Assembly: GCA_021018995.1 (NCBI GenBank) | Contig: CM037585.1 | Coordinates: forward strand, 122,726,831 to 122,790,830 | Source: Chloranthus sessilifolius | Taxonomy: Eukaryota; Streptophyta; Magnoliopsida; Chloranthales; Chloranthaceae | Direction: 5' to 3' | DNA: 64,000 nt | Shown: positions 1 through 64,000 of the stretch, piece after piece | How the letters are laid out: each line of letters begins with the position of its first letter | Position numbering within the stretch: position 1 is the stretch's first letter | The notes under the pieces: generated by a model | Database searches by the model: none | The model's input: only the letters and a program-made list of their open reading frames with translations | Told to the model about the DNA's origin: nothing | Program-made: the position numbers and the translations under genes

Positions 1-2926
1 TTATCTCCTGACAGAGAAGTGGAGTTCGCTATTGAGTTAGCTCCGAGTACCAATTCAGTATCGAAAGCACCATATAGAATGGCACTGACAGAGTTGAAAG
101 AGCTCAAGAAGAAATTGCAAGAGCTTCTTGATAAAGGCTTTATTAGACCGAGTGTGTCTCTGTGGGGCGCACCGGTGTTGTTCGTGAAAAGGAAAGACGG
201 TTCTATGCGCCTCTGTATTAATTATCGTCAACTCAATAAACTGACGATCAAGAATAGATATCCACTCCCTCGAATCGACGATCTCTTTGATCAGTTACAA
301 GGAGCGCATTTCTTTTCAAAAATTGATCTACGATCAGGATATCACCAGATGAAGGTGAAAGCTGAAGATATTTCGAAGACAACTTTTCGAACGCACAACG
401 ATCACTACGAGTTTCTAGTCATGCCCTTCGAGTTGACCAATGCACCTGCTGCATTTATGGACTTGATGAATCGAGTCTTCAAACCTTATCTTGATCAGTG
501 TATCGTGGTATTCATCGACGATATACTTATTTATTGAAAAAAAAAGACAGAGCATGAAGATCATCTACGTCTGACATTGCAAACATTGAGAGATTTGCAG
601 TTGTATGCAAAATTCAGTAAATGCGACTTCTAGTTGAATCAAGTCAGTTTTCTGGGCCATATTATCTCATAAGCGGGTATTACTGTTGATCCTACAAAGA
701 TCGAGGCTGTAGTACAGTGGAAGCAGCCACAGACAGTAACCGAGATCCGAAGTTTTCTAGGTCTTGCAGGTTATTACCGATATTTTGTAGAAGGATTTTC
801 ACGACTTGCTGGACCACTCACGCGGCTCACTTGAAAGAATGTTAAATTCGAGTGGACTGAGGCTTGTGAACATGGTTTCCAAGAATTGAAAAGGAGACTC
901 ACTTCAGTACCTGTTTTAGCATTACCATCAGGTAGTGGTGGTTTTGTCGTCTTCAGTGATGCGTCATACAGTGGGTTAGGTTGCGTTTTAAATCAATGGG
1001 AATGTGTAATTGCCTATGGTTCCCGTCAATTGAAAAGCCACGAGAAGAACTATCCCACTCACGACCTGGAATTAGTAGCGGTTTTTTTCGCATTAAAAAT
1101 CTGGAGACACTATCTGTATGGTAAAACATTCGAAATTTTCACCGATCACAAGAGTCTTAAATATCTCTTTACCCAGAAAGAGTTGAATTTGAGGCAGAGA
1201 AGGTGGATGAAATTCTTGAAAGACTACGACTGTTCTATTCAGTACCATCCCGGCAAAGCCAATGTTGTAGCTGATGCACTGAGTTGCAAGTCATCTACTC
1301 AGTTATCTCATCTTGTGACCCGGTTACAAAGATGGAAACTACTCAATGACATTGTATCATCGAGTGCCACTCTGCGAGCAACATCAACTGAAGGTTTACT
1401 TGCTACAGTAATGATCCGAGCTCCACTTTTTGATAGGATCAGAGAGCTCCAGATGCAAGATACAGAGCTTATTTCCATCCGACAAGGAGTACAAAGTGGG
1501 CTACAACCAGAATTCTCGATTAAGGACGATGGGTCCTTATTGTTTCGAGGTCGAGTATGCGTACCTGATGATCATGCCTTACGTCAGAAAATTCTCGAAG
1601 AAGCTCACAAGTCAGCATATGTTATTCATCCTGGCAGTACCAAGATGTACCAGGATCTCAAAAAGACATTTTGGTGGAACAGTTTAAAACGTGATGTTGC
1701 GAAATATGTTGCAAAGTGTTTAACCTATCAGCAAGTAAAGGTTGAGCACAAGCACCCTGCTGGTTTGTTACAGCCACTGCCCATTCTAGAGTAGAAATGG
1801 GAAAATATTTCCATGGATTTTATTCTCGGTTTGCCCTGTACTCAGAAAGGTTACAATGTGATTTGGGTAATTGTTGATCGTCTCACCAAATCAGCACATT
1901 TTGTATCCTATAGTACGCGATATACAGCGTCAAAATTGGTTGAAATCTATCTGCGAGAGATTGTGCGATTTACATGGGATACCCGTCAGCATTGTGTCAG
2001 ATCGCGACCCTTTATATACTTCGTGATTTTGGCAGAGTTTCCAAGAAGGTATGGGTTCCAAGTTAGACTTCAGCACTGCATTTCATCCTCAGACCGACGG
2101 GCAGACGGAGAGGGTAAATCAGGTGATAAAAGATATGTTAAGGGCCTATATGCTAGATTTTCAAGGATCGTGGGATAAACATTTACCCCTGATCGAATTT
2201 GCATACAATAACAGCTTCCAGTCAAGTATCGGTATGGCACCATTCGAGGCACTATATGGACGCCAATGTAAATCTCCGATTAACTGGGAAGAAGCTGAAG
2301 AGCGTTTGATTTTAGGCCCTGATTTGATCGAAAGCACCGATACAGTTGTTCACGTTATTCGAGAATGATTGAAGAGTGCTCAAAGTCGACAAAAGAGCTA
2401 CGCCGATCTCAAAAGAACAAGTGCTGATTTTCAGGTAATACCCAACACTGATAAGTCTTTTGTGACTTCACTAAACTATATTATCATTCTGATAAATGGT
2501 ATACAGATTGGCGAGCACGTCTTTATCAAAATCTCTCCGACGAAAGGCGTGATGCGGTTTGGGAAATGAGGCAAGTTGAGTCCTTGTTATGTTGGACCAT
2601 TCCTCGTTTTAGGCAGAATAGGGGAGGTCGCGTATCGACTCACTTTACCTCCGCATCTATCTGGCATTCATGATGTATTTCACATGTCTATGTTGAGGAA
2701 GTACGTTAGCGATCCAACGCATGTGTTGGATTATCAACCATTAGATATCCAAGAAGATTTAACGGTGACCGAAGAACAAGGCCAGATTTTGGATTGCAGA
2801 GATCAAATTTTACGAACAAAACGAATTCCACTCATCTTGATCCAATGGAAGAATTATGGATTGCATGAGGCTACCTGAGAACGCGAAGTTGATATTTGTG
2901 CTCAATACCCTCAATTCCTTACATAA
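1..2926 (+). pseudogene. Tekay/Del-like Ty3/gypsy pol fragment (copy 1)
   Basis: This is the distal part of a chromovirus polyprotein; the window opens just before reverse transcriptase. Visible in order are RT (palm motif FIDD at about 517-528), RNase H (SDASYSGLGCVL at about 955 and [11 protein letters not shown] at about 1140), the integrase zinc finger and core (VDRLTK at about 1876, SDRDP at about 1998, QTDGQTERVNQ at about 2090) and a C-terminal chromodomain (about 2780-2926). Unlike copy 2, both integrase aspartates are kept. The frame is broken by TGA at 535, further stops between 540 and 885, TAG at 1792, a one-base shift near 1969, a TGA just after SDRDP, and TGA at 2876 (Trp codon in the family). 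Downstream lie ORF2, a polypurine tract and the 3' LTR, all in the same orientation. Family assignment is firm; the copy is dead as a protein. Confidence 0.93.
2435..2506 (+). other. intron-like insertion in pol before the chromodomain (copy 1)
   Basis: A 72-bp AT-rich segment starting GTAATA and ending TATACAG interrupts the coding sequence after Asp-Phe-Gln (phase 0). Coding resumes with Ile-Gly-Glu-His-Val-Phe, which other elements of this family have directly after Asp-Phe. Copy 2 carries an unrelated-looking segment at exactly the same codon (17806-17886). Shared position plus GT-AG ends argue for a spliced intron rather than random insertions. Splicing itself is inferred. Confidence 0.65.
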
Positions 2927-3545
2927 GATACGTACTTAAAGTACACTTACAATATGATTATGCTTCATGAATATTTCTAAGTTTCACCTAATTAGGAATA
3001 AATAACAGAAATAATGATTGCTACATTTATAATTTTATTATTTTAATATTCGATTTGATGCACCTGTACCCGTCTATAAGGAACCACATCAAATATAGTA
3101 CACCCACTAAGCCTTAGAGATAGATAAAATAAAATACTAGTATTTTATTTTATCTATTGTAATTTAGAACTAAAATACAAATATTTGATTTTAGAAACAA
3201 AATAACAATTATTTTATTTTTTGTTTTTATTGAAATGGTTAAAAATATTTTTTGAAGAAACAATAAAGTTGTAAATTGTTGAGGATGACACCTAAGCATG
3301 GTGACACATCCTAGCATACCACCACAAGTCCCAGTTAAAAACTACAAGGCCATATATGGGCTGCCACAGTAATTTCCACTTACTATTTCATCAAACTAAA
3401 ATAATTTCATATAGCAACACATGTCAAAAAAGTCAACACATATTTTTCTACAGACCTTGTATCTGATAAGTATACCCAGGTACCAACACATTTTACACCA
3501 AAGTCAAGGGGCCTCAAAATCTGGGCCGGCAAAAATTTGACCTCC
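2927..3545. other. post-pol spacer of copy 1
   Basis: This stretch between the pol stop and the first palindrome of the ORF2 leader is AT-rich, with internally repeated ATTTTATTTTAT runs near 3130-3220. No coding potential was seen. Confidence 0.6.
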
Positions 3546-3601
3546 TTGCCGCGGCAAGGAACAGTGCTGGCCACGGCAAGCCTATCTAGTTGCCGCGGCA
3601 A
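3546..3601. repeat. palindrome cluster TTGCCGCGGCAA upstream of ORF2 (copy 1)
   Basis: Three copies of the 12-bp perfect palindrome TTGCCGCGGCAA lie here: exact at 3546-3557 and 3590-3601, and a variant at 3568-3579. The same motif occurs six times in this element's own LTR (6713-6834). The cluster sits about 260-320 bp upstream of the ORF2 start. Confidence 0.9.
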
Positions 3602-3863
3602 CCTTGTGTGGATCCGAAACCCACTTCAAGTTGGTTTTCTGTTATACTTGCTAAACAGTTTCTTGTTTCTCCTACCTTCCAATCCATTTTATCTGCATGC
3701 ACTCGACAAATCGAGCAAAAACCAGTTGCATGCTACTCATTTCTTCTTAGCAGCTCTCCATTTGCTACTATTCTATCAGTTCAACCACATTTTTGGTGTC
3801 TGTGTGAGGTAAAACTATAATCTTAGCTCTAGTTTTCGGTCATTGTCTTTTAAATTCATTAAG

Positions 3864-5206
3864 ATGCCTCCTAGGAAGGCCGGGGTATCAAAACCCCCAA
3901 AAGCCTCAACTCAAGCAAAGGGCAAAGCCCCTGCTCCTTCCCGTGACCCAATCAATCCACCCGTTGAGCAAGAACAACCCGTCCCATGGTGGGCTGCGAA
4001 GGCTATGGAATCCGAATGGATCGTTGATGATCGACTACTGATATCGAACGACCAGACTGCATGGTCCATTAGGTATATGGAACAGGCGCGGTTAGACGCC
4101 TTATATCAACCATTCCATACCTAGTTTTATCCGCGTCTCGCCCATTTATTTTACCAAAATCTAAAAGTATCACCAACAGTTGGCCAATTGGAGACTAAAA
4201 TCGATAATCGAAAATTTTATTTCAATTTACAAGATATAACACACGCTATGGATTGTAGTCCAAATTTCGATGTCAGTCTCGGATTGCAAATGCCTCGACA
4301 AAGGGATGTGAAATTTCATCACATCACTACAAAAATGACTGATGGGCAGACCTCTTCAGGTAACGGCTTTGCAGTCCGTCGCAGCCAATTACCACAGAAA
4401 ATGTGGTTTCTTGACTGTGTATTATGTTGTAATTTAGACCCAATGCAGCATGAGAGAGAGCACCGAGATGCTCTCTTACAAGCTCTATTCACTGTGCATG
4501 AAAATTGATGATTAAATGGCCCTAGGGTGGTATGGGAAGGCATTAAATATGCCAATATCCATTTGCAAAGCAATGTCTCTAATCCCATGCCATCATGCCC
4601 CTATCCTCGTTTAATTTCCCGTCTTTTAGAAAGACATTCGGATAGTGTGAATCAAGTTCCCTATCAGATTCCCTAGGGTGAAGAAGTCCGCACGGATAAT
4701 ATGCGGGTCTTTAGCCCAGCTATCTGGCGAAATGTATGTCAAAGGTCATCCCAAGTGGTTCGAAACAACCAAGCTCACCAGATCCGTTCTCGTCCACCAC
4801 CTCCACAAGTACCACCCTCGATACCAACCCAAGACATCCTCATTCCCCCTCAATCTCACACTCAAGCACAAACCGAATCAGTTCCCTTGGCACCTGAAAC
4901 TTGCACCAATGCTGCTTTGGCACAGTTCATGCATGAAAACCATAAGCAGACATTCTCTAATTCGATAATTTATATCAAAATCATTATATGCTCTATCAAC
5001 GCATTGATTATATTGAAGAAGCAACAAACATCATGATGAAGCATACATTCCAAACTGCTACAAACCCTTACATTGGGCGGGCATCAATTTCGTCTCCCAA
5101 TACACCCGCAATGAAGCATTACTGGTGCAAGAATTCCAGTAAAACTTTCAGCAGCAAGATGAGGGTCCTTCCTCCGCTGGTCAACAACAACCGAGTCCAC
5201 AACCCG
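3864..5206 (+). pseudogene. ORF2 downstream of pol, plant-transposon-protein-like (copy 1)
   Basis: This is an extra sense-strand frame between pol and the 3' LTR. It starts MPPRKAG, continues with a basic, Pro/Ala-rich N-terminus, then blocks such as FYPRLAHLFYQNL (about 4125-4165) and QLPQKMWFLDCVL (about 4390-4430), which resemble the putative plant transposon protein domain found in the ORF2 of Athila-type elements. A Gln/Pro-rich tail follows. One frame runs to about 4950 with stops at 4122 (TAG), 4506 (TGA) and around 4610, and the tail continues in another frame. A leader donor-like GTAAAA at 3809 precedes the ATG, but the implied 55-bp intron would be unusually short. The frame ends at a GTAAAT donor at 5207, in phase 1 with the LTR exon at 7920. 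Its function is unknown. Chromoviruses of this type normally lack such a gene. Confidence 0.6.
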
Positions 5207-5561
5207 GTAAATTATAACCTTAGAAGCTAGTAGTCTATATATGACATTTTAATCTTGCATAGGATTCATTTGAGTTCATCTACACCAAAATAGTAGACTT
5301 GTGTTTAATTGTGTAATATATATCACTCATGTCTCGACTTGATGAGTGATAAGTGTTGTTGTTAATATCATTGCGGTTCTATCTGTTTTAGTTAGATTTT
5401 GTTTTGTTCATTTGAGATTTTACTGTATGTTATCTTACTTTTTATATTTCTAGTTGTCATGTTCCACATGTCGTATGAACGAAACTATTGATGTTCGCTA
5501 TTGCGGCATTCACCTACTGCCCATCGTTGTCTCGATTTATTTTCGAGGACGAAAATTCCTT

Positions 5562-5574
5562 AAATTGGGGAGAA
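5562..5574 (+). promoter_or_regulatory. polypurine tract of copy 1
   Basis: The purine run AAATTGGGGAGAA lies directly before the LTR start TGTAACG. It is the plus-strand priming site expected for a Ty3/gypsy element. Confidence 0.85.
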
Positions 5575-6587
5575 TGTAACGATTCCCAGATTTGTACACT
5601 ACGTAGTAGCGATAAGAGTCCGGTCAAGTCAAACATGTGGTCTGATGGAAATAAATCCCTATAAAGTATATATCTATAACCATATACACTGATATACACT
5701 AAGCTAGGTATAGCCACAGTAACTTGATATTCCCTATTCCAGAAATTTGGTGTCGTATAATAGCTTGGCACAAAACTAAAGCCTTGTTTTGATTTATACA
5801 CAAGGACAAAGAGGTTTGATTTAGTATAATAGCTTTACACACTACTAAAGCCCTGTTGTCACTTATATACAAGTACAAACACAAAAAATCTTGTTTTGAT
5901 TTAAATACAAGAAGACGCCGGCTCTGCATGTTTTGTTTTTTTCTGCAATACATGTACATAGGTAGTGCTGGCTTTATATGGAATTTTAACTTGAAGGAGC
6001 TTGTAAGCTACTTGCATGGATTATTGTTTACATGACTCAAATGAGTCATCTTCCGGTTTCATGCACGCAAAGTGCAGTAACCCCTTATAAAATCTAATAC
6101 CATTACCGTCATCTTCCTCCTTTAAAGTTCAGTGAAAGCAAATCCTGCACCTATGGTCTACATATCCAATGACACCATGGTCACGTATAGCAATCCTAGC
6201 CCAGCCCTGACGACCTCTGTTACAAGTTAAGACCATAGTGCGCTTTATGATCCCACAATTTCGATTCCACATCTTGCATCCGCTAGTTGAAGTGCAAAGC
6301 ATTTTGTGTAGCATTACGTTGAGGTTAACTCAAAACGACCTTGTAATTATCAAACACGGCAAGCACAACATCGATAGTCGGTTAACACAAATCCACCAAA
6401 AGGTACGATAACGAACACCTTATGATACCCGAAGTTATATGATACGCGAGCTCTGATGTCGAGCACCTACAATCGCATAGGCAACACAAACAGTGAACAC
6501 TAAGTGTTGTTGTGTGCTGAAGGCAAGTGAGCAATGTATATATCTGTATATATAAGATATATAAGGAATTATAGATAGCAGTCTATC

Positions 6588-6593
<6 letters not shown>

Positions 6594-6648
<55 letters not shown>
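6594..6648. repeat. (AT)n microsatellite
   Basis: An uninterrupted AT dinucleotide run of about 55 bp inside the copy 1 LTR. A similar run lies at 7346-7385. Confidence 0.98.
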
Positions 6649-6651
<3 letters not shown>

Positions 6652-6712
6652 GCAACAATTTACAAAGACACCAAAACCAGAAAAGCCAGGCAGAAACCAC
6701 AGCAAGCTTTGC

Positions 6713-6834
6713 TTGCCGCGGCAACCTTTGCTTGCCGCGGCAAGATACTCTGCTGAGTGGCTTGCCGCGGCAACCTCATAGGGTTGCTGCGACAAGGTTC
6801 TTGCCGCGGCAACCCTAGAAGCTTGCCGCAGCAA
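6713..6834. repeat. palindrome cluster TTGCCGCGGCAA in LTR (copy 1)
   Basis: Six copies lie within 122 bp. Exact copies are at 6713-6724, 6732-6743, 6762-6773 and 6801-6812; degenerate ones lie at about 6784-6795 and at 6823-6834. Spacers are unrelated, so this is not a simple tandem repeat. The motif is shared with the ORF2 leader of the same element. Confidence 0.92.
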
Positions 6835-7341
6835 CCACTAGCAGATGAGGTTTTGGGCAGTGCTTCTTGCATATCGGACCTTGGGTCCATTAAGGATCCA
6901 GATAATTATATCTTTGGGTCTCAGGGTCTCAGGTACACCATGAGTCCATCTGTTGAATACTAACTTTTAATATAAATCTATTCTATTTATCATAGATTGG
7001 TGCAACATGGTGCAGTTAGGCAGTTTTATGCACATGCATGGTGTTCTCAGATATATGATCACACATACCTACTGATGCCCATTCCTAGTCAAGTAAGAAT
7101 CTACAAACAAGTAGGGAATATATGGTTGTTCATATATAATTAATCGTTTGTCATATTATCATAAGGATGCCAATTATTCCTCTTAGAGCTAAAATAATGA
7201 TAGTGATGAATTACTGATAAACATGCTTCGGGTAACATGTAGACCTCTGAGCGTGATAAACCGGATCGGATAGGATATCAAGGAACTAGATTATCAGTTG
7301 GTTTGATGAAACCACATATTAGTTGACCACATGTTTAGTAC

Positions 7342-7388
<47 letters not shown>

Positions 7389-7593
7389 TGGAAATCCATT
7401 TTTTTTAAAAAGGTTTACTAATTGTGCCCTTCAGTTGGATAGGACTAAGTATAAGTTGTGCCTAGTAGTTTTATACTATGATAATGAGATAGAAATGAAT
7501 ATAAGTAAGCATACCCCTTCTTTGAATTTATACATTGATCATTATTCAGAATCATGTTATTTGTAGTATCCTTTATACGTTGTTGCTCCATCT

Positions 7594-7697
7594 TGAGTCA
7601 AGTGATCCCGCTAACTCGAGAGTTTGACAAGTGATCCCGCTACTTCGGGAGCTTGATCTATCTTGGTCCAAGTGATCCCGCTAACTTGGGAGCTTGA
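7594..7697 (+). repeat. three-unit tandem repeat in LTR
   Basis: The core AAGTGATCCCGCTA, followed by a variable AACTCGAGAG-like tail and TTGA, recurs three times at irregular spacing of about 30-40 bp. Confidence 0.85.
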
Positions 7698-7919
7698 TTT
7701 TGCTGTTGCGACCTCGATGTGTATCTTATTTCAGCTTGATTTTTCATACCTCTTGCATCATGAATATTGTATCATTATATTAATCATATAATTGTAAAGT
7801 CATAGGTTTTATGCTTCTCGATGAAAATGCCATAACTTGTCATTGTATGTTAGCAATGTAATATTTTCTACTGAGCTTTGATGATAGCTCATTCCACGAC
7901 TTAAATGTCTTACCTGCAG

Positions 7920-8017
7920 AGCCTGATTCGGAGCACGCTGCAGATCCTACTTACGTGCCCGAAGAGGAGGGAGAAGAGAAGGAAGACGATTTCGCCAAAG
8001 AGTTCTTCCCAAAATAG
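7920..8017 (+). CDS. putative terminal exon of ORF2 encoded in the 3' LTR (copy 1)
   Basis: A splice-acceptor-like TTACCTGCAG ends at 7919. It is followed in phase 1 by an acidic reading frame of about 32 residues with core TYVPEEEGEE and C-terminus KEFFPK, closed by TAG at 8015-8017. Equivalent frames lie at the same distance from the LTR 3' end in copy 2 (12857-12951) and in the minus-strand LTR (9295-9377); all start in phase 1 after an AG. The donor at 5207, ending ORF2, is also phase 1, so joining them keeps the frame. Family conservation at the peptide level is visible in the sequence; that it is spliced to ORF2 is inference. It could instead be a regulatory block that happens to lack stops. 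Confidence 0.5.
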
Positions 8018-8396
8018 GTTGTGACGTGGGGATTAGGGAGATAGAGAGAGAGGTAGAGATAGACTTGAAAGACTTGTAAAACTTATATACGATAGTTTCA
8101 GATATTTTATCATTTGGATGTATAGGTTTTCTTTCCATTGTTTAGATGACGGGTGGCGGTCATCGGTGGAAAGCTATACATCATATCTTTTGAGCTTGTT
8201 TATATCGTTGCTAGTACTGCATAGATAAGCAAAACTCAGTTATTTTTCCATATTAACAACTGCCAGAATAACTACATTGTTTTCGCATTTATAAAACTTT
8301 GTACAAGAAATGACCCCTTAGATGAAAGGATCATATTAGGTGATCCGACGACGCGACGGTTCCTTAATGATATGAAAGGAAACGTCGGGTTGTCAC

Positions 8397-8950
8397 ACAC
8401 ACGAAGTATATTCAGATTACTACGGAACCCTTTCCTTGTAAAGCGTGATTTAGTGAAATTGTCCCACTATACCTTGTCCTAGAGTTAAGTTGTAAGAGTA
8501 TGATAAGATACGAATACGAGATAAGATTAGTATGAGTATGATAATAAGATACCACTGTGTAAGTCAGTAAAAGATTAAGAACTTATATCTTTGCACATGT
8601 CATTCCTTGTGTAGCCACCGTAAGGGCAACGTCTTTCAGCCAAGACGGGTCTCTAAGAGACATTATGAGTATTAGTATATTATGAGTTACGTTTGGCCAT
8701 TATGTCATCCCATTAAGCTGAATGGAGGAGCATGAGTATGATATGAGGGCGTTATGGTATGGTAGTATGATACTATAGTGACCCCTATATGGTAGCTCAA
8801 GCAACGACTCAGGCACATGTTGTTTAAGATTTATGAGTATGTTAGTTATGATCATGTAATGTACAGACGTATCTGCGAGAATAATAAAATATGTTTTGTT
8901 ATGAGATATGGTAAGGTACGTTTGGATATGAATGTCTATATCATGGTCTT
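8397..8950. other. unassigned sequence between LTRs
   Basis: AT-rich sequence with repeated GAGTATGATAAGA-like words. It may be an older LTR fragment into which copy 1 and the minus-strand LTR were inserted. No gene was seen. Confidence 0.4.
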
Positions 8951-9294
8951 TGTGACAACCCGAATTTTTCCGACTCATTTTTCTGAGATATATATATATA
9001 TATTCTTTAAACTTTAAACCAAATGAGAAAACTTAGACCGCCAGATCGTAGATCACAATCTGAAAATATGATTTACTTAGTACATCCACACACATGCAGA
9101 AATCAAAGCAGATAATACATATAGCATAACTAAAATCTCCAGTTCTAATATCCAACATGAACAGTAACTAAACAAATCATTAGTGATGACAGACTATCAC
9201 CAAATAGTGGTGTACAATAGCATGAATGTATAAGTCAAAACTTACAAAAATCCATAATGTACTAAATCTACGATCCCTGAACTAGGGGTACAAA

Positions 9295-9377
9295 TTAATC
9301 CTCAGGAGGAAGATCCTCTTCTTCCGGTACGTAGTATGGATCTTCCTCAAGGCCAAGATCCCAATCAGTACATACAC
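9295..9377 (-). CDS. putative LTR-encoded exon (family B)
   Basis: Reading the minus strand, the conserved acceptor block (CCCTGACTATACGTCATAG) is followed in phase 1 by 27 codons with core PYYVPEEEDLPPED and a TAA stop. This is the counterpart of 7920-8017 and 12857-12951. It lies 344-426 bp from the LTR 3' end, as in the other two. Confidence 0.5.
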
Positions 9378-10405
9378 CTATGACGTATAGTCAGGGTGAG
9401 CTAACAGTCTAAGCTCAGTAAATGAATCTCAAATTCAATTGATATCTTATCATATAATCACATAGATTTAATGACAGAAGTAAAAACGAAACTGAGCAGA
9501 CATTCAAGGATCGAAACAAATACGAATACAGAGTGGATATTCAAATTGAAACAAAAACGGAAGTAAATTAAGTATTCAAATTCAGTTTTCATTAGTCACA
9601 CCAAACAGTATGTCAGTTTCTATTATTCACATCTTACAGTGTTTAATTCTTGCAATGTTCATATCTTATAATTCAAGTCCTAAGGTTCAGATTTTTATCG
9701 CCGAGTGTGTCCATATCTTTCAGTATCTCTTAGTGTTTATATCTTCCAGTGTGTTCACATCTTTCAATATACATGCAAAGCAGTAGTACGGATAACTCCG
9801 CCATACCGGGTCCACAGGTATACGATATAAAGATGTACGAAAAATACATGTCGATCGTCCAAGATATGCAAGATGCGATATGTATGAAAAAAACTCGTCA
9901 TCGTCCAGTATGCATATAGTGTACAGTTAAGCTGTCAGTTTCTAATATTCATACAAAAAGAGTTTTAGACTTCATAGGATTCAATTTCTCAAATGCAGTC
10001 AATCTTACAAATTAGATTTCAAATCACAGTTATCACTTTCAGTCCAAATGTTTGAATACAGTCAAATTAACAAGTTCCAAATCCATTCCTAAGATCATAA
10101 CTTAATTCAAACGGATATCATGTCAAATCAGATTCAAGGCATCAATTTCAAAGAGTTCTAATCACCTCATTCGATCTTACAACGATATCTATGAAATCAA
10201 TTCAAAAATATAATGAGTAATTAGTTTCCCTTATCTCAGATTTAGAGCCGTTCAAAGCGATTCAAATGCCCTCATCTATGACCTCCCATTCTTAACCTAG
10301 ATTTCATTAACTCCGTACTACGTGTCAATAGTGTCGAAAATAAATGTCTCAAAGTCTCCCAGAGTTTTTTTCCAAAGAAAAATCGAAAAGCCAGAAACAG
10401 GGAAA

Positions 10406-10684
10406 ATCGATCGATCAATTTCCAAATTGATCATTTGAGTTCTTCAGAATCTAAATTCGATCGATCAATTTTCCAAATCAATTGGTCGAATTCTTCAGAA
10501 AATTGGCATATCAGTCTTGTCAAAGTCGATCGATCGATTTAAAAATCAATCGATCGGTTTATAATTCGATCGATCAATTCCTTAAGAATTTCAAATTTGA
10601 TCGATCGATCGATTCCTTCATAAATTTTTACATATCTCTGTTCTATATAATCCGATCGATCGATTTTAAAATAGATCGATCGGT
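10406..10684. repeat. GATCGATC palindrome cluster (family B LTR)
   Basis: About ten occurrences of TCGATCGATC-type palindromes, flanked by AT-rich arms (AATT/AAAT), in 280 bp. Similar words occur in the Y-family LTR (39168-39186 and 46091-46174), an unrelated LTR family. Confidence 0.88.
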
Positions 10685-11681
10685 TTTGATAGTTTCAGAA
10701 ACCCTTCGGGCTTCTTCTTCCTTAATTCATTTTCCCAAATTCAAGGATTTTCATACCTATTCTTCACACACTCGTTAATCCAAGTCTAGAACATTTAATA
10801 TCACATTAAAACGTTAATTTAATCTAAAAATAAGAGATCATTCACCTTTTTAAATCATGCATTCGTTGCGTATTTCGGGCGAAAACTGGCATCGATTCTT
10901 CCACGCGAAGCGGTTTGAGACCTCTCGCGCTCTGTAATATCCCGAATATTTTGGCTTATTTTTCATTTACCTCGATAAGCGTGTCTAAAAAATATTGTGG
11001 AATATTTTTGGATTTTTGGTAAGCTAAGGCTATAATAAGACTAATGGCCAAAGGAATTAACCTTGAGAGGTGTGCAAGTCAAGTAAGCAATTGAATTACA
11101 CAATAGGATTGGTGTATGTGTTCAACATGGGATATTTTGCAAATTAAGTGGATAAGTTGAAAATAAAAATGTCTAGATTTTATTAGGATTTGTTTTGTAT
11201 TATAACAGAGAGAATTGAAAGAGAAGTTACACCTCTCTCTCATTTGAATTAGAATTTGCAACCTTTTTGCTTTGCGTTTCGATCTTTAGATCTTGTGAGC
11301 TTGAGAGCTCCTCTCCCCATCTCAACCATTAATTAGCCTTGTGCTTAAAATCTGATCGGTTTGAGCTAGTAGAAGAGAAGGATAAGGGAGAGAGGGTTAC
11401 TGTGTTGATAAGGATTTGTGCAGTAGAGGAAGGTTTATAATGGGCTGATTTGAAGTTTTTAAACCATTGAGCTTGAAGATTGGTTCCGGTGCGTGTATAG
11501 GTGCAACGGGATCAACGGTTTAAGCTACAAGAGGCGGGTCTTTGAAACCTCCTTGTGTCAATTTAATTATGTTTTGTTTAGATTTGAATGATGTGTGTTC
11601 ATTATAAAATCTGATGGCTGTGGTTGAAAATGAAGAAAAAGTCCGGACATGAAAAGTTGACAGCCACAGAACTAGTGAAAT

Positions 11682-11967
11682 TCGAGGGTCGATTTTCAAA
11701 TCGAGGTTCAAAATTGGAATTCGACCATCGATTTGAAATTCGACAGTCGAAATCTGTATTTTTAGTGCCTGAAGCAAATTTTGAAAATCGAGGGTCGATT
11801 TCCAATTCGAGGGTCGAATTTGGAAATCAACCATCGAATTGAAAATCGAGGGTCGATTTTTAGGTTTTTGTGACTGATGAGTTTTTTTTGAAATTCGAGG
11901 GTCAAAATCAAATTCGACCATCGAATTTCAAATTCGACTCACGAATTTGAATTCGAGGGTCGAATTC
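11682..11967. repeat. TTCGA-GGG-TCGAA inverted-repeat cluster (copy 2 LTR)
   Basis: About ten copies of a near-palindrome with arms TTCGA/TCGAA around a 3-base centre (GGG or its variants CCA/ACC) lie in 290 bp. The same motif recurs at 18705-18856, between pol and ORF2 of this element. Confidence 0.88.
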
Positions 11968-12856
11968 TGTCCTGTTTCAGGCATTTGAAAATTTTGTTGG
12001 ATTTTTTTCTCAGCAAGCTTTTGGTTTGATTTTTTGGTTCTATATTAACATTGAGAGTGTTAATATATGTAGGTTTTGACTATTAGGAGTCCTTGGTGAG
12101 GACTGCTTGTGCTTGATTTTAAATCTTCTTGTTGAGGTAGGGGAACCCTATATTTAATTTGCATTGAATTATAAGTATACCTGATTTGACTGTTCATTTA
12201 AGAAGCATAAATTTAGGAAATTATGTTGCATACAGCATGAATAAAACTCTGAATGTATGACACAAATCCGAAAAATTGGAAACCTTGTTATGACTAAGAA
12301 CTTCGAAATTTGAACCTCAGAACCTCAGTTAATCTTTGAATCAGAACTTTGAATCAGAACTTCGAAAAAAAATCAGTGTTATATTATTAATAATAAACCT
12401 TGATATATGTTAGCATTTGCATTCGATTTGGGGTTCATACGGACGATGCCCTAGATTCTACCAACCGTGTTGACGGTATTACTTTGGCGCAAGTTTCTCT
12501 CATAGCGTAGGGGCTTGTTGCACTTCAGAAAATGGGTTCATGAACGACGATGGTCAGTAGGGTTTTCCCATCGGTCACGTAGTCCGCTCTCATGCTATAG
12601 AAAATTCGGGAGATAAAATTAAGTTATAAATTTAAGACAAGAAGCATGCTAAATCAGAAGATTTTCGAACACATTAGATTATGTTATCAATTTTGACTCA
12701 GGATTAGAACTGGAGATTTACTTTGGAAAGCATCATTTGAAACCATATTTGATCCGATTTTTGTCTTTTGAAAACCTTTACTTATAAAGAAACTCAAATA
12801 GATCTGTTTCCTCTATTGGGCTTGGCTGTTAGCTCACCCTCGACTATACGTCACAG

Positions 12857-12951
12857 GTGCTGAGGCTGACCTTGGGTCAGAGGATCTGGAGGACTCCGAT
12901 TACATTCCCGAGGAGGATTTGGACATACCAGCTGAGGAGTTTTTCCCTTGA
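12857..12951 (+). CDS. putative LTR-encoded exon (copy 2)
   Basis: The acceptor block CTCGACTATACGTCACAG precedes a phase-1 frame of about 30 acidic residues with core SDYIPEEDLD and end AEEFFP, closed by TGA at 12949. Alignment with copy 1 (YVPEEE ... KEFFPK) is clear at the peptide level although the surrounding LTR DNA has diverged strongly. It lies in the 5' LTR here; the functional copy would be the one in the lost 3' LTR. Confidence 0.5.
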
Positions 12952-13292
12952 TCTTAGATCCTTTATTTTTGGTACTTTTGTCATAATATTTTTGAATATT
13001 GGGCCCTAGGCCATTTTGTTATTTGGTTCTTTGATATCACTCGAGGAACCATTATTGTGAACCACTATTTTAGGTGTTGGATTAGCCATCACCGGTGGTT
13101 CTTCTTGGTTCCTCATAGTGACATTTTTTGTTGTTAAAAGCTTTTATTTTGGATTAATATATGTTTTGCCTCTATCTTTAGATCTTTGTTATGTTGCTGG
13201 CTTCTGTTTGTTATGACTTATTGAGAAATCAATAAGTTGATGAACCGGCCTTTCCTATACCTTAGGGATTGAAAAAGTCGGGTCGTCACAGT

Positions 13293-13305
13293 TGGTACCA
13301 GAGCA
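13293..13305 (+). promoter_or_regulatory. primer binding site (tRNA-iMet type) of copy 2
   Basis: TGGTACCAGAGCA follows the LTR end by two bases and closely matches the plant initiator-Met primer site TGGTATCAGAGC. Confidence 0.85.
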
Positions 13306-13400
13306 AGGCTCTAGGTTCAGAGTCTTAGGACTAAGGGTTAGATTGTTTTAACAGTCAATACTGATCTATTGTTATTGTTTTTCAACAATGACAAATCAGC

Positions 13401-14700
13401 ATGCCTCCACGGTTTAGAGGCAGAGGCCGAGGTATAGAGGGACCTCGTACAACTCGCATTGAAGAGATAGATGAGGGCGTAGGCACCTCATATGGCAGAG
13501 GGCGAGCTACATCTGGCCCTAATGCAGATCCTTTGGGAGCTGCTAGGCCTGAAGGGTGAAATGTTGACGAGGTATTGGCAGCCTTGGCCAACAACATGGC
13601 TCAATAGACTGCATCCATAGATCGACAGACTGAAATGCTGGCAGCCAGACATCAGCCAGGAGGATTCACAGAGTTTAGGAGGATGAGACCTCCTACATTC
13701 TCAGGGCAGACGGATCCGATGGAAGCCGAGGCATGGCTGGATGAGATCGAGAAAATTTTTGAGGTGTTGCAGTGTACCGACGTCGAGAAAGTACGCTGGG
13801 CATCTTTCAAACTTTTGGGCGAGGCCAGCCCGTGGTGGAAGTCTGTTTCCCGGATGAGAGAGCAGGACTACCCCAATACTCCATGGACTTGGGCAGAGTT
13901 TGTGGAGACGTTCAACGATTAGTACTTTCCAAAGATTGTACGTAACCAATGGGAAGTCCAATTTATTGAGCTGAAGCAGAATGAGATGTCGGTGCGCGAG
14001 TATGGCCCAAAATTTGATAGACTTTCCCTATTTGCACCCTTACACGTGGCCACTGAGCTGATGAGGGCTCAGAAATTTCAGAGAGGGTTGAGGCCGAACA
14101 TTCAGGAGAGGATGTCGATGTGGGAAATGGAGACGTATGCAGGCGTCATGTCCAAGGCCCTTATTGCAGAGGAAGACATTCAAAAATAATACTTGAGGCG
14201 AGAGCAGGGAAATAAAAATCGGTTTGGCCAGGGACAACAGAGTGCTTCAGAGCAGGTGAACAAAAAGCCGAGGTTCTCTAAACCTCCTCCCTACCCTAGT
14301 CAGCCATCATATTCTAGACCAGCTGTTGCTTCAGGACCAGTGACGTCTTCCTATCAGAGACTGCAGAGTTCGTCACCAGGGCGACCTTTTAGAGCCGGGA
14401 GTACTACTGCGAGTGGAGCTTCTATGGTTCAGGGTTCAGCGCGAGGATCAGCTGTTACTCCTGTTTCTACCCCAGTGTGTGCAAGATGTGGGAAACCTCA
14501 TAAGACAGAGGATTGTCGGCGGAACACTGGAGGATGCTTTAGGTGTGGACAAGTTGGTCACATGATCAAAGATTGTCCTGCTGTTGAGAAAGGACGGACT
14601 ACGTCAGTCTCTATGCAGAAGTCAACGCGACCTACAGTTCAAGGTCGAGCTTATGCGGTGACTGCCCAGGATGCCCAAACGTCGAATGACGTAATCCAAG
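13401..14700 (+). pseudogene. gag of copy 2
   Basis: Starts MPPRFRGRGRG in a favourable position after the primer site. It contains the retrotransposon gag core (MRPPTFSGQTDPMEAEAWLD at about 13683) and a double zinc knuckle: CARCGKPHKTEDC at about 14479-14517 and CFRCGQVGHMIKDC at about 14536-14577 (CX2CX4HX4C). One frame holds throughout but has four stops: TGA 13557, TAG 13605, TAG 13920, TAA 14187. Each is explained by a single C-to-T or G-to-A change from a common codon. At 14700 the frame meets a GT donor; read unspliced it ends at TGA 14733. Confidence 0.92.
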
Positions 14701-14824
14701 GTATCATTAAAATTGAGATGTCATTTATGCATTGATTTTATTATTTAAATGTTCGAATTCATTCAAGTATTATGTTAAACCACATTGAAATCATTGCATA
14801 TAATTAACAAGCTTTTCAATAAAG
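14701..14824 (+). other. intron between gag and protease (copy 2)
   Basis: A 124-bp segment, GTATCA...AATAAAG, is very AT-rich compared with its flanks and has a possible branch site (TTAAC) about 20-25 bp from its end. Gag is in frame 3 and protease-pol in frame 1. Removing exactly this segment joins CAA-G to GT-ACC and gives the family's usual Gly-Thr-Leu junction before the protease, in a single frame. Retention would end translation nine codons after the zinc-knuckle domain, giving Gag alone. Confidence 0.75.
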
Positions 14825-17800
14825 GTACCCTTATGATGAGTCATCGAGGCGACACGAGTAAAATTGAAGCACGAGTACTTATAGACCCTGGGTCTACACA
14901 CTCGTTTATTACTTCTCTCTTCTTAGAGAAGTTGGGTATTACTCCCGAACCCCTTGCTTTCATTTTGGACGTAAAGATTCCTATGGTAACTTCAGTATGC
15001 ACTGATACGGCATGTCAGTCAGTCATCGTGATGATTGATGAGCATGAGATAGTGACCGACATGATTACGTTAAGCATGGAAGGGTTCGACGTCATTCTTG
15101 GAATGGATTGGTTGGCAACTTATCATGCGAGCGTGTACTGTCTGCGGAAGATAGTGACCTTCCGACCGCCAAAGCGAAAATCCTTCCGATTCTGTGGAGT
15201 CAAATCAAAGGTTGCGCCGTTAGTTTCAGCCATAAAATCCGAGCGCATGATGAAGAATGGTTGCAGTGGGTATCTTGCCTATTTGCAAGATTCTACAGAG
15301 AAGAAGAATGACTTGGCTCTTATCAAGGTGGTCAGCGATTGTCCTAATGTCTTTCCAGAGGACTTACCTGGATTACCACCTGACCGAGAGATTGAGTTCG
15401 CAATTGAGCTAGCGCCGGGTACAGAACCGTTATCTAAAGCTCCATATCGGCTGGCGCCTGCTGAGTTGAAAGAACTCAAGGAACAGCTCCAGGAGCTGTT
15501 GGACAAAGGCTTTATTCAACCGAGTGTTTCTCCTTGGGGTGCACCGGTTCTTTATGTGAAAAAGAAGGATGGATCGATGTGTCTGTGTATTGACTATAGG
15601 CAGCTCAACAAGATGACGATTAAGAATCGTTATCCTCTTCCGCGGATAGATGACTTGTTTGATCAATTACAGGGTGCCAAGTTCTTTTCGAAGATTGATT
15701 TGAGGTCAGGCTATCACCAGCTCAAGATTAAGGCTGAAGATATATCCAAAACAGCGTTTCGGACGCGTTATGGCCACTATGAGTTTTTAGTGATGCCATT
15801 TGGATTGACGAATGCGCCTGCATCTTTCATGGACCTGATGAACAGAGTGTTCAAACCACATCTTGATAAATCTATGGTAGTTTTCGTAGATGATATCCTC
15901 ATCTATTCGAAAACCAGAGAGGAGCATGTGCAGCATCTGAAGATGGCTCTTTAAACACTCAGGGACCATCAGTTGTATGCCAAACTCAGTAAGTGTGAGT
16001 TTTAGCTTGAGCAGGTCAGTTTCTTGGGTCACGTAATCTCTAAAGCGGGTATCTCAGTGGATCCTACAAAGATAGATTGTATGGTGACATGGGAACAACC
16101 TACAACAGTTACAAAGGTCTGAAGTTTCCTTGGTTTGGCAGGGTACTATCGGCGATTTGTCAAGGGTTTCTCGGAGATATCAGGTCCACTTACGCAGCTC
16201 ACAAGAAAGAATGCGAAGTTTGATTGGATAGAGCAGTGCGAGCAAAGCTTTCAAGAGCTGAAGCGTCAATTGACTACGGCACCAGTACTTGCTATACCTT
16301 CTGGCAGTGGAGGTTTCGCAGTGTACAGTGATGCTTCTTATGGCGGATTAGGCTGTGTGCTTAATCAACATGAGCGGGTCATTGCGTATGGTTCTAGGCA
16401 GCTGAAGGACCATGAAAGAAACTATCCGACGCATGACTTAGAGCTAGCAGCAATTATATTCGCCTTGAAGATCTGGAGACATTACCTCTACGATGAGATA
16501 TTTGATATATTCACCGATCACAAGAGTCTCAAGTACCTATTCACTCAAAAGGACTTGAATATGAGGCAGTGACGATGGATGGAGTTCTTGAAGGACTACG
16601 ATTGCTCGATTCAGTATCATCCGGGAAAGGCGAACGTCATTGCTGATGCTCTTAGTAGGAGGTCTTCAGCACAGTTGTCACATCTTGTTAGCCGGATTCA
16701 GAGATGGAAGCTTTTGGAAGATATGGCTTTGGGCAGCTCACGGTTCGATGTCAAAGGCTCGGGAGCGTTGATGGCTACACTAGTATTACGCCCTACGCTC
16801 TTCGAGAAAATCAGGAAGCTTCAGATGAACGATGATGAGTTGATGGCAATCAGACGAGATGTCGAGAATGGGAGCAAGAAGGATTTCTCCATACGAGCAG
16901 ATGGAACCTTGTTGTTTCACGACCGTGTATGTGTACCGTCGAGTACAGAGCTTCGGGACACCATTCTGGAAGAGGCTCATAAATCCATGTATGCCATACA
17001 TCCTGGTAGCACCAAGATGTATCAGGACTTGATGAAGAGTTTCTGGTGGCGAGGTTTGAAATGCGACGTCGCTGAGTAAGTATCGCAGTGCTTGGTTTGT
17101 CAACAGGTTAAGGTTGATCATCAGAATCCTGCAGGCCTATTGCAGCCTTTACCTGTGCCTGAGTGGAAATGGGAAGCCATTTCAATGGATTTCATACTCA
17201 GGTTGCCAAAAATACTGAGGAAAAACAATGCCATTTGGGTCATTGTAAATCGGCTAACCAAGTCTGCTCATTTCTTGCCATACAATACCACGTATACAGC
17301 CAGTAGACTTGCAGAGTTATACCTGAAGGAGATTGTTAGACTGCATGGGATACCGGCTAGTATTGTGTCTAACCGAGACCCGTTGTTTACTTCACACTTT
17401 TGGCAGAGATTTCAGGAAGGAATGGGTTCTCGTCTTGACTTTAGTTTGGCGTTTCACCCACAGACGGATGGCCAGACTGAGCGAGTGAACCAGATCATTG
17501 AGGGTATGCTGAGAGCGTGCATGTTGGATTTTCACGGGTCATGGGATCAACACTTGCCTCTGATCGAGTTTGCCTACAACAATAGCTTTCAGGCTAGCAT
17601 CGGTATGGCTTTGTTCGAGGCTTTATATGGACGACGGTGTAGATCGCCGTTGAACTGGGAAGAAGTGGGTGAGAAGCTCATTATTGGCCCTGAGATAGTC
17701 GAGCGCACGATCGAGACGGTTCGGTTGATTCGCGAGTGACTACGAGTAGCTCAGAGTCGTCAGAAGAGCTACGCTGATCTCAAGCGAAGACACGTGGATT

Positions 17801-18306
17801 TTGAGGTAGTTTAACTGCACTAATGTGTATTTCTTCACTTGGTATATATTCCATATGAAAATTGGCACTAATAATTGATTTTTCACGTCGGCGAGAATGT
17901 CTTTGTTAAGATTTTGCCTACGAAGGGCGTTATGCGATTCGGGAAACGAGGGAAACTGAGTCCTCGGTACGTTGGGCCTTTTGAGATATTAGGCCGAGTC
18001 GGAGAGGTTGCATACTGTGTGGCGCTACCGCCGCAATTGTCAAGCATGCACAATATCTTCCATGTGTCGATGTTCCGTCGATACATCCGTGACCCGACTC
18101 ACGTGCTTGATTACCAACCCATCGAGCTTCGGGATGGTTTGAAGGTGATTGAGGACCCGGTTCATATTTTAGATCGCAAGGAGCAGATCCTACACACTAA
18201 GAGGATTCCTTTGGTTCTCGTGCAATGGCGGAATCATACCCCAGAGGAAGCCACTTGGGAGCGTGAAGCTGAGCTTCGAGAACAATTTCCCCGCCTTTTT
18301 GATTGA
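14825..18306 (+). pseudogene. protease-RT-RNaseH-integrase-chromodomain polyprotein (copy 2)
   Basis: In order: protease ([11 protein letters not shown] at about 14880), RT ([11 protein letters not shown] at about 15879), RNase H ([12 protein letters not shown] at about 16327; [11 protein letters not shown] at about 16510), integrase zinc finger (about 16975-17105), integrase core (VNRLTKSAHF at about 17245; SNRDPLF at about 17369; QTDGQTERVNQ at about 17461) and chromodomain (about 18170-18306), ending at TGA 18304. The frame is constant apart from point stops (TAA 15952, one TAG and one TGA before 16135, TGA 16570, TAA 17077, TGA 17737) and the small intron. Both catalytic aspartates of integrase read Asn here, so this copy could not integrate even if translated. 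Clade Tekay/Del is judged from the chromodomain C-terminus and the overall motifs. Confidence 0.95.
17806..17886 (+). other. intron-like insertion in pol before the chromodomain (copy 2)
   Basis: An 81-bp AT-rich segment begins GTAGTT after Asp-Phe-Glu and ends TTGATTTTTCAC before Val-Gly-Glu-Asn. It sits at the same codon as the 72-bp insertion of copy 1. The expected acceptor CAG reads CAC, so this copy's splice site appears mutated. It contains an in-frame TAA and is not readable as protein. Confidence 0.6.
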
Positions 18307-18704
18307 TTTTGTTGAGAACCTGTATATGGGCTGTCTTGTATTTGAGCTTTGTGTGATGTACTTCTTCGTTTAGGAAATTATAAAATTTTGGCGGGTAAAT
18401 GTCTCTTCATGATTGTGCCTGTCTAAAAGTCCCTACATTATGGAAATTGGATACTTTTGGGCCTTAGACCAAACTCTGGTATGTTACTCCCTACTGGTCT
18501 GGTGACCTAAATTTCGGCCTATAATAAGCTACTTCCTTCAATTTCCATGAGAAATTGGCCTTGATACTGCTGTCATGATCTGAATTCATGATTGGGATAC
18601 AAAGGGCTCCAACAAGGTCCATTTAGACCCAAAGACAAGTTATAAATTTCAAAAATTTTGAAAATTTTTGAAGGCCACAGGTGTGTTAAAATTCAAGTGT
18701 CGAA
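18307..18704. other. post-pol spacer of copy 2
   Basis: Non-coding sequence after the pol stop. Nothing recognisable. Confidence 0.6.
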
Positions 18705-18856
18705 AATGAATTTTGAGGGTCGAATTTGTATCAATAGTCACCAGGCAGTTTAAGCCTGACAAAATTCTGCAGAATTCGAGGGTCAAATTCAAAATCGAGG
18801 GTCGATTTCAAATTCGACCCACGAATTTGAAATCGAGGGTCGATTTTCTTGATTAA
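18705..18856. repeat. TTCGA-GGG-TCGAA cluster upstream of ORF2 (copy 2)
   Basis: About five copies of the element's own LTR motif (ATTCGAGGGTCGA, AATCGAGGGTCGATTT, ATTCGACCCACGAATT) lie here, 270-420 bp before the ORF2 start. The arrangement matches copy 1 with a different motif. Confidence 0.85.
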
Positions 18857-19123
18857 GTGTGGGGGTTCCGTTTTATTTGGCATTTTCAGGTTTGCACATT
18901 TGAGGGTTTGAGCTTAGGGTTTTAGGGGGATTTGGTGATTTTGGGGCTTCATCTTCATTTTTGGCCAAAATCAGAGGGGGAAATCGACTGCAACGTGCAA
19001 GGTCATTGGATTTCCACACTTGGAAATCGGCTTTGGGGCTTTCTTAAGGTAAACCCTCACTAATTTTTAAATTTTGGAGCTTTATCCTCCTGCATTTTCT
19101 ATTAGGGTTCTATTTTTGTTTAC

Positions 19124-19303
19124 ATGGGACCTAAGAAGCAAACCCCAATTCGAAATCCCACCTCTAAACGACCAGCTTCCAAGGCTGCGTCTTCTAGCCG
19201 ATCTAAACAGCCCGAAGAGCCACCTCAATTGGTTCCACAACCCACAGCGCCCATACCACCACCTGTGTTCCCTCCCATGCTTGAGCAGCCCAGTGAATTC
19301 TAG
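19124..19303 (+). pseudogene. 5' fragment of ORF2 (copy 2)
   Basis: A frame starting MGPKKQTPIRNPTSKRPASK continues Pro-rich for 59 codons to a TAG at 19301. Basic start, proline content and position after pol match ORF2 of copy 1 (MPPRKAG...). The conserved domain is absent because the element breaks off just after; no polypurine tract or 3' LTR follows. A donor-like GTAAAC and an acceptor-like TTCTATTAG precede the ATG, suggesting a leader intron. Confidence 0.55.
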
Positions 19304-19617
19304 GATTAAATCCTATCACAATGCTATTTGAGCGCGACATGATACTCAAAACGAGGATTAGGTGTCATGTGGACATGCATATGGTCAATTCAAAATCATT
19401 TAATTTCTTTTTTTTTAATTATTTTAATAACCGTTGACTATTATAGTATATGTTTTATCAAGTACATACACATAAGTTTTCCTTTTCAAGAACTCGTGAG
19501 GGATGGGTAAATCTTATAGGTAACAAGGTGCCACGGGATTTGGGGGCCATGTGACAGCCCCGAAGGCACTGTAATAGCTTTCAATACTTCTAATACCATC
19601 CTAGGCTCTTTTTCTTT

Positions 19618-19661
<44 letters not shown>

Positions 19662-20211
19662 AGGCTTCCGTCCTCCATTAGAAGACGCTTAAACTTCCTA
19701 CAAGATTGAGGAAAGCCTCAAATTGGCAGTGGGACATCAAATTGATGACACACACAACACAGGTGCATTGCTTAGATCATTATAAAAAAAATCAAAATTA
19801 TCTTCTTAGAAATCAATCAAACTTTGATAAAATCCTTACAAAAAACAAAATTTTTTTTTTTTTAAGAGAGGAGAGGAATGAGAAAGAAGAGAGAAATTTT
19901 AAAAGAGAGAGATTCGTCAAATGAAGGGAAAACTTAAAACTGTGAAGGGGAAATAAATGAGAGGAGAGAAAGGAAGGACAGAGAAGATAATTTTCTTGAT
20001 TTTCTATTTTTAATGAAAAATTATACCAAAGTCCAAGTCACCCTTTGAAGTTATTGACTCCCTCTATTAAGATATGGATGGAGAATTCTAGTTGTACTAT
20101 GAATAATTTTATTCTGTCTTAACAAATTACAATCTAGCAATTAATGGTTATTTTAGGAAAAAAAGGAAAAAAAAAAAACTAACTCCTATTGACTCATACC
20201 GTGATCATAAT
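19304..20211. other. upstream region of the GDSL gene
   Basis: AT-rich intergenic DNA with an (AT)n tract at 19620-19657 and purine-rich GAGAGGAGAG stretches around 19865-19985. No gene was found. Confidence 0.6.
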
Positions 20212-20221
20212 AATATATATA
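20212..20221 (+). promoter_or_regulatory. TATA box of the GDSL gene
   Basis: TATATATAG lies about 36 bp upstream of the first ATG (20257) and about 78 bp upstream of the second (20299). The second spacing leaves room for a normal 5' leader. Confidence 0.55.
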
Positions 20222-20236
20222 GCCCTTCTAGCCAAT

Positions 20237-20319
20237 CTCATTTTGCATCTGAAACAATGGTAACATCCCTTCTCCAATCTCATTTTGCATCTCAAACAAT
20301 GGCAACATCCATTCTCCTC
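20237..20319 (+). repeat. tandem duplication over the GDSL start codon
   Basis: About 41 bp (AATCTCATTTTGCATCTGAA... through the ATG and CTTCTCC) is repeated once with a few differences, creating ATGs at 20257 and 20299 in the same frame. The extra copy adds 14 residues before the signal peptide. Confidence 0.88.
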
Positions 20320-21346
20320 TCTTCCATCCACTTGATGCTCCTATGTGTAATGATCTTTACAGCTAGTGCCGCGAAACTTCCGAAATTTTCCGGCCTCTAT
20401 GCCTTTGGTGATTCTACTGTCGATACAGGCAACAACGATTTTACGTTGACGCTTTTCAGGAGTGACCACCAGCCTTTTGGATCATCATTACCAAATAAGA
20501 AGCCTACGGGAAGATTTTCAAATGGAAGACTCGTACCCGATTTCTTAGTCTCCCAATTGGGTCTTAAGGAATTTCTCCCACCATTTCTAGACCCATCTTT
20601 GTCAAATGAAGACATCCGAACTGGAGTATGCTTTGCTACAGCAGGGTCCGGTTTTGATGACCTTACAACTGCTGCATCTGGGGTGATTCCTGTATCGAAG
20701 CAACCCGGAATGTTTAAGTCGTATTTGGCTCGACTTAAAGGAATTGTTGGAGAAAATGAATCTTCTAAAATCGTTAGCGAAGCCTTGTTTTTGCTTAGTG
20801 CAGGATCTAATGACTTCTTTTTCAATTATTATGACATACCCACAAGAAGTTTAGAATACAACATTAGTGGATACCAAGATTTTCTACACCAAAGGCTACA
20901 AAATATAGTGAAGGTACTACCTCTCTTTTTCTCTCTATTGGGAAACCGCAGAGGTTGCCCAAAATATAGAATCTTTAGGGTTATTATGCAAGCGCTACTT
21001 CTTTAACTTGGATTCTGCATGACTGAGAGGCGTTCAGTTATAATTCGACACACGGTAGCTTGATAGCTTCGCGCTTGATTGAAAAGTCAGTGGTGTGTCG
21101 GATTATGATTGAATCTCTAACTCAAAGAAAAAAAATATTATTATTATTTTATTTTATTTTGAAAATAGTATAAAACTGACATTTTTTTTTTCTAAAGAGA
21201 GTCCTTTATGTCATTATCCCTTTATTTATTTTTTATATGTTTATCTTTTTTAAATAGAAGAAGAAACTGCTGCCATGTCAACACTTTTTTTCTTCATACT
21301 TTAATATAGATGAACTTTTAAGTACTGAGTTATTACTAGGTGTTTT

Positions 21347-21395
<49 letters not shown>

Positions 21396-22063
21396 GTGCA
21401 TATAAATATAAAATGTACTTCAACTAAGATATTATCACATCAACTCATGGTGGGGACATGGGCATCCTTTAGGGATTAGTTCATGTGTAAGTTTGAGATA
21501 CCCTAAATTATATGTTAAAAAAAAAATATTACGACATCTAGACCTGCGATGTACTTTTGAGTCGTGGATGTTAACACTTTTAAGTCAGCAATACACTAAT
21601 ACATAAGTAGAAAGGATGGTAAAATCATTAGTTACGAAAGGTTTCGAGTATAATAATCTAAACCTATCAGACGGTTAAGCTTTCATCAAGGCCTTGATCT
21701 GTAGCAAAGATATTTATTTCTCCTTCTTTATTATTATTATTCACTTTGGTTTTCATGATTTCTTTATTTTTCCCAATGCAGGAACTATATCTTCTTGGTG
21801 GCAGAAAATTTGCCATAGCTAGTTTGCCTCCAATCGGATGTATACCACTCCAAATCACTGGTCAATTAAAGAATCCACTGGACCGAACATGCATTAATCA
21901 ACAAAACTCTGATTCTCTTGATTACAATGTTAAGCTTGAGAAGTTGTTACCCAAACTACAGGCATCCCTTCCAGGGAGCCAAATAGTCTTTGCCGACATC
22001 TACAATCCATTGATGGACATGGTTAACAAACCCCAACTATATGGTAAGCAACTTTTCTTTAAG

Positions 22064-22138
<75 letters not shown>

Positions 22139-22530
22139 TAGAGGGGTCCATAATCTTATAAGAGGAGAGACAGGGCCATGAATATCTCATGTGAGACTAA
22201 ATTTCAACAGACTCTCACATGTGTTGGTTGGATTGAGCCAAATTACGTGAACAATTAAATTGGGTGATGTTGAGTGGAGAAGGTCTGCTCTGATATCATG
22301 ATAAATTTAGGTGTCCATCTCAAAACCACACTATAAAAAAAAAGTGTTTCAGCGGCACTTGCTATTAAGACAGTTTTTGGTAGCGACAGGACTACTAGCA
22401 GTAGTTTTTTGTTAAAAAAATTGCTGCTAATAGTCTTATTTTTTATAGTGAATTGGCAATGAGTGGAGGGGCCCATAATCTTATAAGATGAGAGAAAAAG
22501 GCTATGAAAAGCGGATATGAGAGTAAACTT

Positions 22531-22603
<73 letters not shown>

Positions 22604-25137
22604 AAAAGCGCAAAGAGAAAGAATTATATGAGTTCAAACACATAGTGTGAACCGTGCTTTCGAACCCTAAATCACGTGTCATGTGGCACGTGATCGCTAG
22701 TTATACATATCCTCTAAGGGTTCATTCAATAGAAAAGAAAGATTATTTTAATCATTGTCCTGTTCAAATCTTAGGTCAAAGTTTTCCATCAGATGCTTAA
22801 ACTTGGTGTACTGAAATTTTGTACCTTTGATCAACTTGTGAATGATGGATAAATATCCTTTAAATTTTTTTTAGATGGACCTGATCAAGCTTAGGCAAGT
22901 TTTTGTAGTTCTCTGATTATCAGATTGGGTGCAACGTGTCACCCAACTAGTTGGAATACATGGATGAACCATTCAAACAAATTATATATATAGAAAGAGT
23001 CCCTGTATCATTCACCCAACGATGAGCATTGTGCATGTGCCCGTTTTATGTACATGTCCCACATGTCGTGTGATCTAATTTTATTTTATTTTTAAATATT
23101 TTTTTGACTTTCAAAAATATGGTCAAATATTAGCTGCCACCTAACATACTTGATGCATAGAATTTTGATCATGTTTTGAATGGTGAATAAGATGTTTTTT
23201 AATTTTTTTTTCCTTGGTGATGGATGTAATTGATCTTGTGTATGTTGCCTCGACACCTAATATTTAGATTGGGTGTCACTTGGCAACGCTAGGTGGCTTA
23301 CCGAGTGTCTAAGCTTTCACACATCTATAATGTGTGTCCATGGTAATCAACAACTCTTCGCCACCCAAGATGATTGAGGAAGATGAGCATTTAAGTGTCA
23401 TGTGGCACCTCACCCCCCATGCAGCACCCATTCCTTCACAGAGTTCACACCCATTATTGGGGCTTTTAGAAAAAAAAGTATGAGTAAATTTACCATAATA
23501 ACTTTATTCCCAAAAATAATGTCAATTTTATACTTATTTCAAACATTTTAATTACTAGAGAGGGAAGTTATATTTAACTAAATGGCTATCTTTCTTATGT
23601 AGCAAATGACCAGTTTACCCCTATATTAAAGGCTTAATAAGATGTAAATAATGGGTAAATATGTAATTTTACAAGGGGAGGTATGTTTTTCAGAAACCTT
23701 TTTCTATATTTTTTTATCATAAAACCCTATATAATTATTATTTTTAAATTGGTATAAAATGATTATTATTTTGTATATTGATTCCTTGTTTGGTCAAGTG
23801 CCCAAAAATATATATTACCCTAATCAATGGTGATGAAAATGAATGGTATAAAATAAGCGGCGAAGGTTTTCACCAAGGTGTCGAACTTGGTATTGGTATT
23901 GGGTATCGGTCCATGGAGGACCGATATGAATAGACCGATACTGAGTTATTTCGGTACCTTTTAAAAAGAATAGGAATAATTTAAGAAAATAGAGGTATCG
24001 GCCGATATCAATACCCGAATTGATACCTGATACATATTGATATCGGCTTATATTTGATACCATGGTTTTCATGGTTCTTTAATTTCTCATTGCCATTTGC
24101 GGCCCCTATTTTGTGTATATACCATGATTTTGACTATTGTTTAACTGGTCATTGCCATTTGCGGCCCCTACTGTATACACAAAAGGCACAAGAGAAAAGA
24201 CAAAAGATCCCAGACTACCTTATAAAGACCAAACAAATAAGAAAACTCAAAGAAACAATAATAATTTGCAATTGATCATTTGGTTGAGCAATCAAATTTT
24301 TAGAAATGGCAGACCCAATATCTCAATTTTGCTGCCAATGTATATGCACTTTTATTGCGCAACCACAGAACAACACATGAATTGTTTATTTTTATTTATT
24401 TATTTTGATTGTACAACACATGAAATTTTCGCGAGCATAAATCATACCCACAATCATAGTGACCAAAATCTCCAACTTCTGACAAATATCACGAATAATT
24501 CGCGATTTTTTGAAAAAGTTATAAATTATAACTTTTTGCAACTTTTTTCAAAATATTGTGAATTTCAATAATTATTTGCAAATTTAAAGAATTAGTCACG
24601 AATTCTCTAATTTTTTCAGATTTTTTATTCTTTCAATTTTTAAAATTTTTAATTAATATATTTCTATAATTTGCTTTATTTTTTCATATTTTGACCGATT
24701 CTTTTCCGAATTTGATGAATTTTTTTGGATTTTTTTCCAACCCCGACTTGGTCACTTTGCTCACAATTACAAGTTCAACAAGTCAACCAGCTTTAAACGA
24801 CAAAAGATTCATGAATACAACAAACATGGATTCACTAAGAATGCAATGTTTTCCTTCACACGCATGAGAGAGAAAGAGAGTGATTAGATTATTCCTTGAA
24901 ATTTTGATATGGCCTAATAACTGATTCATTTATCTCACTTGTTAAACAGGCTTTACAGAAACTTTGAAAGGGTGTTGTGGGACCGGGCTGGTAGAAATTG
25001 GACCCTTGTGCAATATTTGGACTCCACCCTGCAAAGACCCATCTAAGTACTTATTCTTTGATGCCGTGCATCCAAGTGAAGCAGCCTATCGATCACTTTC
25101 AAACTTCTTAATAGACAATTTTATCACACAATTTTAA
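20257..25137 (+). CDS. GDSL esterase/lipase, three exons
   Basis: Exons 20257-20913, 21782-22043 and 24950-25137 have GT-AG borders (AAG|GTACTA...GCAG|GAA; TATG|GTAAGC...ACAG|GC) and join to an uninterrupted 368-codon frame, a normal family length. Block I is FGDSTVDTGNN with the nucleophile Ser near residue 53; block III is LSAGSNDFFFNYY; the Asp-His pair is in DAVHPSEAAY near residues 344-347; CCGTG and LYLLGGRKFAIASLPPIGC are also typical. A hydrophobic signal peptide (LLSSIHLMLLCVMIFTASA) predicts secretion; such enzymes hydrolyse acyl esters, often cell-wall or lipid substrates, but the substrate cannot be read from sequence. A 42-bp duplication gives two in-frame ATGs; the second (20299) starts directly at the signal peptide and is preferred. 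Intron 2 is large (2.9 kb) and full of repeats. No inactivating change was seen. Confidence 0.95.
21352..21392. repeat. (AT)n microsatellite in GDSL intron 1
   Basis: A dinucleotide run of about 40 bp inside intron 1, with no other feature nearby. Confidence 0.97.
22065..22602. repeat. repeat complex in GDSL intron 2
   Basis: Two long (AT)n runs (22065-22135 and 22537-22602) enclose two diverged direct copies of a 75-bp segment (22136-22210 and about 22459-22536: GAGTAGAGGGGTCCATAATC versus GAGTGGAGGGGCCCATAATC, both ending TTCAACA). A CACTA-type MITE lies between them. It looks like an old duplication with AT-repeat ends. Confidence 0.8.
22329..22450. mobile_element. CACTA-type MITE in GDSL intron 2
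   Basis: A 122-bp element with terminal inverted repeats CACTATAAAAAA / TTTTTTATAGTG. The inner sequence is rich in GCGGCA/GCTGCTAATAG words, shared with the element at 25397-25574. No clear 3-bp target duplication remains. Confidence 0.75.
23876..24173. repeat. imperfect inverted repeat and tandem duplication in intron 2
   Basis: 23876-24062 has partly complementary ends (GGTGTCGAACTTGG... / ...ATATTTGATACC) and internal words such as TATCGGCCGATATC, suggesting a MITE. Next to it, 24079-24173 carries a 62-bp tandem duplication marked by TGCCATTTGCGGCCCCTA, repeated at about 24090 and 24152. Confidence 0.5.
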
Positions 25138-25396
25138 AAAGATTGTTGAGAATCTTAAGTCTATGATGAACTCAGAGATGTGTAAACTCGTAACAGTTTA
25201 TTAATGTAACTTACAAGATCTTACCTCTATATTACTTATATCAAAAGTAAGTCTAAAACCTAACTACTGTTGGCATGCAAAATAATATATATATATATAA
25301 TCTTCTCGAATGCAAGATATATTTTACTTATGTTGATATATGTAAAGAAATGACTGGAACTGTTTTATTGTTATGGAATGTCATTTCCAACATGCA
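25138..25396. terminator. 3' flank of the GDSL gene
   Basis: AT-rich sequence directly after the stop. A polyadenylation-type AATAAAAAATAAG occurs near 25400 but overlaps a MITE end, so no precise site is assigned. Confidence 0.3.
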
Positions 25397-25574
25397 CAAT
25401 AAAAAATAAGACTATTAGCGGCAGTTGTTTAGAGCAAAAGACTGTCGCTATTAATAAAAAACTATTAAGACTATTAGTGGTAAGGGTATTAGCGGCAGTT
25501 TTTATTAATAACGACAGTTTTTTATTAATAGCGACAATTTTTAGCTGCTGCTAATAGTCTTGTCTTTCCTAGTG
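25397..25574. mobile_element. CACTA-type MITE 3' of the GDSL gene
   Basis: Imperfect 18-bp terminal inverted repeats CACAATAAAAAATAAGAC / GTCTTGTCTTTCCTAGTG enclose words AGCGGCAGTT and GCTGCTGCTAATAG. It is related in content to 22329-22450. Confidence 0.65.
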
Positions 25575-25864
25575 ATCTTTTAGTGTGTTCCAAAGAGGTT
25601 TCATGATCAAAGATCTAAAAAGAAAATTGACTGTCACTTATTTCAAGGTTGAAAGCAAAATATCTTTCCTCGAAACCGTGGAGTCCTTCATAAGAGATTA
25701 TCAGGGATAACCATGTACTCCATATTAAAATTGGTTAGCACCTTTTCTAAGGAGATATCTTCCTAAACGTACTATAATCTACTAAACAACCCGACTAAAT
25801 GGCTAAACAAATATTTTTGGGTATGGCCGCATTATTTGGACCCCTTTTTTTTGGTGAAGAATGT

Positions 25865-27221
25865 GCACATTTCTATCATAAAAAATTGTTGATTGTCTTG
25901 AATCAGACGATGGAGATCATTTTTTGTCCCAATCTTACACACAATAAATATTGATATCATGGCCCACCCAGGGCCGCCGGCCCTGAAATTTTGGGGGCCC
26001 AGGGCAAGTTCCTAAAATGGGGCCCTTCATATTAGCCTAAAAAAACTTATCATAATTTTTTTTTAATAAATAGAAGAAAACTAATTTCTCAACTACAAAG
26101 AGAGGAAATCAGAATTACAATTTCACCATTTAAAAATAATTTCACTACAGAGAGGAAACCTATTTTTATTATGACTAATCCTCAAACAATCTCTTTTCCT
26201 CCTAATTTTTCACATAATCAATCTTGAGAGTTGGCATCATGACTATACAGTATACAATCAGACGGTTAAGGTAGTTAGACTCTACCCATTTTGACAAAAT
26301 AATTCCAGAATTTCGTCTTGGTGATTACGATCAAAACATAACTCATATCATTTCTAGCCATCTAACATGATGGGATTATTATGTTGTCGATTTTGAATTT
26401 ACATTTCTAGCAATCTAACATCATTTCTAGCAATTTAACAATTGAACCCAATCCATCAGAAATCAAGGGTCACAAATCACTTAAACCAAATGAGTATTTT
26501 ATAAAAAATTAAATAGGAGATTGAAGGATAGTCTTACATGGGATGTAGGCCTAGCAGAGAGAGAGAGAGATGTAGGCCTAGCAGAGAGAGAGAGAGAGAG
26601 AGAGGGGGTAGAGAGAACCAGAGAACCAAAAATCTCAAAATAGTAATTGAATTTGTAAAAAATAGTAGATTGAATCTTTTTAATAATTAAATAAAAGATT
26701 CAACAGCCAAAAAACACATAAACATAGATTGATTAATTGCTATAACCACAAATTCAATTAAAAATCTAGATCATGATCACAACAAGAGCAACAAAGTATA
26801 AATAAAGGCCCACCATGTCAATAAAATCCTATCACAAAACCAAACCCTATAAAAGCTTAGATGCAGGGAAAAAAAAAGGAAGTAAAAATGTGAACACCCA
26901 TTAACCATACTCACCAAAAGTAAAGAAACGAAGCGTAAAAAACTATACTTGATTTAAAAAATCAGAACTTAATATTGTATTAGAAGAGGAAAAGAGAGAG
27001 AGAGAGAGAGAGAGAGAGAACCACTAACCAGAGAGCCCAAAATCTCCAAATAGTGATTGTCGGAGTCATACGCCGGAAGGACGACTAATATCGTCGGAGA
27101 TATTGAAGGTCGGCCAAACAATGCTGCCGGATGGGGTATTTAGACTTTAGGGCTGCTACAGAGACGACTAAGATTCTTGAAAATGCGCTAGAGAGTGGGG
27201 AGGCGCTGGATGGCTGAAGCC

Positions 27222-27258
<37 letters not shown>

Positions 27259-27640
27259 GCTAGAGAGAAATGGGGGCCTACATAATTTTTTATTTTTAAA
27301 CCTAAATTTCTACATGCAAAACTGATTTGGGGGCCCCTAAAAATCGGGGGCCCAAGGCAGCTGCCTGGGTAGCCGGCCGGCCCTAGGCCCACCTATCAGA
27401 CAATCAGCTCTTGATTCCATGTAGCACACATCCCCAAAAGTGATACTTGAGAACCCTTTCTCATGATCACAATCACATTTGGGGATGTGTGCCAAATGCA
27501 ATCAACATTTTATCGTTTGATAGGTGCCCCATGATCTCAAGATCTATTGTATGAAAGATTGGGACGAAATATGATCTCCATCATCTGATTCAGGGCAGCC
27601 AACGATTTTCTATGGTTGAATTCACAGGAAAAACAAGTTC
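25865..27640. mobile_element. long-terminal-inverted-repeat MITE interrupted by a hAT-like element
   Basis: The left arm (about 25872-25968; TGGAGATCATTTTTTGTCCC) and right arm (about 27530-27628, the reverse complement with several mismatches) match over about 95 bp. The centre also holds an inverted pair around CACATCCCC. Without the inserted hAT-like unit it would be about 360 bp. Long inverted termini suggest a Mutator-type MITE; the class is uncertain. Confidence 0.6.
25969..27385. mobile_element. non-autonomous hAT-like element, 1417 bp
   Basis: Ends CAGGGCCGCCGGCC and GGCCGGCCGGCCCTA form a terminal inverted repeat that continues with CCCAGGGCAA / TTGGGCCCCC. It is flanked by the 8-bp direct duplication GGCCCACC (25961-25968 and 27386-27393), the length made by hAT transposases. 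The interior has no transposase frame, only AT-rich DNA and GA microsatellites (26563-26614, 26993-27018, 27225-27255). Confidence 0.85.
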
Positions 27641-28129
27641 AAATAATCCCACCCTTTTGGGTATTAAGATAAGAAAATAGGATTAACCAGGCATTCCAGG
27701 TATGATCATCACCCTCTAATATCGTCAGTAGCTTGTTTTAACGAAGTTCGAGAGGTTTAAGCTTTGTGAAAGTGGGGCGGTGGTTTGGGAAAAACTAAAG
27801 GGTACATATATAATGCCTAAGCACGTAGTACCCTTATGAGAAGGATACACAAATTTTCTCGTCTTTTTAATTTTTTCTTTTTACAGGAAATCATTTATCA
27901 ATCCCTTCACACGGCTTCTCTTTTTAACAAAAAAAAAGGGTGTGTAACTTCTCTTGCTAATCTGAATTACTAATAGGCTTGGTAGGAAAAGGAACCATTA
28001 CTTGCATACTTTTTTTACTGTAACCGTGTAGTGTAACCGTCTCTTCCATGAATCAGCAGTGATTCTCTCTCCCTCTCTTTCCTTTGTTTTTCTATTTGAA
28101 ATCCTGTTTTCACTCCCCTACACTCATCT
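27641..28129. other. intergenic stretch
   Basis: No gene or clear repeat was seen between the MITE and the LINE. Confidence 0.5.
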
Positions 28130-29040
28130 CTTTGGCAGCCTCCCATCGCTGATATGGAAATGTCATAAAGGATGGTAAAACAAAATTAACCCTCACTTCC
28201 GATGAAAAGGAGAAGATTTCTGTCGATGATGAGGGTACATAAACTTTTTCACAAAGCAGGCGCCACTGTTTCGTTGGTCGAATAATCACATGTCGGAATG
28301 TGAATGGTGATATTTTTAAGGATACCATCCTTAATGCTTAGAACTGCCTTGATGCTAAGGTTATCGAATTTGATGATAAAACCTTTTTGTTTGAATTCCC
28401 GACCGTAGATTGGAAGGAGCGTATTCTACGCTTAGTCCTTGGTCTTTCAATAACAAACTGGTCGCATTAAAGGAACTAATTGCACCAATGATCCCCATCT
28501 CTAGAATGTCTTTTGATAGAGCTTCCTTTTGGATTCGGCACTCGATCTTCCTGTAACAGCTATGAATGCCAAAATAGGTGATAAGATAGGGAAGCACTTG
28601 GGCTTTCTAGAAAGAGTGGACATTAATGATGATGGTCGATGATGGGGTAAATTTCTAAGAATCCCATTGATATTAAAAGCCTTTCCGCAAAAGTCTTTTC
28701 TTGGAGATGGAAGAGGATAAACCACTATGGATCCCTTTACAATATAAGCAGCCACTTGATATCTACTTTCGATGGGGCATTCTTGGCCTTGGTGGAAGAG
28801 AATGTCCAAACATCTCAAATGGACATGGTATTGATAATCAACTACAACATGCGGACCTTGGTTGAGGGCCATCCCAAAAGCCCTCATAAAAAAACCAATG
28901 GAGAGAACAGTATTCTCAAGCCCTAACATTATCTCACGATCACGAACCCAATACAAAACCCATGGTTGAGATGGAGGGGAAAGATGGAACATCAAAAGAT
29001 CCTTTCATCTGCTTTTAATTTGAGCGAAACCTTATTGAAC
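28130..29040 (+). pseudogene. L1 LINE ORF1 (DUF4283-like), degenerate
   Basis: Plus-strand pieces read CFVGRIITCRNVNGDIF (about 28268), EFDDKTFLFEFP (about 28367) and, after a frame change, SPWSFNNKLVALKEL (about 28436) and NAKIGDKIGKHLGFLERVD (about 28565). This is the usual order of the DUF4283 nucleic-acid-binding domain of plant L1 ORF1. Frameshifts and stops are frequent. It lies just upstream of the ORF2 endonuclease. Confidence 0.7.
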
Positions 29041-29049
29041 TCTTAATTG

Positions 29050-29993
29050 ATGGAGAATGTTAAAACAAGACTTGGTTTCTCTAACAGAATCTTTGTCGAC
29101 AGCATTGGACACTAGGGAGGTCTTGCCTTATTATGGAAAATTGGCATTGATGTTGCGGTACAATCATGGTCCCATTCTCATATTGATGTTATAATTGAAT
29201 CATCGGAAGATGGAACTAAATGGCGATTCACAGGTATCTATGGTGAACCGACATCCAATAACAGAGAACTCACATGGAATCTACTTCGAACTCTACACAC
29301 TAACTATAACCTATCATGGTTAGTGGCTGGAGACTTCAATGAAATTCTCTACCAGCATGAGAAAAGGGGAGCCAGATTTTGTAACGACGCTCAGGTGGAT
29401 ATGTTTAGAAGGTGCCTTGATGATTGCAACCTCCGAGATCTTGGATATGAGGGGCAGCAAAAATTCACTTGGTGTAATGGACGAGAGGGCAGAGAATTTG
29501 GCAATCATGAATGGAGTCTCCTCTTCCCTAATCATAAAGTATACAATCAAGCTATCTCTAGATATGATCATTTTCCCGTTCTAGTCTTGCTCGACACTCC
29601 AACGAAGGTGATACCCAGAGGACCAAAACCATGCTGATTTAAAGCTATGTGGCTATGTGGCTTAGGGAGGAGAGCTTTGGGCAGTTGGTAGAAAACAAGT
29701 GAGAATCTCTCCGGTCATAATATGATGAACAATCCAATTCTTTTGCATCAAAAACTGCAAATCTAATGCACCATCTTCGCCAATAGAACCAAACCCATTT
29801 TGGAAATATTGATTCACAAATAAAGAAGAAGCAAGAGGAGTTGCAACCACACGGTCATGGAGCGGACAAGACGTAAAGATAACCCTGAATCAATTACTTG
29901 AACGAAAAGAAATCATGTGGAGGCAAAGATCGAGGGACGTTTGGTTAAAAGCGGGGGACCACAATACTTGCTATTTCCACTCATGTGCATCCA
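29050..29993 (+). pseudogene. L1 LINE ORF2, endonuclease part
   Basis: The endonuclease domain is recognisable: GIYGEPTSNNRELTW (about 29237), WLVAGDFNEILY (about 29320), LRDLGYEGQQKFTWCNGR (about 29432) and SRYDHFPVLV (about 29560). After a TGA at 29636 the linker typical of plant L1 ORF2 continues in shifting frames, ending MWRQRSRDVWLKAGDHNT at about 29915-29968. RT is absent, because an LTR begins at 29994. The copy is truncated by insertion or recombination. Confidence 0.85.
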
Positions 29994-31355
29994 TGTTCAT
30001 AGCTATTATTGTACTTAGCCTTAACTTATTGCAAGCGCACAATAAAAATTACAATACTAGTATAGGATCGTTCCCACGAGGAAGGTCAAAATTTTATACG
30101 ATTTGAAAATTTTTATTTATCTTTTAAGAATCTAATCTATTGGAAAAATAAGAATAAAAAAAATTGATTATTTAAACTAATTGCAAGAAAAGTAAATATA
30201 AATCCTCCTCCTTCCAGATTATGATCATCAATCACAATCCTTCTGTTTTCGGATGCTTACAAAAGTAAAGTACCGTTATATCGTATCTCAGTCCTTCCGA
30301 ATTTGGGCATCAATCAAACTCAAGAAAACTGAAGATGAAAAATGAAAATCGGTACACTAATATCCTCAAACTCTCAATCTTAGGCGTTAATTAAAATCAA
30401 GAAGAATTGGATGTCTACAAAGCAGGAAATTGCAATAAAATAAATCTAAACTAGAAAGCAAAAGTAGAACTATCCAAAGGGTCGATCTTTCAACTTCTTC
30501 AGTCTTGGTTGTCAAGCAAGACTTTCAGAGAACTGTGGACGATTTTACTTGATAAAAATTACTCTACGGTGATTTTTCAGAATTTCAACCTCAGTTGTCA
30601 ATTGATGTTGAAAATTTCTTAGATGATCTTATTTCCTATGTCGAGCTCTCTTATTTATAGATCATAAGGGGTTAATTTACATTATTCGAATTCTAATAAA
30701 AGAATATTACTAAAATAAAAGTTTTCTAATATAACTCTAACTTCTTCCTTGCTTTGAGATAATAGATGCGCGCAGGACTTTCCTCCGTGATTTCAGTAGC
30801 AGAGATCTTTTGAATTTTTTCTTTCTTTTCTTCGCCAATATTCTCAGATTCATGGGTTGTCAAACTTCTAATTCAAGTGATCTTCTAATTCTATGCATGA
30901 CGGTGTATATCTCACGTGATCAGTAGCAGCGGAAGTTTTAATTTTGACTAATCGTAATTTACGATTGTTCTCTTCTTCAGTATGATTTCTTCCTTTCAAT
31001 CGATCATATTTCTCCTTTTATTTTCCTCCAATCTTCATCGTCTCTTTGAGGAATCGTAAGTATGATTGTTCTCTCTTCTTAGCCTCTTTCATTCTAGCGA
31101 GCTTACGACTGGTCATTCGATTGATCGTATCTCGTCTTTCTTTGGCTTATGGACTAGTTCTCAATATAATTAGTCGTAATTGTATACGATCGTCTTTCTT
31201 ACTACATTTGGAGTTCACTTTGGCAAAGATTAGCACTTTGGCTCTATTCTGCTATCTGTTCTGAATATCTACTCAAAGACATCTCGTTAGTAGCAAACTG
31301 GGGTATAACATCACTAATTTAAGGGTGATAAATTGGTAAATTATGTCACTATTCA
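29994..31355 (-). repeat. LTR of family X, minus strand
   Basis: Reads in reverse the LTR at 44529-46031 along its whole length, with ends TGTTCATAG... and ...TCACTATTCA on the plus strand. It is followed by the reversed polypurine tract CACCCCCAAACTT at 31356. A TATAAATAAGAG promoter box lies on the minus strand at about 30650-30660. Palindromes of the AATCGTAATTTACGATT type lie at 30950-30966, 31042-31058 and about 31165-31190. Confidence 0.8.
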
Positions 31356-31930
31356 CACCCCCAAACTTAAGCTTTTCTAGTCCCTAGCAAACAAGAAAAA
31401 ATAAACTATCCTAAAACTATAAATTTAAATGTCACTTTTGTAGGAAGCACGATTGCATTTAGCAGATGCAACAAGCCTTAAACCCCTAGGTGGTGGAGGA
31501 GTTATAGTCTCTTGAAGGTTTTCAGTGAAGTTACCTACTAACTACAAATATTTTTGAATTTTTCAAAGATTTTTTTGAAATAAAAAATATAATTTCTATA
31601 CTACTATTTTCACTAACTAATTATCAGTCAATCATTATATGGTTATTATAACTTTCAGAAATATGATTTCATGCATACATGACTTCTCATCTTAGTAGTT
31701 ATCCTTGATCAAGATCCTCAATAATTTCAATTCATGTGAAGCGTAGAGTATGTGCGTATCATTAACAAGTTTATTCATCATATAATTTTCTAAACTACAA
31801 ATTTAGAAAATCTTTTCATCCGAACTCTCACTGAGGCATACTCTCTAAAAGAATATCGAAATTTTTGGGTTCTCTTAATATGATGCTCTGTGTGATAATA
31901 TCAAGGACAAATAACTGATAAATAAATCTC
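31356..31930 (-). mobile_element. 3' internal fragment of an X element
   Basis: Begins with the reversed polypurine tract and matches the reverse complement of about 43960-44528 of the complete X element (for example AATATCGAAATTTTTGGGTT). It stops where Y-family LTR sequence starts. Confidence 0.7.
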
Positions 31931-32126
31931 ATCATTGAAGCAGTTTTTCTAGATCAAGAAATTTTAATAAATATAAGCGCTAAAATTGAGTTAGCCTAAT
32001 TGTTTTAATTAAATTTAATAAATTATTTTATGTGGTTGGGTGAATTTGAATATTTTCGCTATTCAATTTAATCTGAAACTAATCCCAAATTCACGTAATT
32101 AGGGTTTTAGCATTTGTCCTGCATCA
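31931..32126 (+). repeat. 3' end of a Y-family LTR
   Basis: Matches 46735-46926 (TTTTTCTAGATC, GCGCTAAAATT, TTAATCTGAA), ending TCCTGCATCA. It precedes a primer site and a gag in the same direction, so it is a 5' LTR remnant. Confidence 0.7.
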
Positions 32127-32128
32127 AA

Positions 32129-32142
32129 TTTGGGATCATAGC
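32129..32142 (+). promoter_or_regulatory. primer binding site of the Y element
   Basis: TTGGGATCATAGC differs at two positions from the initiator-Met primer site TGGTATCAGAGC and directly follows the LTR end. Confidence 0.5.
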
Positions 32143-32234
32143 ACAATCCAGTTTAGGGTTGCATTAGGTTTTTATTTATATTTTATATTCTAGATTAACC
32201 TTAGGGTTTCATATAGAGTGTGTGTTGACCACTT

Positions 32235-33060
32235 ATGACTAGGAAAGAGCTTTCTGCTGCGATCTGCGACCTTATTGCTAGCCTTCCAAATATGCAAGCA
32301 CAACACGAAATCGATTTTTGGTATATGTTTGGTAGACATTCTCTTTACCCTAAACTAGAACATCTTAACCTAGAAATAGAGAGAACTTATAGGATTCTTA
32401 GGAGAGGCTGCTGTAGTGAGGTTAATTTTGTTAATCGCAACATGGCGGAAGAAGAATAACCTAGGACGCTTATGCAATATTACACTCCAACTGCTTATAC
32501 ACCACCATCTTGCATTCGGCTACCAACCACCCCAACAGAGGCTTTTGAAATCAAACCCTCTATCATTCAATCGATTCTATTATTTCATGGATTAAGCAAT
32601 GAGGACCCTTATAAGTACTTAGATGATTTTCTTAAACTCTGTACCACTTTCAAATTGGCTCATCTCTCAGAGGAAGCCGTAAAATTAAGATTATTCCCCT
32701 TTTCACTGAAAGATAAAGCCAAACATTGGTTGCACTCTTTGCCAGCCAATTCAATTACACATGGGTTCAATTGGTATAAGAATTCCTAAAGAAATTCTAT
32801 CTGATCGGGAATACTAATCAAATTAAGCGAACCATTACTAATTTTGCCCAACTTCCAGGAGAAGAACTTCATAAAAGTTGGGACCGTTTAAAGGAAATAC
32901 TTAGAAAATGTCCTCACCATGTCGTACCCAAATGGCAATAGGTGCAAAACTTTTATGAGGGGTTAACAGAGCGCAACCAACACAGGTGGCACGTTCCTTA
33001 CCAAAAATGAAGATGACGCTTGGAACCTCTTTGAAACCCTCAGTGAAAACTCATTTCAGC
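32235..33060 (+). pseudogene. Athila-like gag, plus copy
   Basis: A frame from MTRKELSAAICDL runs with one TAA (32457) into the gag core, FHGLSNEDPYKYLDDFLKLC (about 32583) and FSLKDKAKHWLHSLP (about 32701). A one-base shift near 32757 breaks it, and the rest (KKFYLI, FAQLPGEEL, VQNFYEGL) continues in another frame to about 33060. It is homologous to the minus-strand gag at 34925-35609. Confidence 0.85.
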
Positions 33061-33343
33061 ATTCTGTTTTGACATGCCGATAAGGCAATGTTCTCTCGTG
33101 TAATACCTTTACATCTCGAGGTGGTATTTACAAAGTTAACACACAATTGGACTTGTCTCATAAAGTCGTAAAAAAAATTGGACCAATTAGTGTTAGCGAC
33201 TTAATGTCCACCCGCATCAATGTACCCTGAATTCGTGCAAGAGCAAGTATATGCTGCATAATCCTTTGCCCTGTTCTCCAATACTTATAATCCCGGGTGG
33301 AGGAATCCCCCAAACTATAATTAATTAATTTAGAATGGTAATT

Positions 33344-35609
33344 TTATTTTATTTTCATGTTCCCGAATGAAACATCCATAACCCTTGTTTGACAATTTAT
33401 ACATGCGTTGGCCGTTGCTAAAAACGGCTGACCAAGAATAATTGGGGCTTGTTTGCTAGAAACAGAAGAATGGACCATATCTAACAACACAAAATTTAAT
33501 GGGAAGAAAAACTTATCTATTCCCACCAAAACACGCTATAAAATTCCTCTTGGATGTCTCTCTGAACTGTCATCTAACTGAAGAGCTACTGCCGTGGGTT
33601 GCAACTCACCCAAACCAAGTTTTTTGTAGACTTAGTATGATAAAAGGTTAACGCTCTCCCTTAAATCCAGCAATGCCTTATTAGTGGTGTGTCCAACAAT
33701 GGCACATGAAGTTGTTGGCACGCCTGGGTCCTTCATTTTTGGGGTGTGTCTAACCTGAGTAAGGAACTTACCCGCTTGGTCAGGAATTTTTTTTTAGAGA
33801 TAGGGGTCCATGACTTACGCTTCTGTGTGCACATGCTTTCAAGAATTTAGCGTAAGATGGGACCTGCTTTATCGCATCAAGGAGAGGAAGATTGATCTTC
33901 ACTTGTTTAAATGTTTCAATCATTTCCTCAATCCTTGTTTTATCTTTACTGAAGGGTGATGACGTCTCTAAACAATGTGGAAAAGGAGCTTTTGGTATGA
34001 ATGATTTCTTTTCCACTTGTTTGGATGTAGGATTCCTTTCAGGTGTATGCATGGTGATTTCAGATTGCTCACCAGTTTCTAAGAAATTCTTCCCCTCCAA
34101 TGTTGATTGCTTATTTTCTTCCTCTACGATCTCTATTTGCCTTTCTCTGTTCTCGTCAGCTTCTTTCCTCAATCCACCATATTATCGACCATCCTTCCAC
34201 TTTGAAGAGTGGTAACAACTTGAACTTGCTCGTGAGAATTTTGTGAGGTCCCTCCCTGATATTGTCCTATGGGATTAGCCAAAGGTTGGCTTGGTAGGCT
34301 GCCTTCCTCCCTATGATTCAACGAGTTAGCTATTCGCCCAATTTGTGTCTTGAGCTTATCTATTGACTGAGTGTGGGGGTGAAGAATTTGCGACTGAGTG
34401 TTAAATCTATCGCTGGCTTGAAGGACTTTGTCCTCAAAAGCAGAATTCTTAGGTGGTGATGGAGCAGCTTGTGGATTATAGGACTGATTGTGTTGAGATT
34501 GATGAAATTCAGGAGGCCTCACTTGTGCAATTGGTCGCGCAGGCTGAGTGTATGTTGCGCCTTGACCTTGCACTCTCCATGAAAAGTTTTAGTGATTCCT
34601 CCACCTTGAATTTTATGTATTTGAGAACGGATTCGCCTCTTGCCTACCAAAGGATTGTGCAATATGTACTTGTTCTTGCACGAAATCAGGGTACATTATG
34701 CGGATGGGCATTCAGTAATGGTATGAGTTTGACTCTAACAAATGGAGCATATCTCATGAATGGGAGCTTGATTCTGCTGCTGAGTCACTAGCACTAACTG
34801 GTCCAATTAACTTCGTAAATACTACATCTAGATGTAGAGGTATATTACGCGAGGGAACATCACCATCTCGGTGAGTCAAAGCAGCATGTTGTAATGAGTT
34901 TTCACTGAGGGTTTCAAAGAGGTTCTAAGCCTCATCTTCATTTTTGGTAAGGAACGTACCATCGCACGAAGCGCTGACCATGTGTCGGCTGCGCTCTATT
35001 AACCCCTCATAAAAGTTTTGCACCAATTGCCATCTGGGTACGCCATAATGATGACATTTTTTGAGTATTTCCTTTAAATGATCCCAACTTTCATGAAGTT
35101 CTTCCCATGGAAGTTGGGCGAAAGTAGTAATGGTTCTCCTAATTTGATTAGTCTTCCTGATGGGGTAAAATTTCTTAAGGAATTCTTGAATTAATTGAGC
35201 CCATGTGGTAAGTGAATTGACTGGCAAAGAGTGCAACCAAGGCTTGACTTTATCTTTCAATGAAAGGGGAATAATCTTAATTTTATAGCTTCTCTGAGAG
35301 ATGAACCAATTTGAAAGTGGTACAGAGTTCAAGGAATTCATTTAAGTGCTTAAGGGTCCTCATTGCTCAATCCACGAAACAATGGAATCGATTGAATGGT
35401 AGAGGGTTTGATTTCAAAAGCCTCTGTTGAGGTGGCTAGTAGTCGAATGCAAGAGTCCTAAGTTGTTCTTCTTCCGCTATGTTGCAATTAACAAAATTAA
35501 CCTCGGTACGACAGCCTCTCCTAAGAATCTTACAAGTTATATCTATTTCTAGATTAAGATGTTCTAGTTCAGGGTAAAGAGAACATATACCAAGAACCAA
35601 TTTACTCAC
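33344..35609 (-). pseudogene. Athila-like gag-protease, minus copy
   Basis: Read from the right: gag core (SLKDKVKPWLHSLP at about 35255; FAQLPWEELHESWDHLKEIL at about 35115), a Gln/Pro-rich linker (34573-34169), the conserved LPLLDAIKQVPSYAKFLK (about 33860), then aspartic protease pieces, ALLDLRESVNLL at about 33680 (Gly after DL replaced by Arg) and LGQPFLATANACINC at about 33420. RT is missing. The left end meets the opposite-strand gag remnant near 33300; the right end is cut by the solo LTR at 35610. Frameshifts are numerous. Confidence 0.85.
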
Positions 35610-35949
35610 TGTGACAGCCCAGATTTTCTCAACGTGATTTTTCTGAGATTTTTTTTTTCTTTAACTGTACCCAAACCAACTGGGAAAATTCAGACCGCCA
35701 GATCGTAGATCACAATCTGAATATAGAATATTTAGTACATTCACACACATGTTGAAATCAAAGTAGAATATACATGCTGTAATTAAAATCTTCAATTCTA
35801 ATATCCAACATAAACAGTAAACTAAAACAAACAACCAATGATGGCCAACCCTCACCTAACAGTGGTGTACCATACATGTATAATAACACGAGCGTACCAA
35901 GTCTAAACTTACCAAAATCCACAATGTACTAATTCTATGATCCCGAAAA

Positions 35950-35999
35950 TCTGACAAGTCCTCAAGTCCTCAAGTTCGATGTCTTAATAAGTGTTATAC
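35950..35999 (-). pseudogene. decayed LTR-encoded exon (solo LTR)
   Basis: The minus strand keeps the conserved block TTAGCTCACCCTGACTATAC followed by GTCACAG at the same distance from the LTR end as in the other Tekay-like LTRs, but the frame after it is broken and lacks the YVPEE core. Confidence 0.4.
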
Positions 36000-36529
36000 C
36001 TGTGACGTATAGTCAGGGTGAGCTAACAGTGTAAGCTCAGTGGAGAAAACTGATACCAATATACATCTCCTCAGTTATGCATAGATTCAAAGACAGATAA
36101 AAATATTTTCATACTCAAAATAGAAACTGGATTTAAAGTGCATTTTCTTATCAAAACCTAAACTGATTTCGAATGTCTTTTCTTATCAAAACTGAAACTG
36201 ATTTCAAATGCCTTTTCTTATCAAAACTTAAACTAATTTCGAATGTCTTTGCTTATCAAAACTTAAACTGATTTCAAAAGTATTTTCTTATCAAAATGAA
36301 ACTGATTCCAAATGCATTTTCTCACTAAAGAAAACTTCGTATCAAAACATGGTGTTTTGTTCATGTCAAAACGAAAAAGAATTTACTGAGCACACTCACT
36401 TACGTATCTTATCTTTGATTTACTGAATTCGATTCACATTCACTTACATGTCTTATCTTGATTTTATTAAATTCGATTCTTTTTTACTTACATGTCTTAT
36501 CTTGGTTTTTCCAGTTTGACTCCGCCCTA

Positions 36530-36980
36530 GCTGCCCACAGAGTACTTATAATCCGCCCATAGCGGTCCACAGACACATAATCCGCCCATAGCGGTCCACT
36601 TCAATTTTCTTGACTTATAGTTCGATTCACAGAGAGTTCGATCCAAAGCGTATGTAAATCTCGCCAGAGCAGTCCAAGGGCGTATATAGATCTCACCAGA
36701 GCGGTCCAAGGGTGTACAGAGATATCCAGAATTGTACCTAAATCCCACCAGAGCGGTCCAAGGGTGTACAAAGATATCCAGAATTGTACATAAATCCCAC
36801 CAGAGCGGTCCAAGGGCGTACATAGATACGAATATGTCCAAAGGAGTACGTAAATCCCGTCAAAGCGGTCTAAGGGCGTACATGAATACAAAGGTGTGCA
36901 AGGGAGTACGTAAATCCTGCCAAACCGATCTAAGGGCATACATATATCCTGCCAAAGCGGTCCAAAGGTGTACTTATAAT
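36530..36980. repeat. tandem array AGCGGTCCAAGGGYGTACA in solo LTR
   Basis: About ten units of roughly 30-60 bp share AGCGGTCCAAGGGCGTACAT and ATCCCACCAG. They create long spurious frames on both strands. Confidence 0.88.
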
Positions 36981-37500
36981 TTGATTCAAATTTAACTTCT
37001 GAGTTCGATTCAAGGTTTATATTCGATTTGCGTTCAGATCCATATACATATTCGACTTTATGCATTGTGCTTATTTCATGGCAATTGTCATAATTCAGGT
37101 ATCAAATGAAATATAAGTTTTTGAAACCATATAAATAAAGCTCATCACTCGGATGTAAATTTCAAGTTCACTAATCATTTTTCAAAAGCAGATTTGGATT
37201 TTGAATATCAACAAGTTCAAATACTAATTCATGCTTAAATCAAAACTTATCACATTTCATTCGATCATATCAAGCATCTATGAAATTAAATCAAAATACA
37301 ATTGTGTATAAAATTTTTCCCCACCTTAGCCATGATTCACAAGAACCCACGCGAAGCAGTAATAGTTTCCCCCAAACACGTTTTCGACTCCCAACCTACA
37401 TCATATTGTATCCAAAAGTCACTAACCAATGCCAAAAGGATCATACATAACTAATGTTCAAAAATTCTCCAAGAAAAATCCATAATAGTCAAAACTGTCT

Positions 37501-37757
37501 CAGTCGCGCGCGTGAGCTCCAAAGTCGTGTGACCAAGTCATATGGTACCTCACAGTCGCACGAGCTCGCTCGAACGACTATGTTCATCTTTATCTTATAC
37601 AAACCAAGGTTACTCTGTCGCGCGCGCGAGCGACTCGCATGGCACACCTCACAGTCGTGAGAGTGACTGACTAAACTTTTTTATATGCCTATTCTGAAGC
37701 CTATCTCGCGTGAGTGACTCAACTCGCGCGCGAGCGAGTTTCAAAGTCGCGCAAGGG
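37501..37757. repeat. TCGCGCGCGAG palindrome cluster (solo LTR)
   Basis: Repeated GTCGCGCGCG, CTCGCGCGCGAGCGAG and GTCGCACGAGCTCGCTCG words, self-complementary and irregularly spaced, lie in an otherwise AT-rich LTR. Confidence 0.85.
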
Positions 37758-38673
37758 ACTTTCGGGATTCAGTAAATCCACCCGAATTTCCATTTTCTTT
37801 CTCTCTCTTTCCCCCCTTTTTCAAACCCAAATGAAATACACACATCTAGTGTAATAAATACATAATTAAACTAGAATTAGACTACGAGATATCACCTTAT
37901 TAACTCACAGAATTCACGCACAAATTGAACGGAGGAACGTGCTCAATGGCGTCTTCGCCACACGCATCAAAAGGGTTTAAAACCCACCTTTTCTATCGAT
38001 CGAAGTGGACGGAGATCGACTTCTCGCAACGCACACAACAACTCAAAGGTTCTCTTGAGTGTAATCAATGGGTTTAGGGTTTCTAACATCAAGAACAAAA
38101 GAGGGTTTGGAGGTTTTCTCAAGCTCATGATCGTAGTCACGTCAAATCGGCATTCTCTCGCAGTGAATCGAAGAAGAAGAAGAAGTTGAGCGGAAGATCA
38201 ACAATCAACGGCAAACGGAACGGATCTCCCCTCCTCAAGCTCCCTCTCTCTTTTTCTCTCTCTAAAACCCAAGCCCCAAGCACATTTCTCAAACGGATAA
38301 AGCTTCCTTGAGAAGCTTTGTCCTTTTATATTAAAAATATTTTGCTTCCGCATGAAGCGCATACACTCGACTTGAGTGTTAACCCTTATCCAAGGGCTTG
38401 CACACCCTAACCACTTATCCATCGGATTCAGTGTTATGCCAATACACTTAAGTTAAGCCTTAGCTCCCTCGCCAAAGGCCCACAGTCGGCTCAAATAGTT
38501 GTCTCAATCAGTTGGCCCCAAATAGTCGGCCCACTAGTTCAATAAGTTTTAATCATTAATAAACTTTTATTTTCCTGAATTTATTTGATTCTAGGTTGCA
38601 CACCGCACATGGTGTCATCCCGAGCACGAGCACTTGGTCAATGCGTGCGGATTCGAAATTTGGGGATGTTACA

Positions 38674-39158
38674 CTCACCAACTTACAACAATAAAATTTA
38701 AGGTTAAATGAGATGAGCGGTGATACAACTCCTCTTACCGTTGCGAAGGGCTATAGACAGGGAGAGTAAATGAGATGAGCAACGATGAATAGAAGTAGAT
38801 GAAGCCCTGACAAGAGTAGTGTGATAAAAATGGGATAGCACCTGGTATGAAACAAATTGAGAAATGAGATGAGCAGTGATACAACTCCTCTTACCTTTGC
38901 AAAGAGCTATAAGCAACGAGCAGTCATCAACTGTAGAAGTTGGAGCTATAAGAGAAGAATTCAAAGGCGGAGGTGGTGCAGGCATACCTGAAGGATTTGA
39001 ATCTGAGTGGCTTGGTAGTATTAAGACTCAAGGAGGAGGCACTGTGATGGGGCATCAAGATCAAGAGCGTTGGATTTGGGCCGTAACAGATTTTCCAGCG
39101 TCGGAAAAAATAAAAAGGGAGCTAGAATTGAAGAACTGAGAACAATGAAGAATTAGGG
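38674..39158 (-). pseudogene. copia pol connecting region (distal piece)
   Basis: Minus-strand frame contains LIALCKGKRSCITAHLISQF (about 38880-38940), then VSYQVLSHFYHTTLVRASS. This is the linker between integrase and RT in Ty1/copia elements (IALRKG...SYVSY in the family). A diverged copy of the IALRKGKRSC block follows at about 38720-38770. It joins logically with 46927-47770, from which it is separated by the Y/X insertions. Confidence 0.7.
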
Positions 39159-39194
39159 TGTGTCTTAGTCGATCGATCGATCGATCCAGATACT
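39159..39194 (+). repeat. left part of a Y-family LTR (interrupted)
   Basis: TGTGTCTTAGTCGATCGATC begins the LTR, which resumes at 46032 after the X element and ends TCCTGCATCA at 46926, about 925 bp in all. It interrupts copia pol, so it is probably a solo LTR; no target duplication could be confirmed. Confidence 0.55.
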
Positions 39195-39866
39195 TGATCA
39201 GTCCTATAATATACCATTTTATCACCCTTAACTTAGTGATGCTAGAACTTAGTTTGCTACTAATAAGTCACTGATGTGCAGATATTAAAAAAAATAACAA
39301 AAGAGAACCAAAATAATAATATTCGCCAAAATGAACCCATAAAGCATCGTGAAAATAAAAACCAGTAGAAATTTGGGCTTTATAAACATCTTCAGATTTT
39401 GATTTGAATTGACAACTCAGGTTGGAATTTGTAGATTACTGTAATGATTTTTATTTTCTAAAGTTTGATTGACGCCCAAATTTCTAGTGGATTAGAGATT
39501 AGTATAAATCTATATTAAAGGATGCTAGTTTTTTACTGACACCCAAATTCTAGAAGACTGAAATATATTATAACAGTATTTTAAATTTATAAATATTCGA
39601 TAGCTGAAGATTGTGATTAACGACCATAATCTGAAGTAGGAGGATTTAGGATTTATTTTATGCAATTTAGTATAAGAAATCATTCTTTATTCGTATTTCT
39701 CCAGTAGATTAGGAACTTAAAAGATAAGTATAAGTTTTCAGAGAATTAATATATATAGATAAACCTATCTTCGTGGGAACGATCTTATGCTAGTACTATG
39801 ATTTTCATTGCGCACTTATAATAGGTTAAGACTTAACTAGAGATATACATAGCCAAGTCGCTAACA
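39195..39866 (+). repeat. 5' LTR of X, internally deleted
   Basis: TGATCAGTCC...GCTAACA, 672 bp. Compared with the 3' LTR it lacks about 830 bp corresponding to about 44683-45531, the part holding the palindrome cluster and TATA box. Flanks of the deletion align well on both sides. Confidence 0.88.
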
Positions 39867-39869
39867 AGT

Positions 39870-39889
39870 TTTGGTACCGTTGTCGGGGA
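39870..39889 (+). promoter_or_regulatory. primer binding site of X
   Basis: TTGGTACCGTTGTCGGGGA lies just after the LTR. It differs by C-to-T changes from the TGGCGCCGTTGCCGGGGA site (Asp-tRNA type) used by Athila/Tat elements. Confidence 0.75.
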
Positions 39890-40259
39890 TAGCATTTTAT
39901 ATTGTCTATATTAATTTAAGAAATAAGTATTTATCTTTCTCTTTTTATATTTCTTTATATTTTTAATTTTCTTTGATCAATTCTTAAATCTTTTACAGGT
40001 TTATTCCGAGTAACGAATTAAGGTTTCAACTTCCCCTGATCAGATAAGCTAGAGGCTAAGATTTGTATCCCTCCATGCTCTCTAGAATAAAAATTAGATA
40101 AAAATAAAAATAAAATAGACATTTACAATAACTGTTTTAGCCACCCTGCTCTGCACGAACTCAATTCCGAATGATAGGAAAAGGCCAATATGTGGCTAAA
40201 GCATTGGGGGAGTATTATGCATTGACACCTCTTACACCTCCCCTATGTATTTAAACACA

Positions 40260-40860
40260 CCCTACAGCCGGTAATAGGATTTTTGAAATTACACCCAATG
40301 TACTTCAAATACTTCCTACTTTTTATGGGCTAATAGACGAAGACCTCTATTCGCATTTAAATAAATTCGTAAAAGTGTGCACTATCATTCGAATTAAGAA
40401 CTCGACAGAAGTATCCATACGGTTAAGGCTGTTTGCATATTCCCTTAGAGATGAATCAAAGCAGTGGATAAACTCTCTGCCTCATAATTCGATTGCTAAT
40501 TGGGAAGGTCTGGAATGTATGTTTCTTACAAAATTCTTTCCAATTTGTAGGACGAATAAAATTCGGTCTCTTATCGTAGCATTTCACCAATTCTCAGATG
40601 AATCTCTGCAGGAATGTTGGAACCATCTTAAGGACTTCTGCACAAGTGCCCTCACCACGGGGTTACATGTTGGCAACTTGTACTCACTTTCTATGAAGGC
40701 CTTGAAGATGCAAACTGACATATGATTAATGTGGCCTGTGGTGGTATGTTTCGTACATTAATAGCAGAAGAAGCTTGGAAACTCTTTCAGACCCTTAGCG
40801 AGGAACCAATGCAACACCACTCATCGAGTGAGATAGATTCATAGACTTTAACAAATATAC
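40260..40860 (+). pseudogene. gag of element X
   Basis: The retrotransposon gag core is readable: SLRDESKQWINSLPHNSIAN (about 40444), FLTKFFPICRTNKIRSLI (about 40526) and LQECWNHLKDFC (about 40609). It ends at a TGA at 40723, with a decayed continuation (EEAWKLFQTLSEEPMQ) to about 40860. Upstream coding is unclear. Its class matches the Athila-like gags at 32-35 kb. Confidence 0.8.
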
Positions 40861-41417
40861 TTCCTAAGCAAGGAGGATTATGTAAATTAAAGTCAACGAT
40901 GAAAGGTTTTCCAAGGTTGAAGCTTTGAAAAGTAAAAATTCAATCTCTTGTGGGTATAAAATCGTAACAAACATCTCAAAAAGGAGAAGCCCATGGTCCT
41001 AACCATGGCCTAACTCAGGCAGTTTATCAATCTCCAACTGTTTCTTCTTACTCTACAGGAGCCCAAAACCACACTGCTACTGAGGATGCCTTGTTGCAAA
41101 TAGCTCACAACTGGGTGCAACATAGCCGCATCCAGACACAGTTACTCAATCACCTTTAGCAATCTATTGTAAGGTTAGAAACTCAAATTGAGCTACTAAC
41201 CCTTTTTGAGAGAGAGAGAGAGAGAGTAACGTACTACCTTCACGTGCAATTGGTACGTCTAGAGAACGCGCATTTATGGGAGGCACATCAACTCCCTCTG
41301 TTTAAATTGAATTCTTCTAGCACCCGTCGAGCTACTGACTCACCCGTAACAAATGCCCGTAACATATGTTTTAATATTAGAGAGTATTTTATGATTTACA
41401 GTATGCGAAAGTACACT

Positions 41418-41504
41418 CAATCGTAAAGACTCTTTGGTCAAGTCACAATCACTTTAAGCGTATGGATTTACGATTTCTTATGATTCGTAGAGTCAAATCG
41501 TAGC
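41418..41504. repeat. AATCGTA/TACGATT palindrome words, internal to X
   Basis: CAATCGTAAAG, GGATTTACGATTTC and TGATTCGTAGAGTCAAATCG occur within 90 bp. They repeat the motif of the X LTR (44700-45000), here 220-310 bp upstream of an internal TATA box. Confidence 0.65.
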
Positions 41505-41726
41505 GAGTATGATTTGAAGCGTCATAGAGTTTCACTTTCATTCTATAGAATTGCAAATGACAATTCTAGGGAATAGGCAATTCCAGTGATCGATCTTATC
41601 GGTTACGTTGAAACTTGAACCCATTCAATTCATAGAGGAAGCAGACACGCATCGCATTCAATATCTCCACTTCCCAACTATCCAAGCCTATGAGCCTATA
41701 CCTTGACACGTGAACCCTTCCCTTTC

Positions 41727-41735
41727 CTATAAAAT
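41727..41735 (+). promoter_or_regulatory. internal TATA box in X
   Basis: CTATAAAAT is followed by a CT-rich leader and an ATG 60 bp downstream, the layout of a plant core promoter, in the middle of a retroelement. Confidence 0.5.
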
Positions 41736-41794
41736 CAAACCTTTACCTTCCCAAAAACTCATCTCTTTCGTCTTCCTTTCATACCCTAATCCTT

Positions 41795-42013
41795 ATGACG
41801 AAAGAATCAAACCAGAGCGATTTCAGTAAGCAACTTGATAGAATCCTTGAGATACACAAGGCTGAGCTCCTGACTGCAATATAGAGAGTAGAAAATCTAA
41901 AGTACCATCAACCTATACCAGATGCTGAATCGTCTACCAAAACTACCCTTTATCCTAAACCTAACCCAAACCCGACATCACATTCAAAGAGCCCATCTTC
42001 CCCCACTTCCTAA
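41795..42013 (+). pseudogene. short internal ORF of X (unknown)
   Basis: Starts MTKESNQSDFSKQLDRILEI. One TAG at 41882 splits it; the rest is Pro/Ser/Thr-rich and ends with TAA at 42011. I do not recognise the family. By position (after gag, before the LTR, behind a palindrome cluster) it corresponds to ORF2 of the Tekay-like elements, but no sequence similarity is visible. Confidence 0.4.
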
Positions 42014-42107
42014 CCTTTATGCCATCACAACCCCTTTCCATTACTTATCTTCTCCCCTTGCCTGTGTTTCAATCTCTAGGAAGGATCTTCGCAGGGGAGC
42101 AATATAA

Positions 42108-42385
42108 GTGAAGGGTGATATGGAGATGTGTTCACTTCCCCACGCTTCACTGAACCACCGCTGTGGCATTGCATTTCTTCTAAGGAAGACCTGTGATGTG
42201 CTCAGTGTGGGGGAGAGCAATTTGGAAGCCAGTGGGGAGTGTTCCGACAACTCTTGGAGTAGTGACCCTGCCAAGGAGTGGATACTTCTTTGGTAGGAAG
42301 GAATGAGAGACTCTATTCAAGCGGTTAGAAGCCGAGGACCGATCTTTATCGAAGACATCCTCTCGGACGTTGCTGTCGATATCTA
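42108..42385 (+). pseudogene. second short frame in X (unknown)
   Basis: A frame from MKGDMEMCSLPH through RKTCDVLSVGESNLEASG and SNDPAKEW-like residues, with one TAG (42294), continues to IFIEDILSDVAVDI. Its composition looks coding and differs from the AT-rich DNA around it. It could be a captured host fragment or the C-terminal part of the preceding ORF. The product is unknown. Confidence 0.35.
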
Positions 42386-42399
42386 AGATAGTGTGTGTC

Positions 42400-44515
42400 T
42401 AGATTTTTCCTAGGTTTATATTTGATGTAATTAGTTTTTATTTCAGTACTTTAGATATTTCTTTTTCTTGATCATTGTAAATATTCAGTTAATATATAAT
42501 ATCTTCTTTTGACTAACTTTCTTTTTCACTAACTGTGTAATTGTTACTAACTTTTCTTTAATTTTTGTTAGTGATGTCTCCGAGAATAATATGACTGTGT
42601 TTTCCTCAAGTTTGGGGGACATTCTTTACAAAAAAAAAAAATTCACATCTGGTAAACAATTAGTGATATCAGAATTTTCAAATAATATTTAAGTGTCCCC
42701 TATTTTTTGTGCCAATGAGGGCATTGTCCAACTTAAGTTTGGGGGCATACACAACTTCTGTGTATAATAGTAGTTAATTAGTATAGTAGTATTTCAGTTA
42801 GTTTTATTTAGTTTGTAAATTTTTTTTCGAATTTTTAGTTTTAATAGTTGATCATTATATCAGAATTATGATAGAAAAAAGTGAAAATCCGAAAAACTTA
42901 CGATCCATCATAGTAGAAATTTAATAATCAAAATAAAGAATAGTACAATTAATGTTTAGCTCATGAAACACTGTATTAGAAAGAATGTTTGAAACAATAG
43001 ATTGATCTAAACTCTAATATTTTGGACTATAGTTTCAAAATTGTATAAACCAGTGAGCATTAGAGCCAAATTTTCCTTTCTTTGAGAGAGATTGTTTTTA
43101 TTCAAAGTAAAAATTTCTTTGAACTTCTATGCGTGTATGACATCTCATACTGCTGAATTTAAAATCAAAATATTCTATGAATATGATAACCTGATTTTTT
43201 GTCTAGAACTATCTATTTGAAATATTAAAGCAATAAGACATTTACGCTAGTAAATTATAAAGATGATTTAAGGTCATCTTTTGCTAAATCAGAGCAAAAA
43301 AGTTAAAATCCCACAAAATTTTATCCTTTGAACCCATATTAGAAGCCTAAACCAAATTTTTTTATACTAAAAATCTGATAAACCCTTAACCATAAGTACT
43401 ACCCAAAGCTTTCAACTTTTAACCCTTATAATTTTTGAGATTTTAGAATACAAAAGAAGGGAAGAAGAGGGAGTGAAAAGAGTAAAAAGTAAAAACAGAT
43501 AAGGGGAATGTAAAAAAAAAAAGAGTACAACAGAGAAATCAAAAGAAGAACATGAGAAAGAAGTGAAAAATCGTGAAAAGATGATTCTAAAGAAAAAAGC
43601 TTCAGAAAAGAAACAAATATCATAAAATATGATTTTACAAATGGGATTTATAACAGAAATAAGAAGAAAATTTGGGAAAAAGTTATCCAATCATGGATAC
43701 TTACTAAAGTAAAAAGAAAAGGAAAAGATAGGAGAAAGAAGAACTAAATTCTCAGAAAAACTTTGAATCCTACTACCTTTCTTTGATACCTTCTAAAACC
43801 CAAAGCCCCATCACAAACTGATGAAAAGACCTTTTTGATTTATGATTTGTGAAAGCATAAGCCTAGTAGAGATATGAAAACTTAATATTATGGATTACAC
43901 ATGGAATCCTATGAATAGAATAGACTATCATTTTCTATGAGATTGAAATTTTTTTGCAATTATCCTTTGACTGAATTTTTCTGAAATAATACATTGAGAG
44001 AATCCAAAAGTTTCGATATTTTTTTTGAGAGTTTGTCAATAAGTGAATTTTTGAATGAAAATATTTTCTAAATTTGCAGTTTAGAAAAACTTATGAAAAA
44101 TAAACTGTTCACTGATGCATACACTCCGTGCTTACTATGAACTGAAATTGTTAAAGTTCTAATTAAGGATAATTGTTATAATGGAAAGTAAGGATAAAAG
44201 ATTGGTAATTTTATAAAATCATAATAACTATGTGAGGATTAACTTAGTCAACTTAGATAATTTAGTTAGTGTACAAAATTAGTTTAAATTTGTAACTTTT
44301 CTTTTCTTTTGAAAAATCTAAAAATATTTGAAGTTTGTAGCTAACTTCACTGAAAATTTTCAAGAGACTACAAGTCCTCCACTAGGGATCACCTAGGAAT
44401 TTTAAAGGTTTGTTGCATCTGCTAAATGCAATCGTGCTCCCTACGAAAGTGACATTTAATTTCTTTAGTTTAGAATATTTTATGTTTCCTTGTTTGTTAG
44501 GGACTAGCAAAGCGT
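42400..44515. other. non-coding 3' half of X
   Basis: Very AT-rich, no frame. Purine-rich from 43440 to 43680 (spurious Phe/Leu frames on the minus strand). Its last 550 bp are also found, reversed, at 31356-31930. Confidence 0.7.
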
Positions 44516-44528
44516 AAGTTTGGGGGTG
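44516..44528 (+). promoter_or_regulatory. polypurine tract of X
   Basis: AAGTTTGGGGGTG lies immediately before the LTR start TGATCAG; the same tract is seen reversed at 31356. Confidence 0.8.
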
Positions 44529-46031
44529 TGATCAGTCACATAATATATCATTTTATCACCCTTAACTTAGTGATGCTAGAACTTAATTTACTACTAATAA
44601 GTCACTAATGTGCAAATATTAAAGAAAAATAGCAAAAGATAACCAAAATAATAATATTCGCCAAAATGAACTCATAAAGTAATAAAAAGACGAATCTTCG
44701 CCTACTGAAAAGATGAAAAATCGTGAATTACGATTTGGCGGAACAAAGTAAAAGAAAGTAGAAATCGTAATTTACGATTCTTCAGAGAGAAAAGAAGAAC
44801 AATACATAAAAAGGCGACAAATCGTAATTGAAGAATCATTCAATAGGAAGCTGTATAGTAGAGAATAGAAAATCGTGATTTATGATTTTCCAGAGAAAGC
44901 TACAATAGAATAATAGAAAATCGTGATTTATGATTTTTCAGAGAAAGCTACAATAGAATAATAGAAAATCGTGATTTATAATTTTACAAAAGAAAGCCTA
45001 TTGTTGCTATAGATCACGTGAGATTAACACCGCTATACACAAAATTAGAAAATCTCTAAAATAAGAAGTCCAGTGAATCACGGATTTGAGAGATTGACGA
45101 AGAATATTCTTACAGGACTCTGCTGTTGAAATAAAAGAAGAAACCTAAAAGTACATCAACAGATAGAAAGCAAGGAAGATAAGATTAGAAGTAGAAGTTA
45201 TATTAGGATAGTTTTATTTTAGTAATTTCTTTTATTAGAATTAGAAGTTTTATAAATCGACCCTTATGACCTATAAATAAGAGGCTTAGCACATAGGAAT
45301 AACCATCGAAAAATTTCATAGCACCAATTGACAATTGAGGTCTGTGTTTTCTCCCGATCAAAGTAGTTTAGGATTTACAAAGTAATATCGTCAACAGTTC
45401 TCTAAGGTCTTGCCTGACAAGCAAGGCTGAGGAAGCTGAAAGATCAACCCTTTGGATGATTCTACTTTTACTTTCTAATTTAGATTTATTTTTGCTTTCT
45501 AGTTTAGATTTATTTTATTATAATTTACTGCTTTGTAAACATCTTCAGATTTTGATTTGAATTGACAACTCAGGTTGAAATTTGCTGATTAGTGTAATGA
45601 ATTTTATTTTTCCTTTTTAATTTTCTAGAGTTTGATTGACGCCCAAATTTCTAGTGGATTAGAAATTAGTATAAATCTATATTAAAATATACTAGTTTTT
45701 TATTGACGCCCAAATTTTAGAAGACTGAAATATACTGTAATGGTATTTTAAATTTGTAAACATCTGATAATTGAAGATGGTGATTGACGACCATAATCTA
45801 AAGTAAGAGGATTAGAATTTATTTTATGCAATTTAGTATAAGAAATCATTCTTTGTTCATGTTTTTCCAATAGATTAGGAACTTAAAAGATAAGTATAAG
45901 TTTCAGAAAATTAATATAAATAGATAAACCTATCTTCGTGGGAACGATCCTATGTTAGTATTATGATTTCCATTGTGCACTTGTAATAGGTTAAGACTTA
46001 ATTAGAGATATACATAGTTAAGTCGTTAACA
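44529..46031 (+). repeat. 3' LTR of X, 1503 bp
   Basis: Runs from TGATCAGTCAC to GTTAACA. It contains an AATCGTRATTTAYGATT palindrome cluster (44700-44990) and a TATA box CTATAAATA at 45272-45280, about 280-570 bp after the cluster start. It is the full-length reference for the shortened 5' LTR. Confidence 0.92.
44700..44990. repeat. AATCGTAATTTACGATT palindrome cluster (X LTR)
   Basis: Six to seven copies lie in 290 bp, e.g. AATCGTGAATTACGATTT, AATCGTAATTTACGATTC and three AAATCGTGATTTATGATTT variants, embedded in 60-bp partial repeats (GAGAAAGCTACAATAGAATA). Confidence 0.85.
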
Positions 46032-46926
46032 ATACTCAGTCAATCGATTGAGAACAGAGGCTTCTAAGCTTTTAGTGAATTTATTTTTCTCAGTCGATCG
46101 ATCGATTTCAAATTTTTGATCGATCGATTATGGACCGAGACTTCGAGCGATTTATAAATTTATAAATTGATCGATTTATCGCATAAGTCAGATCCGCCAA
46201 AATATGAAATTTTAATTTTTTTTGGGTAAACTTGTCATTTTTAGTGTTTTAATTGTGTTAGGATTTTCTTCTTTTGAGGCCTACTATTTAAGGTCCTTCT
46301 AAGCATTGTAACAATATAATTGATTATTAATTAATGAAATTAAGCACTTGCTTTTGTGCAAACCCCAGAAGACTTGTCAAGAGTTTTCAACCGAAAGAGT
46401 GAATTTTTCAAAACCTAATGAGCGAATCTTCATTTCTCGTGCGACTTGGTGCGAACCCGACGTATAACCTTGGTGTGGAGCCTCAAAACCCTTAGAGTAA
46501 ACTTGGAACCCTATATTTTCATTTTGTCTTTTCTTTAATTATTGTCAAATAATATTTTCCCTTATTTTCTTTGATAAAGTCAAAACCCCAAACCCTTGTT
46601 AATTGATAGCTTTTGATCTTCCATTTTAATTAATTTAATCCTTCAAGCCCTAATTATTTTAAATCCTAAAGTCAAGAGACGATATCGTAATTGTCGCTTG
46701 GTTTCTTAAACTAGATCGAAACTTGAGTTCCTTCATCAGTGTCGTTTTTCTAGATCGAAAAATTTCGATGCATGTGAACGCTAAAATTCGAATTAACCTA
46801 CTAGTTTAATTAAATTTATTGGATTATTTTATGTGTTGCGTGATTTTGAATATTTCTGCTATTTAATTTAATCTGAAGTTAATCCCAAACTCACATAATT
46901 AAGGTTATAGCATTTTTCCTGCATCA
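46032..46926 (+). repeat. right part of the Y-family LTR
   Basis: Continues the LTR begun at 39159. It includes TCGATCGATCGAT palindromes at 46091-46174 and a possible TATA (TACTATTTAAGG, about 46280), ending TCCTGCATCA. Its terminal part matches 31931-32126. Confidence 0.65.
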
Positions 46927-47770
46927 CACTGATTTGCTCTAACGCTGATAGATATGCCCGAGAGGAAAACACCCATGTGTAGGTGGTGGACAGTCCGAGA
47001 AACTGAGGAAGGGCCTACAGGAATGTGAGAAATAGGACACAAAAGCACAATAGAAGGCTCTACATGAGATAGCTCAGAAGAGGATGAGATAGCTCAGAAG
47101 AGGATCTCATAGAGAAATATGCTATATCCTCAAAGACACATACGCTAATAAATAATCTATGAGTTTTGGGTTATAACAGCAATACCGTTCATATTTACCC
47201 AAGTATCCCAGAAAGACGACGCGTAGTTTTTCATCCAATTTATGTGTTTGGGACGAGTATCTGAACAAAACAGGTACACCCAAGCACGGTCGGTGCAATC
47301 TCAAACAAAACAGTGCAAGGTTTAAGAATTTGCATGGAGTTTGACCATCTAATATACAAGTGGGTGTACAATTAATGAGGTAAGTAGTAGTGAGAAGAGC
47401 CACTGACCGCTAAGATTGAGGTACATGCATTCCACAAAGGAGGTATCTAGTCACCTCCATAAGATGCCTATTCTTTACTCTGCAATCTCATTTTGTTACA
47501 GAGTGTAAGGACAAGAAAATTGATGCAAAGTCTCCATCTTCTTGACGTATAAACAAAAGCCTAAAGATGTGTACTCACCACCATTATCAACCCTAAGAGC
47601 CTTAATGGTATGCCCAATTGAGTTAGGACCATAGTAGAAAAACTTATATAGGTGGAGAGAACATCCCCTTTAGACTTAAGTACATACACCCATGAACATC
47701 GTGAATGATCAGCGATAAAAGCAGCATAATATTTGAAGCCACCAAGAGACAAGGGAGCGTACAAATCACT
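46927..47770 (-). pseudogene. copia integrase, degenerate
   Basis: Minus-strand pieces in order: KYYAAFIADHSRCSWVYVLK (about 47730), LRLLGLIMVV in place of the family's RSDNGGE region, TTTYLINCTPTCILDGQTP (about 47390) and KLDEKLRVVFLGYLGKYERY (about 47230). These match the Ty1/copia integrase core and its C-terminal block. Frameshifts and stops are present. The next part of pol is at 38674-39158. Confidence 0.8.
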
Positions 47771-48420
47771 GTCTTTGACAGTGATTTTTTGGAAAAAATT
47801 ACTGCCCTAACCAATTGTAAATAAAGCAATGATTTTTTTTTACCACTGTACATGACGATGATTTATGAACTTCAACAACCGCTCTCAACAGTCATAGAAA
47901 AAATACCAACGATTTTTTTTTTAATTACTCAACAATTTTTATTTTTTTTTAATTACTCAACGATTTTTTATGCAATTTTTTTTTTAAATTAATATTTTTT
48001 TTATGCCTTTTTAATACAATTTATTTTATATTTTTTTTAATGCAATTTTTTTAATGCTTTTTTTTAATGTAATTTTTTAATGTTTTTTTTAATGCAATTA
48101 TTTTAATGTTTTTTTTTAATACAATTTTTTTAATGCAATTTTTTTAATGTTTTAAAAAAACATATATAAAGAAAAAAAAACTATTAATCTCATATTTCAA
48201 CACATCCATTCAACTCAAATACAAATCATTCAATGCCATTAATAAAAAAAATAGATGCCCAATTCTTTTATTCAAACAAAAGGTTGTCTTTCAAATCAGC
48301 AAAATATTTTAAACTCTACATGCCCAATCCTTTTATTCAAACAAAAAGAAGAAAATAAAGAGAGTTAACAATCTAAAGACCCCATAACCCATTTTCAAAA
48401 TAAAAGAAAAAAAAATTAAA
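47771..48420. other. T-rich low-complexity stretch
   Basis: Many variants of AATGCAATTTTTTTAATG between 47930 and 48150, then AT-rich DNA. No gene was seen. Confidence 0.7.
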
Positions 48421-48689
48421 TTTGCTTCGCCTCTCCCGTCAAGTGTCCCCGACCCCTAGTGATCCGTTTGAGGTGAACTTGAAATCGGAAAGCTTCGCCT
48501 GATATCAAAAGGAGAACATCATTAAAGTCTAGGCCATGGTACATGAACTTATGCAATTCATTTTCCTAAAATCTGAAAAATATAAGTGACAAACTGAACT
48601 AGTAAGAACTTAATCTGCTGCCAGATATGAACTCCAATATCTCCGACTACCACGTTGCATTTGATTTTTGCAGCAATTCCTGTATGCAG

Positions 48690-48691
48690 AG

Positions 48692-48749
<58 letters not shown>

Positions 48750-48750
48750 T
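48690..48750. repeat. (AT)n(AC)n microsatellite
   Basis: About 30 bp of AT followed by about 28 bp of AC repeats. It accounts for all Tyr-Ile and Val-Cys frames here. A further (AT)n lies at 50691-50717. Confidence 0.97.
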
Positions 48751-49341
48751 CTTGCAAGGAAATGTTGAATGTTGTGATATTTGGATAGTTTCTACTCCGT
48801 GCACAGGTAGTAGATACCATAAACCTTTGGTCAAAGGGATAATGGCTCCTGACCGACATTTAAACACAAAACTGGTGTTTAAATGTTCTTACACCATTAA
48901 AATTAGATTTCGTATCTCACACCATTGAAGCATGATTTATCATTCTGCCCTGTGGCACACATCTGTGATCAATCTAAATTGTCAAAATGGCAACCTATCA
49001 TTGCAACATGTCTCAGCCAAAAGAAACTATAAGTGGGTGTGAACCATCTAGTTGATGAACTTTAATATCAGCCATTAAAACTAAAAACAATGGTTGAACT
49101 TGAATATCAACCATCTAGTTCACATGGATCCGACCGCATTCAATTCACTAGTATCTAAGTAATAAATAACAAAGATACCAACTCAGTGATTGACAAATAT
49201 AATTGTGCAATTTAAGTCCTAAATCGCACCTATAAACATGGGGTGTAACTTTCAAGAAAAGCTAGTCTCTGCCAGTTTATATAACAAGCCAAATGGGGAA
49301 ACCCTTGGCAGGTAGATTTACACCAAATCCAGTATGATCGA

Positions 49342-50102
49342 TCACACATTGCTTTGCTTGTAATGCTTCGTATCGATTATTTGCTTGCCGCACATAGCAC
49401 AAACTCCTGGACAGATATAAAGCATGTCAAAAACCTCTCACATCGCAATAAAATCTCATAAGGTGGATCCACAAAAAAAGAAACAAGAGACGACTATTCC
49501 AGTCTCGTACTGAAAAAAATAAAAAATCAACCATTGACCAGAGTATGAATTAAAGAAACATCACTGAAAAAGAACAGCCTTAAAAGATACAAAGGGCAAG
49601 AAGGTAAGAGAAAAGGAGGTTTCAGTACAACACGGAGTAAAAGCACTGGATTTTCATACCTTTGCTGTAAGCGCACGTGTGACAGTAGCAGGAATCTTGG
49701 TGAACCTGTTGCTTGCAAATGATGTATTTGGTTGTTCCATAAGGAGTCCATCTGTACAGAAACCAAAGGGCAAAAGAAAATTTGAATCAAAACCAAGAAC
49801 ACTAAAATCAACCATTGCGTTGAAATAAAAATAAGAAGCATGCATACTGAGCAAAATCCAAAGGGCCAAAATCTAAATGAAGAATCAAATCCCACAATTA
49901 AAAATTTGAGCAATCATGAATGGGAAAAAAAGACAGATTCATTACATGATCAACAAAAAACTGACAGCATTCCCAGAAATATTATCAAATAAGATTTTTG
50001 TTTGCAATATAAACATTACCTTCCAGCACCAGAGAAACAAATATCATGATAAATTGGGTCTGAACCACGGATCGGTTTAAGGTTATGAAGATTCTTTGTA
50101 AT
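49342..50102 (-). pseudogene. CRIPT: CRIPT homologue, 3' exons
   Basis: Exon 49660-49751 reads WTPYGTTKYIICKQQVHQDS, then CYCHTCAYSK. Exon 49342-49406 completes it with VCAMCGKQIIDTKHYKQSNV and a stop. Borders are canonical (TGTACAG|A...AAAG|GTATG; TCCAG|GA) and the split Gly codon is restored. These are the C-terminal Cys-rich zinc-binding half of CRIPT, a small conserved protein of about 100 residues, with all visible CXXC cysteines kept. Another exon with good borders (50020-50102: KNLHNLKPIRGSDP...CFSGAGR) joins in the right phase (Arg-Trp) but is not CRIPT sequence; the canonical N-terminal half was not found up to 57.6 kb. It is therefore probably a gene fragment in a chimeric transcript. 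Confidence 0.8.
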
Positions 50103-50324
50103 CTGCAGATATAAAGAATATCACCATTTAAAACAACAGAGTTAATATGTGTGTGTGTACAGTAAATCAGTAATAACCAAATCAACCTCTAGAAAAGTCT
50201 TTGAGAGTTCGGAAACATAACTAGAACATTACCTCAAATAGTAAAGTCCAAACAAGTAAAATTCAGATAGAAATATTATCAAATAAGCTTTTTGTTTGCA
50301 ATATAAATATTACCTTCCAATAGG

Positions 50325-50425
50325 CAATTACTAGCGATACTTAATCCTAATAAAATAGGTGAAACTCCAACATTCACGGAACCAGGTTCCTTATCTGAAG
50401 CACGGCTCTAAGATTCAAGATAAAG
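50325..50425 (-). pseudogene. possible exon fragment of unknown gene
   Basis: A minus-strand open segment (DKEPGSVNVGVSPILLGLSI, then ASNCLLEG) ends at AAG|GTAATATTTAT. The donor region and following 40 bp are a near-copy of that at 50020, and the end of the exon is repeated at 50510-50540. No family recognised. Confidence 0.35.
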
Positions 50426-50689
50426 AAAAAATGTCAGATGAACAAGGTATCATGGTGTGTAACATCAAGACAGAGTTGATGAACTGACCAAGATTCATTG
50501 ATGGTTCCCCTTCCAATAGGCAATTACAAGCGATACTTAAATGTGAAATGGGAGAATTCTCAACATAACAGAATATGATCTATAATTACTGCATCATGAG
50601 ACCAGATTGCAGGCTATACGACTAATATTTCCTAGTATCTTAAATAGCAGGACAATCAAAGCATAATTTATTATATTATCACAAGAGAA

Positions 50690-50720
<31 letters not shown>

Positions 50721-51018
50721 CTACACCTACTTTTATTACATCATGAGATTGCTAGCCATGCCTCTAATATTTCCTAATATCTTAAATGGCAGGACAAGTC
50801 ATAGCAAAATTTGTTATGTTATCAAAAAGAAAAACAAAATTTCGGCATTGAACAAAAAGAACCTGCTACATAATTCCCAAAACTTCAGCATATGGTCTGC
50901 AATCCATTGGAGTTCTGATTTGACAAATCTTCAGAAAAAATAATGATACAAAAGGCCAATTGGAAACATTTCTACTGTAAGCATTTGCCCATAAATTACT
51001 AGTGGATTATCAATTTAC

Positions 51019-51147
51019 CTCTCTGCAGCAATGCTTTTTAGCTCATCCAGATCAGTAGCTGGGGGAACCCATATCTCAGTAAACCGATTCCGCAGAGCCG
51101 GAGATAGCTCTCTTTTCCCTTAATCACCACCAGGATTCAATAATTTC
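51019..51147 (-). pseudogene. MDN1: midasin (MDN1) exon fragment
   Basis: The minus strand reads NPGGD, a TAA stop (TAT in the family), GKRELSPALRNRFTEIWVPP, then TDLDELKSI and ends at a GTAAATTG donor. The stretch is a signature of one AAA+ ATPase module of midasin, the very large ribosome-biogenesis ATPase. Sequence before NPGGD does not match, so the fragment starts there. With one exon and a stop it cannot be a working gene; the real MDN1 spans tens of exons. Confidence 0.85.
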
Positions 51148-51738
51148 TTCCTCAAGCCATAAAACTTACATTGGATAAGCAACTCCCTCCCCCTTTTCCA
51201 TAGTTGGGCACATGTTAGAACTCTCCCCAATATCACCTCCTATTTAAACATTTAACTCTATGCAGAGCCACATTTTCCACATCATAGTCCAAAGTTGGTC
51301 TACAAGTGGTCTCTTGCTTAAATACCGATAAAAAGATCCCACCATTTTCTCTTCTATTCGCCCCCAGATTGTTACCAAAGTGGTAGCCCCTGCACTCTCT
51401 TTTGTGGTCGTTCCTCTGTGTTCCATAGGCAACCTTTTGCCCATTATCTCCACCACCAACATAACTTTTATTTTGTGGTGGATTGAGACTCGGTCAGCCA
51501 CTCTGTTGCCAACACTGTTAGCAACACCATTAGCTATTCACAAAATTCTCCGTAGAATCCTAGAAGACCGAGTCTCCCTTCTTAATGCAATTAAATAGAG
51601 GAAATGACAAGCATATACAAATTCAGCACATTTCACAGTTAACCAAAAAAAAAGTAACCTAAACCACTTGACAGTCTTAAAGTTTGTAGTTTGTTACCAG
51701 AGACCAATAACTAAAATGTTCATGTAGATTGTGTTTCA

Positions 51739-52085
51739 CTACAAAAAAAGGGACCTACGCCAACAGCTGCCAACCGCCGGCGATGAGTTCCCCAGCCATC
51801 AGAGTAGGTTACGCCGACTGCGGGCAGCAGTCGGCGATAATTTCGTCCGGGAATTATTACGCCGACTTTTGAAGCTGTCGGCATAGGGTAGGGGCCCAAC
51901 GCCGACGGCTAAAGCCGTTGGAGTAGATGTTTTTTAAAATAATAATAATAAATTAATTTTTTTCCCCACCTACGCCTGCAGCCGTCGGCATAGGTTTATT
52001 ATTTTTTTTAATTTTAATTTATTTCCCCACCTACGCCAACGGCTGCAGCCGTCAACATAGGTGTGCTTTTTTAAGAAAAAAAATT
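51739..52085. mobile_element. CACTA-type MITE, left end clear
   Basis: Begins CACTACAAAAAAAGGGACCT and contains several inverted copies of CTACGCCGACGGCT / AGCCGTCGGCGTAG, a composition typical of CACTA-related MITEs. No matching right terminal repeat was found; the sequence runs into A/T tracts and then into the ARM-repeat fragment. Confidence 0.6.
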
Positions 52086-52104
52086 ATTTAAAAAAAAAAA
52101 AACC

Positions 52105-52312
52105 TCTAACAGTCTCGCTGCAGTATCCTCGCACTGATGACACCTAAGAAGTTTCAAAAGTGCATCTACAGCACCGCTCTCCACCATTGCTTCAGCACTG
52201 CTTGCATCATCAGTTTCCAATACGAGTAGGGGCATTTAATGCACCAATAATTGTGCTTTCTGTGCCAGAATGAAGTAATCTTACCAACACTGCTACTGGT
52301 ACCTCCAAGAAG
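52105..52312 (-). pseudogene. CSI1-like armadillo-repeat exon fragment
   Basis: Minus-strand peptides LEVPVAVLVRLLHSGTESTI, then IGALNA, and after a one-base insertion [20 protein letters not shown], then [20 protein letters not shown]. They match the ARM-repeat region of CELLULOSE SYNTHASE INTERACTIVE proteins, which guide cellulose synthase along microtubules. The extra C near 52230 shifts the frame. The fragment ends abruptly in a T-tract at 52103. Confidence 0.75.
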
Positions 52313-52935
52313 TATTCAGAACTATATTGTCGAATACAAGATAAGGTAGAACAGAAGCTGTGGATTCCCAAAAGCTTACCAGCACTTGGATAAGTAAAGA
52401 GCGTATGGAATCAAAGAAGAAAGATTTATAATAGAACTTATATTTAAATTCAATGTGATCAAGTCAAAAGCTGTCGAAAAATTATTTGTTAGTTTGGGGA
52501 TGTGGAAATAGCATGCTCATTACCTGCCGTAAGATCCAGTGATGGGGCAAGCTATTTCCACATCAAAAGACTGTCCAACCATAAGATTAGATGGAGTCAG
52601 ATTCATTCAGATCTAAACTCACATAAGAACCATGAAGGGTCCAAGATTAGTGCAGAGGAAAGGATGAAGAAATTCAGCCTTAAACTCGAACCCAGGGCAC
52701 TTAACAAGATGGCTGATATTATAAAATTTTAATATATAACAGTTTAAAGGTCAATCAAATATCAGAGAGCTTGCTAGTTGACTTAACATACTTCAAGAGT
52801 AGGACAAGTTAGGGAATAATTTGTGAGTACTCAAAAAACTTGGTTGTTATGTAAGGGATTCATAAGATATAAACTAGCGTAAAAGAAAGAAGAGAGAGGA
52901 AGAATTATAGAAGGTACAAAGGGAGAAAGAGATAA

Positions 52936-52936
<1 letters not shown>

Positions 52937-52988
<52 letters not shown>
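52937..52988. repeat. (GT)n(GA)n microsatellite
   Basis: About 20 bp GT followed by about 34 bp GA repeats; no coding meaning. Confidence 0.97.
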
Positions 52989-52991
<3 letters not shown>

Positions 52992-53369
52992 CGAGAAATA
53001 GGGACTGGGAGAAAATTGAGAAGAGAGGAGAGAAAATGAGTCAAAATTTCACTATAGCACAGCACAGCCGACTAGATGTTCAGAGCCATCTGATCAATCC
53101 TTTACTTTTGGAGGGAATAAAGATACAGTTAATAGTCCACTCAAAGTTCCACAAATCAAAGGGTTTGGATCATCTGATAGGTGATTGGTTCTATTTTGAG
53201 GCCATGATCCATCTAACATGTGTTAATTTGATAAAATGTCCCACGCCAATGATCACTGTAACGATACAGCTAAAAAGATAGAGAGAACAATGGATATAAA
53301 CAACAATGCATTATGATATTATATTTCTCCTAAAAGAATAGCTAAAAAATGTTGGAAGTTGAAGCTCAC

Positions 53370-53474
53370 CTTCTGGCTAAGAATCCTATCAATTTTCTAA
53401 GAAGCATATTCAGCTGAAATTTCCTCAGCAAATATGATAAAACCAAACCCTCTATGCGAATTTTTTTCGTCATC
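53370..53474 (-). pseudogene. RRM-protein exon fragment
   Basis: An exon of 105 bp with CTAG|GATGAC acceptor and AGAAG|GTGAGC donor, phase 0 at both ends, reads DDEKNSHRGFGFIIFAEEIS, a TAG after EYAS, then KIDRILSQK. RGFGFIIF is the RNP1 motif of an RNA-recognition domain, of the type in plant hnRNP-like proteins. The in-frame TAG makes it non-functional. Confidence 0.65.
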
Positions 53475-53799
53475 CTAGAGCAGAACAAAAAACAAAGGAT
53501 TAAACCTTAATCAGCTGAAAAGAAACCTCAGAAGGTGGGGGATGGTCAATAGAAATAACGTGCATTCATATGTAGCAGGACAAAAACAAAGGATTAAACC
53601 CTAATCAGTTGAAAACAAGGGAAGCTCAGAATCATAGTCACAAAGTCAGTAGTCGGCACTCGGCAATAAATCGGCAAGGGTCTGATAAGTAAGGAAAAAT
53701 CGGCAAAAAATGGTACAAGTCGGAAAAATCGGGAAAAATAAAAAAAGATCAAAGGGAACACATACTACATGGTAATTGGGATGGGAGTAATTTACCTTA

Positions 53800-54003
53800 C
53801 TACGCACTGGTTTTCGAGCCATCCCCAACAGGCTTAAATTCCTGCAGCTCCTTGCAATTCATCCATGGTTTGACCCAAACCTTTGCCTCATAGATCTTCT
53901 TTTTACCATCATCCATCACTTCAATAGTAAGATGGTGCAGAGTACCCGCAACCACCTGCTCTTTTGCCTTCACTTTTGCAAACTCCAAAAGAGATTTTGT
54001 TTG
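53800..54003 (-). pseudogene. phytocystatin C-terminal exon
   Basis: Minus strand reads [20 protein letters not shown], then the cystatin strands [20 protein letters not shown] and [18 protein letters not shown], ending at TAG. QVVAG is the central protease-binding loop and the Pro-Trp pair the second hairpin of plant cysteine-protease inhibitors. The N-terminal exon (Gly loop and LARFAV helix motif) was not found to 57.6 kb, and no clear acceptor precedes the exon. The frame itself is intact, so a divergent upstream exon cannot be excluded. Confidence 0.82.
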
Positions 54004-54327
54004 TCAATCAGAAAATAAACAAATTAAAACTACAATGGAAACAAGAAATCAAATGGATTGACAAAGAAAACACAGGCAATAAATGATTCCTATTAGAAAT
54101 AAGATCACAATTTTTCCATAAAATAAAATATTTCAGCAAAAAAAAATAAGTTTTGGTTTGTTGCAAATCGAGAATTCCCAGCATCCCAAAATTAACGCCT
54201 CTTAACAATTAGTCTACATGTGTAAAGAAAGAAAGGTGTTTACAACTAAATTATACATAGAGCAGAAAAGGAGTTTATACAACAAAAGCTAGTGAGAAAT
54301 GATTGCGATGGTGAAAGAGTACACTAC

Positions 54328-56990
54328 CTCGGTAAAGAACTGGCATCCTCAATATTGTAACCTGCAGGTCAAAGTAATTATATATTGCATTACTCAAAAA
54401 GCTTCCACAACTTACATGAGTGATCGAAATGCACCTACAGTTAAAGTTCTTTCATCCTAGCACATTCCTCTCTCGATCAAAAACGACAAGTTGGCCAGTC
54501 ATGAAATTCTCTGCATGCAGAACTGTAAACGAAGCAATCATGAATTTGTAAAGGTGCACAGGCTGTGCACCATTGTGATGCATTGGTCATTGAATTTAGC
54601 ACACCTGGGAACATCCAGTTCATCAATTGAGATGTCCAGGTGGCAGGCCATCAGTAGATGGGACTCAACTCAAAATTACCATATGATGAAGACCCTACAA
54701 GAGCTCTCAAATGGCCAGCTTAACGTCCAAGTCTAATTACCGTATGACTGTTTTAAAGGCCTAATCCGTTTTTATATTAAGCAGTTAAGCACATTAAGCC
54801 TATTTACTGGCCCCTGAGTTTTAAGTCTGTTATAAGTATGACAAGCTTGATTTCTGTGTTCATGACCAATAATTCAGAAACCAGGCCCAATCTTTCTTCA
54901 AGATCACCTACAACGAGAGAGCCCACGTGAACAAATTACATGGAATCAACTTACAAGGTGACAACTCTTGGGCATTCAGGACCAGAACCCAAAATAAAAC
55001 TTGCAAACCAACATGTATATAGGCCAATAGAAATTCGTATGCAATCTAATCCTAATCTAAAAACCAATAATAAACTGATGCAATCCACAGAGGGTAGATT
55101 TGAGACTGTTTGAAGGCCATAACAGAGGTTAAAAAGGGACAAAGGGCAAAGTCAGCCCAGAAATCAGCCTCATGAGAGGCCAGAGATTAAAGCTAAGCCT
55201 TAATGAAGAAGGTCAAGTGGGCATTAGGAGTGATGTGACCACTTTAAGTGGTCACATGAAGTAGAAAAAATATAATGAGAAATTTCTCGAGATCTTGAGT
55301 CACGTAGTTACCTAAATGTGGTCACATGAAAAGAGGGGATTGAGAGTTTCATTGTAGGAAATCTTATCTTAAGCTTTTTAAATCTTCTGTAAGATTTCAA
55401 GACCCTAAAATTTAGAACAGTAAATCCTGGTTGTTATTGTTTTAATCTACTAGAGTTTTATTGTGACTAGGAGTATAAACAGAGAAATTGTGGTAGTCGA
55501 GATATGCATAATATAGAAGAGCTTATTTTTTATTTAAATTTTGAGCCTATTTAGAATGAAAACCAGGAATAAAAGTAGGATTTTTCTTTATATTTACTGC
55601 TGGTCAAAACTTTATGATAAAGCGGATTTTTGTTAGGAAAAAAAGGAGAAGCAATATTTTTGCTCTCATCTTCCTCTCGAGATTTTCATTCAGATCTTGA
55701 TATCTAAAACCCTAAACTCAATGGTAATGTTGCTTGTATGTTGTACATCTTCTATTGCTGCTGCAAAAGATATCTGGGGTGCTAAAATTCGACATTTTAT
55801 GAGCAGTGGGAGAATTCTCTCACAAAGTCAAAACACCATTAACAGACCCTGATCTGCAATAATTAGATTCAGATTTTGTGTTAAACTTGCAATAACAGTC
55901 ACTCTGATCCTCCCCCCCCCCCAACTATTTATATAACTTCTGCCCCATCCACTACTGTACCACTATATTAATTATAATGAAATAATCTGCTATCATAACT
56001 AGTATTCTGCAAATAGACTCGAGTTAGATAAAGAACATCAGCACCATAATGAAGTAGCAGAAGTCCTATATGAGAAGAAAACAATACATCAGTCGATAGC
56101 AGTAGCAGCTGTTGAAGAGACCACAGAAATTTCAGCAGTAAATAATATTTCCACAGACAGCATAAACAGCATCAAAAAGAAATTATTCATCAGCAGCATA
56201 GAATTAGTCTAGAAGACTTGATAGCCAGCAGTAATGGAGGTCCAAACATCCACCAGAACAGCAAAAGATCACTCTCAAAAGACTCCTACTTTCGGCAGCA
56301 ATCACAAGGATCAAAACCCTCTAGATTCATGACTCATAACTGCTTTAGGTAATTCATTATACCTAGTTGTCTAACAAGCACTTCCTTCAGAACTCGTAAA
56401 ACGTTATTTCCACAAAAAAATAAAATAAAATAAATAAATAAAATATCCTCAATAATCTCATGAAGCCACCAAACGTACGACTACTAATTAATAAACAACA
56501 AAATCTCAGCAAATCTCGATCATCAAGCCTATTTACTCAAGGTGCATGTAAAATTTTAATATTCAAACTACTGATTGAATTGGAATTTGGCTGAATTACC
56601 TCATTTAGCTGGCCATAAGTGCCAAGACCAGACTCCTAACTTTTAAAAAATCACTAAAATCAATCACTGATAGTTTTTTTGTGTTCGTGAAATCTAAATT
56701 TTTTTTACTCAATCAATTCGAATCAATAAAACAAAAGATTGATTTTAATAACCATGTATAGTTTGTGTTCTATACGCGAAAATATGTGTATTAAACCCCT
56801 CGTTTTCTAGCACCAAGATATATAATCGAAACTGAAAAGAAAACTAGCACTATACATATCATTTTTACCAATCAAAGGCCATCACACAGAATGAATCACT
56901 ACAAATAGAAAAAAAAATCTCACGTACCCTGTACACAAGCCTCTTCAATGGCCACAATTTCGGGCGAAAACCCTAAGTTTCAGGGTTGAT
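54328..56990 (-). pseudogene. three small exons of an unknown gene
   Basis: Minus-strand segments ending at 56928 (KLWPLKRLVYR, donor AGG|GTACGTG), 56600-56635 (ESGLGTYGQLNE; TTAG|GAG...GAG|GTAATT) and 54328-54361 (VTILRMPVLYR; TGCAG|GTT...CGAG|GTAGTG) have canonical borders and join in one frame. The first lacks a start; upstream in frame is a TAG. I do not recognise the protein. They lie upstream of, and in the same direction as, the cystatin, RRM, CSI1, MDN1 and CRIPT pieces. Confidence 0.4.
54362..56599. other. intron-like AT-rich stretch
   Basis: Apart from the small exon at its left edge, nothing coding was seen. A C-run (about 11 C) lies at 55912-55922. Confidence 0.5.
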
Positions 56991-57135
56991 CATGAAAACC
57001 TAAGCCAAATCGAACAAAAGGGATATCAATGGACGCTCTCCGACACGTAGAATCTCCATCTGTAGAGAAGAAACAAGGATTCAAACTAAACTAGATAATG
57101 ATGCAAGTAGGGTTGATTAATTAGGGATCTAAGGA

Positions 57136-57230
57136 TGATCCAAAGAAAAATGCCTCATATCAACAATCAAAACAGATCAGATTTAGGGTTTCTAATGATG
57201 ATCCAAAGAAAAATGCCTCACATCGACGAT
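57136..57230. repeat. short direct duplication
   Basis: ATGATCCAAAGAAAAATGCC occurs twice about 64 bp apart, inside a possible 5' leader region on the minus strand. Confidence 0.7.
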
Positions 57231-57554
57231 ACTCTCGTAAGAGTGTCTCCGGAACCACGCCGCTCTCCAGATCGGCTTTGAAGATCTCCATGTCCGATCC
57301 TCAGAAGGAACAAGAGCCATCTCCACACCAAACCATGACCGATTGAAATCAAAAACCTAGCAACACAGATTCGGTGAAGAAACTGACGAAAGAGGTGCAT
57401 GATAGGCAGGTGAAGTAGCTGGTGGTGCAAGAGAAGAAGCGGACTCATTCATCCCATCTGCTCTCGAGATATCTAAAATAGTCGAAGACTGTGCGGTCGA
57501 CACCTACGAAACAAGAGACAACTTCGAGTTCTATTCTTCGCATGAGCATACAAA

Positions 57555-57568
57555 TGGTATATATAGAC
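57555..57568 (-). promoter_or_regulatory. TATA-like box at the head of the exon train
   Basis: CTATATATACC on the minus strand lies about 105 bp upstream of an ATG at 57454 (MNESASSLAPPATSP). It could drive the chimeric exon train to the left; it may equally belong to the gypsy element to the right. Confidence 0.35.
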
Positions 57569-57684
57569 TCCGCCATTGAGTTGTCGTAAAATTATCAATT
57601 TCTCATTGGGATCCCGAGGATCAGAGTAGTTCTAAGAATACGACTGCCCAAGTACAACTTGAACTAATTTTGCCTCCTTTACGC

Positions 57685-59450
57685 CTAGTTCTGATGTCCA
57701 TTCCGCTTCTTCCGTCGTCGGTATACACGAAATGGTCCATATCCAATGTCTACGATGTCGATGTCCCCGTCAGGTGAGACCTGGTTTACTTCAGTTATTG
57801 ATGGGTGGGTGATAAAATTAGGCCAGGTAGGGGTGGTGAAGCTTGCAGATGGTTGTGCAGGAGGTAATGGAGTGGGTGTAGGCCATTGGTAGCTAATGGG
57901 CGGTGGAGGATTGTGGGTTTGATGGGCCATTAGGTAATTGACGGGGGTGGTGGAGTTTGCAGGTGGTTGAACCGGGGGTAATGGGATGGGCGCAAGCCAT
58001 TGGTAGTTTATTGGCGATGAAAGATTGGTGGCCTGCTGGTTTATTGGGTAATTGATGGGGGTGGTGTTGTACGATTGATACGCATTTATTTGTACGTAAT
58101 TGATAGGTGTGGGTGCTGGAAAATAGGCCCTAAGATCTAGGGGCTCAACTTGTAGTGTAGGAGTGGGGAAATAATCTGCCAGATTTAAGGGTTCAATTAC
58201 CCCAACAGTTTTTTCTTCTTGGTCTCTCCACCTTGGGGCCAAGAAAGTTTCTTGGTTACAAATGAAGTCTGGCGGATCAAACTCCAATTCTTCTTCAGAT
58301 TCCTCTACCATTCCTATGGTGGGTCTGGGACTTGCTATTCCGGTATGGTGTGGGGGCAAAGGCACCTGGTAAATATTTGCGTGTTGGTTCATTTGGGTGG
58401 GTGAAGAGGGAATGATCTTCCCAGCATCGATTAAATCCTGGATCACGTGCTTCAATGGGAAGCAGTGATAAGTTGGGTGACCCGGACCCTGGTAGAAATT
58501 GCAATGAATATTGGAGTCAAAATTATATAAGATCGGATTGGGAGGAGGTCACGGTTGGAGAGTAGTTATTAATCTCTTTTTAATTAACAGAGGTAAAAGC
58601 ACAATCAGAGATTGCCCCAAGGGCATATAGACTTGATCATAACGGGCTCTCCTCTCTGGGGTCATTTGCGTCCCCTGCCCATTCCCTACTCTTTGTACTG
58701 GCCCTGTCCTGACGGGAGCTGGTTGCGCTACTTTAAATTGGAAGGAGGCTACATTGTTATTATTGGGCCGGGTGTTTGCAATATTCTGTACCTTTGCCCC
58801 TGTTCTTCTATCATTTCTCTGCTCGGAGAACCTCCTAACCCCGCTGGGCCCCCCGGATGCATTCTTGTTCAATCGCCCTTCTCTGATGGCATCCTCACAG
58901 CGATTGGCATTCCTTACCAAGTCAGCAAAACTGGTCTGCTACTGGTATACAAGAAAATCTAAGATCACTGGTAGGGTATTCTTTGAGATCATTTCTATTT
59001 GCTCATCATCAGGTATCCTATTTCTAACTTGAGCTGCCAGTGCTTTCCAACGCCCTAAGTAATCAATGAAAGTTTCATTGGAGTTCTGCTTCAATCGGGC
59101 TAGATCTGACTTGCGTGGCTCAATGTCTATATTGTAGACATATTGCTCTTAGAATAGGTGGGTCAGATCTTTCCATGCTTTAATCATTGATGGCTCAAGA
59201 GATGTGAACTATCTTAAAGTTGGGCCGGTTAAACTTTTCTGGAACACTTTAATGAGGAGTCGTTTGTCTCTGCCGTATTGGCACATGTCCCCACAGTAGG
59301 ACTTAAGGTGTGCAATAGGGTTGCCTGTGCCGTTATATTTATCGAAGACTGACATTTTGAATTTAGGGGGTAGGGGGATCTCAGCAAACAAGCACAAGTC
59401 CGTAAAGTCTGTGGCGTGGATTTCAGCACCACCCATCTTCAATAACTACT
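57685..59450 (-). pseudogene. Ty3/gypsy gag, core and zinc knuckle
   Basis: From the right: gag core FTDLCLFAEIPLPPKFKMSV (about 59400), YNGTGNPIAHLKSYCGDMCQ (about 59330), FIDYLGRWKALAAQVRNRIP (about 59070), then a zinc-knuckle-like CNFYQGPGHPTYHC (about 58500; first His replaced), LKHVIQDLIDAGKI and a Pro-rich tail with repeats of TTPINY / NYQWLAPIPLPP type. It ends GYGPFRVYRRRKKR with a TGA stop. Several stops and shifts occur between 58455 and 59209. The gag resembles Tat/Ogre-type elements. Protease and pol do not follow, so the element is non-autonomous or truncated. Confidence 0.8.
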
Positions 59451-61190
59451 TCTGGATCTTGTCCAACTGTTCCCTCAATTGTTTTGATTCTTTGGGCATG
59501 GGGGTCGTCTTCTCAATTGTGAGTTGACTCACACTGGGCCGTCAGGGGTGGGGTAATTACAGGTGGAGGACTAACATTGGTCAATACCCCGACATAGGCC
59601 CCACTGTTTCTGATCTCGTCCTCATACTGCTGATCTACGTAAGGTGCAGTGAGGACGGGATTCTCGAGTTGTTGTTGCATGGACTGGGCGGGCATGGTCT
59701 GAATGGGGGTGGGAGAGAGACCATTGGATGTGGGGGAAGTGTTATGGGGTGATGGGGTGAGTGGTAGTTTGGTTTTGGGGTGGGGCTTGATGGGGCCATT
59801 AGACATGGGAGAAGGTTTGAAGATAGCCTTGGGGTGTGGGGCCATGGGAAAATTGGGTTTGAGGTATGGTTTGGGTTTGACCCGGGTGTGAAGGTTGGGG
59901 GTGGGTGAAATTTTGGGGGTATTGTGGAGGGTATGAGCCTTGGGGTCTGGGCCATAAGGCCTTGATTAGGTTGGGCTTGGGTAAAGGGCAAGGGTTTGGA
60001 GGGTCTTGGCCCATTAGGCTTTGATGGGTATGGCCCTTTGGGCTTTGGAGGGTTTGGGCCATGGTCCCTTGATGTATGTGGGTTTGACCCGTTGGATTTT
60101 GAGGGGTATGGGCCATGGGCCCTTGGGGGGTTTGGGCCATTGGTGGGTTTGGGACTAAGCCATATGGGTTTGGGCCATGGGCCCTTGATGAGTTTGGGCC
60201 ATGGGCCCTTTGTGGTTTGGGCTTGGGCGAGATGGGTTTGGGCCATGGGCGCTTGATGGGTCTGGGTGGTGGGGTATTGGGCCATTGGGCCCTGAGACAT
60301 GTGGTAAAAGGGGGTTTGGGCCAATGGGCCTTGGGGCATGTGGGAAATGGGGGCTTGGGCTAATGGGCCTTGGGGTATGTGGGAGATGGGGGTTTGGATG
60401 GTGTGGATGATGGGGGTCATGGAGGAGTGAGGCATGGAGACTTGACAGAGTCTCGGATGGATTCATGGGTGTGTGGTATGGATGAGAGGGGATGTGTTGG
60501 GAGGCCATCCACCTATTGTAGGCTTGGACCAGTTCTTCCATCATGGCCATGGAAGGGGGCTCGGATGAAGACGGGTTATTTGAGTTTTGGAGGGGCATGG
60601 ATGGGGTGGATGTGGAGGGTAAATTGGGCATGGTCCCGATAAAATCGGGCATGACCCAGGTAGGGGATGGGATATGAGGTGGATTGGAGGAATGAGGTGG
60701 GGCATTAGAAAAGGGGGATGGGTTGGGAATGTATGAGGATGATAAAGGGTAAGGTGTGGGTGTTTGGGAAAAATCAAACATGGCCCCTATAAAAATGGGC
60801 ATGACCCGGGTATATGAAAGGATTTGTGGGGGTTGGATAGGGTGGAGGTGACATATGTGAATGAGGGCGGATCGGGCCTATATGGGGAAGATGGAAAATG
60901 GGGCATGGATGTGGATGCGGGAAGTTGGGATGGGTTTGTCATGGATGGGGATGGGAAATGTGTCGGATTTGGCGTGGATATGGGAGGGGGCATGGGCATG
61001 GTTTGTGAGAAAGATGGGGAATGGGGGGGGGGGGGGGGGGGGGGTTGATTTTGGATATTTTGGGAAGTAGTGGTTGGAAAAATGGGGACACCAAAGGACC
61101 CGGTAATTGTAAATGGGGATAGTGGTGAAAATTTCTCCCGTATGGGAATGGGTTGGTCAATGTGGTGGGAATGAATCGAGATCGGCATAA
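59451..61190 (-). pseudogene. Pro-rich N-terminal extension of the gypsy gag
   Basis: Minus-strand frames start MPISIHSHHIDQPIP (61188) and continue for about 580 codons of Pro/Ser/His-rich sequence with few hydrophobic blocks; one short ordered piece, MAMMEELVQAYNRWMASQHI, lies at about 60545. Two stops interrupt it (60787, 60155), with frame changes in the repeat part. Such long low-complexity N-termini occur in large gypsy gags. A run of about 20 G at 61024-61043 encodes polyproline and probably slips. Confidence 0.6.
59700..60420 (-). repeat. coding minisatellite (GPMAQT repeats)
   Basis: About 20 diverged units of 21-33 bp with core GGGCCATGGGCCCTTGATGG on the plus strand. On the minus strand they encode repeats of Q-GPMAQT/GPWPK type depending on frame. 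Units within one block are nearly identical, suggesting recent expansion. Confidence 0.85.
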
Positions 61191-61230
61191 GCCGGGTCCA
61201 CTACCCACGACATCGTTTGTTGACGGGTTG

Positions 61231-62165
61231 TGACGCGGGACGGGAACCTTAAAATGCATGAATATGATTTTTAATACGATTTGCCGAAATTAAATAAAAT
61301 TAATTCAAGAGTAATCTCAAAACTATCACGATACCTTCGGGTTCATAGAATTTCGGTAAGTAAATCCCGCGAGATCCGAATAGGGTGTCCAATCCGATGC
61401 GCAAGTCCCGTTAGATTCGAGGCGGGATCGGGCCTAGAGATAGGACTCTAGCTTTTCTAGGCTTAGGCGCTAGTCTTCGATCCGATGTAGATTCACGGGT
61501 TCGAACTAGGGTTGTAGAATTTGTTAGGTTTAATGGCTCGTATGAAAACTAGGGTTTTTTATGGAAATAGGTTTTGGGTTTTGGATTATGAATTCAATAT
61601 GGGTAATGGATTAACAGAGAAAATATAGAGCAAACACAATCAAAGAATAACAGATAATAGATGGGAATCACTCCCATGGTCTCACACCAAACCCATCTCA
61701 GGCAAAGAATACTCAAGCAATAATACATTCAAATATTCAATCAACTAATTAAAAAGTCTTTACAAGCCTCAATATATAGGCCACCAATAATTAAATTCAA
61801 AATAAAGAGTCCTAATACTAATAAAACAGGAAAGTTTTCGTAACAAAAAACTCAAAATTAGAAATCTCATCACGATGTCCACGGATGTTCGTAGTGCCCC
61901 ATGGACGTCCGTGACATACAGACAGTGAGGGTGTAAAATCACAGACGTCCGTCACTGTTTCACGGACGTCCATTACTGTTCATCATGGATGCCTGTGACA
62001 CTGTTCACGGACGTCCGTGGTACTGTTCACGGACACTCTTCATTTAATTTTTTTTATTTCCTTGAAGCTGAAATTCTATTGCGGTTCAACTTCAATGCTC
62101 TCGATCTTGACGTTCCTCGTCATTCTCTTCCACTCAATGTTTCATCATCGATGAAACACGCACAT
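61231..62165 (-). repeat. LTR copy E1
   Basis: Plus-strand left end TGACGCGGGACGGGAACC. It parallels 62628-63553 along its whole length (AATATGATTTTTAATRCGATTTGCCGAAATTA-like block, GATGCGCAAGT, TCTCAGGCAAAGAATA). A minus-strand TATA (CCTATATATT) lies at 61772-61780, with the ACGGACGTCCGT cluster 90-260 bp upstream of it. The gypsy gag follows on its left. Confidence 0.7.
61869..62035. repeat. ACGGACGTCCGT palindrome cluster (E1)
   Basis: Eight or so copies, exact (TTCACGGACGTCCGTGG) or with one or two changes (CCATGGACGTCCGTGA, ACAGACGTCCGTCA), lie in 170 bp upstream of the LTR TATA box. Confidence 0.9.
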
Positions 62166-62627
62166 GGTACTGATCAAGTGTATCGGAACTCACACAGTGT
62201 AACTCCTTGCAACTAACCCAAACAATCTCGGCTCCTGGTGACGTATGATCCTCATCTTGGTTGATTGTAGCGGGATGCACGCAGTAAACCTCTCCTTGAT
62301 GAACCTGATAACCCGGCTCGCCAACCTACTCTACCAAATATTTTTGAAGCTTCTCATCAACTCTCCCGGACCTGAAGGAATTCATCCTCGATGAAATGTG
62401 ATTGCGATATCGGTCGAAAATACAGGGACTCAAGCGGTGAGCTCTTTCATGACTGGCCCATGTACTCTCGGTAGTCGAAGTATCAACAGATAATTTGTAG
62501 CGATTGTTGCTTGAATTAATGTTGTTTTTAATTTCGGCATGCAATGCAGAATGAGACTCAAAACTTGACTCGCAATAAGACTCGGAATGTGAAGCGGAAT
62601 GCAACTCGAGACTATGATGTGTATGTG
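62166..62627 (-). pseudogene. decayed pol tail with chromodomain traces
   Basis: Minus strand reads DEKLQKYLVE, a stop where Trp is expected, VGEPG, and later IVWVSCKELH. This is a corrupted version of the chromodomain seen intact to the right (GGFQKYLVKWVGKPESENTW). It lies between the two LTR copies. Confidence 0.5.
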
Positions 62628-63553
62628 TGATGCAGGACGACAACCCTAAAATGCGGAATATGATTTTTAATGCGATTTGCCGAAATTAATTAGAATTAAA
62701 TCAAGCGTAATCTCAAAACTATCTTAAATACCTTAGGGTTTAGAGAATTCAGGTTGGTAGATCACGCGAGATCCAGTTAGGGTCCAGTCCGATGCGCAAG
62801 TACTATTAGATCTGAGGCGAGATCGGTCTTGAGATAGAACTCTAGCTTTTTCCAAGCTTGGGCGTTCGTCTTCGATCTGATGTAGATTCACGGCTTCAAC
62901 CAGGGTTGCAGAATTAGATTATGGGTTTGTAATAGGTTTTGGTTTTGTATCAGGTTTATGGTTTTCGGATCGGTTTATGGTTTGGGAAAAGGGTGTTGGC
63001 TATGTTTGATTTAGGATTTCAAAAGGCTTAAGGTTTTGGGATCGAAAGGAAACAATTAGGCTACGGTGTAGGTGAAGCAAACACAGATCGAGAGATAACA
63101 AATATAATAGAGAAGATAACAATGGCTTTTGAGAATCACTCCCTTGGCCTCACACCAAACCCATCTCAGGCAAAGAATATCCAAGCATAAAAGCATTCAA
63201 AATATTCAATAACTAATTAAAAAGTCTTTACAAGCCTCTATACATAGGCCACCAATAATTAAAATTCGAAATAAAGAGTTCTAATAGAAATAAAACACAA
63301 AAAAGGTAAATTTTAGCCAAAAAAAAACTCAAAATTCGAAAGCGTCTGGCGTCCACGGACGTCCGTGTACTTACAGACGTCCGTGACCTCTGAACGATGA
63401 AGGGCAAAATCACGAACGTCCGTCAGTGTTTCACGGACGTCCGTCACTGTTCATCACGGACGTCCGTCACTATTCACGGCGTCATCGCTTCATCGTGAAC
63501 GGAATTTTTTTTCTCCACTCAAAATGTTTCATCACCGATGAAACACACATGTT
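62628..63553 (-). repeat. LTR copy E2
   Basis: Starts TGATGCAGGACGACAACC on the plus strand. It is a direct-orientation relative of 61231-62165 at an offset of about 1.39 kb. It has its own minus-strand TATA region (about 63233) and a palindrome cluster at 63354-63478 (copies less mutated than in E1). It follows a pol tail on the right, so it is a 3' LTR. Confidence 0.7.
63354..63478. repeat. ACGGACGTCCGT palindrome cluster (E2)
   Basis: Five copies: three exact CACGGACGTCCGT and two with one change (CAGACGTCCGT, CGAACGTCCGT), about 115-245 bp upstream of the LTR TATA. Confidence 0.92.
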
Positions 63554-63559
63554 GTAATT

Positions 63560-64000
63560 TCTGCTCAGTCCTCTCCTCTTCTTTCTATGCGTAGAAACGA
63601 TGTGGTCCGAATCCAATGTCCATGTATGTGGCGTCCCGTCAATTCCCTGGACGAAAGGTTTCATCACCGGCGAAACGCTCGTCAATGAGATGTCTGGTCG
63701 TTCAAGCGGCGAACTTCATTCTCGTGGACCCAAGTGTTTTCGGACTCCGGTTTGCCGACCCATTTAACCAAGTATTTCTGGAATCCCCCGTCCTATGTAG
63801 AGACGGCATGATCGTTGATTATATCTTCTATCTCATCTGATCTTTGTTTGCGTGGGGAAGGAAGAGGTATAGGTTGCAAGGTTGGATTGAAATTTGGGAC
63901 TAGGGGTGCGGAGTGGGTTTTCAGGAGGTGGGGTGAAACCCAAGTAAGGAACCAGGTCCTCCACATTGAACGTTGAACTAACCCCCATACCTGGAGGAAG
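63560..64000 (-). pseudogene. chromovirus pol C-terminus with chromodomain
   Basis: Minus strand begins PPGMGVSSTFNVEDLVPYLG at the window edge, the usual integrase-to-chromodomain linker of Reina/CRM-like chromoviruses. After a Pro-rich linker and a one-base shift it reads the chromodomain DGGFQKYLVKWVGKPESENT, then WVHENEVRRLN. Aromatic positions Tyr, Trp and Trp are kept. The element continues beyond the window to the right. Confidence 0.8.

Follow-up and report, generated by a model that had tools for sequence, protein, structure and literature searches.

A predicted terminal coding exon in the long terminal repeat of a chromodomain Ty3 retrotransposon from Chloranthus sessilifolius

As a rule, long terminal repeats (LTRs) are taken to be non-coding, and insertions are dated with them as neutral clocks; among the retroviruses the accessory genes nef of HIV and sag of MMTV reach into the 3' LTR. 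In plants, the gag-pol of CRM group A chromoviruses, and that of the Reina-clade elements Bingo1-4 and Bingo7 of beet, has been described as extending into the 3' LTR (PMC3059260, PMC3605345). Splicing has been reported or predicted for the expression of env-like or additional open reading frames (ORFs) in Bagy-2 and Athila (PMC7264820, PMC2829016), and Ogre, a Ty3 element, has a gag-pol intron that only a fraction of its transcripts lose by splicing (PMC6317226). Additional ORFs are also described in Tekay-clade elements of sunflower, together with a similarity to Transposase_32 in an Athila ORF (PMC11728184).

Here we examine a 64-kb stretch of the Chloranthus sessilifolius genome (the window), in which a chromodomain Ty3 (Tekay/Del-like) retrotransposon, copy 1, carries an extra gene in sense orientation, ORF2, after pol and ahead of the 3' LTR. 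The original prediction was that ORF2 finishes in an exon inside this LTR, reached by splicing, and that nothing similar was known in plants. The latter point needs qualification, since coding sequence in the 3' LTR is on record for CRM group A and Reina elements, although there as an extension of gag-pol. The continuous gag-pol ORF that defines CRM group A is not found here: pol of a second element, copy 2, is closed at 18304-18306, after the chromodomain (by eye), and ORF2 and a polypurine tract stand between pol and the LTR in copy 1. A reading in which pol runs on without a break into the LTR was rejected. The additional ORF of the sunflower Tekay elements lies on the 5' side and, as far as the available account describes it, has neither a known domain nor an exon in the LTR, whereas ORF2 of copy 1 lies on the 3' side. 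In the open literature, as far as its accessible text goes and with a 2011 survey of extra plant Ty3 ORFs outside its scope, we found no description of a plant LTR that holds a terminal exon reached by splicing.

Elements of the window and the reading frame in their LTRs

Copy 1 is a 5'-truncated element on the plus strand, with pol from base 1, ORF2 (3864-5206), a polypurine tract (5567-5574; GGGGAGAA) and, abutting this tract, a 3' LTR of about 2.8 kb (5575-8397, TG...CA, ends by eye) that opens with TGTAAC. A solo LTR with its 3' end at 8953 follows on the minus strand. Copy 2, on the plus strand, consists of a 5' LTR (10933-13290, ends by eye; PBS at 13293), a broken gag-pol that extends to 18306 (read by eye) and a truncated ORF2 start (MGPKKQ..., 19124-19303), which recurs in two genome copies (L057, L058). 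A further solo-type LTR lies near 36 kb (35593-36218, minus strand).

Domain searches identified protease, reverse transcriptase (RT), zinc knuckle and Chromo (PF00385, 27.3 bits against a cut-off of 25.1) in copy 2, and RNase H, H2C2 and SH3_Tf2-1 in copy 1; in a later set of four pol pieces, one gave no match. The domain order is that of Ty3 pol with a chromodomain after the integrase, which defines chromoviruses and not Tekay alone; 'Tekay-like' is the label of the earlier description. Reading frames, judged by eye, also point to apparent short introns in gag-pol (14701-14824, 17806-17886 and 2435-2506, plus strand), one of them between the zinc knuckle and the protease of copy 2; another, before the integrase SH3-like region, occupies the same place in both copies and has lost its AG in copy 2. 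At 20250-22150 (plus strand) the ORFs resemble, by eye, a GDSL esterase/lipase-like gene.

Three window LTRs carry a phase-1 acidic frame closed by a stop codon, in copy 1 (7920-8017, plus strand), copy 2 (12857-12951, plus strand) and the solo LTR (9377-9295, minus strand), and their coordinates, frames and endings agree with the original prediction. The translated peptides are PDSEHAADPTYVPEEEGEEKEDDFAKEFFPK, AEADLGSEDLEDSDYIPEEDLDIPAEEFFP and VCTDWDLGLEEDPYYVPEEEDLPPED, respectively. Y[V/I]PEE has only three matches in the six frames of the 64-kb window, and these are the three LTR exons. For each of the three pairs, peptide similarity exceeds 2000/2000 dinucleotide shuffles, and the phase-1 sense scores (53, 49 and 59) stand against 8-28 for other sense frame pairs. 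Because the LTRs are homologous, we also used substitution-matched nulls, which reached the observed peptide score in 1, 0 and 0 of 5000 cases and equalled or exceeded the third-position differences in 13, 152 and 0 of 5000. One antisense frame in codon register scores fairly high (36.5, 27.5 and 41.5, versus 50.5, 35.5 and 58.5 for sense). When the DNA of copy 2 and the solo LTR is aligned without protein guidance, 77 columns are in phase and 0 out of phase, and the differences fall 8, 3 and 18 on the three codon positions (binomial P 0.0014). The corresponding unguided comparisons are weaker for copy 1 with copy 2 (5, 4, 11; 20 out-of-phase columns; P 0.038) and for copy 1 with the solo LTR (1, 4, 6; 25 out-of-phase columns; P 0.12). 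No ATG occurs in the three window copies from the preceding in-frame stop to the exon, and the exon therefore needs an upstream exon; a uORF reading was rejected on the same ground.

Searching the 2.17-Gb source assembly with a 111-base probe from the copy-1 exon, we scored 40 matches among 725 candidates. All 40 places were retrieved, one being the window's own copy, and seven match pairs lie 10.3-11.4 kb apart, as expected for two LTRs of one element. Among these 40 LTRs the exon is open and ends in a stop in 34, the six exceptions being L022, L029, L032, L037, L044 and L050; AG stands just before it in 37, corresponding to the predicted 3' splice site of copy 1 (7918-7919, plus strand). Exon length differs from that of the window copy in 36 copies, by a multiple of three in 34 of them; in four flank windows, such multiples make up 19/38, 5/35, 20/37 and 3/16 of the length changes. 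Diversity at 7950-8014 is 0.233 at third positions versus 0.086 at first and second positions (permutation P 0.0007), and over the whole exon (7922-8014) it is 0.192 versus 0.094 (P 0.0023); the flank windows tested have no significant codon periodicity. Exon omega, pooled over non-independent pairs, is 0.31, versus 0.51-0.92 in control frames, and resembles that of the ORF2 body (0.34).

A family-wide LTR alignment with dN/dS had been named beforehand as a check on the predicted protein-coding constraint, and for the copy-1 family the omega, the open frames, the third-position excess and the in-frame length changes bear the prediction out. The segment is under coding constraint, and we consider it very probably to be a terminal coding exon, encoding an acidic C-terminal tail and its stop. 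In the first ten codons every position is conserved and there is no periodicity, and this part of the exon may bear a second constraint. ORF2 is the most likely upstream partner.

ORF2 and its candidate donor

ORF2, the proposed first exon, was recognized from its translation, third-position periodicity and a sub-gathering Transposase_32 match. The window copy contains stops at 4122, 4506, 4509 and 4674, and then a frameshift. Because of these lesions the window is insufficient for phase: two candidate frames have close codon scores there, and the claim that ORF2 meets GTAAAT in phase 1 was decided on genome copies, where it held. Of the 40 copy-1 loci, 16 contain the ORF2 3' end, one (L050) only the front part and one (L047) only a distant relative, and all seven elements paired by distance and strand have ORF2 sequence before the 3' LTR. 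Measured against the ORF2 body, 13/16 copies arrive at position 5206 in phase 1 (L027, L035 and L055 were scored by the later of two body matches), and three of the 16, the window copy included, are frameshifted at this check. None of the 13 copies examined for openness is open throughout.

Coding constraint on ORF2 continues to 5206. Specifically, diversity by codon position in the 77 bases ending at 5206 is 0.139, 0.040 and 0.331 in the 16 copies (P 5e-5), and the final 25 codons have an omega of 0.08; immediately beyond 5206 these copies no longer have a strong codon-position pattern. Twenty more ORF2 ends, from the best matches of a junction-probe search, bring the number to 36; in these, 5110-5206 gives 0.101, 0.052 and 0.237 (P 5e-5), and 5207-5276 has no codon periodicity. 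A point against the proposal is an unexplained excess at third positions of the ORF2 frame further into the proposed intron, at 5283-5359 (plus strand; P 0.0007).

The proposed 5' splice site is GTAAAT at 5207-5212 (plus strand, phase 1), placed there by consensus matches and genome copies. Its GT is present in 26/36 copies, with AT in nine and CT in one, so that the G is unusually variable; the copies with AT may represent a subfamily or decay. The donor is the weakest part of the case.

The affinities of ORF2 are distant. Read through its stops, window ORF2 matches Transposase_32 (PF20167) at E 3.1e-4 and 21.1 bits, the gathering cut-off being 45 bits; split into three pieces, it gives no match. 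Five ORF2 pieces from the genome gave 4.6e-5, 2.1e-4, 0.13 and two without a match, all below 45 bits. ORF2 thus resembles Transposase_32 in sequence, below the curated cut-off. A protein database search with read-through ORF2 returned nothing within E 0.01 (1135 candidates) or E 10 (115 candidates). An RT query against the same database reached plant proteins (8000 candidates scored, best 120 listed), so the ORF2 miss is not due to an absence of plants. Viral contigs searched with the RT and ORF2 queries yielded no relative and no match, and among genome contigs with an RT pattern, eight short contigs, the TACTGAG...CTCA motif occurs in 0/8. One copy-1 locus (L047, G000:C9:82415127-82420835) was considered as a second ORF2 before the same LTR and dropped: it holds a different ORF2-like stretch, diverged at 32-39% identity, followed by the LTR start without a polypurine tract. 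A copy-1-type LTR was apparently inserted there in the ORF2 of another family, which suggests that ORF2-bearing families are diverse.

Given the phase, the constraint and the acceptor, we propose that in the copy-1 family ORF2 is probably spliced from 5206 to 7920, which would add the LTR-encoded tail. A transcript running into the 3' LTR would lose an intron that takes in the polypurine tract and the greater part of the LTR, with a length of 2478-2941 nt in 15/16 copies (about 2.7 kb in the window) and 4379 nt in one, and would gain an acidic tail of about 30 residues ending in EFFPK. Unspliced RNA would yield a tail-less ORF2 with three more codons and then a stop, and would stay a complete template for reverse transcription. 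Spliced RNA, lacking the polypurine tract, should not serve as such a template. A 198-base junction probe made of the two window stretches gave one-sided matches only, and no intronless or processed copy, among 40 scored of 759 candidates. This absence is neutral, because spliced RNA would lack the polypurine tract; in the general retroelement cycle, no processed copy is expected to arise through the element's own replication.

Alternatively, the LTR exon may be coding but joined in a family-specific way to another donor, an upstream ORF2 site or another exon, with ORF2 normally ending unspliced in GKL and a stop (copy-1 family) or GDF and a stop (copy-2 family). We judge this unlikely, even though several observations fit it. 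The unspliced-frame stop (TAA at 5215-5217, plus strand, in copy 1) is kept in 35/36 copy-1 ends. In the copy-2 family the ORF2 end is present in 10 of the 23 stretches given; there the TAG stop is kept in 10/10, and GTAAAT or a consensus donor is absent in 10/10. Phase-1 GT was found in that family only upstream, inside Gly codons, with coding periodicity up to one of them. Against another donor, only two sites in 4601-5577 of the window copy match the donor consensus at six or more of eight positions, GTAAAT at 5207 and a site at 4734; the latter lies 57 bases past the codon start at 4677, which gives phase 0 and not 1. The spliced tail originally proposed is favoured in the copy-1 family by exon constraint, AG and phase, but is not supported in that form for copy 2, with its conserved stop and no GTAAAT.

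The acceptor-side block and the copy-2 and solo families

The splice from 5206 to 7920 that we favour for the copy-1 family would place the acceptor beside a conserved block (7872-7909, plus strand), which has low diversity in the 40 copies. The block TTAGCTCACCCTGACTATACGTCA occurs unchanged at 9404 and 36026 (both minus strand) and with one extra base at 12829 (plus strand), and is not kept in copy 1, in accordance with the original statement that three of the four LTRs keep it nearly unchanged. The conserved block of copy 1 has the inverted repeats TGAGCT-N8-AGCTCA and GAC-N6-GTC, and the first of them, written as TGRGCT-N-AGCTCA, is present in 4/4 window LTRs and has no other occurrence in the 64 kb.

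Together the two inverted repeats, TGRGCT-N8/9-AGCTCA and GAC-N5/6-GTC, adjoin the acceptor at 7872-7909, 12817-12852, 9417-9382 (minus strand) and 36039-36004 (minus strand). Each of the four window LTRs has both, despite the divergence of these LTRs elsewhere.

The first repeat is fully paired in 29/40 copies. Single-sequence RNA-structure z-scores are weak (-1.09, 0.41, -0.89 and -1.77), the loop is conserved within the copy-1 family about as much as the arms, and an Rfam search returned nothing at gathering.

The exon also has coding-like properties in the copy-2 family, whose ORF2 has only 35% identity to that of copy 1 over 127 aa, read with X at stops. This is a young, large family (40 scored of 2516 candidates, with 96-100% identity), and 20/21 of its exons are open in a set drawn from the 40 best matches, the window copy included. 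For the solo family (40 scored of 1630 candidates), 19 places were retrieved and, with the window's own, make 20. A common in-frame TGA interrupts 13/20 of these exons (three of the 20 do not fit the acceptor pattern, and their frames were judged by eye), and the variation within the family has no third-position excess. In view of these stops, the suggestion that every solo LTR could serve as a spare exon is not supported. L080, the single solo-family element end examined, had no match to either ORF2 query, and the pattern fits a loss of the exon frame where ORF2 has been lost, on one case. Speaking against such a sequence of losses, a copy-2 element end (L060) likewise had no match to either ORF2 query, but its LTR has an open exon (L098), though this copy is young.

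These observations bear on the view that the LTR segment owes its conservation to a role as DNA or RNA, such as a promoter, R region or paired structure, and that its frame is incidental or a relic. Conservation of 7860-7949 at every position, inverted repeats included, would agree with it, as would the exact block in the LTR near 36 kb, whose exon has decayed, and the interrupted solo-family frames. A GAC/GAG-rich acidic tract, moreover, could through slippage explain part of the in-frame lengths. Slippage does not explain the third-position excess, however, and neither this excess, the in-frame lengths and the low omega in 40 copies nor the same codon pattern between families is expected of a motif; we consider this view improbable. 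A chance open frame in related repeats, for which it could be said that the window itself holds only three copies, is rejected as highly implausible on the shuffles, the substitution-matched nulls, the 34 open copies, the codon-position statistics, the flank controls and the family comparison.

A possible switch and its relation to known systems

If the copy-1 splice occurs as proposed, the LTR exon could act as a switch, by which a transcript either makes an acid-tailed ORF2 protein or stays a template for reverse transcription. The balance between the two may depend on the conserved paired block next to the acceptor, the LTR would be under protein-level selection, and subfamilies without ORF2 would in time lose the exon frame. 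We offer this combined scheme tentatively, as a possibility on which our doubts outweigh our confidence. As to the tail itself, a guess would be that it binds basic partners such as nucleoproteins.

Were the terminal exon real, it would place part of an LTR under protein selection and would escape any annotation that looks for additional genes by their ORFs. In a plant retroelement, splicing would then be coupled to whether an RNA serves as messenger or as genome.

The accessory proteins of HIV (nef) and MMTV (sag) resemble the proposed tail in being partly encoded in the LTR of an integrated retroelement, but these are vertebrate viruses with unrelated genes, and their coding sequence is not known to be a small separate terminal exon. 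Ogre offers a likeness in its retained intron and partial splicing, as would be the case in copy 1. Bagy-2 and Athila, like copy 1, have an additional ORF in sense orientation downstream of pol and before the 3' LTR, but the available descriptions place no coding exon in the LTR, unlike our proposal. CRM group A and Bingo elements, as far as they are described in the accessible text, share with copy 1 the condition of a plant chromodomain Ty3 element with protein-coding sequence in the 3' LTR; there the gag-pol ORF itself runs into the LTR, whereas here a separate ORF after pol would be joined to the LTR by a splice over the polypurine tract.
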